This document shows positions 1 through 51,734 of a stretch of 51,734 nt of DNA, piece after piece. The stretch is from Runella sp. CRIBMP (GTDB lineage: Bacteria > Bacteroidota > Bacteroidia > Cytophagales > Spirosomataceae), in assembly GCF_009905605.1 (NCBI RefSeq), contig NZ_JAAAKZ010000028.1:1-51734 (forward strand), given 5' to 3'. Position 1 is the stretch's first letter. Each line of letters begins with the position of its first letter. Under the pieces are notes generated by a model that ran no database searches, had not been told where the DNA came from, and saw nothing but the letters and a program-made list of their open reading frames with translations. A program made the position numbers and the translations under genes.

Positions 1-97
1 TTTTATCGCTCTGAACTTATCCACACTTGGACTACTTTGCCATCATTCGGTGGCTCCCTTCTGCATCATTTTACATTAGTCGAACATGATTGAACAC

Positions 98-131
98 AAA
101 GGCCGCGCGGTGAATCCGTACGGCCTTTTTT
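98..131. terminator. Hairpin terminator candidate
   Basis: AAAGGCCG (98-105) pairs with CGGCCTTT (121-128) and is followed by T residues on the plus strand. It sits just past the stop of the minus-strand gene at 152-325, so it may end that operon, although the better U-run is on the plus-strand reading. Confidence 0.5.
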
Positions 132-151
132 GTGGTTTGATAGTGTTTTGG

Positions 152-325
152 TTACTCCTTTTCTTCCTTTGGCTCAATATGCTCATGCCAGTTTTTAAAA
201 TTATACGCTTCAAATTCGACAACCTCGAATTCCGTAATATCGATAGTCTCAAATTCGGCAACCTCGACTTCTGAAATGTCGATAGTCTCAAATTCTCCGT
301 TCTGTGTTGGTTCTTTTGGGTTCAT
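152..325 (-). CDS. 57-aa acidic tandem-repeat protein, function unknown
   Basis: Reading from ATG at 325 to TAA at 152 gives 57 residues. The core is a near-exact tandem repeat of 13 residues, EFETIDISEVEVA then EFETIDITEFEVV, then a third start EFEAY, with acidic and hydrophobic residues alternating. There are 18 Asp/Glu against four Lys, so the protein is strongly acidic. It begins 12 nt after the stop of the 132-aa gene on the same strand and is followed by a hairpin, so I read it as the last gene of the HTH operon. The repetitive DNA keeps other frames open too (a 71-aa minus ORF at 76-291 and a 62-aa plus ORF at 86-274). This frame is preferred for its operon position and regular amino-acid pattern. 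I do not recognise the family; a DNA-mimic-like role is only a thought. Confidence 0.5.
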   Translation of the reverse strand: MNPKEPTQNGEFETIDISEVEVAEFETIDITEFEVVEFEAYNFKNWHEHIEPKEEKE

Positions 326-337
326 GGTGACAATGAG

Positions 338-736
338 TTAGAGTAAATGGATTAAATCATCAATTCCGCCGTAACGCCTACTCATACCCGGAAAAAACCA
401 TAGGGTTAAAATCTCCGAATCGGGCGAAAACCAAAACAGGGAGAAATTGGGGGTAAACGAACCGCGATACCTTCCCGGTGTTCTGAAATGACCTGTATAG
501 ACATTGGTACGGTCTGTTTCCCTCAATCCCGTAAACCATCGCCAGCCGCGTTTTGGGTCTAGTTCTTTGGGTAGGCGTTCGCGGCCGTGAATAATCATCG
601 GGGCTTTAATTCCCCCCGATTGGCGTTCCTCTACTTTCAATTCGTTGGGTAGCGTGGAGGCCGTTGGCGGTGCAGATGTGAGTTTATACCAGCCCGTAAC
701 GCGGTCGAGCGTGTAGATTAGTTTCCTATAATTCAT
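338..736 (-). CDS. 132-aa hypothetical protein of the element
   Basis: Not recognised. The 132-residue product has no signal peptide or membrane segment, is rich in Trp, Arg and Tyr, and carries conspicuous RGWRWFTGLRETDR and GRYRGSF stretches. Its ATG shares one base with the TGA of the upstream HTH gene (TGATG), so the two are probably translationally coupled and the start is well supported. Position directly behind an excisionase-like gene suggests a role in element maintenance or regulation, but this is only context. Confidence 0.65.
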   Translation of the reverse strand: MNYRKLIYTLDRVTGWYKLTSAPPTASTLPNELKVEERQSGGIKAPMIIHGRERLPKELDPKRGWRWFTGLRETDRTNVYTGHFRTPGRYRGSFTPNFSLFWFSPDSEILTLWFFPGMSRRYGGIDDLIHLL

Positions 737-1055
737 CAGGCCGCGCGTTTTTTGTGTTTGACCTGTTTTACAGTTTCGAGCGTAGCCAGTATTTCGTCAC
801 GACGGAAACGCACACGGCCGTTTACGGTGATTTTCTTGGGCATGAGGCCGTTTTTCTCCCATTCGTTGAGCGTGACCAATGAAATACGGTAAAGTTTGGC
901 GGTTTCAATCCGCGTAAGGTATTCGGGGAAATTGTGTTGTGGAACGGGGGGGTGAAGTTGGCCAGTTCTTCCTTAACGGCCTCTTTGAAGATTGATTTTA
1001 ATTCAGCGCGTGCCTCTGCATCGAAAGGCATCAGTAATGTTTGTGTAGCGATCAT
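736..1055 (-). pseudogene. Excisionase-like helix-turn-helix protein, split by a one-base frameshift
   Basis: The first frame gives MIATQTLLMPFDAEAR to KEELANFTPP, then goes out of register in a run of seven C (minus strand, near 945-957). One extra C restores a continuous 106-residue protein that goes on with HNFPEYLTRIETAKLYRIS, TLNEWEKNGLMPKK and NGRVRFRRDEIL, ending KKRAA. That is the usual helix-turn-helix_17/MerR-like layout of Bacteroidota excisionase-type proteins: a variable N-terminal helix, then a DNA-binding domain at about residues 40-95. An inverted repeat lies directly upstream (1057-1094), which would suit autoregulation. The deletion could be an assembly error, a true knockout or slippage in a homopolymer tract; the sequence alone cannot decide. 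The stop overlaps the next gene start. Confidence 0.7.
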
Positions 1056-1056
1056 C

Positions 1057-1094
1057 TTGCATCATTCGGGGGGATGTTGTTCCCGATGATGCAA
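1057..1094. promoter_or_regulatory. Inverted repeat upstream of the HTH gene, possible operator
   Basis: TTGCATCATTCGGG (1057-1070) faces CCCGATGATGCAA (1082-1094), matching apart from one bulged base, with an 11-nt loop. It lies one base upstream of the HTH start codon, so it covers the leader and ribosome-binding region. Related motifs (CATCATTCGG at 41-50, GCATCATT at 63-70) occur at the window's left edge. Confidence 0.5.
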
Positions 1095-1145
1095 AGTTTG
1101 CGGGTCTTAATGGGTCTGAATATTCGTAATGGTTACGTAATGGGG

Positions 1146-2180
1146 TTACGATTCTTTGAAAGGGTCTAAATGAGTCTTTGCCTCACTTTGGGCATTGGGA
1201 AACTTTCCCTTATCTCCTAAAATTTCAACGGCTTGTTTTATTTGGGACTGCTTGAGTTTTGGTTTTTCCTTTTTATCAAAGGCGTTAAAATGTTGCTCAA
1301 ATGTATTGTGAGACCCTAAACCAAAAAAGGCGGCTTTTTCTTCAAACCACTTGCCTTTTTTTCTGCTATTTTCAAATTCTGTATACTCATCACTCCATTC
1401 GTTACGTGCTAAACAATAGGCGCAAAATGCGTACACGGATACAGATATTTGATGTGTTTCAACTACACGATATTCGGAAGGAATGCCAATTTGTACCCCT
1501 TTATTATAACTTGACTTTAAATCCCTCAAAAACCCGTTAAAGTGTAGGTTAGATTCAATATCGAGTACTTTATCTATTACCTCCCAAACATTCCAATACC
1601 TTTCCCATTGGGCACGGGGAATACTTTTAAAGTGGTAGAGTAAAATTTCTTTTACGGACTCTCCTTTTAATAGGTCTCTTTCAGCACTTTGGTAAAATTC
1701 CCCGTTATTATCACCTGTCATAAATGTGCCATAAAGGCTTAGTGTACTGCCTTTTGGGTTGCTAAGGTCATAAAATGTCCTTTCCAATAGTGAATCACGG
1801 TCGGGGCTACTACTGAATTGTTGCCAAAACTCTCGTTCTTTAACTTTGAACGAATCTCCGAAAAGGCAACCGTTGCTAACTCTTAGCGTGGGCCGTTTGT
1901 ATGAGGGGTATTCTTCAATATAATTCCTCAGTTCCATACGAAATGTTAAGGCCCACTCCGTAAACAGTTCAATATCAGACTCATTAACAGGGAGTATTGA
2001 TAAAAATTCCCCTATGCCAATTTTGTACCATAGTTGCAAACCCAAGTAGTGTCTATCCCAAAAGTCTATCCTTTCAGAATAATTGTCATAGGCACTAAAT
2101 TCTGAATGTAAGTCTAAAAGTTCACTTTGTGTGCGCTCTTTTACCAATTGTTCAAAATCGAATTGGTTTTGCATTGACAT
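1146..2180 (-). CDS. 344-aa hypothetical cargo protein
   Basis: Not recognised. The protein is 344 residues, soluble, without signal peptide or membrane span, and rich in aromatic and charged residues (for example FWDRHYLGLQLWYKIG near residues 40-55 and QWERYWNVWEVIDKVL near 196-211). The C-terminal 50 residues are Lys-rich and helical, with KPKLKQSQIKQAVEILGDK resembling a small accessory helix-turn-helix, but no catalytic motif is evident. It lies 33 bp downstream of a 107-aa gene on the same strand, and the two probably form one unit. Codon use is more AT-rich than the chromosomal genes in this window. The start is ATG at 2180, with another Met two codons later. Confidence 0.65.
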   Translation of the reverse strand: MSMQNQFDFEQLVKERTQSELLDLHSEFSAYDNYSERIDFWDRHYLGLQLWYKIGIGEFLSILPVNESDIELFTEWALTFRMELRNYIEEYPSYKRPTLRVSNGCLFGDSFKVKEREFWQQFSSSPDRDSLLERTFYDLSNPKGSTLSLYGTFMTGDNNGEFYQSAERDLLKGESVKEILLYHFKSIPRAQWERYWNVWEVIDKVLDIESNLHFNGFLRDLKSSYNKGVQIGIPSEYRVVETHQISVSVYAFCAYCLARNEWSDEYTEFENSRKKGKWFEEKAAFFGLGSHNTFEQHFNAFDKKEKPKLKQSQIKQAVEILGDKGKFPNAQSEAKTHLDPFKES

Positions 2181-2213
2181 AAATTGTTAATCGAACAAAG
2201 GGTATTCTTAAAA

Positions 2214-2537
2214 CTATGTGGTTTCCTCAAAGTGACGGGAAAGGGTTTGCTCAAACATTATAAAATCAACCGTTCTTAGGTAGTAGAAAAAGTTGATTTC
2301 TGTTTCTTTACCGCGTTTACTGCTAAGGAATTTAATGAACTGAATAAAATGAGGCCACCATTCAGAACGCGTTTCATCGCCACCCATAAGGACAAAGAAC
2401 TGTTTGTAACAATCCCTCACCATTTCGTAACAGTCGTTTTTTGATGGGTTTTTCTTTTGGTAAACAGGCGTGATTTCTTGGTGTACCTCATTGAGATATT
2501 CAAGGCATAAATCAAGGTTTTTGTTAAAATTGTTCAT
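2214..2537 (-). CDS. 107-aa hypothetical cargo protein
   Basis: Not recognised. It is a small soluble protein of 107 residues, mostly helical by composition, with several Cys and aromatic residues (DCYEMVRDCYKQFFVLMGG; SEWWPHFIQFIKFLSSKRG). It is followed after 33 bp by the 344-aa gene on the same strand. Its start codon lies only three bases from a palindromic repeat (2541-2567), so its translation or transcription may be controlled by that element. The AT-rich codon use matches its neighbour. Confidence 0.6.
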   Translation of the reverse strand: MNNFNKNLDLCLEYLNEVHQEITPVYQKKNPSKNDCYEMVRDCYKQFFVLMGGDETRSEWWPHFIQFIKFLSSKRGKETEINFFYYLRTVDFIMFEQTLSRHFEETT

Positions 2538-2540
2538 CGG

Positions 2541-2567
2541 CTAAAGATTAATGTTGAACGTTAATTT
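2541..2567. repeat. Palindromic direct repeat, copy 1
   Basis: This is a 27-bp unit beginning CTAAAGATTAATGTTGA. Inside it lies an almost perfect 19-bp palindrome, ATTAATGTTGAACGTTAAT. A second copy lies 102 bp further on (2643-2669) and differs at two positions. Copy 1 abuts the start of the 107-aa gene, so it may be an operator or a leader hairpin. Confidence 0.65.
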
Positions 2568-2642
2568 TACTGTTTTATGTGAGTTGTTAAATTTCCCCTA
2601 TTTCCCCGTTTTCTGTACACGCGCGTAAATTATTTTCGTAGA

Positions 2643-2669
2643 CTAAAGATTAATGTTGAGCATTAATTT
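2643..2669. repeat. Palindromic direct repeat, copy 2
   Basis: It matches the unit at 2541-2567 except at two positions; its palindrome core reads ATTAATGTTGAGCATTAAT. It lies between the end of the lipoprotein gene (stop at 2694) and the 107-aa gene start, so both copies sit in the same 156-bp intergenic space. Confidence 0.65.
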
Positions 2670-2693
2670 AATGGTTTGGCTAAGGGTGATACC

Positions 2694-3128
2694 CTATATT
2701 TTCCGTAGTTGAAAATTAATAGTTGTTGTCTTTCCGTACTTTTCTCTTTGAATTTCTACTTTGTCTTGGAAAGGTTCATAAATTAATCCGTTCAAATAGA
2801 AGGTCTGATAATTATTAAAAATTCTCAATGTGTTCATTGGCGAAATTCTGAAAGTTACCCAGTTGGTAGTATTTGGTATTAAAACTGAAACCTCGTACTT
2901 ACCATCTTTATCAGATTCACTCTTAATATTAAATGTTTCACGTTGTTTCAATATTCCGGTCTGGTCAATGCCGTAAAGTTCAAAGATGATTCCTGACATG
3001 GGCTGATTATTTTCATCTACAATTTTACCCGTCACAATGGTGGGTGTTGATGGAAGTTTTTCTTTGCAGCCTGCGAGTGCTACAATATGAAATGTCATCA
3101 GGGAATTAAAGAATTGTCGGCGTTTCAT
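2694..3128 (-). CDS. Lipoprotein with carboxypeptidase-regulatory-like domain
   Basis: The 144-residue protein starts MKRRQFFNSL and has a lipobox-like VALAGC with the lipidated Cys at residue 21, so it is probably exported and lipid-anchored. Residues about 31-110 read as a carboxypeptidase D regulatory-like (transthyretin-fold) domain: TGKIVDENNQPMSGIIFELYG followed by DKDGKYEVSV. Such domains are common in Bacteroidota envelope proteins and usually mediate binding rather than catalysis. It is the only obvious envelope protein in this arm of the element. Partner and ligand cannot be told from the sequence. The palindromic repeats follow its stop. Confidence 0.65.
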   Translation of the reverse strand: MKRRQFFNSLMTFHIVALAGCKEKLPSTPTIVTGKIVDENNQPMSGIIFELYGIDQTGILKQRETFNIKSESDKDGKYEVSVLIPNTTNWVTFRISPMNTLRIFNNYQTFYLNGLIYEPFQDKVEIQREKYGKTTTINFQLRKI

Positions 3129-3166
3129 GATGAATCGTTGAGTAAAAATTAATGATATAACAACTG

Positions 3167-3427
3167 TCAGGCCGCGTTATTGACGGGAAACGACGGGTTT
3201 TCTTTGCGGTTGAGGTAGGCATTGAATTGTTCAATAGCTTCATCCACGGGGGCCACTGTTTCTAAAAATGAGTCAATACGTTTGCCCACAATGTCCTTTA
3301 CTTCCTGTTTTTGGGCATCGGTAAAGGTTTGCAGGGTAGCCGCGTATTCATCCTTTATTTGGATGCGTTCGGCCTCAGTAGTAGCTGCGTTGATTTTGGT
3401 GTAATACTCGTTTACGAAAATTTCCAT
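3167..3427 (-). CDS. 86-aa helical hypothetical protein
   Basis: Not recognised. The 86-residue soluble protein is highly charged and helical (KINAATTEAERIQIKDEYAA; QEVKDIVGKRIDSFLE) and ends in NNAA, like its upstream neighbour, which ends in QNAA. The two genes are separated by two bases, so they are translated from one message. The shared C-terminal ending and shared DNA around both stop codons (CAGGCCGCGTT on the plus strand near 3172 and 3432) may reflect local duplication. Confidence 0.6.
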   Translation of the reverse strand: MEIFVNEYYTKINAATTEAERIQIKDEYAATLQTFTDAQKQEVKDIVGKRIDSFLETVAPVDEAIEQFNAYLNRKENPSFPVNNAA

Positions 3428-3429
3428 TA

Positions 3430-3657
3430 TCAGGCCGCGTTTTGAATGGCAGTTAATTGAACAGCTATTCCCGTACCTTTCAATAGCCCGTCTAACTCTG
3501 CCAAATGTTCATCGCGTAACTGTTCGTATTGCTCTACAATCATCTGAGGGCTACCAGCGGCCTTGTGTCGCTCTATGGCAGCTATGTTTCGTTGAACAAG
3601 TTCTAAGAGTCTCGAAACTCTTAATGTCCATTCTTCATATTCAATTTGTTGATTCAT
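3430..3657 (-). CDS. 75-aa coiled-coil hypothetical protein
   Basis: Not recognised. The 75-residue protein has heptad-like helices (RVSRLLELVQRNIAAIERHK; EQYEQLRDEHLAELDGLLKG) consistent with a short coiled coil. No signal or membrane segment is seen. It lies four bases after the end of the nucleotidyltransferase-like gene and two bases before the 86-aa gene, all on the minus strand, so all three probably share an mRNA with the integrase. Confidence 0.6.
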   Translation of the reverse strand: MNQQIEYEEWTLRVSRLLELVQRNIAAIERHKAAGSPQMIVEQYEQLRDEHLAELDGLLKGTGIAVQLTAIQNAA

Positions 3658-3661
3658 TGTT

Positions 3662-4131
3662 TTAGAAATTGAGTTGAATGATTCCTTTTCTCGGATTGCC
3701 TTTTAGGCGTGTATCTTTCTCGAATTGGTGTAGCCAGTCTAAGTAATCCATTTTGAACAGTTCATAATGAGCGTGGTTCTCTGGGTATGTAGCCACAAAG
3801 TAGGCGTCTATTTTGCCTTTCTTTTGAAACTTTCGTTTTTGGAGTGGTGATAGTTCTACGGCAAATTTGTTGAGCCGGGTACTATCCAAAAATGTTACTA
3901 AATCTATGTCACTTGGATTTCTTCGTTGAGTGGTGAAACTACCATCAATCCATTGGTAAAAACCACTGCCTACAATTTGTTGTAATTCGTTCAAAAATTG
4001 ACGATACTCTTCAAATAAGGCTATGCGAGTGCGTGAGTTATTGAACGCTGATACGAATACCTCCTCAAAGGTATCAAGGTCTGTTCAATGATTTCGTAGG
4101 GTGTAAGGTGTCCTAATTGGTCAAATTTCAT
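3662..4131 (-). pseudogene. Nucleotidyltransferase-like protein (DUF6932 type), frameshifted
   Basis: The intact C-terminal frame (from about 3994) contains GSFTTQRRNPSDIDLVTFL, the Gly-Ser plus Asp-x-Asp signature of polymerase-beta-like nucleotidyltransferases, in the form seen in DUF6932 proteins. The natural start is upstream: ATG at 4131 overlaps the integrase stop (TGATG) and reads MKFDQLGHLTPYEIIEQTL. There the frame breaks; one extra base near 4075 joins it to DTFEEVFVSAFNNSRTRIA and on into the main frame, giving about 156 residues. A shorter downstream product from an internal start would lose only the N-terminal helices and might still fold. The deletion may be an assembly error. 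Role unknown; related folds act as toxin or defence nucleotidyltransferases. Confidence 0.6.
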
Positions 4132-5474
4132 CAGTTAGCGATTTTAAATACAGTGCGGTTTTCCTGCGTAAAGAATGGGTGTTCGGCCATTCGGTAGGCG
4201 ACTTCTTCATTTGATATTTTGATGTATTTCATAAATGAGGTTTCGGTACGGTGCCCAGTGAGTCGCATAATGTCAAGGGTGGGCACTCCCTGTAAGTAGG
4301 CGTTAGTGGCAAATGACCGCCGGGCCGTGTGGGTTGTAACCAGTTCCCACTTATGCAGCGTCTTGGTTACTTTCAGCCCTCCTTTGGTTTGGCTCATTGT
4401 TACTTTTTCGTTCAGGTCGGCCAGTTGCGCTATTTCCTTCAAATAATCATTCATCCGCTGATTGGTCAGAACACGGGGCGGTATTCCTTTGTATTTGGCT
4501 AGTATGGCCCGTATTTGCGGGGTTAATGGTACGAACACGGGTTTATCTGTCTTTTGCATGGTGATACGCACAAATTGCCCGTCATTGATGATGTTTTCGG
4601 GCCGTAAAAGGTTAAGGTCAGAAAAACGTAAACCTGTGTAACAGCCGATAACGAACACGTCCCGAACGCGGTCAAGGCCGGCACGGTCGGAAAGGTCAAG
4701 ATTGTAAATGCGTTGGATTTCGTCGAGCGTGAGGTAAATGTTTTCCACTTCCTCCAATGGTTTTATAAAATCTTCATCCTGAAAGGCTGTATTGGTGTGC
4801 ATCCCGTCTTTCATGGACTGACGCATAAAGACTTTGATATTTTTGATAATATCGCCCGTGGTGTTGGTAGCCTTGCCTTTTTTGTTGAGGTAGGAAATAA
4901 ACTTTTTGTGAAAGTGGAGGTCAATTTTATCAAACTCAACTTTGAACTTGGTTTCTTTCTCGAATGCCTTTAGGTGGTTGAGTGCCTTACGGTAGTTTTT
5001 GGCCGAACTTTCAGAGTAACGTTTGCCGGAGCGTGGAATGGTTCTTTCTCCGTTGGCGCATTCTTCAATAAATTTCTCTATCCACGGGATGAATGAAAGT
5101 TTTTCGGGCTGTTTGACCACTTTACGCGGTTTGTCACGGTTAAACACCTTGTCGAGTTCAGCGCGGTAAAATGCCTGTGTCGGTTCAATGTTTTCGGCCT
5201 TTACCCGTGAATTGATACGCTCCACTTCCCCGGCCATGCGGTTGAGGTGTGTTTCAATCTCTTTCAGGTCGTTTTTAATGTCCCGGCTAAAACTTTTGGT
5301 GGAGGTAGTTGGGCGTTGGGTCTTTGAATCCCAGTGTTCAGGTGAAAGAAATTGACCCGTTGAGTAAACCAAACGGGGGGTACAACTGCGACAAATAAGG
5401 AGAACGAGCGTTGAGTCCTTAGAAACGGCCTCTTTGAGCACAAAACGCGCTGAATTTGTAATAACTTTTCCCAT
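4131..5474 (-). CDS. Tyrosine recombinase/integrase
   Basis: This 447-residue site-specific recombinase should integrate and excise the element. Its layout is that of Bacteroidota integrases: an arm-binding N-terminal domain (about 1-115), a SAM-like core-binding domain (about 125-235) and a catalytic domain (about 245-430). The catalytic residues are visible: Arg283 in CYTGLRFSDL, Lys308 in TMQKTDKP, His382-x-x-Arg385 in THTARRSF, His408 in LTGHRTETS and Tyr417 in FMKYI. The protein is read away from the tRNA-derived junction at 5651-5673. The promoter region carries two direct repeats that may be arm-type or regulator sites. Its stop overlaps the start of the nucleotidyltransferase-like gene. 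Confidence 0.95.
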   Translation of the reverse strand: MGKVITNSARFVLKEAVSKDSTLVLLICRSCTPRLVYSTGQFLSPEHWDSKTQRPTTSTKSFSRDIKNDLKEIETHLNRMAGEVERINSRVKAENIEPTQAFYRAELDKVFNRDKPRKVVKQPEKLSFIPWIEKFIEECANGERTIPRSGKRYSESSAKNYRKALNHLKAFEKETKFKVEFDKIDLHFHKKFISYLNKKGKATNTTGDIIKNIKVFMRQSMKDGMHTNTAFQDEDFIKPLEEVENIYLTLDEIQRIYNLDLSDRAGLDRVRDVFVIGCYTGLRFSDLNLLRPENIINDGQFVRITMQKTDKPVFVPLTPQIRAILAKYKGIPPRVLTNQRMNDYLKEIAQLADLNEKVTMSQTKGGLKVTKTLHKWELVTTHTARRSFATNAYLQGVPTLDIMRLTGHRTETSFMKYIKISNEEVAYRMAEHPFFTQENRTVFKIAN

Positions 5475-5500
5475 GATTTTCTGCGTTAATCGAACGGAAA

Positions 5501-5542
5501 CAAAGATAATGCAAATTTTTTCAGGTGACGCGTCAGGTGACG
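5501..5542 (-). promoter_or_regulatory. Integrase promoter with paired direct repeats
   Basis: On the minus strand TATCTTTG (5501-5508) matches the Bacteroidota -7 box TAnnTTTG, 27 bp before the integrase start. Two copies of TCAGGTGACG (5521-5530 and 5533-5542) lie where the -33 box would be, in place of a clear TTTG. That layout suggests control by a bound protein (excisionase, integrase or a regulator). Confidence 0.55.
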
Positions 5543-5597
5543 GATTTATTTAATTTATCCTTATTATTTATGGTTAATATCAGTAAGAAGAAAATAT

Positions 5598-5622
5598 AAA
5601 TACCTGATAATCAGTAGTATTT
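5598..5622. repeat. Inverted repeat near the attachment site
   Basis: AAATAC-CTGAT-A-ATCAG-TA-GTATTT forms an 11-bp interrupted palindrome 29 bp from the tRNA-derived junction. Position between integrase promoter and junction is typical of recombinase or accessory-factor sites, but the function is inferred. Confidence 0.4.
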
Positions 5623-5650
5623 TGTTTATATGGATTAGGGTAAGTTAAAA

Positions 5651-5673
5651 TGTTCGAGTCCCTTCGGGTGCAC
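5651..5673 (+). other. Probable element junction (att): duplicated tRNA 3' end
   Basis: TTCGAGT (T-loop), then CCCTT and CGGGTGC A, is the 3' end of a tRNA: T-loop, 3' half of the T-stem, 3' acceptor strand and discriminator. The bases to the left (TTAAAATG) cannot pair as the 5' half of the T-stem, so only the 3' fragment is present. A tRNA with acceptor GCACCCG, as in several Bacteroidota tRNA-Arg genes, is expected at the other element end. The original tRNA terminator follows at 5704-5741. Confidence 0.7.
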
Positions 5674-5703
5674 TAAATTGATTCACGGTGATTCGTGGTA
5701 GTA

Positions 5704-5741
5704 CAAAAAAGGCCTTAGATTCGTTTCTAAGGCCTTTTTTG
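5704..5741 (+). terminator. Strong intrinsic terminator
   Basis: AAAAAAGGCCTTAGA pairs with TCTAAGGCCTTTTTT around a short loop. It is probably the original terminator of the tRNA gene whose 3' end was duplicated. The flanks extend the symmetry (GTGGTAGTAC and GTACCACCAC). Confidence 0.8.
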
Positions 5742-6337
5742 TTTAATTTCGTACCACCACGCACTACGGTAAACCCAAAAATGTTTCAGTAATGACGGTC
5801 ACTCCTGAACTCAATAACCGCCCAAAAAAAGATTGAAACGATTACGTAAACGGAAGCGGTATGCCGCTGCGGACATATTCGACAATGCGTTGAGCATCAA
5901 TGTACGGGGGTGATCATGAACTCTGATTTGCCTCGTTGCAGACCTCCTGTTTGTTTGATTTTAAGAGATAATTCTAACCAAATGGTGAAAGATAATGCCG
6001 ATAGTTGTTGAAGAATCAGTGCATGGTAGATACCGCGTGGCGGCCTGTGCCGTATGTCCTAGGCTGGTAATGTTAAGTTGAGAAGCAAATTCGGGTAAGT
6101 CTCTTAAAAGTTTAATCGCTGCTTTAATGTCTCTAACTTGCCGATCGATAGAATGTGCCATCTGAGTGCCGATGCAACCCAATTTGCTTGCTTGAGTTAC
6201 TCTGGTGTCGTTGGAATAATCTTACAAAACAAATCTAAAGGACGAAGCGAAAATATCGACCTCTCTTTCTAAAAGCAAGTCTGAATATATTGACCATTAA
6301 GCTTTCTATCCTTGTTTTGCAGTATTGCTATGAACAT
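5742..6337. other. Long stretch without an intact gene
   Basis: Between the tRNA terminator and the next terminator hairpin no convincing intact ORF is seen on either strand. A minus-strand fragment (5961-6182) resembles part of a hydrolase. Further along the same strand, at about 5847-5907, a short open stretch reads as IDAQRIVEYVRSGIPLPFT. The stretch looks like decayed coding DNA next to an integration hotspot. Confidence 0.5.
5961..6182 (-). pseudogene. Possible remnant of an alpha/beta-hydrolase gene
   Basis: This 73-residue frame has no ATG (only TTG). It contains SIDRQVRDIKAAIKLLRD followed by SLGHTAQAATRYL. The first part resembles the helix before the nucleophile elbow in acetyl-esterase-like enzymes (QvrDvkaAirwLR), and GHTAQ could be a decayed G-x-S-x-G. 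No catalytic Asp/His region follows and frames around it are broken. It may also be a chance ORF. Confidence 0.3.
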
Positions 6338-6398
6338 AAAAAGACCTCCTTGTTTTTGAGTTTGTAGTGACTCTCAAAACCTCAAGGAGGTATTTTTT
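6338..6398. terminator. Long bidirectional terminator hairpin
   Basis: AAAAAGACCTCCTTG pairs with CAAGGAGGTATTTTTT, and an inner arm TTTTGAG pairs with CTCAAAA. It lies 35 bp beyond the stop of the minus-strand isomerase gene and has A and T runs on both sides. Confidence 0.75.
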
Positions 6399-6432
6399 CA
6401 ACTAAAGTTCGGGATGGCTCATGTTTTTCAAT

Positions 6433-7299
6433 TTATCCCCATTTTGCTTTCTGAATATGATCAATGCTAATCTGGATACTTTCAAGCGGAGGGCGCTTGC
6501 ATACATCTTGCTCTACAAAGTAATGCTTGAGGCCCGCCACACTTGCTTGCTTAAACAGGCTGGCAAAATCAATGCTACCGAGGCCCACTTCCGAGAACTC
6601 TTTTTCAGGCGTTTTGGCCATATCTTTGACGTGCCACAACGGAAAACGATTCGGGTATTTGGTGAAGTACGCAGCGGCATTTTCGCCCGCTTTTACGACC
6701 CAATATAGGTCCATTTCCATGACGACATTGGTGTTTTTGAGCAATAAATCATAAGGTTTTTGGCCGTCGATTTTTTGGGTAAACTCAAAATCATGGTTGT
6801 GATAGCCCATCGTAAGCCCCGATTTGAGGGCGATGTCGCTGCTTTTGTTGAGCAAATCAAAAAGTTGGTTGTAATCCTCGGCTTTGCGCTCGCCATCCAT
6901 TAGGTAAGCAAGCACTACGTATTGCTGACCGATAGCGGCGGCATCTTCCACCACTTTTTCCCAATTCTTGGTCAATCCATCGGTCAATCCAGGCGTACGC
7001 GCGGTCATATAGTGTCCGCTGACGGCCGAAAGCCCGTTGTCTTTCAGGATTTGGTTGTATTCGGCAGGTGTTTTTTTGAAAAATTTACCCTGCCCGTAGC
7101 CGAAATTTTCCACCTTTTTGTAGCCAAGCTTGGCCACTTCGGCCAGTATTTTTTCGATTCCCTGTTTTTGAATATCCTCGCGGAGGGTGTATAGTTGTAG
7201 GCCTACTGCTTTGGCTTGCGGGTTAGCTTCGGCCTGCAATTTCAATAAGGCCAGTGCACCAAGACTGGCGGTGGTTTGGAGAAAGGTTCTGCGTTTCAT
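6433..7299 (-). CDS. Exported sugar phosphate isomerase/epimerase (TIM barrel)
   Basis: The 288-residue protein starts MKRRTFLQTTASLGALALL, a twin-arginine-type signal (RR plus FLQ), so it is probably exported folded to the periplasm. The rest fits the xylose-isomerase-like TIM barrel family (AP endonuclease 2 superfamily): VGLQLYTLRED near residue 33, GYHNHDFEF near 170, NVVMEMDLYWVVKAG near 195, LWHVKDM near 225 and the C-terminal YFVEQD. The metal-binding Glu, Asp and His positions are kept. Cytophagales genomes carry many such Tat-exported paralogues for sugar catabolism; the substrate cannot be told. A TACATTTG -7-like box lies on the minus strand at 7341-7348. Confidence 0.85.
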   Translation of the reverse strand: MKRRTFLQTTASLGALALLKLQAEANPQAKAVGLQLYTLREDIQKQGIEKILAEVAKLGYKKVENFGYGQGKFFKKTPAEYNQILKDNGLSAVSGHYMTARTPGLTDGLTKNWEKVVEDAAAIGQQYVVLAYLMDGERKAEDYNQLFDLLNKSSDIALKSGLTMGYHNHDFEFTQKIDGQKPYDLLLKNTNVVMEMDLYWVVKAGENAAAYFTKYPNRFPLWHVKDMAKTPEKEFSEVGLGSIDFASLFKQASVAGLKHYFVEQDVCKRPPLESIQISIDHIQKAKWG

Positions 7300-7404
7300 T
7301 GAACTTAAAATTGAAGATAGGTTAATTAGTAATTAAGGCGCAAATGTAACCGGAAAGCCACAAGTTACCCTAGATTGACTCGAAAAGAATAAACGTCCGT
7401 TTAT

Positions 7405-7467
7405 GTTGCCTAATGCAACGTTCAAATAAAAAAAATAGTGTTGATGCAACATTGAATTTAACTTTTG
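7405..7467 (+). promoter_or_regulatory. Repeated ATGCAAC motifs upstream of the head-GIN gene
   Basis: GTTGC-CTAAT-GCAAC (7405-7419) and GTTG-AT-GCAAC (7440-7450) are short inverted repeats, and ATGCAAC is directly repeated at 7413 and 7444. A box close to the Bacteroidota -7 consensus (TAACTTTTG, 7459-7467) follows, 32 bp before the start codon. This could be a promoter with operator sites. Confidence 0.35.
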
Positions 7468-7498
7468 CATCTTATACCCAAAAACCCCTGAAATTGAT

Positions 7499-8233
7499 AT
7501 GAGAACAGCCATTTTTTACCGCCTCACTTCCCTTCTTTTTGCCAGCGCTTTTTTCTTAGTAGCCTGCTCTTTTTCGGCCGACAACCGTGAACGCCAAGAC
7601 GACGACCGCAGTACCCGTACATTTAACCTCAAAGATTTTGACCGCCTTTCGTTGGGAAGTGCGTTTGAAATTACGGTCACTAAAGGGAATTATTCGGTCA
7701 AAGTAGAAGGCCGTAAGCAAGACCTTAACGACTTGGAAGCCGATGTGTCGGCAGGAAAACTCCGTATTCGTTATAAGGATTCATTTGGTTGGAACCGTAA
7801 CCGTAAACGCATATTGGTCACGATTTCGATGCCCACCGTCAAAGCCCTTGATTTTTCGGGAGCCACAACATCGAGAGTGTCAGGCTTCAATGATTTGGGA
7901 ACCTTGGATTTGGATATTTCGGGTGCTTCTAAATCTGATATTCAGGTAAAGGCCCAAAGAATCGTGATGGATGCTTCGGGGGCCTCTACGATTGTGCTGA
8001 CGGGTTCGGCCAACCGCTTGGAGGGTGAAGTGTCGGGAGCTACCTCGTTGAGAGCCTACGATTTTCCCGTGAAGGAAGCCTTTCTGGACGCCTCAGGGGC
8101 CAGCAACGTGCGCGTAAGTGTAAATGGAAAACTCGAAGTAGAAGCCAGCGGCGCGAGCAGTGTACGTTATCGTGGCACGGCTTCGGTGCGCTCCAATACC
8201 TCGGGTGCCAGTTCAGTTAGAAGCGAATCATAG
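7499..8233 (+). CDS. Head-GIN domain lipoprotein (DUF2807)
   Basis: The 244-residue protein begins with a lipoprotein signal ending FFLVACS (Cys23). Residues about 40-244 form a right-handed repeat typical of the putative autotransporter adhesin head-GIN domain: DFDRLSLGSAFEITVTKG at the start, then repeated SGAS/SGAT turns (LDFSGATTSRVSG, LDISGASKSDIQ, MDASGASTIVL, LDASGASNVRV, VEASGASSVRY, NTSGASSVRSES). Such proteins are common, poorly characterised surface or periplasmic lipoproteins of Bacteroidota. A convergent response-regulator gene follows, with a shared terminator between. Good length for the family. Confidence 0.9.
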   Translation: MRTAIFYRLTSLLFASAFFLVACSFSADNRERQDDDRSTRTFNLKDFDRLSLGSAFEITVTKGNYSVKVEGRKQDLNDLEADVSAGKLRIRYKDSFGWNRNRKRILVTISMPTVKALDFSGATTSRVSGFNDLGTLDLDISGASKSDIQVKAQRIVMDASGASTIVLTGSANRLEGEVSGATSLRAYDFPVKEAFLDASGASNVRVSVNGKLEVEASGASSVRYRGTASVRSNTSGASSVRSES

Positions 8234-8272
8234 ACAGATAGTGGAACGACGATTGTCGAATTTTCTTGAAAT

Positions 8273-8319
8273 AAAACAGCCGCGTTCTGAAAATATACCT
8301 TCAAAACGCGGCTGTTTTT
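8273..8319. terminator. Bidirectional terminator between convergent genes
   Basis: AAAACAGCCGCGTT (8273-8286) pairs with AACGCGGCTGTTTT, followed by T residues; A and T runs flank both sides. It serves the head-GIN gene on plus and the LytTR gene on minus. Confidence 0.85.
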
Positions 8320-8337
8320 GGTATTAAGACGGTTATC

Positions 8338-9099
8338 TCAGCGGTCAATCCAGCGTTTAAAAACGGGGGCTTTTTCCCGGCTGATTTCTACTTCTGATAC
8401 GTGGCTGCTTCGCAATTTGACGTATAACTTCCCTGAGGCGTCACCTTTGTAACTTTCAACGGCATTTTGATTGATAATTTGCCGGCGTCCCGCCCTGAAA
8501 AACTCGTTGGGGTTGAGGATGTCTTCGATTTCATCCAGTGTGTTTTGTTCGGCAATGTATTTTTGACCGTCATTGGTTACCACAAAGATTACTTGGTCAA
8601 GATAAAACAGCGACACGTCGGCTAAGTTGATGGGGATGGATGCATTGCGGTGCTGAACAATCAGCTTTTCCTTGTACATCCGTCCGATTTGGGAAGGGTG
8701 ATTGGCCAGTGTTTGCAGCACTTCGGTCGAAATACTTTGGTTTTTTTGCAAGGCCTTAAATTTACCAAGGGCCCGAATGAGATCCTCTTCGTCGATGGGT
8801 TTTAAGAGATAATCAATCCCGTTTACCTTAAACGCCTTGATGGCGTATTCGTCGTAAGCAGTGGCAAAAATAATCGGACATTTGATGTCGAAATAGTTAA
8901 ATAAATCGAAGCTGATGCCATCGGAGAGCTGAATATCCATGAAAAGTAAATCAGGCTCGGCATTTTGCATAAACCACCGTCTGGCGTTTTTTACGCTGTG
9001 CAACACGTCGAGCACCTCGGCCTGAGGCGCAATATCTTTCAACATTCGTTGGAGCTGTTCGGCAATGAGGGCTTCGTCTTCTACGATGAGTACTTTCAT
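8338..9099 (-). CDS. LytTR-family response regulator
   Basis: The 253-residue protein has a receiver domain (about 1-120) with acidic pocket Glu7-Asp8, phospho-acceptor Asp55 in LLFMDIQLSDG, the ATAYDEYA switch region and the conserved Lys in YLLKPID. A LytTR DNA-binding domain follows (about 145-250; DVSLFYLDQ, FFRAGRRQIIN). It should be phosphorylated by LytS-type kinases and act as a transcription factor. It is the last gene of a minus-strand block, 14 bp behind the short kinase gene, so that kinase is the natural partner. Targets are unknown. Confidence 0.93.
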   Translation of the reverse strand: MKVLIVEDEALIAEQLQRMLKDIAPQAEVLDVLHSVKNARRWFMQNAEPDLLFMDIQLSDGISFDLFNYFDIKCPIIFATAYDEYAIKAFKVNGIDYLLKPIDEEDLIRALGKFKALQKNQSISTEVLQTLANHPSQIGRMYKEKLIVQHRNASIPINLADVSLFYLDQVIFVVTNDGQKYIAEQNTLDEIEDILNPNEFFRAGRRQIINQNAVESYKGDASGKLYVKLRSSHVSEVEISREKAPVFKRWIDR

Positions 9100-9113
9100 G
9101 GTGTTTGGTCAGG

Positions 9114-9752
9114 TTAAAGTAATGGCAATACGATGCGAAAAAATTCGGGTGTTTGTTGAATCTCAAGCGTCGTTTCTGAAAAATAAGCGTATAAATTCCG
9201 CAAACTGCTTAAGCCTTGCCGATTTTGAACTTCCAGAGTACGTTTGATTTGGAGGTTGTTTTCAATGATAAGTCGCTGGTTTTCAGTTTTTATTGTAACC
9301 AATAACGGCGAGTCGGGGTCGGTTAGGTTGTGTCGGGTGGCGTTTTCAATCAGAATCTGCAATGTGGTCGGGACTATCTGATACGAATAATAGGCTTCGG
9401 GCACAGTAAGGCATACTTCTAACCCTTTCCCAAAGCGGGTTTGGAGCAAATCCGCGTAATCTTTAATAAAACACAACTCTTCACCCAGCGTCACCAGTTT
9501 GGTGTGTCGGGTGGTTAGAACGTAGCGGTAGACGCGCGTCAATTGACTTAAAAATTTAACCGCCAGCCGTTGGTCGCTGTAAATCAGGCTTTCAAGGGTG
9601 GCTAGGCTGTTAAACAAAAAGTGTGGGTTGAGCTGACTGACTAAATTTTGGTACTTAACTTCCGAATGGTCACTATCGTACGCGGTTTTTTCGCCCGCTT
9701 CTTGGGCGGGTACTTTGGGTGGTGTAGATTCTATTTTAGGCGTTGGTTTCAT
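9114..9752 (-). CDS. Short cytosolic LytS-type histidine kinase
   Basis: The 212-residue kinase has no membrane segment or recognisable sensor domain. A disordered, Pro-rich N-terminus (about 1-33) leads into LVSQLNPHFLFNSLATLES with the phospho-acceptor His44, then the His_kinase and HATPase-like part with IENATRHN as N-box. The glycine loops of the ATP lid are weak, as in many LytS-like kinases. The gene starts three bases after the globin stop, so the two are translated together. With no sensor of its own, the kinase may take its signal from a partner, and the globin is the obvious candidate. Confidence 0.9.
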   Translation of the reverse strand: MKPTPKIESTPPKVPAQEAGEKTAYDSDHSEVKYQNLVSQLNPHFLFNSLATLESLIYSDQRLAVKFLSQLTRVYRYVLTTRHTKLVTLGEELCFIKDYADLLQTRFGKGLEVCLTVPEAYYSYQIVPTTLQILIENATRHNLTDPDSPLLVTIKTENQRLIIENNLQIKRTLEVQNRQGLSSLRNLYAYFSETTLEIQQTPEFFRIVLPLL

Positions 9753-9755
9753 TCA

Positions 9756-10172
9756 TCAGGCCGTTTGTTGTTGAGCGGCTTCAATCATTGCGGCCGACAT
9801 CACGCTGTATACATCAATCCACGCTTGTTGTATTTCGGGAGTAAAATCACTTTTCAGTACCTTTTCCAAGGTCCATAATAACGCCTCCCCAATGTATTGA
9901 TAATGTTGTTCTTTAGCGCCATACTTCACGTGTTTTTGCCCCAAATCTTGCAGTAGCGGCAGCAGCTCATCCATATTATCCAAAGAGCATACCGTAAAAC
10001 TAATCACCTGAAACAGCTTGATACCCTGAGTTTTAAGTTCGCTTTTGAAAAGATGCTTTACCTCGGGCACTAGCTCAAAAAATCGTGTATAAAAAACTTG
10101 AGCGGCATACTCCGATTTTGGAACAATACGGGCAAAACTGCTTTGTACCAGCTTTTTTTGTTGATCATTCAT
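9756..10172 (-). CDS. Single-domain globin (flavohaemoglobin-like)
   Basis: The 138-residue protein is a full-length globin fold of the flavohaemoglobin/single-domain type: AAQVFYTRFFELVPEVKHLF (B-C helices, with a Tyr at the B10-like position 28), LGQKHVKYGAKEQHY with proximal His81 followed by KYG, and a C-terminal helix QQAWIDVYSVMSAAMI. It should bind haem and O2 or NO. The FAD/NAD reductase part of flavohaemoglobin is absent, so detoxification would need another reductase. Its tight coupling to a sensorless kinase and a LytTR regulator suggests a gas-sensing role. It lies 120 bp behind the propeller kinase gene. Confidence 0.88.
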   Translation of the reverse strand: MNDQQKKLVQSSFARIVPKSEYAAQVFYTRFFELVPEVKHLFKSELKTQGIKLFQVISFTVCSLDNMDELLPLLQDLGQKHVKYGAKEQHYQYIGEALLWTLEKVLKSDFTPEIQQAWIDVYSVMSAAMIEAAQQQTA

Positions 10173-10292
10173 GGGTTATGTGTGGGTTAGTTGTATAAAA
10201 TTAGATGGTTTAAACAGCATAACTAAAAAAAACAGTCTAAGACGTCGGTTTCGCTTGCTAATCCTGCAAAAGCCAAAACCGAGGCGTTAATG

Positions 10293-13200
10293 TTAATCTA
10301 GTAATGGAACATAGACGGTAAAACGGTCGACGGTTTCTTTAACCTGCATGGGTCGGTTGGTTAGGTAACTGTACAACGCCCGAAAATCGCCCAATCCTTT
10401 TTTGTTGGAAGTGGTTACGGTTCCGCGTTTTTGTAGGTTATTTTCAAAAATAAGATAATTGTCTTCTTCCCTAATTTTTACCCAAAGCGGTGATTCTAAA
10501 CTGGTTGTGTTGTGTTTGATGGCGTTTTCAATTAAATTTTGAAAGGTAACGGGAACCACTTTTTTGTGCGCCAAATCGTCGGGGATGTCAATTTCTACGC
10601 TCAGCCCCGTGCCGTATCGCATGTGGAGCAGGCTTACAAAGTCACGGGCAAAGCGCAATTCTTGTTCTAGCATGACCACTTCGTTGTCGTCGTTTTCAAT
10701 CAAATACCGATACACTTTTGTCAATTGACGGAGGTATTTGGAGGCTAGTTTGTGGTCTTTGTAGATGAGACTGTCCAAAACTGCCAAGCTATTAAACAAA
10801 AAGTGGGGATTGAGTTGGTTGATAAGTCCTTGATAACGAGCTAGTACTTTCTCACGCTCAAGCATAATGGCTTTGCGCTCGGTTTCAACTTGTTGCTTTT
10901 GGACAATTTCAAACTTTTGGCGGAAATCCAGTTTTTCGGTCAACTCCTGATTTAGTTGATTCTGAAGCAGTTGTTGTTCTTCCAACAATTTTAACTGCGT
11001 GGCGTGTTCGCGTTGGATGATTTTTACGCGGGACCGATAAATATAAACACCGACTGCTACAACCAGCATTACCATTAAGGTTTGAAACCACCACGTTTGC
11101 CAAAACGGAGGATTGATTACGATGCGGAGGGTATACGGGGCGGGGTTCCAGACACCGTCGTTGTTGGCGGCTTTTACGTGCAAAGTATACTCCCCAGGCG
11201 GTACGTTAAGGTAGCTGATGTTTGCTTGGGTAGTGGGGGCTCGCCAACCATTGTCATTTTTGACGCCTTCGAGCCAGAATGAAAACTGATTGTTTTCCGA
11301 ATGGTCATAGCTCAGGGCGGCGGCTTCGATGGTAAGGTCGTTTTCATCGTATGCCAACGTAATCGGAAGGTTGTTTTGGGGAATGTGCGTAGGAAGCACT
11401 TCCTGACCGTGCACCCTTAATGATGTTATAACCACAGGCGGTACAAACGTGTTGGTTTTTACGCGGTCGGGATGAAACCGAACCAGTCCGTAGAGTCCCC
11501 CAAAATACAAATTACCCAATTTGTCTTTGGCCACCGATTTAGTCTCAATAGAAAGCACCTCAAGGTTGTCGGCTCGGCCAAAGGATACAAATCGTTTTTG
11601 TTGTTCGTCGTACCGCGTTAAGCCATTGGCGGTTCCCATCCACAGCGTGTTTCGGACCCGTATCAGCGCCGAAACGTAGTTGTTCGCAATGCCATGACGG
11701 GTAAAATAATTAGTAAACGATTGAGTTTTGGGGTCAAGGCAGGCCAGTCCGTTGTCGGTTCCCATCCATATATAGCCCTTTGAGTCTTCCGAAAAAGACA
11801 TCACGCCGTTGTCTGGCAGGCTTTTGGGGTTATCTTCTTGGTACCGATACGTGGTTACTTTTGATAAATCGGGACTGATGCACAGCACCTCGTCAACCCC
11901 ACAGCCTACCCACAGGTTTTGTTTACTGTCGGTGTAAAGGCTGTTGTAGCGATTCAGGGGCAAACGTCGAATGCGCTCATCGTTAAAGCGATTGGCAAAG
12001 GTCTTGGTCTTGGGGTCAAATATATTTAGTCCCTCATCGGTACCGATAAACACCCTCCCATCTGACGTGGGGTGTAAATCGAACACAAGCCTGCCCGCTA
12101 CAAAATGACGCCCAGGAACGATGGGTGGCGGAGAGGGCATTGCTTCATTGGGCAGATGGTCATATATCGTAAATTTGCCCGTGGTAGGGTCCAAATGCTG
12201 AAAGTGTTGGGTAGCTACGTAGACCTTATCTTCGGGGTCAACGTAGATAGAATTGACGCCGTTGTCTGAAAGGCTATTTTTGTTTTTTGGATCGTGGCGG
12301 TAGGCTTTGTAGGTATTGGTGGTTTGGTTGACCCACACCACGCCGTTGTCGGTTCCCAACCAAAGATTGTCCTTGCTGTCGATTGCAATCCGGTTAATGG
12401 CTCCGCCGTTGGCCGTGGTAGGTTGATAATTTGCTTCTTTTAAAGGAGAAGTAAATGACTGACTAGCAGGGTTAAACCGACTGATGCCTTTATAAGCGGT
12501 ACTAAACCAAAGCACGCCCGAACGGTCCTGAAATGCGGTTCGTACATAGTTGGAACTCAGACTATTGGGTACATTAATTTGACTCTGATAATTAATGAAC
12601 TTTCGTTGGTTTTCGTGATAACAAAAAATCCCTTGCCCTTGAGTACATATCCAGAGTTTTCCATCTTTGGAAAAAAACACCGAGCTAATTTCTCGGGGCT
12701 CGGCCAATGGAATGTCCATTTTTATGAAATGTTCGGTCGCAAGGCTCAACATTGACAATGTACCATTGCGCGTGCCCACAATGATATTTCCCGTTTTTGG
12801 GTGCTTTGCCAAAGCCGTCACGGAGTTGTCGGGAATGGTGCCCAATTCGTCGCTTTTACAAAATACCTGAAAAGAATTCTCTTTAATATTATAGCGATAC
12901 AGCCCCAAGTCGGTGCCAATCCAAACTGTGGGGCCATCAATCAGCAGCGAGCGTACAGAGTAGACGAGTGGCTTCGAAGAGGGGTCGGTAGGAAGTTTAA
13001 CCAATTCTGATTGTTTGGTTTTTGGGTCAAAAAGAATCAGCCCGTTGGCGCTACCTAGCCAGAGTTTGCCACGGAAGTCTTCGCCGATGCAGCGAATATA
13101 ATCGGAACGCTCACCGTATTTGGTAAAATGAAAGCGCTCAAATTGTTGCGTTTTGAAGTCCATTCGGTTAAACCCGTGCTGCGTTCCTACCCACAGGGTT

Positions 13201-13493
13201 CCATTTTTGGATAACAAAACGGAACGAACAATAATATCCGAAAGCGAATGGGGATTTTGGCGGTCGTGGTCAAAGACTTTGCACCGGATACCGTCATAAC
13301 GTGCCAGCCCAGCCAACGTGCCAATCCATATAAAACCCGACGTATCTTGGGCGATTCCAGTGCAATAATGAATAGGAAGCCCCTGCTCAGGACTAAGGTG
13401 CTGAAAAGAGATTTCGGAAGATTGTCCAAACACCAGAATCTGGGCCCAACAGCTCAAAAGTAGACTAAAAAAAAGGGATGAGCCTGTCCGCAT
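10293..13493 (-). CDS. Two-component beta-propeller sensor histidine kinase (LytS-type)
   Basis: The 1066-residue membrane kinase has a signal peptide (about 1-24, ending ILVFGQ), then a long periplasmic sensor built of two-component-regulator propeller repeats (about 30-690; repeated GLARYDG, LWVGTQHGF, WLGSANGL, IWMGTDNGL), a Y_Y_Y domain (about 720-800), one transmembrane helix (WWFQTLMVMLVVAVGVYIY), a coiled coil and a LytS-type kinase core with LINQLNPHFLFNSLAVLDS. Unlike the hybrid kinases that control polysaccharide utilisation, it has no receiver or AraC domain. It should therefore act through a separate regulator, most simply the LytTR gene downstream. Confidence 0.93.
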   Translation of the reverse strand: MRTGSSLFFSLLLSCWAQILVFGQSSEISFQHLSPEQGLPIHYCTGIAQDTSGFIWIGTLAGLARYDGIRCKVFDHDRQNPHSLSDIIVRSVLLSKNGTLWVGTQHGFNRMDFKTQQFERFHFTKYGERSDYIRCIGEDFRGKLWLGSANGLILFDPKTKQSELVKLPTDPSSKPLVYSVRSLLIDGPTVWIGTDLGLYRYNIKENSFQVFCKSDELGTIPDNSVTALAKHPKTGNIIVGTRNGTLSMLSLATEHFIKMDIPLAEPREISSVFFSKDGKLWICTQGQGIFCYHENQRKFINYQSQINVPNSLSSNYVRTAFQDRSGVLWFSTAYKGISRFNPASQSFTSPLKEANYQPTTANGGAINRIAIDSKDNLWLGTDNGVVWVNQTTNTYKAYRHDPKNKNSLSDNGVNSIYVDPEDKVYVATQHFQHLDPTTGKFTIYDHLPNEAMPSPPPIVPGRHFVAGRLVFDLHPTSDGRVFIGTDEGLNIFDPKTKTFANRFNDERIRRLPLNRYNSLYTDSKQNLWVGCGVDEVLCISPDLSKVTTYRYQEDNPKSLPDNGVMSFSEDSKGYIWMGTDNGLACLDPKTQSFTNYFTRHGIANNYVSALIRVRNTLWMGTANGLTRYDEQQKRFVSFGRADNLEVLSIETKSVAKDKLGNLYFGGLYGLVRFHPDRVKTNTFVPPVVITSLRVHGQEVLPTHIPQNNLPITLAYDENDLTIEAAALSYDHSENNQFSFWLEGVKNDNGWRAPTTQANISYLNVPPGEYTLHVKAANNDGVWNPAPYTLRIVINPPFWQTWWFQTLMVMLVVAVGVYIYRSRVKIIQREHATQLKLLEEQQLLQNQLNQELTEKLDFRQKFEIVQKQQVETERKAIMLEREKVLARYQGLINQLNPHFLFNSLAVLDSLIYKDHKLASKYLRQLTKVYRYLIENDDNEVVMLEQELRFARDFVSLLHMRYGTGLSVEIDIPDDLAHKKVVPVTFQNLIENAIKHNTTSLESPLWVKIREEDNYLIFENNLQKRGTVTTSNKKGLGDFRALYSYLTNRPMQVKETVDRFTVYVPLLD

Positions 13494-13822
13494 TTGTTGT
13501 GGCTGAAAAAGTTAAGTAAGACGTAAAAGTGCAAAAAAAATAGCCTTCTTTTACTTTGGTAAACGGATTTGACAAGCTGAACCGATAAAATTGGAATTGG
13601 ATGAAAGTAAAAAGAAGGGGTTGAAGCGAAAAATAAAACTCGCCAAAGCGTTGGTTTTGGGGGTTGAAACGGGGTAAAATAAGAACTGAGCCGTACGATA
13701 AAGGCGTTGAATCGTGGGAGTTTTGCCGTTGAATAAATTGCATTTTGAGTATAAAAATTAGTTTTTAGTTTTGTTGAGAATAGCGCTGATAAACAGCGCA
13801 TTGTTTGTTAACTCATACACAG
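13494..13822. other. Divergent intergenic region
   Basis: This region lies between the propeller kinase (minus) and the DUF3592 gene (plus). ORFs here on minus are low-complexity Phe/Ser-rich frames that look non-coding. A perfect inverted repeat GCGCTG-ATAAA-CAGCGC lies at 13783-13799, 24 bp before the DUF3592 start. No clear promoter consensus was found. Confidence 0.5.
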
Positions 13823-14518
13823 ATGAAGAATAATTTTTTCGGTATTTTCTTTGCCATATTTGCAGCCGTCGGGACGCTCTTCTGTGCCATTGGCTTTTTT
13901 TCTTGGAGCGCCGATCAGACAATCAAACGGAACGGAATCAAAACCACGGGGACGGTCGTCTCCTTCAGCAGTTCGTCAAAAGGAGGAAGGGCGCCTGTTA
14001 TCTCGTTCATGACGCAATCGGGCGAGAGTCGGACGTACTATTCGTCAACGTACTCAAGCCCCCCGTCTTACGATGAGGGGGAAAATGTAACCTTGTGGTA
14101 TTTGCCCAATGACCCCGACGAAGTCGTGCTTTCGGGCCTTGACTCGTGGCTTTTACCGGGTATTTTTGGCGGAATGGGGCTTGTTTTTGGGGCAATAGGG
14201 TATGGTGGATTTATCTGGCGCTGGCGCCGCAAACGCCTAAATGATTGGTTGCGCCTACATGGTCAAATTATCATGGCCGACGTGGTGGATGTTAGGTACA
14301 ATACATCCCTTTCGGTAGGCGGAAAACATCCTTGGATGATTATTGCTCAATATTTTGAACCACAGTCCCAAAAGGTGTATAGCTACGAAAGTGATAATAT
14401 TTGGTTCAATCCTGCGCCTTTTATGTCGCCCGGGCAAAAAGTGACGGTGCGTGTTTCTCCCAAAGATTATGGCGTGTACGAGGTAGACACTTCTTTTTTG
14501 CCAAAACAGGGAAATTGA
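13823..14518 (+). CDS. DUF3592 membrane protein
   Basis: From ATG 13823 the protein has 231 residues. It starts MKNNFFGIFFAIFAAVGTLF (membrane helix 1), followed by a periplasmic or outside loop with NGIKTTGTVVSFSSSSKGG and VTLWYLPNDPDEVVL, the usual DUF3592 signature. A second helix (LLPGIFGGMGLVFGAIGYGGF) and an RWRRKR stop-transfer come next, then a second, related beta-rich unit (ADVVDVRYNTSLSVGG; VSPKDYGVYEVD). A TTG codon at 13805 would add six residues, but the ATG is more likely. Function of the family is unknown. Confidence 0.75.
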   Translation: MKNNFFGIFFAIFAAVGTLFCAIGFFSWSADQTIKRNGIKTTGTVVSFSSSSKGGRAPVISFMTQSGESRTYYSSTYSSPPSYDEGENVTLWYLPNDPDEVVLSGLDSWLLPGIFGGMGLVFGAIGYGGFIWRWRRKRLNDWLRLHGQIIMADVVDVRYNTSLSVGGKHPWMIIAQYFEPQSQKVYSYESDNIWFNPAPFMSPGQKVTVRVSPKDYGVYEVDTSFLPKQGN

Positions 14519-14548
14519 TTTTGGGAAATCAACTAGGACGTTATTGAC

Positions 14549-14580
14549 GGACGCGGAGGGGCTTCTCCGCGTTTTTTTGT
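14549..14580 (+). terminator. Intrinsic terminator
   Basis: ACGCGGAG pairs with CTCCGCGT, followed by seven T, 30 bp after the DUF3592 stop. Confidence 0.85.
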
Positions 14581-14621
14581 AGTTTTGAGCCTCATTTATC
14601 AAAAGGATAACCTTACATTCA

Positions 14622-15089
14622 ATGGAACAATTAGACTGCCTCAATCAAGTTGCTGAGTTTCACCGCACTTTCAAACACCCCATTTTAGATACCCCCCAAA
14701 TTCCGTCCCAAGATCGCTGTAACCTACGTGTGGCGCTGATTGCGGAAGAACTGAAAGAGCTCGAAGTGGCGATTTTGGAGAAAGACATCGTGGGCGTGGC
14801 CGATGCCTTAGCCGATATTCAGTACGTGTTGTCGGGGGCGGTGTTGGAGTTTGGATTAGGTAGTAAGTTCAAAGCGCTGTTTGACGAAGTGCAACGCTCA
14901 AACATGAGCAAAGCCTGCAATACTATCGAAGAAGCCGAAGCCACCGTTAAGCATTTTGAGGCCAAAGGAACGGAATGTTATTATAAAGAAGACAGCGGAA
15001 AATACCTCGTGTACCGAACCGCCGACAACAAAACCCTGAAGTCCATTTTTTATTCTCCCGCTGACCTGGAAAGCATTGTAGAGGCTTAA
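14622..15089 (+). CDS. MazG-like nucleoside triphosphate pyrophosphohydrolase
   Basis: The 155-residue protein fits the all-alpha NTP pyrophosphohydrolase superfamily (MazG/HisE-like). The Mg-binding motif is visible as EELKELE (residues 42-48) followed by Asp61 and Asp65 in DALADIQYVL. Family members hydrolyse (d)NTPs to the monophosphate and pyrophosphate, for house-cleaning of nucleotide pools. The C-terminal part (KHFEAKGTECYYKEDSGKY) is like the version found in phage and Bacteroidota proteins. It is preceded by a terminator and faces a convergent membrane-protein gene with no gap, so it is probably monocistronic. The exact substrate is unknown. Confidence 0.8.
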   Translation: MEQLDCLNQVAEFHRTFKHPILDTPQIPSQDRCNLRVALIAEELKELEVAILEKDIVGVADALADIQYVLSGAVLEFGLGSKFKALFDEVQRSNMSKACNTIEEAEATVKHFEAKGTECYYKEDSGKYLVYRTADNKTLKSIFYSPADLESIVEA

Positions 15090-15503
15090 TTATCGAAGCG
15101 GCTGTTTTGAGGTATCTTTTATAAATATGAGGCTGCCTATTCCGATGAGGGCTAGACCAACGGCCCCCATAACATAGTGTAACTGATAAACCGTTTGGAC
15201 CATCAACACCTGTATGAGAATCCAACCGGTGAGAATTCCTCCCTGCAAAATGATGAAGTGAGCATAGCGTTTATGATGGGTAAATGTTAAGAAACCGACA
15301 ATACAGCTCAAAACACCGTTGCCTACGAAAAGTACAATACCTGGAATGAGATAATCTTTGAACGGAGCGTGCTGGAGGTAGCTTAACGGAAGTTGAAGTT
15401 TGCCGCCCGTAGGGTCAATAATAAGCAGGCCACCGCCATAGAGCGCACCAATGCCATTGAACAGCAGTAGCAAAATAGCCGTAAATCTGAGTGCTTTTGT
15501 CAT
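15090..15503 (-). CDS. Four-helix integral membrane protein
   Basis: The 137-residue protein has four predicted membrane helices: ALRFTAILLLLFNGIGALYGG, LIPGIVLFVGNGVLSCIVGFL, FIILQGGILTGWILIQVLM and YVMGAVGLALIGIGSLIFI, with short loops. It resembles small uncharacterised membrane proteins of Bacteroidota and has no catalytic motif. Its stop abuts the stop of the convergent MazG-like gene. Confidence 0.75.
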   Translation of the reverse strand: MTKALRFTAILLLLFNGIGALYGGGLLIIDPTGGKLQLPLSYLQHAPFKDYLIPGIVLFVGNGVLSCIVGFLTFTHHKRYAHFIILQGGILTGWILIQVLMVQTVYQLHYVMGAVGLALIGIGSLIFIKDTSKQPLR

Positions 15504-15663
15504 GGCAATAAAGGGTTTTTGTAAACAGTAATTTAAAGATTGCCGTTAGAAAATTATTGCAGAATGACCTTCTACGAAGAGTGAGGTGATATTTGTCAGC
15601 TTAAAAAACTGAACAGTAGATGAGTTATCTGTTGTGGGCTATAGTATTTAAAATACAATTTCT

Positions 15664-16185
15664 ATGACGACCATTGAAACCCGTGAAGTGTGGCTGAGGG
15701 GGCCGCTGCCTGAAATTCCTGCTTTGCTACAACCAGTAGCCCATGCGCTATTGCAGGCGCGCGAAGAAGTGCAGGCGTTAGCCAAAGATTTTCCCGAAAA
15801 TAAACTCTGGGAACGCCCCGCAGGAGTCGCTTCGGTGGGGTTTCACTTGCAACACTTGACGGGGGTACTCGATCGACTTTTTACCTACGCCCGGGCTGAA
15901 CCCCTGAACGCTGCGCAGTTGCAATGGCTCGCCAACGAAGGCAAACCGCAGGAGAATCTGGAATCGTTCGAGGCGTTGTTTCAATTGTTTAGTCAACAAA
16001 TAGAGCAGGCATTGACACAAATTCAACGTACAAATCCTGAAACCCTGACCGAAATTCGGGGTGTTGGGCGCGCCCAAATCCCCTCGACCGTGTTGGGGTT
16101 GCTTTTTCACGCGGCGGAGCATACCCAACGGCATGTGGGGCAATTGTTGGTAACGGTGGCGATAGTACGTACAGGGTATGAGTAG
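15664..16185 (+). CDS. DinB family protein
   Basis: The 173-residue protein is a DinB/YfiT-type four-helix bundle. Putative metal-binding His residues lie in GFHLQHLTGVLDRL and in the C-terminal HAAEHTQRHVGQLL. The family includes metal-dependent thiol transferases (bacillithiol and mycothiol pathways), but most Bacteroidota members have no known substrate. It is a single gene; a second DinB protein lies at 28532-29071. Confidence 0.85.
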   Translation: MTTIETREVWLRGPLPEIPALLQPVAHALLQAREEVQALAKDFPENKLWERPAGVASVGFHLQHLTGVLDRLFTYARAEPLNAAQLQWLANEGKPQENLESFEALFQLFSQQIEQALTQIQRTNPETLTEIRGVGRAQIPSTVLGLLFHAAEHTQRHVGQLLVTVAIVRTGYE

Positions 16186-16333
16186 AAGTGTAGAATTTTT
16201 TCTACGTTTTTTTGTGAAATAAGCGAATTTTCGGCAATAAACAGGGAATATTCCCCAAAATAGGGCTGGTCATAGCATTTTAAGAAATAGGGTAGTTTAA
16301 TAACAATTCTAACTTCAAAACGACCTTACTACT

Positions 16334-16495
16334 ATGATACGCTGGACTGTAATTTTGTTAGTTGTTGCCCTTATTGCGGCTGTTTTAGGATTTGGCGGTA
16401 TTGCAGCAAGCGCTGCGGGTTTGGCCAAAATTGTATTCTACATTGCGATTGTGTTGTTTTTGTTGAGTTTAATTGCCGGACGAAGCAAAATATAA
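16334..16495 (+). CDS. DUF1328 (YtjA-like) small membrane protein
   Basis: From ATG 16334 to TAA 16495 the product is 53 residues: [20 protein letters not shown], then [19 protein letters not shown] and [13 protein letters not shown]. Two hydrophobic helices with the G-F-G-G-I-A-x-x-A-A-G-x-A-K loop are the DUF1328/YtjA signature. Members are small inner-membrane proteins linked to stress in other bacteria; no biochemical role is known. A terminator follows at 16518-16553. Confidence 0.9.
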
Positions 16496-16517
16496 ATAAA
16501 CGCCCGCTAATGCATCA

Positions 16518-16553
16518 CAGGCCAGAAACGAATCGTTTTTGGCCTCTTTTTTT
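16518..16553 (+). terminator. Intrinsic terminator
   Basis: AGGCCA-GAAACGA pairs with TCGTTT-TTGGCCT and is followed by eight T after one C. It ends the DUF1328 gene. Confidence 0.8.
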
Positions 16554-16564
16554 ACACAAATTTT

Positions 16565-17020
16565 CTATTTCAGTTCCATGTGTAAAATCGGGTAAGGTTT
16601 GCCTAAGCCATCAAGTTCCGAACGACTTACAACCACAAAACCCATGTGTTCATAAAACCCTAATGCTTGTGGGTTTTGCTCATTGACATCTACTTTTCGT
16701 ACGTTTAATTGATGAATGGCGTGGTGTACAAATTGCGCTCCGATGCCCTTGCCGCGCGCGTCGGGATGGATAAAAAGCATTTCAAGGCTATCGCCATGGA
16801 CACCCATAAAGCCCAGTATCCGCCCCGTTGCGTCTTTGGTGCAGACCAAATCCACGGCTTTTAGGTACTCATTCAGAATCAACGGTTTGAAATAAAGAAT
16901 ATCTTCCTCGGGCAGAAATTGATGAGTTGCCCGCACTGATGCCTCCCAAACCTCAGTAACTTCGGGATAATCGGACGGAAAAACGGGCTCAAGAAGCAGC
17001 TGGTTTTTAGGGCTGTTCAT
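16565..17020 (-). CDS. GNAT-family N-acetyltransferase
   Basis: From ATG 17020 the product has 151 residues. It is a GNAT fold: LEPVFPSDYPEVTEVWEASV at the N-terminus, GRILGFMGVHGDSLEMLFIHP for the central strands, and the acetyl-CoA loop ARGKGIGAQFVHHAI (the R/Q-x-x-G-x-G/A motif), then VNEQNPQALGFYEHMGF, typical of the family. It resembles YjaB-type acetyltransferases. The acceptor is unknown. A TTG at 17053 would add 11 residues and is less likely. Confidence 0.88.
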   Translation of the reverse strand: MNSPKNQLLLEPVFPSDYPEVTEVWEASVRATHQFLPEEDILYFKPLILNEYLKAVDLVCTKDATGRILGFMGVHGDSLEMLFIHPDARGKGIGAQFVHHAIHQLNVRKVDVNEQNPQALGFYEHMGFVVVSRSELDGLGKPYPILHMELK

Positions 17021-17085
17021 AGGTATTGTCGGCTGAAGTGAAATTAACTGCAAAATGGAGATAGGTTTGGTTTTTTACAAAATGA

Positions 17086-17119
17086 TTTGTTAAAAAACAG
17101 CAATGTTCATTTACTTTTG
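17086..17119 (+). promoter_or_regulatory. Promoter of the GH20 gene
   Basis: TTTG (17086-17089) and TACTTTTG (17112-17119) match the Bacteroidota -33 and -7 boxes with 22 bp between them. Transcription should start near 17126. That places the ATG at 17103 upstream of the transcript and supports the start at 17166. Confidence 0.6.
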
Positions 17120-17165
17120 CGTTTCACCAACGTATCGTATTCCGTTTCTAACTGCTCCATTCCAA

Positions 17166-19700
17166 ATGATTCGTTACTTTCTACCGACGCTTTTATTGAT
17201 TTCTACCGCTTTGTGGGCGCAACTAACCGCTCCTCCGTTAAAAATCAGTTGGGAAATCATTGAAAACAACCACCAAGGGAAATCGGCTTCGCTTACCGCT
17301 TTTACCATTACCAATACGGGTAAAAAACCGCTTCCCAAAAACGGTTGGACGATGTATTTCAATTTTGTTCGCAAAGTAGATACGACGTTATCGACCGACT
17401 TGAAAGTGCGGCACATCAACGGAGATTTGTTTCAATTGGTGCCCACCGCCAATTTTCAGGGACTTAAACCGGGGGCTTCAGTGCAGGTCAATTTTATCTC
17501 TGAAGCATGGGTGGTCAATTTTACTGATGGCCCCGCTGGCCTATATTGGGTGTGGGACCAACAACCCGAAAAAGGCTATTCACTGACTGATTATACCATA
17601 AAACCTTCCACCCAACCGCGTCAATATCAGCGGTTTGCGGGAGATAAATTGGGGCTTATTACGCCCGCCATGACCTTTGCCCAAAATAAATCCATTCAGG
17701 ATATTCCCGAAAAAGAAATCCCTAAAATCCTCCCAACTCCCCAACACTATCGCGAAACGGGAGCTTCCTTGGTAATCACCCCCGAAACTAAGCTGTTTGC
17801 TCCCGCCGATTTCAAAGAAGAAGCCTCTTTTTTGGCGGCCCAGTTGAGTTCAATGCTCGGAAAACCTTTGGTTTCAAGCACGCAAAAGACCGAAGCTGCC
17901 ATTGTTTTTCGGGTAGATAGCAGCCTCGCAAAAGAAGCGTATCGGTTGATTGTCAACGAAAAAGGGGCTGAGATTGCCGCCACCGACCGGGCGGGGGCTT
18001 TTTACGGAATGCAGTCATTGATTGCCTTATTGCCTCCTACGTCATGGGGAAAAACGCAGGCGAGCTTAACCGTAGCGGGTGTTGAAGTAAACGATCAACC
18101 CCGTTTTGGGCATCGGGCCATTATGTTAGATATTGCCCGTAATTTTCATTCCAAAAAGCAGCTTTTAAAACTGCTTGATTTGATGGGTTTTTATAAACTC
18201 AACGTGTTGCATTTGCATTTTTCAGACGATGAAGGCTGGCGCTTGGAAATGCCTTCGCTGCCCGAATTGACTCAGGTAGGAGCCACGCGTGCGCACTCCA
18301 ATACTCCACTTAAAAATCTCCCTCCTGCCTATGGCTCTGGCCCCGACCCAACCGCCAACGCGGGCACTGGATACTACAGTCGATTAGAGTTTGTTGATAT
18401 TTTACGCTACGCCACCGCGCGTCATATCAAAGTTATTCCCGAAATAGAAGCACCAGGCCACGCCCGGGCGGCCATCAAGGCGATGGAAGCGCGGTACGTG
18501 ACCAAACTCGCCGAAGGCCGCAAAGTGGAAGCCGAAAAATACCTCTTGCACGACCCAGCCGACCGCTCGGTGTACCGCTCGGTGCAGATGTACAACGACA
18601 ATGTCATCAACGTGGCGTTGCCTTCGGCCTATCGTTTTTTGGAAACCGTCACCGATGATATTTTGGCGATGTACCGCGAAGCAGGCGCGCCACTCGAAAC
18701 CATTCACTACGGCGGCGACGAAGTTCCAACGGGAGTTTGGACCAGCTCTCCTGCGGTCGAAAAGCTCCGTCAACAAAATCCAGAACTGAAAACAACCGAC
18801 GACCTTTGGTATTATTTCTACGGAAAAATCAATGATTTGGTCCAAAAACGAGGCTTATTTTTGTATGGTTGGGAAGAAATTGCCATGCGAAAAACGCTCC
18901 TCGACGGCAAGAGCCACATCATTCCCAATCCTGATTTTGTGGGCCAAGACATGCAGGTGGATGTGTGGAACAACGTACTGGGCTGGGGTGCCGAAGACTT
19001 GGCGTACCGACTGGCCAATGCGGGCTACAAAGTGGTGCTATCATGCGTGACGCACCTGTATTTCGACATGTCATATTACAAATCTTTTGACGAACCAGGG
19101 TACTATTGGGGGGCATATACCGACGTTGACAAACCGTTTTCGTTCATTCCTTACGATTATTTCAAAAATTCCAAAGAAGACCGGCTGGGCAATCCCCTCG
19201 ACCGTTCAATTTTCAACGGAAAAGAGCGACTCACCGATTACGGAAAACAAAATATTGTGGGTATTCAGGGACTTCTTTGGAGCGAAACGGTCAATTCTCC
19301 CGAACGAATGGACTACATGATGTTGCCAAAACTCATGGGAATGGCCGAACGCGCCTGGGCACCGTCGCCCGCTTGGGCGGAAACGAATGATGAAAAAGCC
19401 TATCAAAAAGCGTGGTCGGTTTTTGCCAATCAACTGGGCAAACGTGAGTTGCCGCGTCTCGATTCGTTTGCGGGCGGTTATGCTTATCGCTTGCCAACGG
19501 CGGGTGCCGTAGTGGAAGGAAATCAAGTGCAGGCTAACGTCCAATTGCCCGGATTAACCATCCGATATACGACCGATGGTACAGAACCGACGGTCAATAG
19601 CACGGTATATTCGCAGCCTATCTCGGTGAGTAAAGGTATGAAATTTAGGGTGTTCAATGGTGCTGGTCGGGGTGGAAGAACGGTGGAGGTGAATCCGTAG
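17166..19700 (+). CDS. Secreted family 20 beta-N-acetylhexosaminidase
   Basis: From ATG 17166 the protein has 844 residues and a signal peptide MIRYFLPTLLLISTALWAQ. The N-terminal domain (about 20-155) is a hexosaminidase carbohydrate-binding module (CHB_HEX-like). It is followed by a GH20b domain (about 185-310) and the TIM barrel (about 315-740). The catalytic Asp-Glu pair is Asp518-Glu519 in HYGGDEVPTGVW, and the substrate-side motifs HLHFSDDEGWRLE and PEIEAPGHARA are intact. A C-terminal chitobiase-like domain (about 765-844; IRYTTDGTEPTVNS) ends the protein. It should release terminal GlcNAc/GalNAc from chitin fragments, glycans or peptidoglycan outside the inner membrane. It appears to be a single gene. 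Confidence 0.95.
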   Translation: MIRYFLPTLLLISTALWAQLTAPPLKISWEIIENNHQGKSASLTAFTITNTGKKPLPKNGWTMYFNFVRKVDTTLSTDLKVRHINGDLFQLVPTANFQGLKPGASVQVNFISEAWVVNFTDGPAGLYWVWDQQPEKGYSLTDYTIKPSTQPRQYQRFAGDKLGLITPAMTFAQNKSIQDIPEKEIPKILPTPQHYRETGASLVITPETKLFAPADFKEEASFLAAQLSSMLGKPLVSSTQKTEAAIVFRVDSSLAKEAYRLIVNEKGAEIAATDRAGAFYGMQSLIALLPPTSWGKTQASLTVAGVEVNDQPRFGHRAIMLDIARNFHSKKQLLKLLDLMGFYKLNVLHLHFSDDEGWRLEMPSLPELTQVGATRAHSNTPLKNLPPAYGSGPDPTANAGTGYYSRLEFVDILRYATARHIKVIPEIEAPGHARAAIKAMEARYVTKLAEGRKVEAEKYLLHDPADRSVYRSVQMYNDNVINVALPSAYRFLETVTDDILAMYREAGAPLETIHYGGDEVPTGVWTSSPAVEKLRQQNPELKTTDDLWYYFYGKINDLVQKRGLFLYGWEEIAMRKTLLDGKSHIIPNPDFVGQDMQVDVWNNVLGWGAEDLAYRLANAGYKVVLSCVTHLYFDMSYYKSFDEPGYYWGAYTDVDKPFSFIPYDYFKNSKEDRLGNPLDRSIFNGKERLTDYGKQNIVGIQGLLWSETVNSPERMDYMMLPKLMGMAERAWAPSPAWAETNDEKAYQKAWSVFANQLGKRELPRLDSFAGGYAYRLPTAGAVVEGNQVQANVQLPGLTIRYTTDGTEPTVNSTVYSQPISVSKGMKFRVFNGAGRGGRTVEVNP

Positions 19701-19705
19701 AAATG

Positions 19706-20047
19706 CTATTTATAAATCTCAAGGCAGTCGAAGTCATCATTATCTTCTAAAAAAGAGTTGATGATTTCTATCTTGCTGATAATAATTTCGGAGAGGACTT
19801 GCGTAGAGCAGTTTCCTGTTTTTAGCCAAATAATTTTGGGGGGCATCCCATGCTCTAAGAGGAGGATATTAAAATCTTCATCAAGGGTAATGACCGCCGT
19901 ATATCCTTGCTGACGAGCATTTATGAAAATATCGTAATCGTTCCAATCAATCCAACCAAGAGATTTAATGTGTACTAATTCTTCAAATAGGTGAGCTAAA
20001 CGAGGTACGATTCGATAAGAGATATTTTGGTCAATTAATACTTTCAT
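19706..20047 (-). CDS. DUF5615 PIN-like toxin candidate
   Basis: The 113-residue protein begins MKVLIDQNISYRIVPRL and contains WIDWNDYDIFINARQQGY and AVITLDEDFNIL, matching the DUF5615 (Mut7-C/PIN-like) family with conserved Asp6, the D-x-x-I-x-x-x-A helix and the D-x-D-F motif. Family members are predicted RNases acting as toxins. Its ATG overlaps the stop of the upstream DUF433 gene by four bases (ATGA), the usual antitoxin-toxin layout. Confidence 0.85.
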   Translation of the reverse strand: MKVLIDQNISYRIVPRLAHLFEELVHIKSLGWIDWNDYDIFINARQQGYTAVITLDEDFNILLLEHGMPPKIIWLKTGNCSTQVLSEIIISKIEIINSFLEDNDDFDCLEIYK

Positions 20048-20268
20048 GCGGCGATTAAAGTTCGGTGCTGACGATTAGCACTAAATTCGAGTGCTACAGT
20101 TAGGTCTTCTCGGGTTAATTCGGGAAAGTCCATTAAAATATCATCAAATGACATATCCGAAGCCAACCAACGTAAAATATCCTCTACCGTAATACGCATT
20201 CCGCGTATGCAAGGCTTGCCTCCTCGTTTACCAGTTTCAACCGTTATGATGTTTTTGTAAATAACCAT
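20044..20268 (-). CDS. DUF433 antitoxin candidate
   Basis: The 74-residue protein (TVETGKRGGKPCIRGMRITV, then EDILRWLASDMSFDDILMDF) is a DUF433 protein, a winged/HTH fold shared with VapB45-type antitoxins. The GGKPCIRGMRI-x-V-x-D-I-L core is intact. It overlaps the downstream DUF5615 gene by four bases. The pair sits between the GH20 gene and the restriction-modification operon. Confidence 0.85.
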   Translation of the reverse strand: MVIYKNIITVETGKRGGKPCIRGMRITVEDILRWLASDMSFDDILMDFPELTREDLTVALEFSANRQHRTLIAA

Positions 20269-20423
20269 GGCTCATATCATTATTATCGTGAATCAAAAAT
20301 AACAAAAATAGCGCATACACTCACTTTTTACTATTTTTGACCCAAACAAAACCTCAATTCCTATCGAAACAAGCCAATTCTAATTTCAACATATTGATTT
20401 ATAGCGTTTAGCTTAATAATCCT

Positions 20424-20536
20424 GTCTCTGAAAGGTCGAAAATTCAAAGCAAACAGGGAAAGTAAAGCTCAACGCTCGCGCGGTCTGCGTGGGCGTTGTC
20501 TTACTTTGTTTGCAGGGCTTCGACCCCCTCAGAGAC
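20424..20536. repeat. Long imperfect foldback upstream of the restriction gene
   Basis: The arms 20424-20475 and 20493-20536 are complementary over most of their length, with blocks GTCTCTGA/TCAGAGAC, GGTCGAA/TTCGACC, GCAAAC/GTTTGC, AAAGTAA/TTACTTT and CAACGC/GCGTTG in matching order, around a 17-nt GC-rich loop. It begins 155 bp past the DUF433 start and ends 50 bp before the restriction-subunit ATG at 20587. Possible readings are a miniature foldback element, a leader hairpin or a terminator-like barrier. No target-site duplication is evident by eye. Confidence 0.7.
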
Positions 20537-20586
20537 GAGTAACGGCAGCGTTCCACGCTTTTTCTTTTGACCTCAAGACCGCCCAA

Positions 20587-23496
20587 ATGCTTCACCAAAT
20601 TATATTCCAAAAAAAGAAAGAATGGCTTAAATCCAATGACTGCGGTGTAAAGGATTTAGTACAGTATATCCGAACGAAAGGAGAATTGCGCGACACGCAA
20701 ACGGAAGCCATTGAAACTTACCTTTTTCTGAAAATTAAAGGCCAAAACAAACCGCTCTGGCAATTGTTTACGGAAGGTTTTTTTAGTGAACCGGTTGATT
20801 TGGAGCAACTTCCTCTCAGTACTAAAGTTCGCAATTATCTCAATAGCAATGATATTGCCAAGGCACTCTATTCTTTTTCCATTCAAAAGATTGACAGGAA
20901 CGGTACGCTGCAACTGCCCGAAGTCAAAAAGGCCATCGAATTGCACCCAGAGGACATAGACTATGCCCAAGTCATCAAAGATTTTTTCTACGGAGTTGAT
21001 TACACCGACTATTTGTTTAGCCTTCCGATGGGCGCAGGTAAAACATTTTTGATGGCAGCGTTTATTTATCTGGACTTGTATTTTGCCCAAAATGAACCTC
21101 AAAATCCACACTTTGCTCATAACTTTCTGATTTTGATTCCTTCGGGATTAAAAACTTCTATCATTCCAAGTCTCAAATCAATTGAGCGTTTTGACCCCGC
21201 TTGGGTGATTCCCGAACCTGCCGCTTCCAATCTTAAAAGACTCATTCGATTTGAAGTACTCGACCAACCTAAAACCGCCAAAAAGAGCAATAAAGTCCAA
21301 AACCCAAATGCTCAAAAGGTAAACCAATACGTAAATACGCCCGATTTGATGGGGTTGATTTTGGTGGTCAATGCCGAAAAAATAATCCTTGACCGCTTAG
21401 AAATCAAAAACCAGTTGGAAGTAATTGAGAGAACCGAAGATGAAAAAGACAAGTCGGCCAATGAGTTGCGCAACTTGATTGGTAGAATACCCAATCTTTC
21501 GATTCACATTGATGAAGTGCACCATGCCGCCAGCGATGATATTAAACTAAGACAGGTCGTAGCGAAGTGGAATCGAAATGGGACTGTTACATCGGTTCTT
21601 GGTTATTCGGGAACTCCTTACCTGCCTACTCCTGAGCGTATTAATGTTGGCGGAGGCTTACAGATTCGTTTTTCGCAAATCACTAATACGGTTTATTATT
21701 ATCGGTTGGTGACGGCTATTCAACGATTCCTCAAAAAGCCTGATATTAAAATTGGCGGAGGCAGACAACAACCGTTGCAGATTCTGGACGAGGGTGTAAA
21801 AATGTTCTATGAACAGTATGGTCAGAAAGTGTACGCCAACGGCACAACCGCTAAATTGGCTATTTATTGCAGCAGTATTCCGCGCCTTGAAACCGTCATT
21901 TATCCTTACTTAGTATGGACTTTGGGGATACCCCAGAGCGAAATTCTTAAATACCACGGCGGAAACAAAGAATTTAAGATTGAACAGGGGGCCGAGTTAG
22001 ACTATTTGTCGCTTGATTTACCCATTTCCAAAAAGAAAATTGTATTACTCGTCCAAATTGGAAAAGAAGGCTGGGATTGCCGCAGTTTGACGGGGGTGAT
22101 TTTGGCCCAAACGGGTGATTGTCCCAAAAATATGGTGTTACAAACGGCTTGCCGTTGCTTGCGTCAAGTAGATAAAAATGCCAAGGAAACGGCCCTAATT
22201 TGGCTTAATCAGGAAAATGCGACTACGCTTAATGAGCAATTGCGCGAAGAGCAACAAACCAGTATTCAGGAAATCAACAGTTTAGGGAAGCAAAGCACTA
22301 AAGCGGTGATGGTTGAACGCAGTTCTCGACTCAACCACCTCAATCTTCCTAAAGTGGATTTTTATCAACTTCAAGTCAAATACAACACCGTCGTTGAAGA
22401 AAAAAGTCGGGATGTAAAGGTTTCATTAACGGACATTTATCAAAACTTAGAGAATTGGAAAAGCTCGACTTTTACCGAAACCGCTACCATTCTCGATGAT
22501 GGCAATACTTATCATATCGAAACTCAATCTAAAACGTTTTTGACCGAAACGGGGCAGTTCAGTGCCCATTTTCAAACGTGGCTATTAGAGATTGTAAAAG
22601 GGAGCTGTAACACATTGCAGGTTAACGATTTAACGCCTTTCAAATCGGATTTGCTGAGTATTTTTGAGAAAATAACTTACCTCAAATACGGGCAACGGTT
22701 TTTCAATGAACTGTACCCCATCGGAAAAATCAACGCTCAGATTCGATTGGTTTTTGCGCCCAAAAGAACATTACAAACAGATATTGAAACCATAGAAAAA
22801 GAGGTAGAGTTGCTTCTGATAGACAAACTGCGAGCCGTCGAAAAAAATGACAAACTCTATCCTGATGAATCAATTACGCAGAAAATCAAGGACTTTGATG
22901 AGAAGAATACCGACCCTGCCCAGCTTGAAAGACAAGTTGCTGAAATGAATGCTAAAATCAAAGAAATGATGGTGCAAATGGGTAATGCTGATTTGTTTTC
23001 GATGGCGCAAATCCCTCAAAATGAATCGCTTCCGTTACCCGTGAAAGTCAAAAATCGTACGTTTCATTACTTACCTTACAATTTTGAACAGAGTGGTTTT
23101 GAGAAGTTGTTTTTAGAAAGAACGCTGCAAATGAGCAGTTTTCAGGATAAACCCATTGAGATTTACTACAACGGTGAACGGGGGCTTACGCGTTTTGAAA
23201 TTGAATGTTATGAACAACTACCCGATACTTGGAAGCGCCTCGGTTACTACACGCCCGATTTTCTGATACTGCGCCGAAAATCCGACCAATCCATTGAAAA
23301 AGTACTTATCGTCGAAACCAAAGGAGAAGGGTACAAAACGGCATTTGAAGCTAAAAAACGTTTCATGAACAATCATTTTGTGCGTGAAAACAATCAAAAG
23401 TTTGGCTATGAACGCTTCGACTTTCTGTATTTACAAGACGACGACCGCCAATACGAAGATAAATTGAATCAAAAATTGAATACATTTTTCCATTGA
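20587..23496 (+). CDS. Type III-like restriction subunit: DEAD/DEAH helicase with C-terminal nuclease
   Basis: From ATG 20587 the protein has 969 residues. Superfamily 2 helicase motifs are clear: Walker A LPMGAGKTF (Lys152), DEVH at 309-312 in IHIDEVHHAA, SGT at 341-343 in GYSGTPY, GKEGWDCRSL (motif V region) and QTACRCLRQ (motif VI). Near the C-terminus a PD-(D/E)xK-like site is visible as TPDFLIL then VLIVETKGEG (Asp891, Glu910, Lys912). That is the Res layout of type III systems: ATP-driven translocation plus DNA cleavage. The ORF extends upstream to 20506, but that part runs through the foldback, so the internal ATG is preferred. The methyltransferase starts four bases after its stop. 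It forms the second gene of an unusual res-mod order. Confidence 0.88.
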   Translation: MLHQIIFQKKKEWLKSNDCGVKDLVQYIRTKGELRDTQTEAIETYLFLKIKGQNKPLWQLFTEGFFSEPVDLEQLPLSTKVRNYLNSNDIAKALYSFSIQKIDRNGTLQLPEVKKAIELHPEDIDYAQVIKDFFYGVDYTDYLFSLPMGAGKTFLMAAFIYLDLYFAQNEPQNPHFAHNFLILIPSGLKTSIIPSLKSIERFDPAWVIPEPAASNLKRLIRFEVLDQPKTAKKSNKVQNPNAQKVNQYVNTPDLMGLILVVNAEKIILDRLEIKNQLEVIERTEDEKDKSANELRNLIGRIPNLSIHIDEVHHAASDDIKLRQVVAKWNRNGTVTSVLGYSGTPYLPTPERINVGGGLQIRFSQITNTVYYYRLVTAIQRFLKKPDIKIGGGRQQPLQILDEGVKMFYEQYGQKVYANGTTAKLAIYCSSIPRLETVIYPYLVWTLGIPQSEILKYHGGNKEFKIEQGAELDYLSLDLPISKKKIVLLVQIGKEGWDCRSLTGVILAQTGDCPKNMVLQTACRCLRQVDKNAKETALIWLNQENATTLNEQLREEQQTSIQEINSLGKQSTKAVMVERSSRLNHLNLPKVDFYQLQVKYNTVVEEKSRDVKVSLTDIYQNLENWKSSTFTETATILDDGNTYHIETQSKTFLTETGQFSAHFQTWLLEIVKGSCNTLQVNDLTPFKSDLLSIFEKITYLKYGQRFFNELYPIGKINAQIRLVFAPKRTLQTDIETIEKEVELLLIDKLRAVEKNDKLYPDESITQKIKDFDEKNTDPAQLERQVAEMNAKIKEMMVQMGNADLFSMAQIPQNESLPLPVKVKNRTFHYLPYNFEQSGFEKLFLERTLQMSSFQDKPIEIYYNGERGLTRFEIECYEQLPDTWKRLGYYTPDFLILRRKSDQSIEKVLIVETKGEGYKTAFEAKKRFMNNHFVRENNQKFGYERFDFLYLQDDDRQYEDKLNQKLNTFFH

Positions 23497-23500
23497 ACTC

Positions 23501-25399
23501 ATGCCGATTAGCTATATTCCCTATTTCCCCAATACGATTGAAGGTCAGGCCATTCTGGATAATTTTACCCGTACGGCTCGCCTGCTGCGCTACCGCGACA
23601 ACGACCGCGTGACCGACCGCATCAAACGAGGTTTACCGCTCTATGAAGTAGAAAAGTTAGAAACGGTTGGTACGTCTGACAAAGCTACGAGTGGGGTTCT
23701 CCTCCGTGGTGAGTGTCTAAGTGCCTGTGCGTACCTTAAATCCCAAAACACTAAGATAGATTTGGTCTATATTGACCCTCCTTTTGCGTCGGGGGCCGAC
23801 TACGCCAAAAAGGTCTATCTTCGGCGAAATCCGCACGTAGCCGATATGATTCAAAAAGCTGAGGAAGAACTGGATTTGGACGAACTGCGTGCCTTTGAGG
23901 AAAAAATGTACGGTGACATCTGGAACAAAGAAGATTACCTCAATTGGATGTACGAAAATCTCTTGGCGATTAAATCGGTAATGAGTGAAACGGCTTCAAT
24001 TTACGTGCATCTGGATTGGCATATTGGGCACTATGTGAAAATTTTGATGGATGAGATATTTGGTGAGGATAACTTTGTTAATGAAATCGTTTGGTGCTAT
24101 TCAAGACCCTCGGTTAGTAATCAAAAACATTTTACTAAACTTCATGATACTTTATTTTGGTACGCAAAAAATAAGGACGAAGGCTTGTCTGCCAATATGA
24201 ATTCTGTAAGGATTGAATACTCCGAAAAAACAAAAGAGAGAAATAAATACGGGTCAGGTGGTAGTAAATATTCTGGTAATAGTACAGAGAGAGTTACACA
24301 TGAAGAAGGGAAAATACCAGAAGATTATTGGTACATTCCCATGGTCGTAGGTAATGCAAATGAAAATGCTGATTATTCAACTCAGAAACCCGAAGCATTA
24401 TTGGAGCGCATCATCAAAGCAAGTAGCAACGATGGGATGGTTGTTGCTGATTTTTTCGGAGGCAGTGGTGTTACGGCGGCGGTTGCGCATAAATTGGGAC
24501 GCAATTTCATCCACGTAGATGTAGGCATTAACAGCATTCAAACCACGCGTGATAGACTGCTGGCATTGGGCGCAAACTTCGATGTGTTGGAGGTGAAAGA
24601 TGGTGTGTCGCTCTACCGTAATCCCCAACAAACGATGGATAAACTCAAAAGCCTTATCACAGGATTGCGCAATGAAGATGCACTTGATAGTTTTTGGGAG
24701 GGGGCCATCAGCGATAGCAAATACGGTAAAATGCCCGTTTATGTACCTAACTTACTCGATCACAACAGCAAAGTATTGGATATTCCGTTGATGAATCGTA
24801 TTCTCAACGAAGCTATGCCTGATTTAGATACCGACATTAAGCGCGTAGTGGTGTATTACGTGGACATTACCGACTCACAGGAAATTGAAAAATTCATCAA
24901 AAACCACAATCCTACCACTATTGAGGTAGACCTTCGGGATTTAAAAGAATTGCTTTCGGAAGTGGTCATTGACGATATTGTAAGCTATGAACTGACAGAA
25001 ACGGGAGAGGGCTTTGAAGTGGAAATAACCCAATTTATCAGCGACCGCCTCACGCAAAAGATAAGCGAATACAATGAAAAACGTAAATTGGGAAAATCTC
25101 AAAAGGACATTGTAACGGCAATTGACGAAGAGGAAACTACTAAGCCCAAAAGCAAATTTAAACCAATTGAAATCAGCGAAAATGGGTTAGAGTTGATTGA
25201 GTGGGTGAGTTTAGACTGTACAAATACGGACGGTACATGGAAGAGTAACGCAGAAATCAAGATTGACAAATTGGGCTACATGGTACTCAACGGAAAGAAA
25301 ACGAAAGTACTTTGGGATGCCAAAATTCAAAGTGCTGAAAAGCCTTTGCGTCTCAAAATCAGGAATATTGCGGGTGACGAAAGTGTAGTTTTATTGTGA
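23501..25399 (+). CDS. Type III-like DNA methyltransferase (Mod)
   Basis: The 632-residue amino-methyltransferase has catalytic DPPF at residues 92-95 (VYIDPPFASGADY) ahead of the AdoMet site ADFFGGSGVTAA (FGGSG, 319-323), with YSTQKPEALLERII just before it. Catalytic motif before AdoMet motif is the beta-class order of type III Mod and related enzymes; the product is N6-methyladenine or N4-methylcytosine. Residues about 190-290 should hold the target-recognition region, and its DNA (24061-24300) is about 35% GC by my count, well below the N-terminal part. A C-terminal extension (about 345-632) may contact Res. It follows the res gene by four bases. Confidence 0.9.
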   Translation: MPISYIPYFPNTIEGQAILDNFTRTARLLRYRDNDRVTDRIKRGLPLYEVEKLETVGTSDKATSGVLLRGECLSACAYLKSQNTKIDLVYIDPPFASGADYAKKVYLRRNPHVADMIQKAEEELDLDELRAFEEKMYGDIWNKEDYLNWMYENLLAIKSVMSETASIYVHLDWHIGHYVKILMDEIFGEDNFVNEIVWCYSRPSVSNQKHFTKLHDTLFWYAKNKDEGLSANMNSVRIEYSEKTKERNKYGSGGSKYSGNSTERVTHEEGKIPEDYWYIPMVVGNANENADYSTQKPEALLERIIKASSNDGMVVADFFGGSGVTAAVAHKLGRNFIHVDVGINSIQTTRDRLLALGANFDVLEVKDGVSLYRNPQQTMDKLKSLITGLRNEDALDSFWEGAISDSKYGKMPVYVPNLLDHNSKVLDIPLMNRILNEAMPDLDTDIKRVVVYYVDITDSQEIEKFIKNHNPTTIEVDLRDLKELLSEVVIDDIVSYELTETGEGFEVEITQFISDRLTQKISEYNEKRKLGKSQKDIVTAIDEEETTKPKSKFKPIEISENGLELIEWVSLDCTNTDGTWKSNAEIKIDKLGYMVLNGKKTKVLWDAKIQSAEKPLRLKIRNIAGDESVVLL

Positions 25400-25503
25400 T
25401 GTAAAGCAGCCCCCCCCTAAACCCCCGCAGGCTCAAAATAAACTTTCATTAGTTGATGGGCGGAAAGAATTAAATCTAAAATGGTATAAAACTTGATAAT
25501 GAA

Positions 25504-25943
25504 TTATAAATCTTCTACACTCTTAATGAGCCTAATCCCTTCTTTTTGGCAAGCTTTTCTGAAATCAGAATCGTAGGAAGCCAAAATAGCAATAGTAGTA
25601 AGTTTACAGGTGGATAAGATCAACGCATCATTTGGCAGTAAATTGTGGTTTTTCATCAGGTCAATTGCGTGAATAACAGCAGATTTTGAAATGTTAAGAA
25701 AGTTGAAACCGGAAAGTAATTTGGCCGTTTGGTGCTTATCAAGAGTTTGGCGAATTTGGCCGCTTTCGGCGACAGACATAGGAGATTTTCACCCAAAATT
25801 CCCAGAAGCCGATAAAGATATTCGCTTGCTACAATTCCATTGATAAACAACTCATGATTTGAAGCCAGCAGGGCGTCGAAAAGTTCAGGCTGCCTCCCAT
25901 TTTCAAATTCTATCAATATACTGCTGTCAATAAAAACCCTCAT
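25504..25943 (-). pseudogene. VapC-like PIN toxin, frameshifted
   Basis: The N-terminal frame (start 25943) reads MRVFIDSSILIEFENGRQPE to LYRLLGILGEN. The rest is in the next frame, from SPMSVAESGQIRQTL to LPNDALILSTC, ASYDSDF and SVEDL. One extra base in GAAAATC (near 25790) joins them into about 146 residues of a normal PIN-domain toxin with Asp6, an upstream Glu and Asp residues of the LPNDALI and SYDSDF motifs. The antitoxin gene overlaps its start by four bases. As written the toxin is inactive; an assembly error or a true inactivating deletion are both possible. Confidence 0.8.
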
Positions 25944-26167
25944 TGTTCGTAAAACTCTGATTTAGAAGGAATATAAGCCTTATAATCCTTTAACTTGCCC
26001 CGAAACTCCGAAAGAATAGACATTCGGTTCTGTTGTTCTGTTTCAGAAACCACATCTGAGTCGGTCAAGCTTACTTGTTGTTTTATCTTAATATGCAGAC
26101 GTTCTGCGAGTTCTGTAATCAAGCGGGTATCCTGTTCATTTTCTATTTCTAACGTCAGGAAAGTCAT
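25940..26167 (-). CDS. Antitoxin of the PIN pair
   Basis: The 75-residue protein has an N-terminal strand-helix MTFLTLEIENEQDTRLITEL, an acidic middle (TDSDVVSETEQQ), and a C-terminal toxin-binding-type tail (LSEFRGKLKDYKAYIPSKSE, then FYEQ). It overlaps the PIN gene by four bases, the standard antitoxin-toxin arrangement. It does not closely match a named antitoxin class by eye. The assignment rests mostly on the pairing. Confidence 0.75.
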   Translation of the reverse strand: MTFLTLEIENEQDTRLITELAERLHIKIKQQVSLTDSDVVSETEQQNRMSILSEFRGKLKDYKAYIPSKSEFYEQ

Positions 26168-26223
26168 TTCTTTAATTTTTTGGTTAAATCAAAATTACAA
26201 AAAAGTTGATTCAAAATATAGTT

Positions 26224-27570
26224 TTACTCCTTATTCCACCATTTCACTCCCAAATACAAAGGATAACTCAGTATCAGAAAGCCGAGGGCATAGACGCTAC
26301 TGCCGGGGTCTTGAAAACCTGCCCCAATCAAAAACGCTAACGAAGCAATCAACACAATCCACGGAATGAGGGGATAGCCGGGCACTTTCCAAGGGCGTGG
26401 AATGTCGGGTTCAGTTTTGCGGAGGTACAACAACGACGCAAAGCCCGAAGTATAGCCAATGACGAAGAAAAACGTGGCGATGTCGGAAAGTTTGCCGCTG
26501 GCTTCCTTGCCACTGACGATAAACAAAACAGCCATCGCAACCGACAACGGCATGGCAATGCTGGGCGTACCGCCAGCATTGACGCGGGTGGCTTGCGAAA
26601 TAAACAATCCATCGCGGCCCATGGAATAGAGCACGCGGGGGTTAAACATCACCTGTGCGTTGACAATCCCTAGAATGGAAATCATGAGAAAGAACGTTAC
26701 AATTTTGCCCGATTGCTCGCCAAAAATCAATGTAATGGCATCGGCGGCGGCGAGTTTGGATTGTTGCAATACGGGCATGGGCAAAATGTAAAGAATGGCA
26801 GCGTTGACCAGTAAATAAATGGCCACAATGAGCGCCAGCCCGCCGAGCATGGACTTGGGCAGGTTGCGGGACGGGTCGGCATCTTCTTCGGCAAAATAGG
26901 CAGCGGTGTGCCAACCGTCGTAGGTATAAAAAATGGCTTGTAGCGCAAAAATAATAGCCCCAATCATAGAACCTTTTTGCACCGCATCGGCAGTCGTTTC
27001 TACTACTTGTGTGGGCGTAACGGCGTCGCCGTAGACAAAACAAATCACGACAAACGCAAAAAGGCCCACGGCTTTGGCCACGCTCATGATTTCTTGGGCG
27101 CGGCTGGCGGTGCGTAGGCCAATCCAATGGAGCAGCCCAAGGGCCAACAAAATACCGACTGCCATAAAAGATTCATATCCAGCTGTTTGGGGCAAAAGCA
27201 GCGCGATATATTCGCTCATGGTAAAGGCCCCGAAGGCCGTGGCAGAAGACGTGCCCAGCCAACTGTTGAAACCTACCACAAAGCCCGCGTAGCCGCCAAA
27301 GGCCCGTTTTGCATAAACGTACCAAGCGCCTGCTTTGGGAAACGTAACTCCTAACTCAATGGTACACAGTACACCCAGCAGTGCATAGATGCTCACCAGT
27401 ACCCACACACCCATAATGAGCCACGGGTCGCCGAGGGCATTGGCGATGGGGCCAGGTTTGCGCAGAATACCCGTGCCGATAGTGCCACCGATGGTGACGG
27501 CGATGCCGAAACCTACACCGAGGATTTTTAGTAATTGGTTGTTTTTAGGTTGTGGGTCAACAGATTGCAT
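26224..27570 (-). CDS. APC-family amino acid permease
   Basis: The 448-residue protein has about 12 membrane helices. It starts with ILGVGFGIAVTIGGTIGTGI, whose GGTIGTGIL is the unwound helix-1 substrate motif (G-x-G-x-G-I) of APC transporters, then FPKAGAWYVYAKRAFG in helix 3. The family moves amino acids across the inner membrane, usually with protons or by exchange. Substrate specificity cannot be read. It is a single gene, with 56 bp to the antitoxin start downstream and a long intergenic space upstream. Confidence 0.9.
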   Translation of the reverse strand: MQSVDPQPKNNQLLKILGVGFGIAVTIGGTIGTGILRKPGPIANALGDPWLIMGVWVLVSIYALLGVLCTIELGVTFPKAGAWYVYAKRAFGGYAGFVVGFNSWLGTSSATAFGAFTMSEYIALLLPQTAGYESFMAVGILLALGLLHWIGLRTASRAQEIMSVAKAVGLFAFVVICFVYGDAVTPTQVVETTADAVQKGSMIGAIIFALQAIFYTYDGWHTAAYFAEEDADPSRNLPKSMLGGLALIVAIYLLVNAAILYILPMPVLQQSKLAAADAITLIFGEQSGKIVTFFLMISILGIVNAQVMFNPRVLYSMGRDGLFISQATRVNAGGTPSIAMPLSVAMAVLFIVSGKEASGKLSDIATFFFVIGYTSGFASLLYLRKTEPDIPRPWKVPGYPLIPWIVLIASLAFLIGAGFQDPGSSVYALGFLILSYPLYLGVKWWNKE

Positions 27571-27949
27571 GTAAGTTAGGTTGGTTACAAAACACCTTTG
27601 TTTGCAGTGAGGCTGTCAGCAGAGGTGGAGATTGGGCGGCGGTTGCTAAATTGGTAAAAAAAAGCCAATCAGCATAATTTTTGGTATAATTTGACTTGTT
27701 TAAAAAACAGTCAGTAGGTGTATTTTGGGCCAAATTTGGTTGAAATTTTTCCTAGTATTTTTCGATTCGAGGGCCTAATTATTAAGAATCGTATGAAAAT
27801 ATGCGCTATTTTTCGTTTTATTTGTCAAAATTGGCTCCCGAGTCGGTAGTTGAGCCTGGCACAGTGTTTTTGTGATTTTTCTTGCCAATAAAGAGTTTTG
27901 GCTCTTTTTGATGCTCAATTTTTGTTAAACCGTCAAAACCTACGACTAA
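27571..27949. other. Divergent intergenic region
   Basis: AT-rich spacer between the permease (minus) and a membrane-protein gene (plus). A small hairpin AAAGAG-TTTTGG-CTCTTT plus T residues lies at 27890-27909, about 40 bp before the plus-strand start, and GGCTC/GAGCC arms lie near 27833-27856. No gene is seen. Confidence 0.5.
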
Positions 27950-28504
27950 ATGAAAGCTCTCTCAACGTTTTTTTATCAATTTTCAAATTGGAAAACCTTG
28001 TTGTTGTTGTTGGTATTGTACATTGTATTTCCAGCGTACTTTCTTAAAAATGCCGAAATTCGAATGAATCACCTGTCGGGAAAAACCCTAGGCCCCATTG
28101 ATTTGACGATTGGATTTACTCCTTCCCGCACCTTGCAAATGGTTGAAGAATATGGGGATGCTGCGCGGGCTTTTTACGCAACGATTGAAATGACCACCGA
28201 TGTGGTTTACCCCATTGTGTACTCTTGCTTGTTTGCGGTGATTTTGTCTCTGTTGTATTATCGGAAGTCCTACGCCCCTTTTGCCTACGTCAACTTGTTT
28301 CCGTTTGTCTCTTTAGTATTTGATTATTTAGAGAATATTACCATCGTTACGATGCTCAAAAGCTACCCTGAGCAGTCGATGACCGTAGCGAGTTTTTGCG
28401 AAATTTTCAAAATGATTAAATGGTTTTCAGTTGTCGTCACGGTGCTAATTATTATTTATGGATTGTTAAAATCCTTGAAAATGCCCAAAGACCTTAAAGC
28501 ATAA
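27950..28504 (+). CDS. Four-helix membrane protein of unknown function
   Basis: Not recognised. The 184-residue protein has an N-terminal helix (TLLLLLVLYIVFPAYFL), a soluble loop with PIDLTIGFTPSRTLQMVEEYG, and three more helices (IVYSCLFAVILSLLYY; FAYVNLFPFVSLVFDYL; WFSVVVTVLIIIYGLL). The loop then a helix reading TTDVVYPIVYS is shared with uncharacterised membrane proteins in other phyla. It lies 27 bp ahead of a DinB gene on the same strand and may be cotranscribed with it. Confidence 0.7.
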   Translation: MKALSTFFYQFSNWKTLLLLLVLYIVFPAYFLKNAEIRMNHLSGKTLGPIDLTIGFTPSRTLQMVEEYGDAARAFYATIEMTTDVVYPIVYSCLFAVILSLLYYRKSYAPFAYVNLFPFVSLVFDYLENITIVTMLKSYPEQSMTVASFCEIFKMIKWFSVVVTVLIIIYGLLKSLKMPKDLKA

Positions 28505-28531
28505 TTACTGCTAAATCTTGTATATTGCTCC

Positions 28532-29071
28532 ATGACCTCCTCACTTTCGCCCGTTGAAATTTACGAACGCTTGGTAACGGTAATCAAAGGCTATCAGGAA
28601 GCCCTTGACGGCTATTCTGACGAACAATTTACCCATAAATCGGCTGAAGATGTGTGGTCGTTGGGGCAGATGTATGAGCATTTAGTGCTCACCTCTAATT
28701 TTTTCTTTTTGGCCAATACTCTGCGCTGTCTTGAGCGGCGCAAAGGTCAATTGGGCGGAGAAAAAAACAAATACGGAGATAATATCTTTAAATACAATAG
28801 CTTTCCACCCGTTAAAGTCAAAATTCCTGAGGCTCTGAAAGGGCCGGAACCAGTAGCAAAAACACGTTCGGCCTATGGGCCTTTGTTGGAAAAAGTGCTA
28901 CTCGATGCCCAAAAACTAATCGAAACCGTTGGACGTGATGCGGGAGAATATAAATGTATCCACCCTATTTTTGGATGGCTCAATGCCCGTGAGTGGTATC
29001 ATAACATGGAGATGCACTTTAAGCATCACCTGCGGCAACAGGCCGAATTGGAGGAAATCTTGAAAGGGTAA
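28532..29071 (+). CDS. DinB family protein
   Basis: The 179-residue DinB-like four-helix bundle shows WSLGQMYEHLVLTSNFFF (first putative metal His) and the C-terminal WYHNMEMHFKHHLRQQAEL with further His residues. It resembles metal-dependent DinB hydrolases or transferases; no substrate is known. It converges with lpxB. Confidence 0.82.
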   Translation: MTSSLSPVEIYERLVTVIKGYQEALDGYSDEQFTHKSAEDVWSLGQMYEHLVLTSNFFFLANTLRCLERRKGQLGGEKNKYGDNIFKYNSFPPVKVKIPEALKGPEPVAKTRSAYGPLLEKVLLDAQKLIETVGRDAGEYKCIHPIFGWLNAREWYHNMEMHFKHHLRQQAELEEILKG

Positions 29072-29087
29072 GTAAATCGCGTGGATC

Positions 29088-30206
29088 TTATTTTTTGGCT
29101 TCTTTTAAATATTTCACCATCAATGCCCCCGTTTTTTCGGAAGCCCCTTTTTCACCTAAAAGTGCTTTTACGTGTCGATAATCCTGAAGTTGGGCTTCGC
29201 GGCGCGCGCCGTTGGGCAGCACTGCTCGCAGTTCTTCCGCCAGATTTTGTGATGTCAAATCGTTCTGAATCAGTTCTTTTACGGCTTCTTTCTCGGCTAC
29301 AAGATTGACCAATGAAATGTAAGGAACACGAATCAAGTTTTTGGCAATCAAATAACTAAGCGCCCCCGTTTTATAGCAAACTACCTGCGGAACTTCAAAA
29401 AGAGCTGTTTCGAGGGTAGCTGTACCCGAAGTGACCAGCGCCGCCGTAGCTACTGAAAGTAGATTGTATGCGTCGTCCGTTACGCGTTTAATTCCTTCTT
29501 TTTCAAAGGGTTGATAAAGTTCATTCGGTAAATTGCTGACGCCCGCAATCACGTATTGATACCCAGAAAACTGAGGCTTGATAGAGGTCATGAGCGTCAG
29601 CATTTGCTCTACTTCCTGCCGACGACTGCCGGGCAATAGCGCAATGACGGGTTTTTGAGGGTCGAGTTTATTTTCGACCAAGAAATTCGGATTGGGGGTA
29701 AAATCGGCAATGGCATCAAAAAGTGGATTGCCGACGTAGTCTACCTCGTAATCAAAACGTTTGAAGAAGGCTTTTTCAAACGGAAAAATGACAAACAGTT
29801 TGTCAACATCTCGTTTGAGTTTCAAGGCGCGGTTTTGATTCCACGCCCATACTTTGGGAGAAATGTAGTAGAATGTCTGGAAGCCATTTTCGTGGGCAAA
29901 ACGCGCCATCCGCATGTTGAAACCTGCGTAATCAATCAATATCAGTACGTCGGGTTGATAGGAGAGGAGGTCGGCTTTGCACGCTTTCAAAAACCCTGAG
30001 ATGGTGCCCAAATTCTTGGCGACTTCCCAAAAACCCATAAATGCCATTTCGGCATAGTGCTTCACCAGCGTTGCGCCAGCGGCCTGCATCATATCACCGC
30101 CCCACGCCCTAAACTCTGCTTCGGGGTCGTGTTGTTTGATGGCTTTGATGAGGTTGCTGCCGTGTAGGTCGCCCGAGCGTTCGCCCGCAATGAGGTAGTA
30201 TTTCAT
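29088..30206 (-). CDS. lpxB: Lipid-A-disaccharide synthase
   Basis: The 372-residue GT19 enzyme condenses UDP-2,3-diacylglucosamine with lipid X to form the lipid A disaccharide at the inner face of the inner membrane. Diagnostic stretches are the N-terminal AGERSGDLHGSNL, then LIDYAGFNMRMARFA, YYISPKVWAWNQNR, ALLPGSRRQEVEQML and the donor-binding end ALVTSGTATLETALFEVP with VCYKTG. Length is normal for LpxB. The upstream membrane-protein gene overlaps its start by four bases, so they form one operon. Confidence 0.96.
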   Translation of the reverse strand: MKYYLIAGERSGDLHGSNLIKAIKQHDPEAEFRAWGGDMMQAAGATLVKHYAEMAFMGFWEVAKNLGTISGFLKACKADLLSYQPDVLILIDYAGFNMRMARFAHENGFQTFYYISPKVWAWNQNRALKLKRDVDKLFVIFPFEKAFFKRFDYEVDYVGNPLFDAIADFTPNPNFLVENKLDPQKPVIALLPGSRRQEVEQMLTLMTSIKPQFSGYQYVIAGVSNLPNELYQPFEKEGIKRVTDDAYNLLSVATAALVTSGTATLETALFEVPQVVCYKTGALSYLIAKNLIRVPYISLVNLVAEKEAVKELIQNDLTSQNLAEELRAVLPNGARREAQLQDYRHVKALLGEKGASEKTGALMVKYLKEAKK

Positions 30207-31936
30207 GGGCGGGTCAGGAGTTGAGCGCGAAGGGAGTCGACCCGAAGCACGTTGGAGGTATACTGAAGTTTATTGCCTTCTATGGTAGAGTACAAAATGC
30301 CGATTTGATAATCGTCTGGTCGAAAGTTCTCGTTGTATAGCGTTACTTTAAAACCGGGTCGATAGAGTTGTCCACCGGACAAAAACTGCTTTCTCCCCGC
30401 CTGACTCGGCCACGTGGGCAGCAGGTAAGTGGTATTTTGACGGGATTTTAGGACAATAAACACCCCATTCCCTTTACCTAATCCCGGTTGAGGACAATCG
30501 TTGTTTTCAAGTGTGAATTGCGAAACTGTTTGTGGATGTCCAAAAAAGTCAACGGGCTTTGAAGTGCTGTTCAATGTCAGTTGGAATGGTTGGAGAGAAG
30601 TGGTATCTATTGGCTGGGCAAGGGAAGGCTCGGCCGAGGCTAAAGGCGATTCAGCAAAGCGATAGATGCCTTTTTTGTAAGCGGGTTGCGTAAAAAAGTC
30701 GGCCAATTCGCTCCGAAAATGCGTAATGAGTTTGTGGTGTTGTCGCCAGTTATAATGGTCGGCCACTAGACTACGTCGACGAACGTCAACGTCGATTTGG
30801 TATTGATACACACTCGCCACCGCAAAGGTCAGCCCAAAGGCGGCGGCCACGCCCGAAATCCACGTCCGCGAAATGGGTTCCCAGACCAACAACATCACAT
30901 AAACGAGCGTCAGCAGGTGCAAAGGATAAAGGCTATATCGGCTGGTAAATACAGAATACACATCTCGTCCGCCTCGCGAAACCGCGATAATACCGATGGT
31001 TAACACTGAAAACACAAAGACTCCCACCCAAAAATAAGGCTTATTTTTGACGGGTTTTGGGGGCGAAAAAAGCGTGTTGAGCGTCAGCCAAATAACCAGT
31101 GAAAGTAGGGTTATCAGCCCAATACCAAACGCACCCCAGAGCAAAAAGTCTTGATTAGCCCCTTTAAACGCCGCCAACCACCCGCCCGACAGAGCCGCAA
31201 AACTGACGATGAGATTTTGAATGAACTCACCCGAAATCGTCACTTTGGTTGCTTGTCCTACGCTGTAATTAAGAAAATACGCCAACAGTGCCGCCACCAT
31301 GCCGACGCTCCACCACAGACTTTTGGTGCGCTCTTTGGCCAAGAGCAGCATCGTAAGGCCCGCTGGAAAAACCAAGAACCCATTGCCGTTGGTAAACGTA
31401 GCAGCAAAAGCCAAAACAAACGCAAAAAGTGTCGGAACCGCCGCAGGATGGCAAGCCAAGAGATAAAAAGTGGCAAAAACCAATAGGTTCAATGTTGTAT
31501 GCTGCATTCCGTTGATGCCCCACAAGGTTACATCAAAAACAAAAGGAGTAAGATACCAGAGCAATACTGGAATAAAGTACCACGCCACAAACCCTCTTTT
31601 TATAAAACTAATCAACCAAAAGCCCAAGATTCCCATTAGGCTGCCATTGACAACCCAGATGAGGGTTCGGTAGTCAATGTATCCTTTAAGGGCATAGACG
31701 GAGAGCGCTATCGAACGGGGCACAAGTATCCGGTGGTCGTTTTCTGGCTCCAACAAAAGCTGTATTTTTTGCCAAAGAGAAAAATCATTGGTCAATAGCA
31801 TGTATTTGACCCGGACCAAGTCATAGTCGTCCGTGATAGGAATATTGACTGCGTAAAGATTTATATAATATAAGTAAACCCCTACAATGACCAAAGCGGC
31901 CGTCAGGAACGAAATAGGAAGGATGGACTTGTTCAA
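30203..31936 (-). CDS. Multi-span membrane protein (possible GT-C-like transferase)
   Basis: The 577-residue protein has about ten membrane helices in its first 400 residues and a C-terminal soluble domain of about 170 residues. Between helices 1 and 2 it has an acidic loop, PITDDYD and later PENDHRILVPRS, reminiscent of the catalytic loop of GT-C glycosyltransferases, but the assignment is weak. It overlaps lpxB by four bases, and such proteins often sit in envelope operons. The first codon is TTG; no in-frame ATG lies nearby, so the exact start is uncertain. Confidence 0.7.
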   Translation of the reverse strand: MNKSILPISFLTAALVIVGVYLYYINLYAVNIPITDDYDLVRVKYMLLTNDFSLWQKIQLLLEPENDHRILVPRSIALSVYALKGYIDYRTLIWVVNGSLMGILGFWLISFIKRGFVAWYFIPVLLWYLTPFVFDVTLWGINGMQHTTLNLLVFATFYLLACHPAAVPTLFAFVLAFAATFTNGNGFLVFPAGLTMLLLAKERTKSLWWSVGMVAALLAYFLNYSVGQATKVTISGEFIQNLIVSFAALSGGWLAAFKGANQDFLLWGAFGIGLITLLSLVIWLTLNTLFSPPKPVKNKPYFWVGVFVFSVLTIGIIAVSRGGRDVYSVFTSRYSLYPLHLLTLVYVMLLVWEPISRTWISGVAAAFGLTFAVASVYQYQIDVDVRRRSLVADHYNWRQHHKLITHFRSELADFFTQPAYKKGIYRFAESPLASAEPSLAQPIDTTSLQPFQLTLNSTSKPVDFFGHPQTVSQFTLENNDCPQPGLGKGNGVFIVLKSRQNTTYLLPTWPSQAGRKQFLSGGQLYRPGFKVTLYNENFRPDDYQIGILYSTIEGNKLQYTSNVLRVDSLRAQLLTRP

Positions 31937-31978
31937 AATGGATGGCTTAAATTGGCAAAAAGCGTGATTGACAATACG

Positions 31979-32398
31979 TTATTCTCCGTAATACTCCACA
32001 AAATTTTTGGGAGTTTCAATCAATTTAAGATAATGCAGTTTTGTATTTGGGGCGAGCTCGGTTAAGCCTTTTTCCAAAATGTTCCAAATTTCTACGATAA
32101 AGTTTTCACAACTTGGAATGATTCCCTGCATAAAATCAACGTCTAGGTTGAGATTCCGGTGATCCACTTTATCAATCACGGCGGTTTTCATCAGATTGCC
32201 CAGCAATTTCATGTCTACCACAAAACCAGTGTCGGGATTGATTTTTCCTTTGACGGTCACTAACAGCTCAAAATTATGCCCATGAAAGTTTGGATTGGCA
32301 CAAATCCCGAATACTTCCGTGTTTTTTTCATCTGACCAACTCGGGTTGTAGACCCGGTGAGCTGCGTTGAAATGTTCTTTACGTGTTACGTACACCAT
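31979..32398 (-). CDS. 6-pyruvoyl-tetrahydropterin synthase family protein
   Basis: The 139-residue T-fold enzyme has zinc ligands His14 (FNAAHRVYN), His39 and His41 (CANPNFHGHNF), catalytic Cys33 and the DHRNLN motif with His near residue 80; the ETPKNFVEY end carries the pterin-anchoring Glu. In family terms the spacing Cys-x5-His-Gly-His is that of true PTPS-type enzymes, while QueD has Cys-x3-His-Gly-His. Annotation as QueD is therefore likely in databases but may be wrong in function. No other queuosine gene is adjacent. Confidence 0.88.
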   Translation of the reverse strand: MVYVTRKEHFNAAHRVYNPSWSDEKNTEVFGICANPNFHGHNFELLVTVKGKINPDTGFVVDMKLLGNLMKTAVIDKVDHRNLNLDVDFMQGIIPSCENFIVEIWNILEKGLTELAPNTKLHYLKLIETPKNFVEYYGE

Positions 32399-32578
32399 AT
32401 AAATTTAAGAATATGCAGTAAGCTAAGTAGCCCGCCGCCTTTACTTTTCAGTATTAATTTCCGACAAAATTACGACCAAAAACTCGTTTCCGAAAGTTCT
32501 TTATAAAGGAGTTGTTTTTATTTAAAAAGTACAATTTATTCCACGAATTTTAACTGTTTTTTTGTTCGAATTATTATC

Positions 32579-32586
32579 TACCTTTG
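32579..32586 (+). promoter_or_regulatory. Putative -7 box for hldD
   Basis: TACCTTTG matches TAnnTTTG, 78 bp before the hldD start. A TTTG lies 14 bp upstream, shorter than the usual spacing. It is also on the right side to be the hldD promoter in this 266-bp divergent region; the opposite strand serves the PTPS gene. Confidence 0.45.
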
Positions 32587-32664
32587 TAAATATTTTACTA
32601 GGTATTTTTACTGTACCAACCATTTGAAACCCACTAGTTAAACGCCTTATCATAAGCTATCAGT

Positions 32665-33630
32665 ATGATTATTGTCACGGGGGCTGCGGGCTTTGTCGGA
32701 AGCTGTCTTATCAGTAAGCTCAACGAAGAAAACTTCAATTTTATAATTGCAGTTGATGATTTTTCAAAGATTGAAAAATCGCCCAATTTAGACGGAAAAA
32801 AGATTCAGGAACGGGTCGAACGCGAGTCGTTTTTTGAATGGCTAGACCAAAATTACTACGAAGTAGAGTTTATTTTTCACATTGGAGCCCGCACAGATAC
32901 TACCGAATTTGATTATGCGGTCTTTGACGAACTGAATGTGCGCTATTCGCAGCAAATTTGGCAAAAGTGCATTGATTATCAAATCCCGCTTGTGTATGCT
33001 TCTTCGGCGGCTACGTATGGTTTGGGCGAATTGGGCTACGACGACAATGAGCTGTTGATTCCCAAATTGAAGCCGCTCAATCCTTATGGAGAGTCAAAAA
33101 ATGATTTTGATAATTGGGCATTACAGCAAGAAAAAAAGCCTTTTTTCTGGGCAGGCTTGAAATTTTTCAACGTTTACGGGCCCAATGAATACCACAAAGG
33201 CCGCATGGCTTCGGTTATTTTTCATGCCTATCACCAAATCAAAGACACCAATCAGATGCGTTTGTTCAAATCTCATCATCCTGACTTTAAGGATGGAGAG
33301 CAGATGCGGGATTTTGTGTACGTAAAAGACGTGGTAGAGGTTTGTTCGTTTTTGATGCACCATCGTCGAAACTCCGGTATCTATAATCTGGGAAGCGGGA
33401 AAGCGCGGACGTTTGTAGACTTAGCGACGAATACCTTTGAGGCAATGGGCATAGAACCCCAAATCAATTTTGTGGATACCCCCGCCGATATCCGCGACAA
33501 ATACCAGTATTTTACCCAAGCCAACATGAACAAACTCCGTTCTATTGGCTACACAAAGCCTTTCCACACCCTAGAAGAAGGCGTGAAAGACTACGTTCAG
33601 AATTATTTGATGGTTGATAAATACTATTAA
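32665..33630 (+). CDS. hldD: ADP-glyceromanno-heptose 6-epimerase
   Basis: The 321-residue extended SDR protein has the nucleotide-binding GAAGFVG at residues 6-12, SSAATYG (Ser113/114), Tyr141 and Lys145 in NPYGESK and the FFNVYGPNEYHKGRMASV stretch diagnostic for HldD (RfaD). It converts ADP-D-glycero- to ADP-L-glycero-manno-heptose, the donor for the LPS inner core. Length is normal. The last four bases overlap the end of the convergent CarH-like gene. It is the second LPS gene in the region, after lpxB. Confidence 0.94.
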   Translation: MIIVTGAAGFVGSCLISKLNEENFNFIIAVDDFSKIEKSPNLDGKKIQERVERESFFEWLDQNYYEVEFIFHIGARTDTTEFDYAVFDELNVRYSQQIWQKCIDYQIPLVYASSAATYGLGELGYDDNELLIPKLKPLNPYGESKNDFDNWALQQEKKPFFWAGLKFFNVYGPNEYHKGRMASVIFHAYHQIKDTNQMRLFKSHHPDFKDGEQMRDFVYVKDVVEVCSFLMHHRRNSGIYNLGSGKARTFVDLATNTFEAMGIEPQINFVDTPADIRDKYQYFTQANMNKLRSIGYTKPFHTLEEGVKDYVQNYLMVDKYY

Positions 33631-34502
33631 TGAAGATAATCTACTAAATCTTCGGTTTTATTGATAATAGCGGCGTTGGGGCCCGTTTGAATATCCTGAC
33701 CCACTACTTGATAACCCGTCAATAAAATTTGAGTTTCAGGAAACTGACTACATAGCCTGTCAACGTAGGGTTGTACCTCTTCGTTGGCAGGCACTGAAGT
33801 GAGTATAGAGAAAATAAAATCGGGTTTGTGTACCTCGTGGGCAAAAACCAATTCATTGAAAGGTAGCGTCTGCCCCAGATAAATCACTTTGTGGTTGCGC
33901 GAACGAATCACGTAGGTAGCAAAAAGCAGCCCGATTTCGTGCAATTCTCCTTCTGGTAAGTATAACAAAAACTTCTTAACGTCTGGACGGTGTTTAATCA
34001 CCTGCCCATCAATGGCCACAATTACTTTTTGGCGAATGAGGTTGCTCATGAAGTGTTCTTGAGCAGGCCCGATTGAGCCAGTCATCCAGAGGGTTCCGAC
34101 ACGGCTCAAAAAAGGATAAATAATATTGAGCATCGTATTCTCAAACCCAAATTGCAAAAAATTGGTACTGATGATTTTCTCAAAACGCTCTTCGTCCAAA
34201 TCAATCATTGAAATGGTAAGGGCGTGAATTTGGTCAGGATAATTTAATTTTTTGTCCGAAATGGCAATGACTTCCTTAGCCATTTCGTCAAGTGGCAATT
34301 TCGAAATCTCAGATATTTTGAACCCGTGGTCTTTAAGCAACGAGATATTGAGGACTAATTTTAGGTCGTGGTCGTCGTACATACGGATGTTGGTGTCCGT
34401 ACGTTTGGGCTGGATAATATTATAGCGTTGCTCCCAAATTCGCAATGTATGCGCTTTGATTCCTGAAAGTTGTTCTAAATCTCGGATAGAATAGTTGCTC
34501 AT
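33627..34502 (-). CDS. CarH-like MerR regulator with B12-binding domain
   Basis: The 291-residue protein has a MerR HTH (about 1-70; YSIRDLEQLSGIKAHTLRIWEQRY), a helical bundle (about 75-165) and a cobalamin-binding Rossmann domain (about 175-290). The bundle keeps W139-x9-E149-H150 and the Rossmann domain keeps E186-x-H188-x-x-G191, which are the upper and lower adenosylcobalamin ligand motifs of the light-sensing repressor CarH. In known systems the dark tetramer represses carotenoid genes and light breaks it. The CruF-like gene lies directly upstream on the same strand, which fits. Confidence 0.92.
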   Translation of the reverse strand: MSNYSIRDLEQLSGIKAHTLRIWEQRYNIIQPKRTDTNIRMYDDHDLKLVLNISLLKDHGFKISEISKLPLDEMAKEVIAISDKKLNYPDQIHALTISMIDLDEERFEKIISTNFLQFGFENTMLNIIYPFLSRVGTLWMTGSIGPAQEHFMSNLIRQKVIVAIDGQVIKHRPDVKKFLLYLPEGELHEIGLLFATYVIRSRNHKVIYLGQTLPFNELVFAHEVHKPDFIFSILTSVPANEEVQPYVDRLCSQFPETQILLTGYQVVGQDIQTGPNAAIINKTEDLVDYLH

Positions 34503-34675
34503 CGTCTGCTTTAAAATTTACCAAAGTGATTGATAGCTGCGTCCACAATTGAGCTAAAAAGTAGTTTTAATAATGACTGAAAAGGCGATAGTGGTTGTCA
34601 ATAATGTCTTTAAAGTACTAAATATTAAGGCCATCTATAGAACTACCTGTGCTTAAAAATGTTTTTAAATAGTTG

Positions 34676-35341
34676 TTATTCAATAAAATAAGTAACGTTA
34701 TGGGATAGAAAAAAAGCAAATTGGCACATTAGCAATAATCCCGCCAATCGGTTTTGTTTGTGAAATGGAAGTTTGTAAAACAACCACAATAGGCCAAACG
34801 CAACAACATACCAAGCTACATAATTTTGTAGAGGCACAGTATTGTTTGTCCACTGCCAGAAATCCAATCGGATGGCAACGGGTTCAATTGAAACATCCAG
34901 CGCCACCACTACCGTTGCCGCGAGGAGTGTTTTGACCAATGGGGTTCGACTCCAAGTATTTGCCACCACTCCTGCGCAATAGATAAGTACAAGCCAATTG
35001 GCACCGATTACCAAGGGAATTTCGATAAATTTCCAACCCAAGGTTGCGCCATAATGGTATTGACCGAAAATAAGACCCGTGTGCACGCCCAAAGCTTCAA
35101 TCGTAAATCCAACAAAGTAAGCTACTGCGCAAAAAATAAACATATTTTTGTTCCATTCGGTATGAAAAAGTAGCAACAGCCCCAATGAACTCAGCAGGTG
35201 AAAAGGGACCAGTGCTTTAAAAACCGCTTGCGTTGGCGGCCACTGTAATCCGATAAAACCGGCTAAGTGCATGAGTGGCAACACAATAAAAATAACGCGT
35301 TGGCCAGCTGGAGAGCGAAGTTGGCTTAAATAAGAATACAT
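34676..35341 (-). CDS. CruF-like carotenoid biosynthesis protein (DUF422)
   Basis: The 221-residue membrane protein has six or seven helices and the conserved polar motifs of the carotenoid 1',2'-hydratase CruF/DUF422 family: GVHTGLIFGQYHYGATLGWK, IPLVIGANWLVLIY, DVSIEPVAIRLDFWQW and VPLQNYVAWY. The family hydrates the end of acyclic or monocyclic carotenoids, leading to myxol- or flexixanthin-type pigments common in pink Cytophagales. It sits 173 bp upstream of the CarH-like gene. Other carotenoid genes are not in the window. Confidence 0.88.
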   Translation of the reverse strand: MYSYLSQLRSPAGQRVIFIVLPLMHLAGFIGLQWPPTQAVFKALVPFHLLSSLGLLLLFHTEWNKNMFIFCAVAYFVGFTIEALGVHTGLIFGQYHYGATLGWKFIEIPLVIGANWLVLIYCAGVVANTWSRTPLVKTLLAATVVVALDVSIEPVAIRLDFWQWTNNTVPLQNYVAWYVVAFGLLWLFYKLPFHKQNRLAGLLLMCQFAFFLSHNVTYFIE

Positions 35342-35391
35342 ATCATTTTGAACCGATAGAAGGAGAAAATGTTTTTAGAAATATACATAAC

Positions 35392-35426
35392 AAAAAATCC
35401 CGGTACAACGCACCAGGATTTTTTAG
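35392..35426 (-). terminator. Terminator of the tRNA-His unit
   Basis: On the minus strand AAAAAATCCTGGT pairs with ACCGGGATTTTTT (one G-T pair), followed by T residues. It lies beyond the partial tRNA copy, so tRNA-His and the copy should be on one transcript. Confidence 0.75.
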
Positions 35427-35429
35427 AAG

Positions 35430-35488
35430 GGAGGAAGACGGGACGGTTCGCCGCTGCGACTCGAACCCGTGGCTTTCACAACCACAAT
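35430..35488 (-). pseudogene. Degenerate partial copy of tRNA-His
   Basis: On the minus strand this stretch runs from the anticodon loop (TTGTGGT) through GGGTTCGAGT to GTCTTCCTCC, so it copies the 3' half of tRNA-His. The anticodon 3' stem is changed and about 16 extra bases interrupt the T-arm. The 5' half is missing and no CCA follows. It lies 14 nt past the encoded CCA of the intact gene. Confidence 0.75.
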
Positions 35489-35502
35489 TTAAAAATTTTA
35501 TT

Positions 35503-35580
<78 letters not shown>

Positions 35581-35645
35581 GTGTTTTCAGGCTGCAAAGA
35601 TAGCAAACTCCTTTTAAATAATCCAAGCCTTACCGCGTTTTTTTG

Positions 35646-35653
35646 TAGATTTG
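35646..35653 (+). promoter_or_regulatory. Putative -7 box for the yqeY operon
   Basis: TAGATTTG fits TAnnTTTG, 62 bp before the YqeY-family start. A clear -33 TTTG is lacking. Confidence 0.4.
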
Positions 35654-35715
35654 CGAATGAATTATAGTGCGTAAAAAAGGTACTAAATTCCTAATATTCT
35701 AATTTACAAATAGAT

Positions 35716-36162
35716 ATGTCACTCAAACAACGCATAGACGAAGACATCAAACAAGCCATGCGCGACAAAAATCAGGATACGCTGCGGGCATTAAGGGCCA
35801 TTAAGTCGTTAATTTTATTGGAAGAAACCAAAGAAGGAGCCAATGGAATCAGCGCCGATGATGAATTGAAGCTACTGACGAAGGCCGCCAAACAACGCCG
35901 CGACTCTGCCGCTATTTATGAGCAGCAAAACCGCCCTGATTTGCTCGAAAAAGAAATCGCTGAAATTGCGGTCATTGAAAAATATTTGCCAAAACAACTC
36001 ACCGAAGATGAGGTAAAAGCCAAACTTCAGGAAATTATTGACCGCGTAGGCGCAAAAGCGCCATCTGATATGGGCAAAGTAATGGGCCTCGCTATGAAAG
36101 AGCTGGCTGGGCAAACCGACGGAAAGGTAGTGCAGACGTTAGTGAAGAGTTTGTTGGCCTAA
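35716..36162 (+). CDS. GatB/YqeY domain protein
   Basis: The 148-residue protein is a standalone YqeY-type protein: MSLKQRIDEDIKQAMRDKN, LRALRAIKSLILLEETKEG, KLLTKAAKQRRDSAAIYEQ, IEKYLPKQLTEDEV and the C-terminal SDMGKVMGLAMKELAGQTDG, where the domain shares its fold with the GatB tail that contacts tRNA. Its role in bacteria is not settled. Eight bases separate it from a CvpA gene, so they are probably cotranscribed. Confidence 0.92.
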   Translation: MSLKQRIDEDIKQAMRDKNQDTLRALRAIKSLILLEETKEGANGISADDELKLLTKAAKQRRDSAAIYEQQNRPDLLEKEIAEIAVIEKYLPKQLTEDEVKAKLQEIIDRVGAKAPSDMGKVMGLAMKELAGQTDGKVVQTLVKSLLA

Positions 36163-36170
36163 GTTTTCGA

Positions 36171-36698
36171 ATGAACACATTAGATTTATTGATTATTATC
36201 CCCCTTGCTTGGGGGGCGTTTAATGGCTATCGCAAAGGTCTCCTGATTGAAATTGTGGGAGTGGCTGCCTTTGTGATAGCCATGATTGTAGGCTTTAAGT
36301 TTCTGCGATTCGGAACCGACCTGCTGGCACCTTATCTTACCGCAGAGCTGGTAAGACGCTTCCTGCCTTTTGTCGGTTTCTCAGTTATTTTCTTCCCGAC
36401 CGTTTTTATGGTCAATCGCCTAGGGTATTCTATGCGCTCTATGCTGCGTTATACTTTGCTGGGTACCCTCGACAACCTTGCGGGGGCGGCCGTGGGTATC
36501 TTTACTTGGGTGTTTGGCATCAGTGTTTTCTTTTGGCTATTAAGCACAGTAGGCATTCAGATACCACCCAAATACCGCATCGAAAGCTTTCTGTATGACT
36601 ATACCGTTCCTATTGCTCCCCAAATCATCAGTGTAATCTCAGACTGGATTCCGGTGGGTGGAAATTTGATTCGCGAATGGGGAAGAGGTGATGCTTAA
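36171..36698 (+). CDS. CvpA family membrane protein
   Basis: The 175-residue protein has four or five membrane helices. It begins MNTLDLLIIIPLAWGAFNGY, followed by RKGLLIEIVGVAAFVIAMIV, the typical CvpA opening, and ends with LDNLAGAAVGIFTWVFGIS. CvpA is linked to colicin V production in E. coli and to envelope homeostasis elsewhere. It follows the YqeY gene by eight bases. Confidence 0.88.
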   Translation: MNTLDLLIIIPLAWGAFNGYRKGLLIEIVGVAAFVIAMIVGFKFLRFGTDLLAPYLTAELVRRFLPFVGFSVIFFPTVFMVNRLGYSMRSMLRYTLLGTLDNLAGAAVGIFTWVFGISVFFWLLSTVGIQIPPKYRIESFLYDYTVPIAPQIISVISDWIPVGGNLIREWGRGDA

Positions 36699-36705
36699 TG
36701 TGCAT

Positions 36706-37494
36706 TTACTTTTTCATGATACTCTCGGTCAATACTTCATATAAACCCTGATAAGCGGGGTAGCGCTCAAGGTAATCCAAATGTCGTTCGATAATTTGAT
36801 GATCGCCGCGCCGCGCTGGGCCCGTCTGGACCATGGCGGGATCGGGGACCTCTAGGGCTTTTCGGACGGTTTCACGAATGAGGGGTTTCAACAAATCGTA
36901 TTCCAGATGCTCGGCGTCTAGCATTCGTTTTGAAATGGCAAAAAGATGGTTAGTGAAGTTGCAGGCAAACACCGCCGCCACGTGCATGATGGCCCGTTCT
37001 TCGGAGCTCATGATGTACACCACGTTGCTGAGGTCTTGCGCCAATTTAATAAGGATGGATTCAGTAGCAGGCGTTGAGGCTTCAATGCAAAGCGGTACTT
37101 CCGTAAACTGAATGGGCACTTCTCTGTTGAAGGTCTGAAGCGGATAAAATACCCCTGTATGGGCGGGAACATCGCTATAAATACCAACCAAACGTTCGAG
37201 TTCTTCCAAGGTTTTGGTGCCAGAGGTATGCACAAGAATGCACTCTTCTGGCAACACCAGACGCTGCATGACCTCGTCGAGTGCGTCGTCGGCCACTGCC
37301 AAAATGATGAGCTCGGCGGCACTTTCGGCAAAGTCCAAATCGGGGGCTACCGTAGTGTCATACAATTTATTGACTAGGCGGCGAGCGTTGCGGGTATCGC
37401 GACTGAAAACCTCTACAATATGGTGGCCGGCATGTTCAAGCTCCTGTGCTAAATGCCAAGCTACGTTGCCAGCCCCGACAAATGAAATTCGCAT
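36706..37494 (-). CDS. DUF2520 protein with Rossmann domain
   Basis: The 262-residue protein starts MRISFVGAGNVAWHLAQEL, an NAD(P)-binding G-x-G-x-x-A site, and continues as a Rossmann domain to about residue 125 (LIILAVADDAL; LVHTSGTKTLEEL). The C-terminal DUF2520 half (about 130-255; HVAAVFACNFTNHLFAISKR) is helical, as in F420- or proline-reductase-like dehydrogenases. Members are often annotated as putative oxidoreductases; no substrate is known. A minus-strand TATCTTTG box lies at 37524-37531, 30 bp upstream. Confidence 0.88.
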   Translation of the reverse strand: MRISFVGAGNVAWHLAQELEHAGHHIVEVFSRDTRNARRLVNKLYDTTVAPDLDFAESAAELIILAVADDALDEVMQRLVLPEECILVHTSGTKTLEELERLVGIYSDVPAHTGVFYPLQTFNREVPIQFTEVPLCIEASTPATESILIKLAQDLSNVVYIMSSEERAIMHVAAVFACNFTNHLFAISKRMLDAEHLEYDLLKPLIRETVRKALEVPDPAMVQTGPARRGDHQIIERHLDYLERYPAYQGLYEVLTESIMKK

Positions 37495-37523
37495 AGTAAG
37501 TTACAGGAAAACAGAGTGACCGT

Positions 37524-37531
37524 CAAAGATA
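37524..37531 (-). promoter_or_regulatory. Putative -7 box for the DUF2520 gene
   Basis: TATCTTTG on the minus strand matches TAnnTTTG. It overlaps the T-run of the terminator of the upstream gene, a compact end-to-start arrangement. Confidence 0.45.
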
Positions 37532-37567
37532 AAAAAATAACCCGTCGGCTACGTAGCCAGACGGGTC
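37530..37567 (-). terminator. Intrinsic terminator of the barrel-domain gene
   Basis: On the minus strand ACCCGTCTGGCTACGTAGCC-GACGGGT folds into a strong stem (37540-37566) followed by a run of T (37531-37538). Confidence 0.8.
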
Positions 37568-37596
37568 TTTGGGTTGATTAGGCAGGAAATACGTAC

Positions 37597-39189
37597 TTAG
37601 ATTTGTTTTTTGCCAAACTGATACAAAATTTTAAATCGTACCCCAAGGTTGCGGTTATCGGTAAGATAGGCGGGTTTTTGGAGGTAAGGAGCCGCGTAGG
37701 CTTCCACCTGAAAAGCCAAGCTCCGCCACTGTTTTTCAACTCCCGTGGCAATCATGATGTCATTGGAAACTGCTGGTTTGATACTGAAATTACCTTCCTT
37801 TTCCTTAAATTCATCGTTGCGTTCTTTATAAGAAAAACGATAGCTCTGCTGAGCCGATAGATTGAGGTTGGTGCCGCCAGAGAAAAGAAGCGTAAAGCCA
37901 TCCTTGATTGGCCAACGGTAAGTAAGGCTGATGGGAAGGCGTACAAGGGTGACGTCGGTCTTGATGTCAAACACCTGCGGAGGCATCAAAGGGGGGCGTA
38001 GGTCGTCGGCTTTGTGCCACGTTTGGAACGGACGTCCTGTTTTTGCCTTAAAAATATCTTCCGTAAAATACTGCGGACCTGTGATTTTTGCTTTGGCCAG
38101 ACCTACATCAAGACTCCAGTATTTACCCAATAAAACACTCGTCATCAGGCCGTAGCCCGTGTATTTATCGCCGATATTTAAACCTCCTCCCACGCGGAAG
38201 CGGACATTTTGTAACGAAATGGACGGTGGAGGTGGCGTGGTCTTTGCCTCATTTGTGGTTGCAGAAGAAGCTGATTTATTCTGTAATGCCGCATATGCGT
38301 AGCGTTTTACGTGAATTTCGGCGGGTTGTACTCCGTCCAATTCTTCGGCTTGATTTGGCTCCAATGGTGACAGTTCAATTTGACTGGTCACTGCGTTGTT
38401 AGCGGTCTCAACAGGCGTTGTTGGTTCAGTTGCGACATTGATGATGCCTGATTGTTCCAATTTTGGGGCGTTTTTATTGTTGGCCACGCTGCCCGACTGC
38501 GCCACCGTTGTTTGTGATTTCAACGTTCGTAGAGCGCTACCTGCTTTTTCTTTCGAAAATGTGCTGTTTGTGATTTTCTCTTTGAACGCATTTTTCACGG
38601 GTTTGGCAGGTGTTTCATTTTCCAGCGTTGAAGTTGATTCTTTGGGTTCCGTTGCAGCTTGGTCAGCATTTGTCGGCCGCTCAAAGGCTTCGCTGATGCG
38701 TTCATTAGGATTTTGCCGAATAATTTTGCCGACATTTTTTAGTCCTCCAGCAATAGGCGCGGCATCATCAGGCGCTATACCATCGTTCGACAGTTCATTT
38801 TCATTCGATTGAGGTAAAGTTTGGGCATAGGCGTCAGGTTGAGGTTGGTTAGATTCGACAGAAATGTATTTGGTAATATATACCGTATCGACCCGCGTCG
38901 AAGTTCGCACGGGGGCATCTTGTTTTTGACCGAGCTGCGTTTTTAATTTGGCAACCTGTTGGTCTAACTGCTGATTTTGCCGGTATTGGTACACATTCGC
39001 GAATACCATCACTGCCGCCGCCACGCTGGCCGCCGTGTAGAGCATCGAGCGCCCGAATCGCTGTACAAACGAAACGGGGGCATGGGTGTTTTTGAACGCC
39101 TTAAATTTCGCCCAATCTTCATCCTGAAAACTAGGTTGAATCCCTTCTAACTTTCGGCGTATAGCTTCGTCAAATTTCTCGGGTTTCAT
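37597..39189 (-). CDS. Membrane-anchored protein with C-terminal barrel-like domain, sigma-factor partner
   Basis: The 530-residue protein has an N-terminal cytosolic segment (about 1-47; AIRRKLEGIQPSFQDEDWAK), one membrane helix (about 50-66; LYTAASVAAAVMVFANVY), a short coiled coil (QNQQLDQQVAKLKTQL), a long low-complexity Ala/Thr/Glu region (about 90-320) and a C-terminal domain (about 325-530) that reads like an outer-membrane beta-barrel (RFRVGGGLNIGDKYTGYGL; LGVRFKILYQFGKKQI). It lies 71 bp downstream of the ECF sigma gene, so the N-terminal part is probably the anti-sigma module. Combining an inner-membrane anchor with a barrel-like domain is topologically odd, though known in Bacteroidota. 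Confidence 0.8.
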   Translation of the reverse strand: MKPEKFDEAIRRKLEGIQPSFQDEDWAKFKAFKNTHAPVSFVQRFGRSMLYTAASVAAAVMVFANVYQYRQNQQLDQQVAKLKTQLGQKQDAPVRTSTRVDTVYITKYISVESNQPQPDAYAQTLPQSNENELSNDGIAPDDAAPIAGGLKNVGKIIRQNPNERISEAFERPTNADQAATEPKESTSTLENETPAKPVKNAFKEKITNSTFSKEKAGSALRTLKSQTTVAQSGSVANNKNAPKLEQSGIINVATEPTTPVETANNAVTSQIELSPLEPNQAEELDGVQPAEIHVKRYAYAALQNKSASSATTNEAKTTPPPPSISLQNVRFRVGGGLNIGDKYTGYGLMTSVLLGKYWSLDVGLAKAKITGPQYFTEDIFKAKTGRPFQTWHKADDLRPPLMPPQVFDIKTDVTLVRLPISLTYRWPIKDGFTLLFSGGTNLNLSAQQSYRFSYKERNDEFKEKEGNFSIKPAVSNDIMIATGVEKQWRSLAFQVEAYAAPYLQKPAYLTDNRNLGVRFKILYQFGKKQI

Positions 39190-39260
39190 TGTTTGTTTTG
39201 GTGCGCAACCGCGCTTAGTTTTTTGTGTATGGTTGCCAATGCAACGAATAATTATGGTGC

Positions 39261-39857
39261 CTACTTAAATTTCTGGTCGGCATTGCCTTCCGCAAAGAAA
39301 GGGTACGATTGCTTGACCAGTTCCTGAAGCCGCGTACGGGCCCTAGCAAAATGAGAGCGTACGGTTGCTTCGTTAAAATTGAGTACATCGGCAATTTCGC
39401 GGAGCTGGTAGCCATCGACAACGTGCATCGTAAATACTGTACGATAAATGGGCTTCAACTGTTGCACCAAGGCCAAAATCTCCTCGGCCGAAATCTGATC
39501 AATGACCGATTCGTCAATCGAAGGTTCGTGGATATTGTCTAACCCAATCTCTCCGTGAAACTTCTGATTCTTACGGTAATAGCTGATGGCGGTGTTGACC
39601 ACGATGGTTCTCAGCCAAGCTTTGAAGGGTTGGTTCAGGTCATAGCGGTCGAGGTGTTGGAAAACTTTTAAAAAGCTTTCATTCAGGATCTCTTCGGCTT
39701 CTTCCATCGACGACGAATACCGCAAACTTATGCCTTTTGCGTACCCAAAAAACTGTTGAAAAAGCATTCGCTGCGCGCGCCCGTCGTTGTTCAAACACGC
39801 TCGAATGACGTCTTCTAGGTCATCTTCCGTAAAGTTGGTTTTCTTTCTAAAAAACAA
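39261..39857 (-). CDS. ECF-type RNA polymerase sigma factor
   Basis: The 198-residue protein has sigma region 2 (about 30-95; LFQQFFGYAKGISLRYSSSM, then EILNESFLKVFQHLDRYD and PFKAWLRTIVVNTAISYYR) and region 4 (about 125-180; LKPIYRTVFTMHVVDGYQLR, then EIADVLNFNEATVRSHFARA). It is therefore a Group 4 (ECF) sigma-70 factor. The frame has no ATG after the in-frame stop upstream, so TTG at 39857 is the likely start. The downstream membrane protein is the presumed regulator. Confidence 0.93.
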   Translation of the reverse strand: MFFRKKTNFTEDDLEDVIRACLNNDGRAQRMLFQQFFGYAKGISLRYSSSMEEAEEILNESFLKVFQHLDRYDLNQPFKAWLRTIVVNTAISYYRKNQKFHGEIGLDNIHEPSIDESVIDQISAEEILALVQQLKPIYRTVFTMHVVDGYQLREIADVLNFNEATVRSHFARARTRLQELVKQSYPFFAEGNADQKFK

Positions 39858-39918
39858 GGTTGTAGCGTTTTTGGATGGTGATTAGCTGCTCTCTAAACAA
39901 TTACCACATACCCGTAAT

Positions 39919-39940
39919 ACGCGCCGCTGAGGTGGCGCGT
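39919..39940. other. Perfect hairpin in the sigma/PepSY divergent region
   Basis: ACGCGCC-GCTGAGGT-GGCGCGT is a perfect 7-bp stem in the 202-bp divergent space between the ECF gene and the PepSY-like gene. It may be a leader hairpin or operator. There is no T-run directly after it. Confidence 0.35.
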
Positions 39941-40059
39941 TGCAGCAATGTACGTATTTTTTTTTCTTTAAAAATAATTGATTTTTTATGCCACGCTCCC
40001 GAATATCCTGGCGTAATGCTCTCTGAAATCAATCATTTTTAACTAATTTTAAGAGAACC

Positions 40060-40683
40060 ATGAAAAAATCACTTGTTATCCTGTTTGCGCTGTTTGGATT
40101 GTTTTTAGTGAGCTGTAACCGCGACGAAGTCAATGCCGTAGATGAGGATTTGACCGAAATGGTCGAACTGTCGGCGGCGCGTAGTGCGGCGGTGACGGAT
40201 ACCGTTACCAAACAAAAATGCAAAGGTAAATTGACCGAAGTAGCCGCCGCTGATTTGCCCGCTGCTATCACAACGTATATCACTACCAACTATGCGGGGT
40301 CTGAAATTCAGTTTGCTGGAAAAGACACTGAAGGTAAGATTGTGGTAGGCCTTAAATTAGCCGATGGCACATCCAAAGGATTGCTCTTCAACGCCGACGG
40401 GACTTTCAACAAAGCCCTTGAAAAATACGGTAAAGGCGCCAAATTGACGAAGGTAGAAACAGCAGCTTTGCCAGCGGCCATCACGACCTACATCACCGCC
40501 AACTATGCAGGCTACGAAATCAAGAAAGCAGGCAAGAATGAAGCAGGCGAATTTTACGTGGCGGTCAAATTGGATACTGCCGTTAAAGTATTAAAATTTG
40601 CGGCTGACGGTGCATTTATTGAGGCAACAACCCCTCCTGCCCATCCTGAAGGAAAAGGAAAACGCTCAAAGCATGGTAAATAG
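40060..40683 (+). CDS. PepSY-like (BLIP-like) lipoprotein with two repeats
   Basis: The 207-residue protein starts with a lipoprotein signal ending LFLVSC (Cys19). Two homologous domains follow at about 66-122 and 137-192: LPAAITTYITTNYAGSEIQ and LPAAITTYITANYAGYEIK, each continuing with a two-strand hairpin (VVGLKLADGT..LLFNADGTF; VAVKLD..LKFAADGAF). This is the putative beta-lactamase-inhibitor-like PepSY-like (DUF2874) family, common as secreted proteins of Bacteroidota. The C-terminus is Lys/Gly-rich (KGKRSKHGK). Function unknown. It is transcribed divergently from the ECF sigma factor. Confidence 0.88.
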   Translation: MKKSLVILFALFGLFLVSCNRDEVNAVDEDLTEMVELSAARSAAVTDTVTKQKCKGKLTEVAAADLPAAITTYITTNYAGSEIQFAGKDTEGKIVVGLKLADGTSKGLLFNADGTFNKALEKYGKGAKLTKVETAALPAAITTYITANYAGYEIKKAGKNEAGEFYVAVKLDTAVKVLKFAADGAFIEATTPPAHPEGKGKRSKHGK

Positions 40684-40694
40684 TCATTGATTTA

Positions 40695-40753
40695 TCTCCT
40701 CATTTTGGGCGATAATTCACCCCGAATGAGGAGATTCAACCTCTTTTTTTTTT
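40695..40753 (+). terminator. Terminator candidate after the PepSY-like gene
   Basis: TCTCCTCATT (40695-40704) pairs with AATGAGGAGA (40725-40734) with an inner GGG/CCC. Ten T residues follow after nine bases, so the T-run is displaced from the stem. Confidence 0.6.
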
Positions 40754-40810
40754 ATCCCCACCATTCTCAGTTCAATTTTTTATCACACCCAATCTTCCCA
40801 ATTATCAGTT

Positions 40811-41293
40811 ATGAAAACTTTCACAAGTGCTCTGTCAATCAGCGCATTGGCGCTTATGCTTATCTTCTCTGGTTGTACCAACAATGAGGTCGAACCAGAC
40901 CCCGCCGATCAGGTCATTGGGGCTTATTCTGCCACCACTTATTCCGAATCCATTAATGGCGTAGCTCAAAGCATTGACCTGACCAATGCCCTTATCAAGG
41001 AAAACGTTGCGATTTCGTTTGATGTAGCCAAAAAAGCTGCAAGCACGCTTACTGTGGTACTAAGCATCTCTCAGCGCGATAGCACCGGAACCATGCAAAC
41101 CTACAACGATACTTACGACAGCATTGAGCTTAAAGCGCTTGGAAACGGAAATTTTGAAATGCTAAATGCAGGCACATCCGTGGGCCAAATTGGCAATGGA
41201 AACCTATCTCTCCAAGAGACTTATCCCGACACTGATGAAGCGGGAAATACCGTGCAGGTTACGGTGAAAATAGCAGCTACAAAAAGTTTATAA
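40811..41293 (+). CDS. 160-aa lipoprotein, unknown function
   Basis: The protein has a lipoprotein signal ending LIFSGC (Cys22). The rest is a small beta-rich domain (VIGAYSATTYSESINGVAQS; NLSLQETYPDTDEAGNTVQV), possibly lipocalin-like as in many Bacteroidota lipoproteins; no family is firmly recognised. It lies 23 bp ahead of the TonB receptor and is probably cotranscribed with it. Confidence 0.75.
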   Translation: MKTFTSALSISALALMLIFSGCTNNEVEPDPADQVIGAYSATTYSESINGVAQSIDLTNALIKENVAISFDVAKKAASTLTVVLSISQRDSTGTMQTYNDTYDSIELKALGNGNFEMLNAGTSVGQIGNGNLSLQETYPDTDEAGNTVQVTVKIAATKSL

Positions 41294-41316
41294 AAAAAGG
41301 CTACACCTTTCAACTT

Positions 41317-44079
41317 ATGAGAAAATTTCTACCCATCCTCCTCGTGATGGCGGGGCTGATTTCCCACGCCCAAACCTTAACAACCCCCGCTGATTCAGTA
41401 GCGACGATGATTATCAAAGATGAGTTTTATAACAATAAACCGCTGAATGAGGTCATTGCAGATTTGCAGAAAAAATACAAATTCAAGATTGGTTACAATG
41501 TTGAGTTGGTAAAAAAGTACCGTGTTTCGTACTGGTTTGACAATACCAAGTTGTTGGATGGAATCAAAGGAACGTTGAAAGAGACCAAAGACCTGACGTT
41601 TTACATTGATGATGCCAACGTCATTCAGATTGTGCCTAAAACGGCAACGCAGGTACTCCAAAATGGCCGTAAAGAATTTGATACGCGGTATCGGGGGCAG
41701 CCAACCCGCACCGATTTTACGTTGATGGGCAAGGTCGTGGAACGAAAAACCAACGAAAGTATGCCGTTCGCGACCGTAGCGGTGGTGGGCAGCAAAATTG
41801 GCGTGCAGACCAACGTGGACGGATATTATACACTCCTAAAAGTACCCTCAGATACTGTAACAATTTTGGTCAGTTATGTAGGTTACAAAAATACTACTGT
41901 GCATCTTTCACCGCAGACACCCCTGCAAAATTTCGTCATCGAAATCGAACCTGGTGAGCAGGAGTTGGAAGAGGTCATGGTCATGGGTGAAAAAACCGAA
42001 GTGTTGAAGGCCAATGAAATCGTGGGAATGATAAAAATGACGCCCAAGAACTTGGCGAAATTGCCCAACATCGGTGAGCGCGACCCCTTCAGGGCCTTCC
42101 AATTGATGCCCGGTGTGAGTGCTTCCAACGAATCCTCGTCGGGTTTGTACGTGCGAGGTGGCACACCCGACCAGACGCTGGTTTTGTACGACGGTTTTAC
42201 GGTCTATCACGTTGACCACTTATTTGGGTTTTTCTCCGCTTTTAATTACAACGCCCTCAAGGACATACAATTATACAAGGGCGGTTTTGATGCCAAATTT
42301 GGCGGTAGGATTTCGGCAGTGGCCGAAATTACGGGTAAAGACGGTAATAAGAACCAGTTTAACATAGGAGCCGACCTGAGTTTGTTGAGCATGAATGGCT
42401 TCATTGAAACGCCCCTCAATAAAAAAACAACGCTGTTGATTGCGGCGCGGCGCTCGTATCAGGGGGCGCTATACGAGAAAATATTCAGTACGTTTACATC
42501 AGAGCGTCAGACAAATGTAACCCAGCCGGGATTGGGCGGACGGCCCGGCGGACCAGGGCGTTTTGGAAACAATGCCACGCAAGATCAAACCGCAAAATCT
42601 TATTTTTATGACCTAAACGCCAAACTTACTTGGAATCTTTCGAAGAAAGACATTGTAACGTGGAGCCTTTACAACGGCACCGACAAAATGGATAATTCGT
42701 CGGCGTCATCTTTCAATTTTGGGCGACAAACTATCTTTGGGGCTTCTACCTCCACCAATGACGTGTCGGCGTGGGGAAATTTGGGTAGCAGTGTGAAGTG
42801 GTCGCGACGCTGGAACGATAAACTTTACAGCAATATGCTGGTCAGTTACTCCAATTTTTACAGTAATCGCGACAATACCCGGAGCGTAGTCAATACCATA
42901 CCCGCTACCGATAGCACCGTCGCGACCACCCGAAATATTAATATCGGTCAGGTGGAAACCAATGATTTAAAGGATTTTACGGCTAAAATAGATTTTGAAT
43001 ATAAACTTACCCCCCACAACCAATTGGAGTTTGGGGTTCATGCCACGGCCAATACCATTCATTATAATTACGTCCAAAACGACACCGTTAATGTGTTGAG
43101 TAAAAACGATAAGGGAACCATTACTTCATTTTATGTACAGGATCAAATTCGGTTGTTAGACACCAGATTGTTAATCAAACCGGGGATTCGGGCCAACTAT
43201 TTTGATGTGACGAAGAAATGGTACATGGAGCCGAGATTGAGCGCAACCTATGCTTTGAACGAGCGCGTAAAACTCAAAATGGCCTTGGGGCGCTATTATC
43301 AATTTGCCAAACAAATCAATCGTGAAGATTTGACGCAAGGCAACCGCAGTTATTGGCTGTTGGCCGATGGCGACGCGTTGCCCGTAACGAAGTCCAACCA
43401 TCTGATTTTAGGCGGAAGCTATGAATTCAGAGAGTATTTGGTGGATGTTGAACTCTATCAAAAAAACAATGTAGGAATTACGGAATATACCCTGCGTTTT
43501 GTGCCGCAGATTCGCCAAGGACTGAGCGTGCAGGAAACGTTTTTTAACGGAGATGAGACCGTTCGGGGAATGGACGTGCTGGTGCAGCGTAAATTTGGCA
43601 AATTTAACGGATGGATAGGATACACGCTCTCCGAGGCGGTTCGGGATGTGACCATTTTTTCGGAGCGACCCTATTATTCAGACCAAGATGTGCGACACCA
43701 GTTTAAGTTTATCGGCTCTTATCGCTGGAAAAACATAGATTTTGCCCTTACGCAAATCATCTCTTCGGGGCGTCCATATACTTCGATTGTGGGGGCGTAT
43801 CAAATCAACCTTTTAGACGGTTCTGTTCGGTCGTTTACGATGCCTTCCGACAAAAACGCGAGCCGTTTTTCATCCTACAATCGTTTAGATATTTCAGCTA
43901 CTTACAATGCTCGTTGGGGGAGTGTAGGGTTGTCGGTGTTTAACCTGTACAACCGCAAAAACGTCTGGTACAAACGGTTTGAAGTAATCACTGAAGGCGA
44001 TGAGAGTGTGCTTCAAACCACCAACGTCAATTATTTAGGGTTTACACCCAACCTTACCATCAGTTGGAAATTGCGTTAG
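41317..44079 (+). CDS. TonB-dependent receptor with STN and carboxypeptidase-like N-terminal domains
   Basis: The 920-residue outer-membrane transporter has a signal peptide (about 1-18, ending SHAQT), an STN domain (about 30-110; LNEVIADLQKKYKFKIGYN), a carboxypeptidase-regulatory-like domain (about 128-210; FTLMGKVVERKTNESMPFAT), a plug (about 225-340; ASNESSSGLYVRGGTPDQTL) and a 22-strand type barrel to the C-terminus (FTPNLTISWKLR). A low-complexity GLGGRPGGPGRFGN loop lies near residue 410. STN domains usually signal to anti-sigma factors, which makes the ECF pair at 37.6-39.9 kb of interest. A DUF4249 lipoprotein follows. Confidence 0.93.
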   Translation: MRKFLPILLVMAGLISHAQTLTTPADSVATMIIKDEFYNNKPLNEVIADLQKKYKFKIGYNVELVKKYRVSYWFDNTKLLDGIKGTLKETKDLTFYIDDANVIQIVPKTATQVLQNGRKEFDTRYRGQPTRTDFTLMGKVVERKTNESMPFATVAVVGSKIGVQTNVDGYYTLLKVPSDTVTILVSYVGYKNTTVHLSPQTPLQNFVIEIEPGEQELEEVMVMGEKTEVLKANEIVGMIKMTPKNLAKLPNIGERDPFRAFQLMPGVSASNESSSGLYVRGGTPDQTLVLYDGFTVYHVDHLFGFFSAFNYNALKDIQLYKGGFDAKFGGRISAVAEITGKDGNKNQFNIGADLSLLSMNGFIETPLNKKTTLLIAARRSYQGALYEKIFSTFTSERQTNVTQPGLGGRPGGPGRFGNNATQDQTAKSYFYDLNAKLTWNLSKKDIVTWSLYNGTDKMDNSSASSFNFGRQTIFGASTSTNDVSAWGNLGSSVKWSRRWNDKLYSNMLVSYSNFYSNRDNTRSVVNTIPATDSTVATTRNINIGQVETNDLKDFTAKIDFEYKLTPHNQLEFGVHATANTIHYNYVQNDTVNVLSKNDKGTITSFYVQDQIRLLDTRLLIKPGIRANYFDVTKKWYMEPRLSATYALNERVKLKMALGRYYQFAKQINREDLTQGNRSYWLLADGDALPVTKSNHLILGGSYEFREYLVDVELYQKNNVGITEYTLRFVPQIRQGLSVQETFFNGDETVRGMDVLVQRKFGKFNGWIGYTLSEAVRDVTIFSERPYYSDQDVRHQFKFIGSYRWKNIDFALTQIISSGRPYTSIVGAYQINLLDGSVRSFTMPSDKNASRFSSYNRLDISATYNARWGSVGLSVFNLYNRKNVWYKRFEVITEGDESVLQTTNVNYLGFTPNLTISWKLR

Positions 44080-44120
44080 TAATCAGTTTATCATCAGTCG
44101 TTTATTAATTGTTGAAAATA

Positions 44121-44987
44121 ATGAAAAAGTATATACAAACGCTCATGTTTATTACAGGAATTGTCTGTTTGTTAGGGAGTTGCACGGAGACGAATACGGT
44201 AATCAGCTCGGTAGAAAAACCCGTAATTGAGGCCTTTCTAGCGCCGGGCAAACCCATTAGTTTGACCCTGATGACCGTGATTGGGTACTCTGAGTCGGCA
44301 GATGCCGCCGATTCTTTGGCCCGTCCGATTGACGGTCAAGCTATCCAAATAAAAGTGAGCGATGGAAGTATCTTTAAGTTGGAGTCGGTAGGAGAAGGGC
44401 GGTACGTTTCCAAAAGTACTGAATTGGTCAAATTTGGTTTGACTTACACTTTAGATTTTACCTATAATGGCCTGCCGATTTCGGCCACTACGGTGATTCC
44501 TACGCGACCGACGGGTTTTACCTTAAGTAAAAACTTTGTGAATCGTACCCAAATCAATTTAGGTAGCGGGGGCTTTGGCGGGCCGGGTGGTTTCCAGGAA
44601 GACCGCACGCCCATTGAAGCTACTTGGAACAATCCCAACGGGGAGTACCATTTTATTGCGTTTATCAACACAGAAGCAAATCCTGAATCCATCGTGATTT
44701 TACCGACAGATACGACTGGCACGAATCCGTTTCGGTTTATCAATCGGCGGTTTAACAATGAGCCGACCACCGCTAGCGTATCAATCATTCAACCCCAATC
44801 GTTTCAGTATTTCGGGAAACATTATGCCGTGCTGTATCGACTCAATCCCGACTACGCGGCCTTGTACCGGTCGGCAGGAACGACGACCCAAAACATCAGC
44901 ACACCCCCCACCGCAATCACCAACGGATTGGGGATTTTTACGGGTATAAATGCTGACACACTGTTGTTTACGGTAAATAAGTATTGA
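44121..44987 (+). CDS. DUF4249 lipoprotein
   Basis: From ATG 44121 the protein has 288 residues, with a lipoprotein signal ending CLLGSC. The DUF4249 domain covers nearly the whole protein (KPVIEAFLAPGKPISLTL; GRYVSKSTELVKFGLTYTLD). A Gly/Pro-rich stretch SGGFGGPGGFQED near residue 155 resembles a loop in the adjacent receptor. DUF4249 lipoproteins are typically encoded after a TonB receptor in Bacteroidota and may act as surface partners. An earlier TTG at 44109 is unlikely to be the start. Confidence 0.9.
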   Translation: MKKYIQTLMFITGIVCLLGSCTETNTVISSVEKPVIEAFLAPGKPISLTLMTVIGYSESADAADSLARPIDGQAIQIKVSDGSIFKLESVGEGRYVSKSTELVKFGLTYTLDFTYNGLPISATTVIPTRPTGFTLSKNFVNRTQINLGSGGFGGPGGFQEDRTPIEATWNNPNGEYHFIAFINTEANPESIVILPTDTTGTNPFRFINRRFNNEPTTASVSIIQPQSFQYFGKHYAVLYRLNPDYAALYRSAGTTTQNISTPPTAITNGLGIFTGINADTLLFTVNKY

Positions 44988-44994
44988 AATTTTT

Positions 44995-46233
44995 TTAATG
45001 TTTAGAACCCTCTACGACCTGCGAGCTATAAATCCCTGAATGGCCCGAAAAGAGGAATGCCACGACGCAGGCAAGTCCGACAAAAACACCGCAATCAGCG
45101 CCAAAAAGCTCAATGCCCATCAAAGTGCAGGCAATGGGGGTATTGGTAGCGCCCGAAAAGACCGCCACAAACCCCATCCCTACCAAAAGCGCCATGGGTA
45201 GAGGAATAAATAGCGATAGGGCGTTGCCGAGGGCCGCTCCGATAAAAAACAGCGGCGTGACTTCGCCGCCCTTAAATCCTGCACCCAACGTGAAGGTAGT
45301 GAAAAGTAGCTTGAGGAGAAAATCGTAGGCGGGTAATTCCTGCTGAAAAGAGGCCACAATCGTCGGAATGCCCAAGCCGATGTATTTGGTGGTGCCTAAG
45401 GCCCATACAGCTACCGCAATCACAACGCCGCCCAGAACGGGCCGCAGCGGAGGGTAGGCGATTTTAGACTTAAAAAAAGTGCCCCAAAAATGCACCGTTT
45501 TGGAGAATGCCAACGCGGTCAAACCGAATAAAATGCCCGCCAAAATACTCCACAAAAGCGTGTCGGCGTGTAGCGTTGGCACGTACGGAATGGCGTAGTG
45601 CGTATGGGTTACGTTCCATGCGTGGCAGGTGTAATCGGCGATGAGTGCCGTTAATAAACTTGGCAAAAGGGCTTCGTAGCGCATTCTGCCCACAATCAAT
45701 ACTTCCAACGCAAAGACCGTTCCTGCAAGTGGGGTACCGAAAACCGACGCAAACCCCGCACTGATTCCGATGATTAAGACAATTCGGCGGTCATCTGGCG
45801 AGAGTTTGAACAGTTTGCTAAACTGATCCGCAATGGCTCCGCCCATTTGCACGGCTGTACCTTCGCGCCCCGCTGAACCCCCAAAAAAGTGGGTAACGAG
45901 GGTTCCGAAAAGCACCAAAGGGGCCATTTTGAGCGGAATGATTTGTTTGGGACTATGAAATTCTTCAATCAATTGATTGTTTCCTTTCACTACTTCCTGC
46001 CCAAAATAATGGTAAGTAGCACCGACAATGAAGCCGCCGAGCGGAAGCAACCAGATGATCCATTGATGTGATTCGCGCCAATCGGTAACCCAATTTAGCG
46101 AAACCAGAAAGAAAGCCGACGCTGAACCCGCTAAAACGCCTACTATCAACGACATAAATAGCCATTTTGCGACAAAAACAACGGTGGTGAATTGAGCTAT
46201 TTTAGAATAAGGAGAGGGAGTGGGTTCAGTCAT
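44995..46233 (-). CDS. CLC-F-type fluoride/proton antiporter
   Basis: The 412-residue CLC-fold membrane protein carries family signatures of the fluoride branch rather than the chloride branch: GSAGREGTAVQMG (gating Glu127 in the numbering from the upstream TTG), KGNNQLIEEF in place of the GSGIP loop, and FKGGEVTPLFFIGAALG with Glu327-Val328-Thr329. In characterised CLC-F proteins those positions set fluoride selectivity and internal proton transfer. It should export fluoride and give resistance. I find no fluoride riboswitch in the upstream 150 bp. ATG 46233 is preferred to TTG 46242. It converges with the DUF4249 gene with a seven-base gap. Confidence 0.82.
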   Translation of the reverse strand: MTEPTPSPYSKIAQFTTVVFVAKWLFMSLIVGVLAGSASAFFLVSLNWVTDWRESHQWIIWLLPLGGFIVGATYHYFGQEVVKGNNQLIEEFHSPKQIIPLKMAPLVLFGTLVTHFFGGSAGREGTAVQMGGAIADQFSKLFKLSPDDRRIVLIIGISAGFASVFGTPLAGTVFALEVLIVGRMRYEALLPSLLTALIADYTCHAWNVTHTHYAIPYVPTLHADTLLWSILAGILFGLTALAFSKTVHFWGTFFKSKIAYPPLRPVLGGVVIAVAVWALGTTKYIGLGIPTIVASFQQELPAYDFLLKLLFTTFTLGAGFKGGEVTPLFFIGAALGNALSLFIPLPMALLVGMGFVAVFSGATNTPIACTLMGIELFGADCGVFVGLACVVAFLFSGHSGIYSSQVVEGSKH

Positions 46234-46365
46234 TCGTGCCAAAACAAGGTAAAATGAGATACGCCCGTAAAAATAAGGTTTTCGGAAGATAGACGGTTAT
46301 AAAAATAATGAGAGACTGATAATAATGTGGGGAGACCCAGTGAAAGAATTGTATTTCAATTGTGT

Positions 46366-46373
46366 TATATTTG
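46366..46373 (+). promoter_or_regulatory. Putative -7 box of the toxin-antitoxin pair
   Basis: TATATTTG fits TAnnTTTG, 23 bp before the antitoxin start, with a TTG 14 bp upstream (short spacing). Confidence 0.4.
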
Positions 46374-46396
46374 TTATGAAATAATTTTTTGAAAGT

Positions 46397-46609
46397 ATGT
46401 TAGTTGCCAAAAAACCACTTACTAATCTCCAAATTGAGCTGTTACGCTTGTATGCGCATCAGGTAGATGAAAAAGATTTATTGCAAATTAAAGAGCTGAT
46501 TGGACAGTATTTTGCAAAACGACTCACTCAATTTGCCGATGAAGCTTGGGCGCAAAACAATTGGACGGATCAAGATATGGAAGCTATTTTGAATGACCCA
46601 AACCAGTAA
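46397..46609 (+). CDS. Antitoxin candidate of the PIN pair
   Basis: The 70-residue protein (TNLQIELLRLYAHQVDEKDL, then LQIKELIGQYFAKRLTQFAD and a C-terminal AWAQNNWTDQDMEAILND) matches the small antitoxins that precede PIN-family toxins in Cytophagales. Its stop is six bases before the PIN gene's ATG at 46616. Confidence 0.75.
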   Translation: MLVAKKPLTNLQIELLRLYAHQVDEKDLLQIKELIGQYFAKRLTQFADEAWAQNNWTDQDMEAILNDPNQ

Positions 46610-46615
46610 TGTTTG

Positions 46616-47020
46616 ATGAATATTGTATTGGATACCAATGTTTTACTTGTTGCTTTGCCTTCCCATTCAAAGTATTATCCCATTTATCAGGCGTTGTTAA
46701 ATAAAAGATTTGATTTGTATGTAAGTAACGAAATTTTGACCGAGTATGAAGAGCAAATCAGTCAAAGGTTAGGAATAGAACGCACTAATTTACAGCTTCG
46801 AGAATTACTTAATCTTTCCAATGTACATGGTATTGAACCTTTTTACAATTGGCAATTGATTGAAATTGATCCGGATGACAATAAATTTTGCGATTGTGCT
46901 GTAGCTTGTGGAGCCGATTACCTTGTCACAAACGACCATCATTACGATATTTTAACATCTATTCCTTTTCCTCCAATTGAGACTCTCAGGGCGGAGAATT
47001 TTCTTCAAATGCTGTTTTAA
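46616..47020 (+). CDS. PIN-family toxin (COG1569-like)
   Basis: From ATG 46616 the protein has 134 residues: MNIVLDTNVLLVALPSHSKYY (Asp6 of the PIN core), ILTEYEEQISQRLG (conserved Glu), IDPDDNKFCDCAVACGADY (Asp pair with the A-x-x-C-x-A-D-Y motif) and VTNDHHYDIL. It belongs to the putative toxin component PIN family of type II toxin-antitoxin systems and is predicted to be an RNase. Catalytic residues look intact, unlike the VapC-like gene at 25.5 kb. Confidence 0.85.
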   Translation: MNIVLDTNVLLVALPSHSKYYPIYQALLNKRFDLYVSNEILTEYEEQISQRLGIERTNLQLRELLNLSNVHGIEPFYNWQLIEIDPDDNKFCDCAVACGADYLVTNDHHYDILTSIPFPPIETLRAENFLQMLF

Positions 47021-47023
47021 GAA

Positions 47024-47067
47024 CCCCAGAAAAAGCAGATTTGCCATTAAATTCTCTTTTTCTGGGG
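47024..47067. terminator. Bidirectional hairpin between convergent genes
   Basis: CCCCAGAAAAAG (47024-47035) and CTTTTTCTGGGG (47056-47067) form a perfect 12-bp stem between the PIN toxin gene and the second TonB receptor gene. T-tracts are within the stem only. Confidence 0.6.
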
Positions 47068-47083
47068 GTAAATTAGTTCAGTT

Positions 47084-49483
47084 CTAAAACTCTACACGAT
47101 AATTTAACACGGGTATAAGTGGTAATTGGTAGGCAGTTTTGATTTTATCCAAGTTGGAGTCATAATACTGCCCGAAGATATTTTGTCGGTTGGTAACGTT
47201 TTGTATATCAAGGGATAATGTGCTTGTGAAGCCGTTACGGTTGCGTTTCCAACTTACCCGCACATCTGAACGAAAGTATGCGTCTAAAGTTTGGGAATTC
47301 GTTTCTGTTTCTACCAAAACGGTTTCTCCTCTTCGGCGGGAAGCGGCCAAATCAATCGGCGTGGTTCGAAAACCGCCTACGTACGTAGTTTTGAGGTTGA
47401 TGCCCAGTACATTGTTTTTGCTGTGGCCTAGGAGCCATTCTTTGCCTACTAAAAAGTTTCCTGCGCCGCCGCCGTCAAAACGCGTACTACGCCATATTTC
47501 ATCCGAGCCTGTGTACTCGGATTTAAACACCGACCCACTCAGCATGTAGTAAAAATTGTTGTGCAGAAAGCGTTCCAGCGTTAGCTCCAGACCATAGTTG
47601 CGGCCTTTACCGCTGTTGGCCAAGCGGCGCAGCTCAAAGCCGTCGGTTACGTTGAGTAGCGAAAACGCATTCCGTTCGTCGGCGCTGACTGGAACGTTGT
47701 TGAGCGACTGATAATACGTTTCTATTTTCAAGCGAGTGTGCTCGGTGAGGAGTCGGTCGTAAGAAAGTACGAAGTGCTGGGCTTTGGTAAAATCGGTATT
47801 GAGATTGGGGTACTCAACGCCCGTGTCGGTGAGTAGTTTGTTGGAATAAAAGTAAAGCGACAACGGATGCACCTGACTGTGACTTCCGTACCCAAACGCC
47901 ACCGATTGGCCGGGGGCCAAATCCCATTTGAGCGAACCGCGCGGCTCAATTGAACGGCTGTTGTTGAGTAGTAACGCCAACGTGTGTACGCCGAGGTTGA
48001 CGGTGAGTTTTTCGGATAATTTATAATTGAACTGTGCATACGCCTGAAGCGTAGCGGTTTGGCCGTCGGAAGACAAAAAACGTTCCATTTTTTTCTGCTC
48101 GCCATTCCAAGATTCACGGAATAAATCATAGGCTTGATGACTCCAAATGGCCCCTGCCCGCAAGGCGAGTCGCGCCGTGATTTTATAATTCAGCGTGCTC
48201 GTGAGGGCCAATTTGCGTAGCGTATATTTTGTGTCATACCGAGGCTCCAAGATGTATTCAGAGGTGTAGCGCCGTTGCTGAAATCCATTTTCATAGGCAG
48301 AATACAAGACCACTGTTTTGAGAAATGCCTGCTTGCTGAGGTTGATAGAGTGCGTTGCGCCCCAAGCCCCCGTATTGGATTTGAAATTTTCATCGTAACG
48401 TTTGTCGCTCTCGGTTTGCCACAGGGTAGAGTCGGCTTTCGGGGTGCCAAGGGTGCTACTCAGGCCGCCAAAACCAAACAGCGTAAACTTGCCAAACTTA
48501 TTGGTAGGTAACGAGATGTTGTAGGAAAGGTCTTGAAAGCGTTGGGCAAAATCCCCCACTGGAAGTCCCAATTTGGACAATAATTCGAGGGTTGAATACC
48601 GATAATTGATGAGGTAAGCGCCTTTGTAGTTTTTAGAAAAAGGCCCTTCCGCCGCCACGTCCAAGCCCAAAAGGCCCGCCTGAACCGTGTATTCGCGTTT
48701 TTGGTTGTTTCCCTTACGCAATTTTAAATCAAATACGCCCGAGAGGGCATTGCCGTATTCGGCGGGAAAAGCGCCCGTCAAAAAATCAGAATTGGTCAGT
48801 ACCTGTGCGCTCAGGATGGAGATTCCGCCGCCCGCCGCGCCCAAGCTCGAAAAGTGGTTGGGATTGGGAATATCGATGCCTTCCATGCGCCACAAAAGTC
48901 CGTTGGGTGCATTGCCTCGGATGACAATGTTGTTGCCGCCATCGTCGGCCGATACCACGCCCGCGTAGGCCGTGGCCATGCGGGCTGGGTCATTGATGGC
49001 AGCGGCGTAGCGTTGGGTTTCTTCCACCGAGAAAGTCCGTGCGCTAACGGTGGCCATTTCGTTGAGTGGTTTGTCTTTTTCGACGGTTGGTTTAACGGTG
49101 ATTTCGGAAAGTTGCGTAATGTCTTCTTCTAATCCAACGCTCAGAATCAACTCTTTGCCCGCATTGACCATCACGTTGCTCATGAGCATTTCTTTGTAGC
49201 CCATCGACGTGATTTTGAGGGTTTGACGACCGATAGGCACCTGATTTAATTGAAAATTGCCTTCAGCGTCGGTAATGGTGCCCTTGATAGGAGTGGCGCC
49301 GACCAGCACCACGGTAGCGCCTACGATAGGTGTTTGGATATTTTTATCCAAAATAACGCCTCTAATGGTTTGGGTGAGGGTTTGGGCGTGTAAAGAATAA
49401 ATGAAGGGAAGGAGGATGAACGAAGCCAAAAAAAACAGGCTTTGTTTCCGATAAAGTTGCGTAAATGGACGATTGTTTTGCAT
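47084..49483 (-). CDS. TonB-dependent receptor with carboxypeptidase-like domain
   Basis: The 799-residue receptor has a signal peptide (about 1-33, IYSLHAQ), a carboxypeptidase-regulatory-like domain (about 38-125; RGVILDKNIQTPIVGATVVL), a plug (about 160-250; DDGGNNIVIRGNAPNGLLWR) and a beta-barrel ending PLIPVLNYRVEF. There is no STN domain and no SusD-like gene next to it, so it is not a classic glycan-uptake pair. The ligand is unknown. It lies on the minus strand between two unrelated genes and is probably monocistronic. Confidence 0.92.
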   Translation of the reverse strand: MQNNRPFTQLYRKQSLFFLASFILLPFIYSLHAQTLTQTIRGVILDKNIQTPIVGATVVLVGATPIKGTITDAEGNFQLNQVPIGRQTLKITSMGYKEMLMSNVMVNAGKELILSVGLEEDITQLSEITVKPTVEKDKPLNEMATVSARTFSVEETQRYAAAINDPARMATAYAGVVSADDGGNNIVIRGNAPNGLLWRMEGIDIPNPNHFSSLGAAGGGISILSAQVLTNSDFLTGAFPAEYGNALSGVFDLKLRKGNNQKREYTVQAGLLGLDVAAEGPFSKNYKGAYLINYRYSTLELLSKLGLPVGDFAQRFQDLSYNISLPTNKFGKFTLFGFGGLSSTLGTPKADSTLWQTESDKRYDENFKSNTGAWGATHSINLSKQAFLKTVVLYSAYENGFQQRRYTSEYILEPRYDTKYTLRKLALTSTLNYKITARLALRAGAIWSHQAYDLFRESWNGEQKKMERFLSSDGQTATLQAYAQFNYKLSEKLTVNLGVHTLALLLNNSRSIEPRGSLKWDLAPGQSVAFGYGSHSQVHPLSLYFYSNKLLTDTGVEYPNLNTDFTKAQHFVLSYDRLLTEHTRLKIETYYQSLNNVPVSADERNAFSLLNVTDGFELRRLANSGKGRNYGLELTLERFLHNNFYYMLSGSVFKSEYTGSDEIWRSTRFDGGGAGNFLVGKEWLLGHSKNNVLGINLKTTYVGGFRTTPIDLAASRRRGETVLVETETNSQTLDAYFRSDVRVSWKRNRNGFTSTLSLDIQNVTNRQNIFGQYYDSNLDKIKTAYQLPLIPVLNYRVEF

Positions 49484-49679
49484 GACTGTGCTGTTGGTTT
49501 TACGAAAATTTGGGCAATAAAATCCCTTTCGCAGGAATGTCTGCGTAGCGTAAATGGCTGACTTGGGACGAATGATTTAGATTAAATGTGTACTTAAAAA
49601 TGTGAATGTAAAAGTCATTTGTTTTCGTGGCTGTTTGGGAATAAGACACCGCAGTGATTTGATACCCCTATGCCGCAAA

Positions 49680-49716
49680 CAAAAAAAACGCTGCTGGAAG
49701 AATCCAACAGCGTCGT
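49680..49716 (-). terminator. Intrinsic terminator of the T9SS-cargo gene
   Basis: On the minus strand ACGCTGTTGG-ATTCTT-CCAGCAGCGT is followed by eight T. It lies 41 bp beyond the stop of the large secreted protein gene. Confidence 0.85.
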
Positions 49717-49757
49717 AGGGTAAAAGTGAAGGTTTAGGAAAGTAGTATAAAAATCGT

Positions 49758-51734
49758 TTAGTTGCCCGCTTTGAGGATTTTCTTGGTAAGTCGTTTTTGT
49801 TCACCATCGGCGATAATCAAGTACGAACCCAGTGGTTGTGAACTCAGGTCTAGGATAGTACTACCGCTGCCATTGCTGAGTTCTACATTCCATTCACCCA
49901 AGCTAGTAGCCGTGAAATCGGTCAGACGAAGACGGACGTTACGCGTTTGGCCCCAGCCTTGCAGCATTACTTTTACCTGATTGGCGGCAGGGTTGGGTGC
50001 AATAACTACATCCAATGCCAGTTCTTCTACTGGAATCACTTCTTCCGCTGCTACACGCGCGGCTGTTCCGCCACTTGCTTTGAGGTTTCCGCCTCCCAGA
50101 ATTTTTTGCGTCGTTCTTACACCATCCCAGTTGCTGGCAAACCATAAGCCGCCGCTTTTATTCCAAACCGTGATGCCGATCATATCAGTTGAACCTGGCT
50201 CGCCGTTGTCGGTCATTTCAACTTGGAGCGTTGCATTTCCGTCTACTGCGATGACATTGAGCGGGTCAGTGATGTCTTGAATGTTTGCTTTACCGTTGAA
50301 AGTTGCGGTTCCACCTGCGGCAGTCGGCTGTACGGCTAGAGAGGTCATGGCATTGCCTTTTACCTGATAGTAACGCATTACCCCGCCTTCCATCCGTCTT
50401 ACGATGGTGTTGATATTGCCTTGCAGGTTTTTGCCGCTCTTATTGTATTTTACGTTAAACCCGAAGTTGTTGCGTGTTCCATTGTCACCCGCTTTAACAC
50501 CCGCAGAGTTTGCCAAAATAAGATAACCACCACCCGTAATAAAATCATTGAGGGGTTTAGATACGGTGATAACTTCATAGTTTTGGCCAGTGTAGTAACC
50601 GTTGATAAGTAATTGGACAGTATAAGATTCTGAGGGAGCGTTTCCAATGTTTGCGTTGAATGTGGCAGTGGCGGTCCCTGTTTTTGTATCGCTAGGAGTT
50701 ACATAACCAATCGTGGCAGGAATGATTTCACCAGTCTCTACAATTTTAAATGCGAAAGTAGCTTTGGCGATATCACCTGCATTGGGATCATAATTGGCAT
50801 CTCCTATTACGGCGGTAATGTCCTGAATGGTAGCCGCTAAGGTAACAGTGGCGGTACTTGATGTGCTGTTGGCCGTTGAAGCAAACATCGCCCCTGTATA
50901 GGTAGCTACTGCGTTTTCTTTATTGATTGTAAATGGATCGCTGTCAGAGCTTGCGCCATAAATACCGTCGCCAGCAAAAGCAGAAGCCACGGTATAATTT
51001 CCTGGGGCCTGATTGAGGGTAATCGAACTGTTGGCTAACCCGCTGCCATCGGTTGTTGCCGAAGTAGACTGCGTTCCGAGCGTGAAGGAGATATTCTTGC
51101 CGCTGATGGGCGTATTAGTCAGATTATCAATCAACGTAGCTTGGATAACAACTGGGTCTGAGTACTGACCGCTTGAGGCTCCCGAATAGGTGAGGGTCGT
51201 AGCGCGTCTGTTTACGCTTACGGTGGCGGTGCGCTCATCACTGTTCCCATTGACGTCAGTAATGGTTAGGGTTACGGTGTAGTTTCCTGCCGCGTTGAAC
51301 GAAGATGGTGATACGCTTTTGGTTAAGATTCCACAAGCATCGCTACTTCCATTGTCAACGTCGTTAGCGGTAATGTCTACGGTTCCACCCATTCCCAAAG
51401 TCACTGCAATATTTTTGGTGATAACGGTGGGTTTGGTTACGTCCTGAACGGTGACGGTGGCGTTGGCGGTGCTAGAGTTTCCACTACCATCAGTAACTGT
51501 CAGTACGATTGAGTTTACTCCCACATTGCTGCAATCAAATGTACTTTTGCTTAGTGACAATGTTGCTACTGAGCAGTTGTCGGTGCTCCCGTTGTTTACA
51601 TCAGCGGCGGCGATGGTGACAGTTCCCGCGGCGTTGAGCTGCACGGTGATGTTTTTGGCGATGGCCGTGGGGTTGATTTTATCTTCGACGGTGACGGTGG
51701 CGTTGGCGGTGCTAAAGTTTCCACTACCATCGGT
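49758..51734 (-). CDS. Large secreted Ig/HYR-repeat protein with T9SS sorting domain (partial)
   Basis: The frame is open to the window edge, so the N-terminus is missing. The visible 650 or so residues contain two or more HYR-like repeats with an 80-residue period (DNCSVATLSLSKSTFDCSNV; VLTVTDGSGNSSTANATVTV), a bacterial Ig-like domain (TLTYSGASSGQYSDPVVIQA; YTVASAFAGDGIYGASSDSD), a domain beginning NDFITGGGYLILANSAGVK that resembles the post-COAP domain, and a C-terminal type A sorting domain (APNPAANQVKVMLQGWG; LDLSSQPLGSYLIIADG). It should be exported by T9SS and placed on or released from the cell surface. The start must lie right of 51734. Confidence 0.9.
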   Translation of the reverse strand, partial: TDGSGNFSTANATVTVEDKINPTAIAKNITVQLNAAGTVTIAAADVNNGSTDNCSVATLSLSKSTFDCSNVGVNSIVLTVTDGSGNSSTANATVTVQDVTKPTVITKNIAVTLGMGGTVDITANDVDNGSSDACGILTKSVSPSSFNAAGNYTVTLTITDVNGNSDERTATVSVNRRATTLTYSGASSGQYSDPVVIQATLIDNLTNTPISGKNISFTLGTQSTSATTDGSGLANSSITLNQAPGNYTVASAFAGDGIYGASSDSDPFTINKENAVATYTGAMFASTANSTSSTATVTLAATIQDITAVIGDANYDPNAGDIAKATFAFKIVETGEIIPATIGYVTPSDTKTGTATATFNANIGNAPSESYTVQLLINGYYTGQNYEVITVSKPLNDFITGGGYLILANSAGVKAGDNGTRNNFGFNVKYNKSGKNLQGNINTIVRRMEGGVMRYYQVKGNAMTSLAVQPTAAGGTATFNGKANIQDITDPLNVIAVDGNATLQVEMTDNGEPGSTDMIGITVWNKSGGLWFASNWDGVRTTQKILGGGNLKASGGTAARVAAEEVIPVEELALDVVIAPNPAANQVKVMLQGWGQTRNVRLRLTDFTATSLGEWNVELSNGSGSTILDLSSQPLGSYLIIADGEQKRLTKKILKAGN
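51448..51492 (-). repeat. Coding tandem repeat segment, copy 1
   Basis: This 45-bp stretch matches 51688-51732 except at two positions, a spacing of exactly 240 bp. It encodes the SSTANATVTV part of each repeat. Confidence 0.8.
51688..51732 (-). repeat. Coding tandem repeat segment, copy 2
   Basis: It matches copy 1 (51448-51492) except at two positions. The array probably continues past the window edge, since the repeat unit is cut there. Confidence 0.8.

Follow-up and report, generated by a model that had tools for sequence, protein, structure and literature searches.

The DNA analyzed here (hereafter the window) is a stretch of 51,734 nucleotides from Runella sp. CRIBMP, and its minus strand carries four co-directional genes in the order propeller sensor kinase, globin, small kinase and LytTR response regulator. 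On balance, the sequence comparisons lean toward an autoregulated propeller/LytTR locus in which the globin would be a companion controlled by the regulator, with a role in gas handling and possibly in feedback. This view is built on the gene order, the all-or-none presence of the genes within Runella, purifying selection, an enrichment of globins beside related systems and repeats with the spacing of LytTR sites, all of which were observed directly. The features are listed below; coordinates refer to the window.

8273-8318, minus strand: terminator-like hairpin 3' of the regulator gene, found by folding
8338-9099, minus strand: LytTR response regulator, 253 aa, Response_reg and LytTR domains
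9114-9752, minus strand: sensorless kinase core, 212 aa, with PF06580 as its sole Pfam match
9756-10172, minus strand: single-domain globin, 138 aa, PF00042 (E 2e-17)
10173-10292, minus strand: intergenic spacer separating the propeller kinase from the globin; contains a T-run and, at about 10196-10203, an invariant TA..TT box
10293-13493, minus strand: propeller sensor kinase, 1066 aa, with Reg_prop, Y_Y_Y and a His_kinase (PF06580) core
13508-13535, minus strand: candidate Bacteroidota-type promoter, TTTG-N17-TAACTTT, directly before the propeller kinase
13578-13715, minus strand: direct-repeat array upstream of the propeller kinase, a putative LytTR operator

In the favored reading, for which we infer the biochemistry, the regulator binding and the transcription of the genes as an operon, the propeller kinase would sense a periplasmic or envelope signal and phosphorylate the LytTR regulator, which would bind the direct repeats spaced 21-22 bp before the operon and raise its expression, including that of the globin. 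The globin would be a cytoplasmic O2/NO-binding protein serving in O2 capture or, supplied with electrons by an unlinked reductase, in NO dioxygenation; it may additionally report its ligand state back to the circuit. The small kinase would be a Runella-specific stripped core, probably derived from a propeller kinase and translationally coupled to the globin. Its most likely target is the same regulator, on which it would act as a second kinase, a phosphatase or a phosphotransfer partner, and it would be the most plausible point for feedback from the globin.

Layout and conservation of the locus

A first-pass annotation had placed the locus at 8338-10172 and described it as a single-domain globin with an intact proximal histidine, followed after 3 bp by a kinase without sensor or membrane domain and then by a LytTR regulator. 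These parts were all recovered. The histidine is His81; the globin ends in a tandem TGA TGA, leaving a 3 bp gap before the ATG of the small kinase; and Pfam finds no sensor domain in the 212 aa kinase, in which no membrane segment was seen by eye. The picture of a locus without a sensor did not survive, since the annotation had missed the co-directional propeller kinase, which lies 120 bp upstream of the globin at the head of the putative operon. In that protein the Reg_prop repeats and Y_Y_Y domain, both absent from the 212 aa kinase, precede the kinase core, and a signal peptide and one membrane span were read by eye in addition to the propeller repeats. By Pfam, the parts of a LytTR two-component system, a PF06580 kinase and a receiver-LytTR regulator, are both present.

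The region 8240-8340 folds at -37.4 kcal/mol (z -7.3), with none of 200 shuffles equally stable, and the hairpin is likely a transcription terminator. The promoter candidate at 13508-13535 was matched to the Bacteroidota promoter consensus. The TA..TT box and T-run between propeller kinase and globin may form an internal promoter, so that the globin, small kinase and regulator would perhaps also be transcribed separately; the globin could then be uncoupled from the operator in Runella, which would speak against the favored reading. Divergent from the operon lies a DUF3592 gene (13805-14518, plus strand), which might be controlled too, since the repeat array stands between it and the operon. 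A few kb downstream of the locus is an ORF (4131-5474, minus strand) that by eye resembles a tyrosine recombinase/integrase.

The globin-kinase-LytTR order, which the earlier work had proposed to look for across Cytophagales, was found in Runella only, in 11 of 13 genomes. All 11 loci run from propeller kinase through globin and small kinase to regulator; the gaps are 110-136 bp ahead of the globin, 0-5 bp (0, 3 or 5) ahead of the small kinase and 14-92 bp ahead of the regulator. Globin, small kinase and propeller kinase (at E 1e-60) are all missing from the two Runella genomes without the locus (G124 and G129), where the top regulator matches reach just 46% and 39% identity. In Runella, the presence of the globin, of both kinases and of the orthologous regulator is all-or-none, beyond chance. 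Values of dN/dS of at most 0.17 wherever dS was unsaturated (8 pairs tried) show all four genes to be under purifying selection, and the regulator is the best conserved of the four proteins. In genome G111 the propeller kinase is split into ORFs of 157 and 890 aa (L038:3736-6933), by an assembly error or by inactivation.

Direct repeats and globins beside related systems

The array upstream of the propeller kinase consists of repeats at 13715 (ACGATTCA), 13694 (ACGGCTCA), 13672 (CCGTTTCA), 13651 (ACGCTTTG) and 13629 (TCGCTTCA), which are 21-22 bp apart, and an outlying repeat at 13585 (TCGGTTCA), 44 bp beyond the one at 13629. Three to five ACGRYTCA-like repeats at 20-22 bp spacing stand on the coding strand in 10 of the 11 Runella loci, and in each of these 10 none of 500 base shuffles was equally good; in the remaining locus, the split L038, the tested stretch is not the true upstream region. 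No good array was found in the spacer between propeller kinase and globin (score 1-4 versus 9-13 upstream). According to a published report, LytTR repeats are 9 bp long, mostly with 12 bp between them, and are tied to positive autoregulation, and the spacing found here agrees with that description (PMC6193735).

In other genera, 12 of 21 divergent globin/regulator regions contain, on the strand of the globin, an ACGRYTSA pair spaced exactly 21 bp (cut-off, 14 or more of 16 matches), a somewhat favorable figure because the consensus was picked after both the Runella and the divergent regions had been seen. The corresponding numbers were 0.16 (at most 3) for shuffles, 0-1 for other periods on the same strand and 3 for the opposite strand; the other 9 regions hold no pair at this cut-off. 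The sharp preference for 21 bp is a stronger point than the count itself. With LytTR-type repeats ahead of it, the globin is likely an output of the regulator. Among the non-divergent linked systems only L247 reaches the cut-off, with 16 of 16 matches before its propeller kinase; L125 and L234 score 13, and L043, L044, L103, L250 and L269 are likewise under 14. Two of 23 globins without an adjoining regulator reach 14 at 21 bp, namely L270, where the regulator lies 4 kb from the globin, and L050, a second globin of G026. The L045 globin region also has 14 matches, but at 22 bp. Random 350-bp segments from the fetched loci reached the pair score in 34 of 4000 cases. The L050 globin (5890-6354, minus strand) is preceded by the pair ACGGTTCA/CCGGTTCA and is possibly an unlinked target of the regulator.

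Two sites in the 7.1-Mb genome from which the window is taken match the exact pair pattern: the present locus and the region ahead of a stand-alone LytTR gene. The 13 Runella genomes contain 13 matches to the pattern, compared with 3 for a control read backward, one of which is in this same genome. The stand-alone gene (L286:1578-2009; L288:1021-1452 in the present genome) encodes a LytTR DNA-binding protein, and the pattern, a repeat pair spaced 21 bp, precedes it in seven Runella genomes. Since the exact-pattern search for a genus-wide regulon gave this one further conserved site, beside a LytTR gene, no further target is named. The stand-alone protein shares the motif, so the repeats could be read by another LytTR protein.

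Outside the Runella locus, the genomes of the family contain 31 globin-regulator pairs within 5 kb, compared with 0.13 expected if the two were independent. These pairs, 27 of which are divergent, take in 26 of 72 related regulators (all non-genus matches at E 1e-60, with up to 13 candidates scored per genome) and 31 of 66 single-domain globins (in-locus Runella rows and frames of at least 400 aa left out, and one extra copy in the Runella genome G111 included). In the other-genus loci that were read, the partners of the globin are a propeller kinase and a LytTR regulator, and the small kinase is absent. That many relatives keep a globin beside such a system suggests that the globin is part of the circuit. 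Chance neighborhood or hitch-hiking, with the globin functionally unlinked, would agree with the 46 related regulators that have no listed globin nearby. It would also agree with the loci of the closest-matching globins in other families of the order, where a propeller-kinase/regulator pair was found beside none of 20: 19 have neither a regulator nor a kinase match, and the twentieth has a 442 aa regulator-like match only. We regard it as very improbable nonetheless, because of the excess of pairs, the shared 21-bp repeats and the all-or-none presence in Runella.

A wider scan of 80 named kinase loci found a globin within the fetched locus in two, L103 (Saprospiraceae) and L125 (Chitinophagales). 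Both are among the six loci with a kinase of at least 700 aa, which makes two of six propeller loci, one of the six spanning only 3.8 kb; neither of two additional propeller loci, belonging to other families of the class, had a globin. The link between globin and system is patchy beyond the family. The neighbors of the nearest other-family globins, in the four loci looked at, include hemA and a Tll0287-like gene (L214 and L217), an FAD/NAD/2Fe-2S reductase (L216 and L217), a multiheme cytochrome (L216) and an outer-membrane export protein (L215); a reductase adjoining the globin fits an enzymatic role there.

In the regulator tree, all 27 linked rows and all 11 Runella rows fall into one propeller-regulator group (support 97). 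The globin tree joins the globins of Runella to 12 stand-alone ones from other families (98), outside a separate main group of system-linked family globins (100). Regulators that form one group and globins that split suggest that the system stayed in place and that globins were recruited or exchanged. Topology tests in which nested unlinked globins were kept in did not reject a clade joining the Runella globins to any one of three groups: the main linked group (p 0.34), L041/L043/L044 (p 0.17) and an eight-row family clade (p 0.26). An apparent rejection of a single origin (p 4.9e-6, 1.2e-5 and 0.02) was set aside as unfair, because nested unlinked globins had been forced out of the linked groups. 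The groups were named after the first tree, and both tests left out 9 rows (five of a second globin type, three heme-less and one long branch). One origin is not rejected, and repeated recruitment of globins is a hint from these trees, a lead and not a result.

The small sensorless kinase

The structure model of the small kinase has disordered residues 1-27 followed by a DHp/CA-like core, and the structure comparison confirmed no more than a kinase core, with GanS ranked first. A scan of 222 family genomes (up to 13 candidates scored per genome) found it in 11 at E 1e-55, all of them Runella. Its presence in other genera was considered and rejected, since none of 209 genomes had a match at that threshold; the other-genus matches at E 1e-40, among those listed, sit in frames of at least 338 aa. 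Three database homologues of similar length (P0041-P0043; 208-218 aa, 48-56% identity) are protein-level matches only. The best 120 of 803 kinase homologues listed have no Pfam globin domain, hence no fusion there.

A tree built from 87 kinase cores unites the 11 small kinases (support 100) within the propeller-kinase group (96), where they adjoin the propeller kinases of Runella, G018 and G046 (88), a placement still supported at 88 after 10 long or duplicate rows were dropped. The alternative topology, in which the small kinases branch outside the propeller kinases, was not rejected (AU p 0.51), so that an origin by duplication of a propeller kinase is likely, although unproven.

The first-pass annotation had suggested that the globin is a detachable gas-sensing input of the small kinase. 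On this view globin, small kinase and regulator would make up a cytoplasmic gas relay, which would work beside the propeller kinase on the same regulator. Part of the case for this idea has stood: the small kinase has no sensor of its own, it is coupled to the globin at 0-5 bp in 11 of 11 loci, all 11 of its carriers among the 222 genomes have the globin, and all 11 in-locus Runella globins keep the proximal histidine as heme ligand. Separate heme sensor/kinase pairs also exist, as in H-NOX/HqsK, where a separate heme protein is described as acting on a kinase in trans (PMC6759604). The other part has not stood, in that globins elsewhere in the family are linked to propeller/LytTR systems without any small kinase, the repeats point to the globin as an output, and a full sensor kinase is present in the same locus. 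The ATP-lid glycine has moreover been lost from six of the 11 small kinases (L035-L040), which would be odd for the main kinase of a relay. We consider such a relay unlikely; it keeps some plausibility because only Runella adds a sensorless kinase, tightly coupled to the globin.

The same glycine loss speaks for a DHp-centered role of the small kinase, as a phosphatase or in phosphotransfer, at least in those six species. The small kinase could accordingly be a DHp module, whether a phosphatase, a Spo0B-type phosphotransferase or a heterodimer partner of the propeller kinase, with the globin as a co-expressed output only. Spo0B-type phosphotransferases have a kinase-like DHp domain and a CA domain unable to use ATP. 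Consistent with such a module, mean pairwise identity among the 11 small kinases is 93% around the phospho-acceptor histidine and 64% in the CA part, and the glycine missing from the six is present in all 11 Runella propeller kinases. The glycine is retained, however, in the window's copy and in L031-L034; the phospho-acceptor histidine and the Asn box (His44 and Asn137 in the window's copy) are kept in all 11 small kinases; and the CA part is more variable than the DHp part in the propeller kinases too (75% versus 95% identity). A role of this kind is possible, if rather unlikely.

The globin and its place among known systems

For the globin, the alignment gives His81, Phe42, Tyr28, Gln49 and Leu53, which we take to be positions F8, CD1, B10, E7 and E11, respectively. 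The protein is a single-domain, flavohemoglobin-like globin with a proximal histidine and a Tyr/Gln distal pocket. PF00042 is its only Pfam match at E 0.001 or better, and no match to the sensor-globin family PF11563 was found. The C-terminal FAD/NAD reductase domain of flavohemoglobins, which are NO dioxygenases, is absent, the protein stopping after the globin and scoring 75.9 bits against NF009805 (cut-off 432). Its nearest solved structures by sequence are 3wfw, 3s1i and 3ubc, presumably Hell's Gate-type single-domain globins of Methylacidiphilum. Hell's Gate-type globins share a TyrB10/GlnE7 pocket, but the Runella globin is embedded in a two-component locus, and a Roadblock domain is absent.

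A histidine is missing from the proximal column in 4 of 35 system-linked globins, compared with none of 38 unlinked ones; the residue is Gln in the second copy of L047, Gly in L234 (where a shift in alignment register is possible), Phe in L246 and Leu in L250. The globin of L269, directly downstream of a propeller kinase, likewise lacks this histidine, although a register shift is possible there as well. These losses are a misfit with a purely gas-handling output and hint at gas-independent signaling by linked globins. They raise the alternative that the globin is a protein-interaction partner in its own right rather than a gas enzyme, with heme dispensable in some lineages, and the stressosome protein RsbR, whose globins occur in non-heme and heme forms, provides a precedent (PMC4976288). 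The number of cases is small, L246, in which Pfam recognizes no globin at E 0.001, may be decaying, and all 11 Runella globins keep the ligand, so that we hold this alternative to be distinctly doubtful.

The histidine-less globins beside propeller kinases are at L234:5078-5548, L246:5965-6501, L250:8902-9324 and L269:5478-5972. A second globin type of 279-299 aa, whose distal pocket differs from that of the small globins, occurs near propeller/LytTR systems (L060:9737-10576, L063:7834-8685, L064:5173-6012 and L241:7488-8387). The second half of the one member scanned against Pfam (L063) has no family match, and these proteins are possibly globin sensors with an unknown output domain. Globin-domain proteins of 1521-1527 aa were also seen (L065:4765-9348 and L066:4572-9137); in the one scanned (L065), the globin is joined by a NO-synthase oxygenase domain, a flavodoxin and a reductase, and the gene is preceded by a PAS hybrid kinase and by a LytTR regulator.

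With parts from known families, the system would be filed under LytTR two-component systems and not under globin-coupled sensors. It resembles the LytS/LytTR systems of Bacteroidota in its kinase with Reg_prop, Y_Y_Y and PF06580 and its separate receiver-LytTR regulator, and differs from them in carrying, between its sensor kinase and its regulator, a globin and a second, sensorless kinase. In globin-coupled sensors, for example HemAT and AfGcHK, a globin is likewise brought together with a signaling output. The locus is no variant of these sensors: its polypeptides are separate and unfused, and its globin has a flavohemoglobin-like pocket and matches PF00042 and not PF11563. Diatomic-gas control through a LytTR regulator is found in CoxC. 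This MHYT-LytTR regulator responding to CO (PMC11347149) has an MHYT sensor and no globin. The H-NOX/HqsK systems are alike in that a separate heme protein is associated with a kinase and could act in trans (PMC6759604), but the heme protein here is a globin (3/3) and not an H-NOX, the regulator is of the LytTR type and the globin-kinase contact is putative. RsbR is alike in having members with and without heme in signaling, and differs in being a globin-STAS fusion in another pathway (PMC4976288).

No published report of globins with propeller/LytTR systems was found in the open-licence literature. A more far-reaching reading would have globins recruited repeatedly as circuit partners, placed under the 21-bp operator and feeding back on the kinase, with a heme-less protein signal in other lineages. 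In Runella this would amount to a two-input system, the envelope signal arriving through the propeller and gas through the globin, with the small kinase as a cytoplasmic docking point. As a joint claim, the two-input system included, we think it unlikely to hold in full.

To our knowledge, no partner is known for most single-domain globins of bacteria. The recurrence of a globin next to a single kind of two-component system, together with a shared repeat in front of it, offers a concrete regulator and target. If the globin feeds back on the kinase, the locus would be a gas-sensing kinase system made from separate globin and kinase proteins, and its heme-less relatives would then allow gas binding and protein signaling to be told apart.
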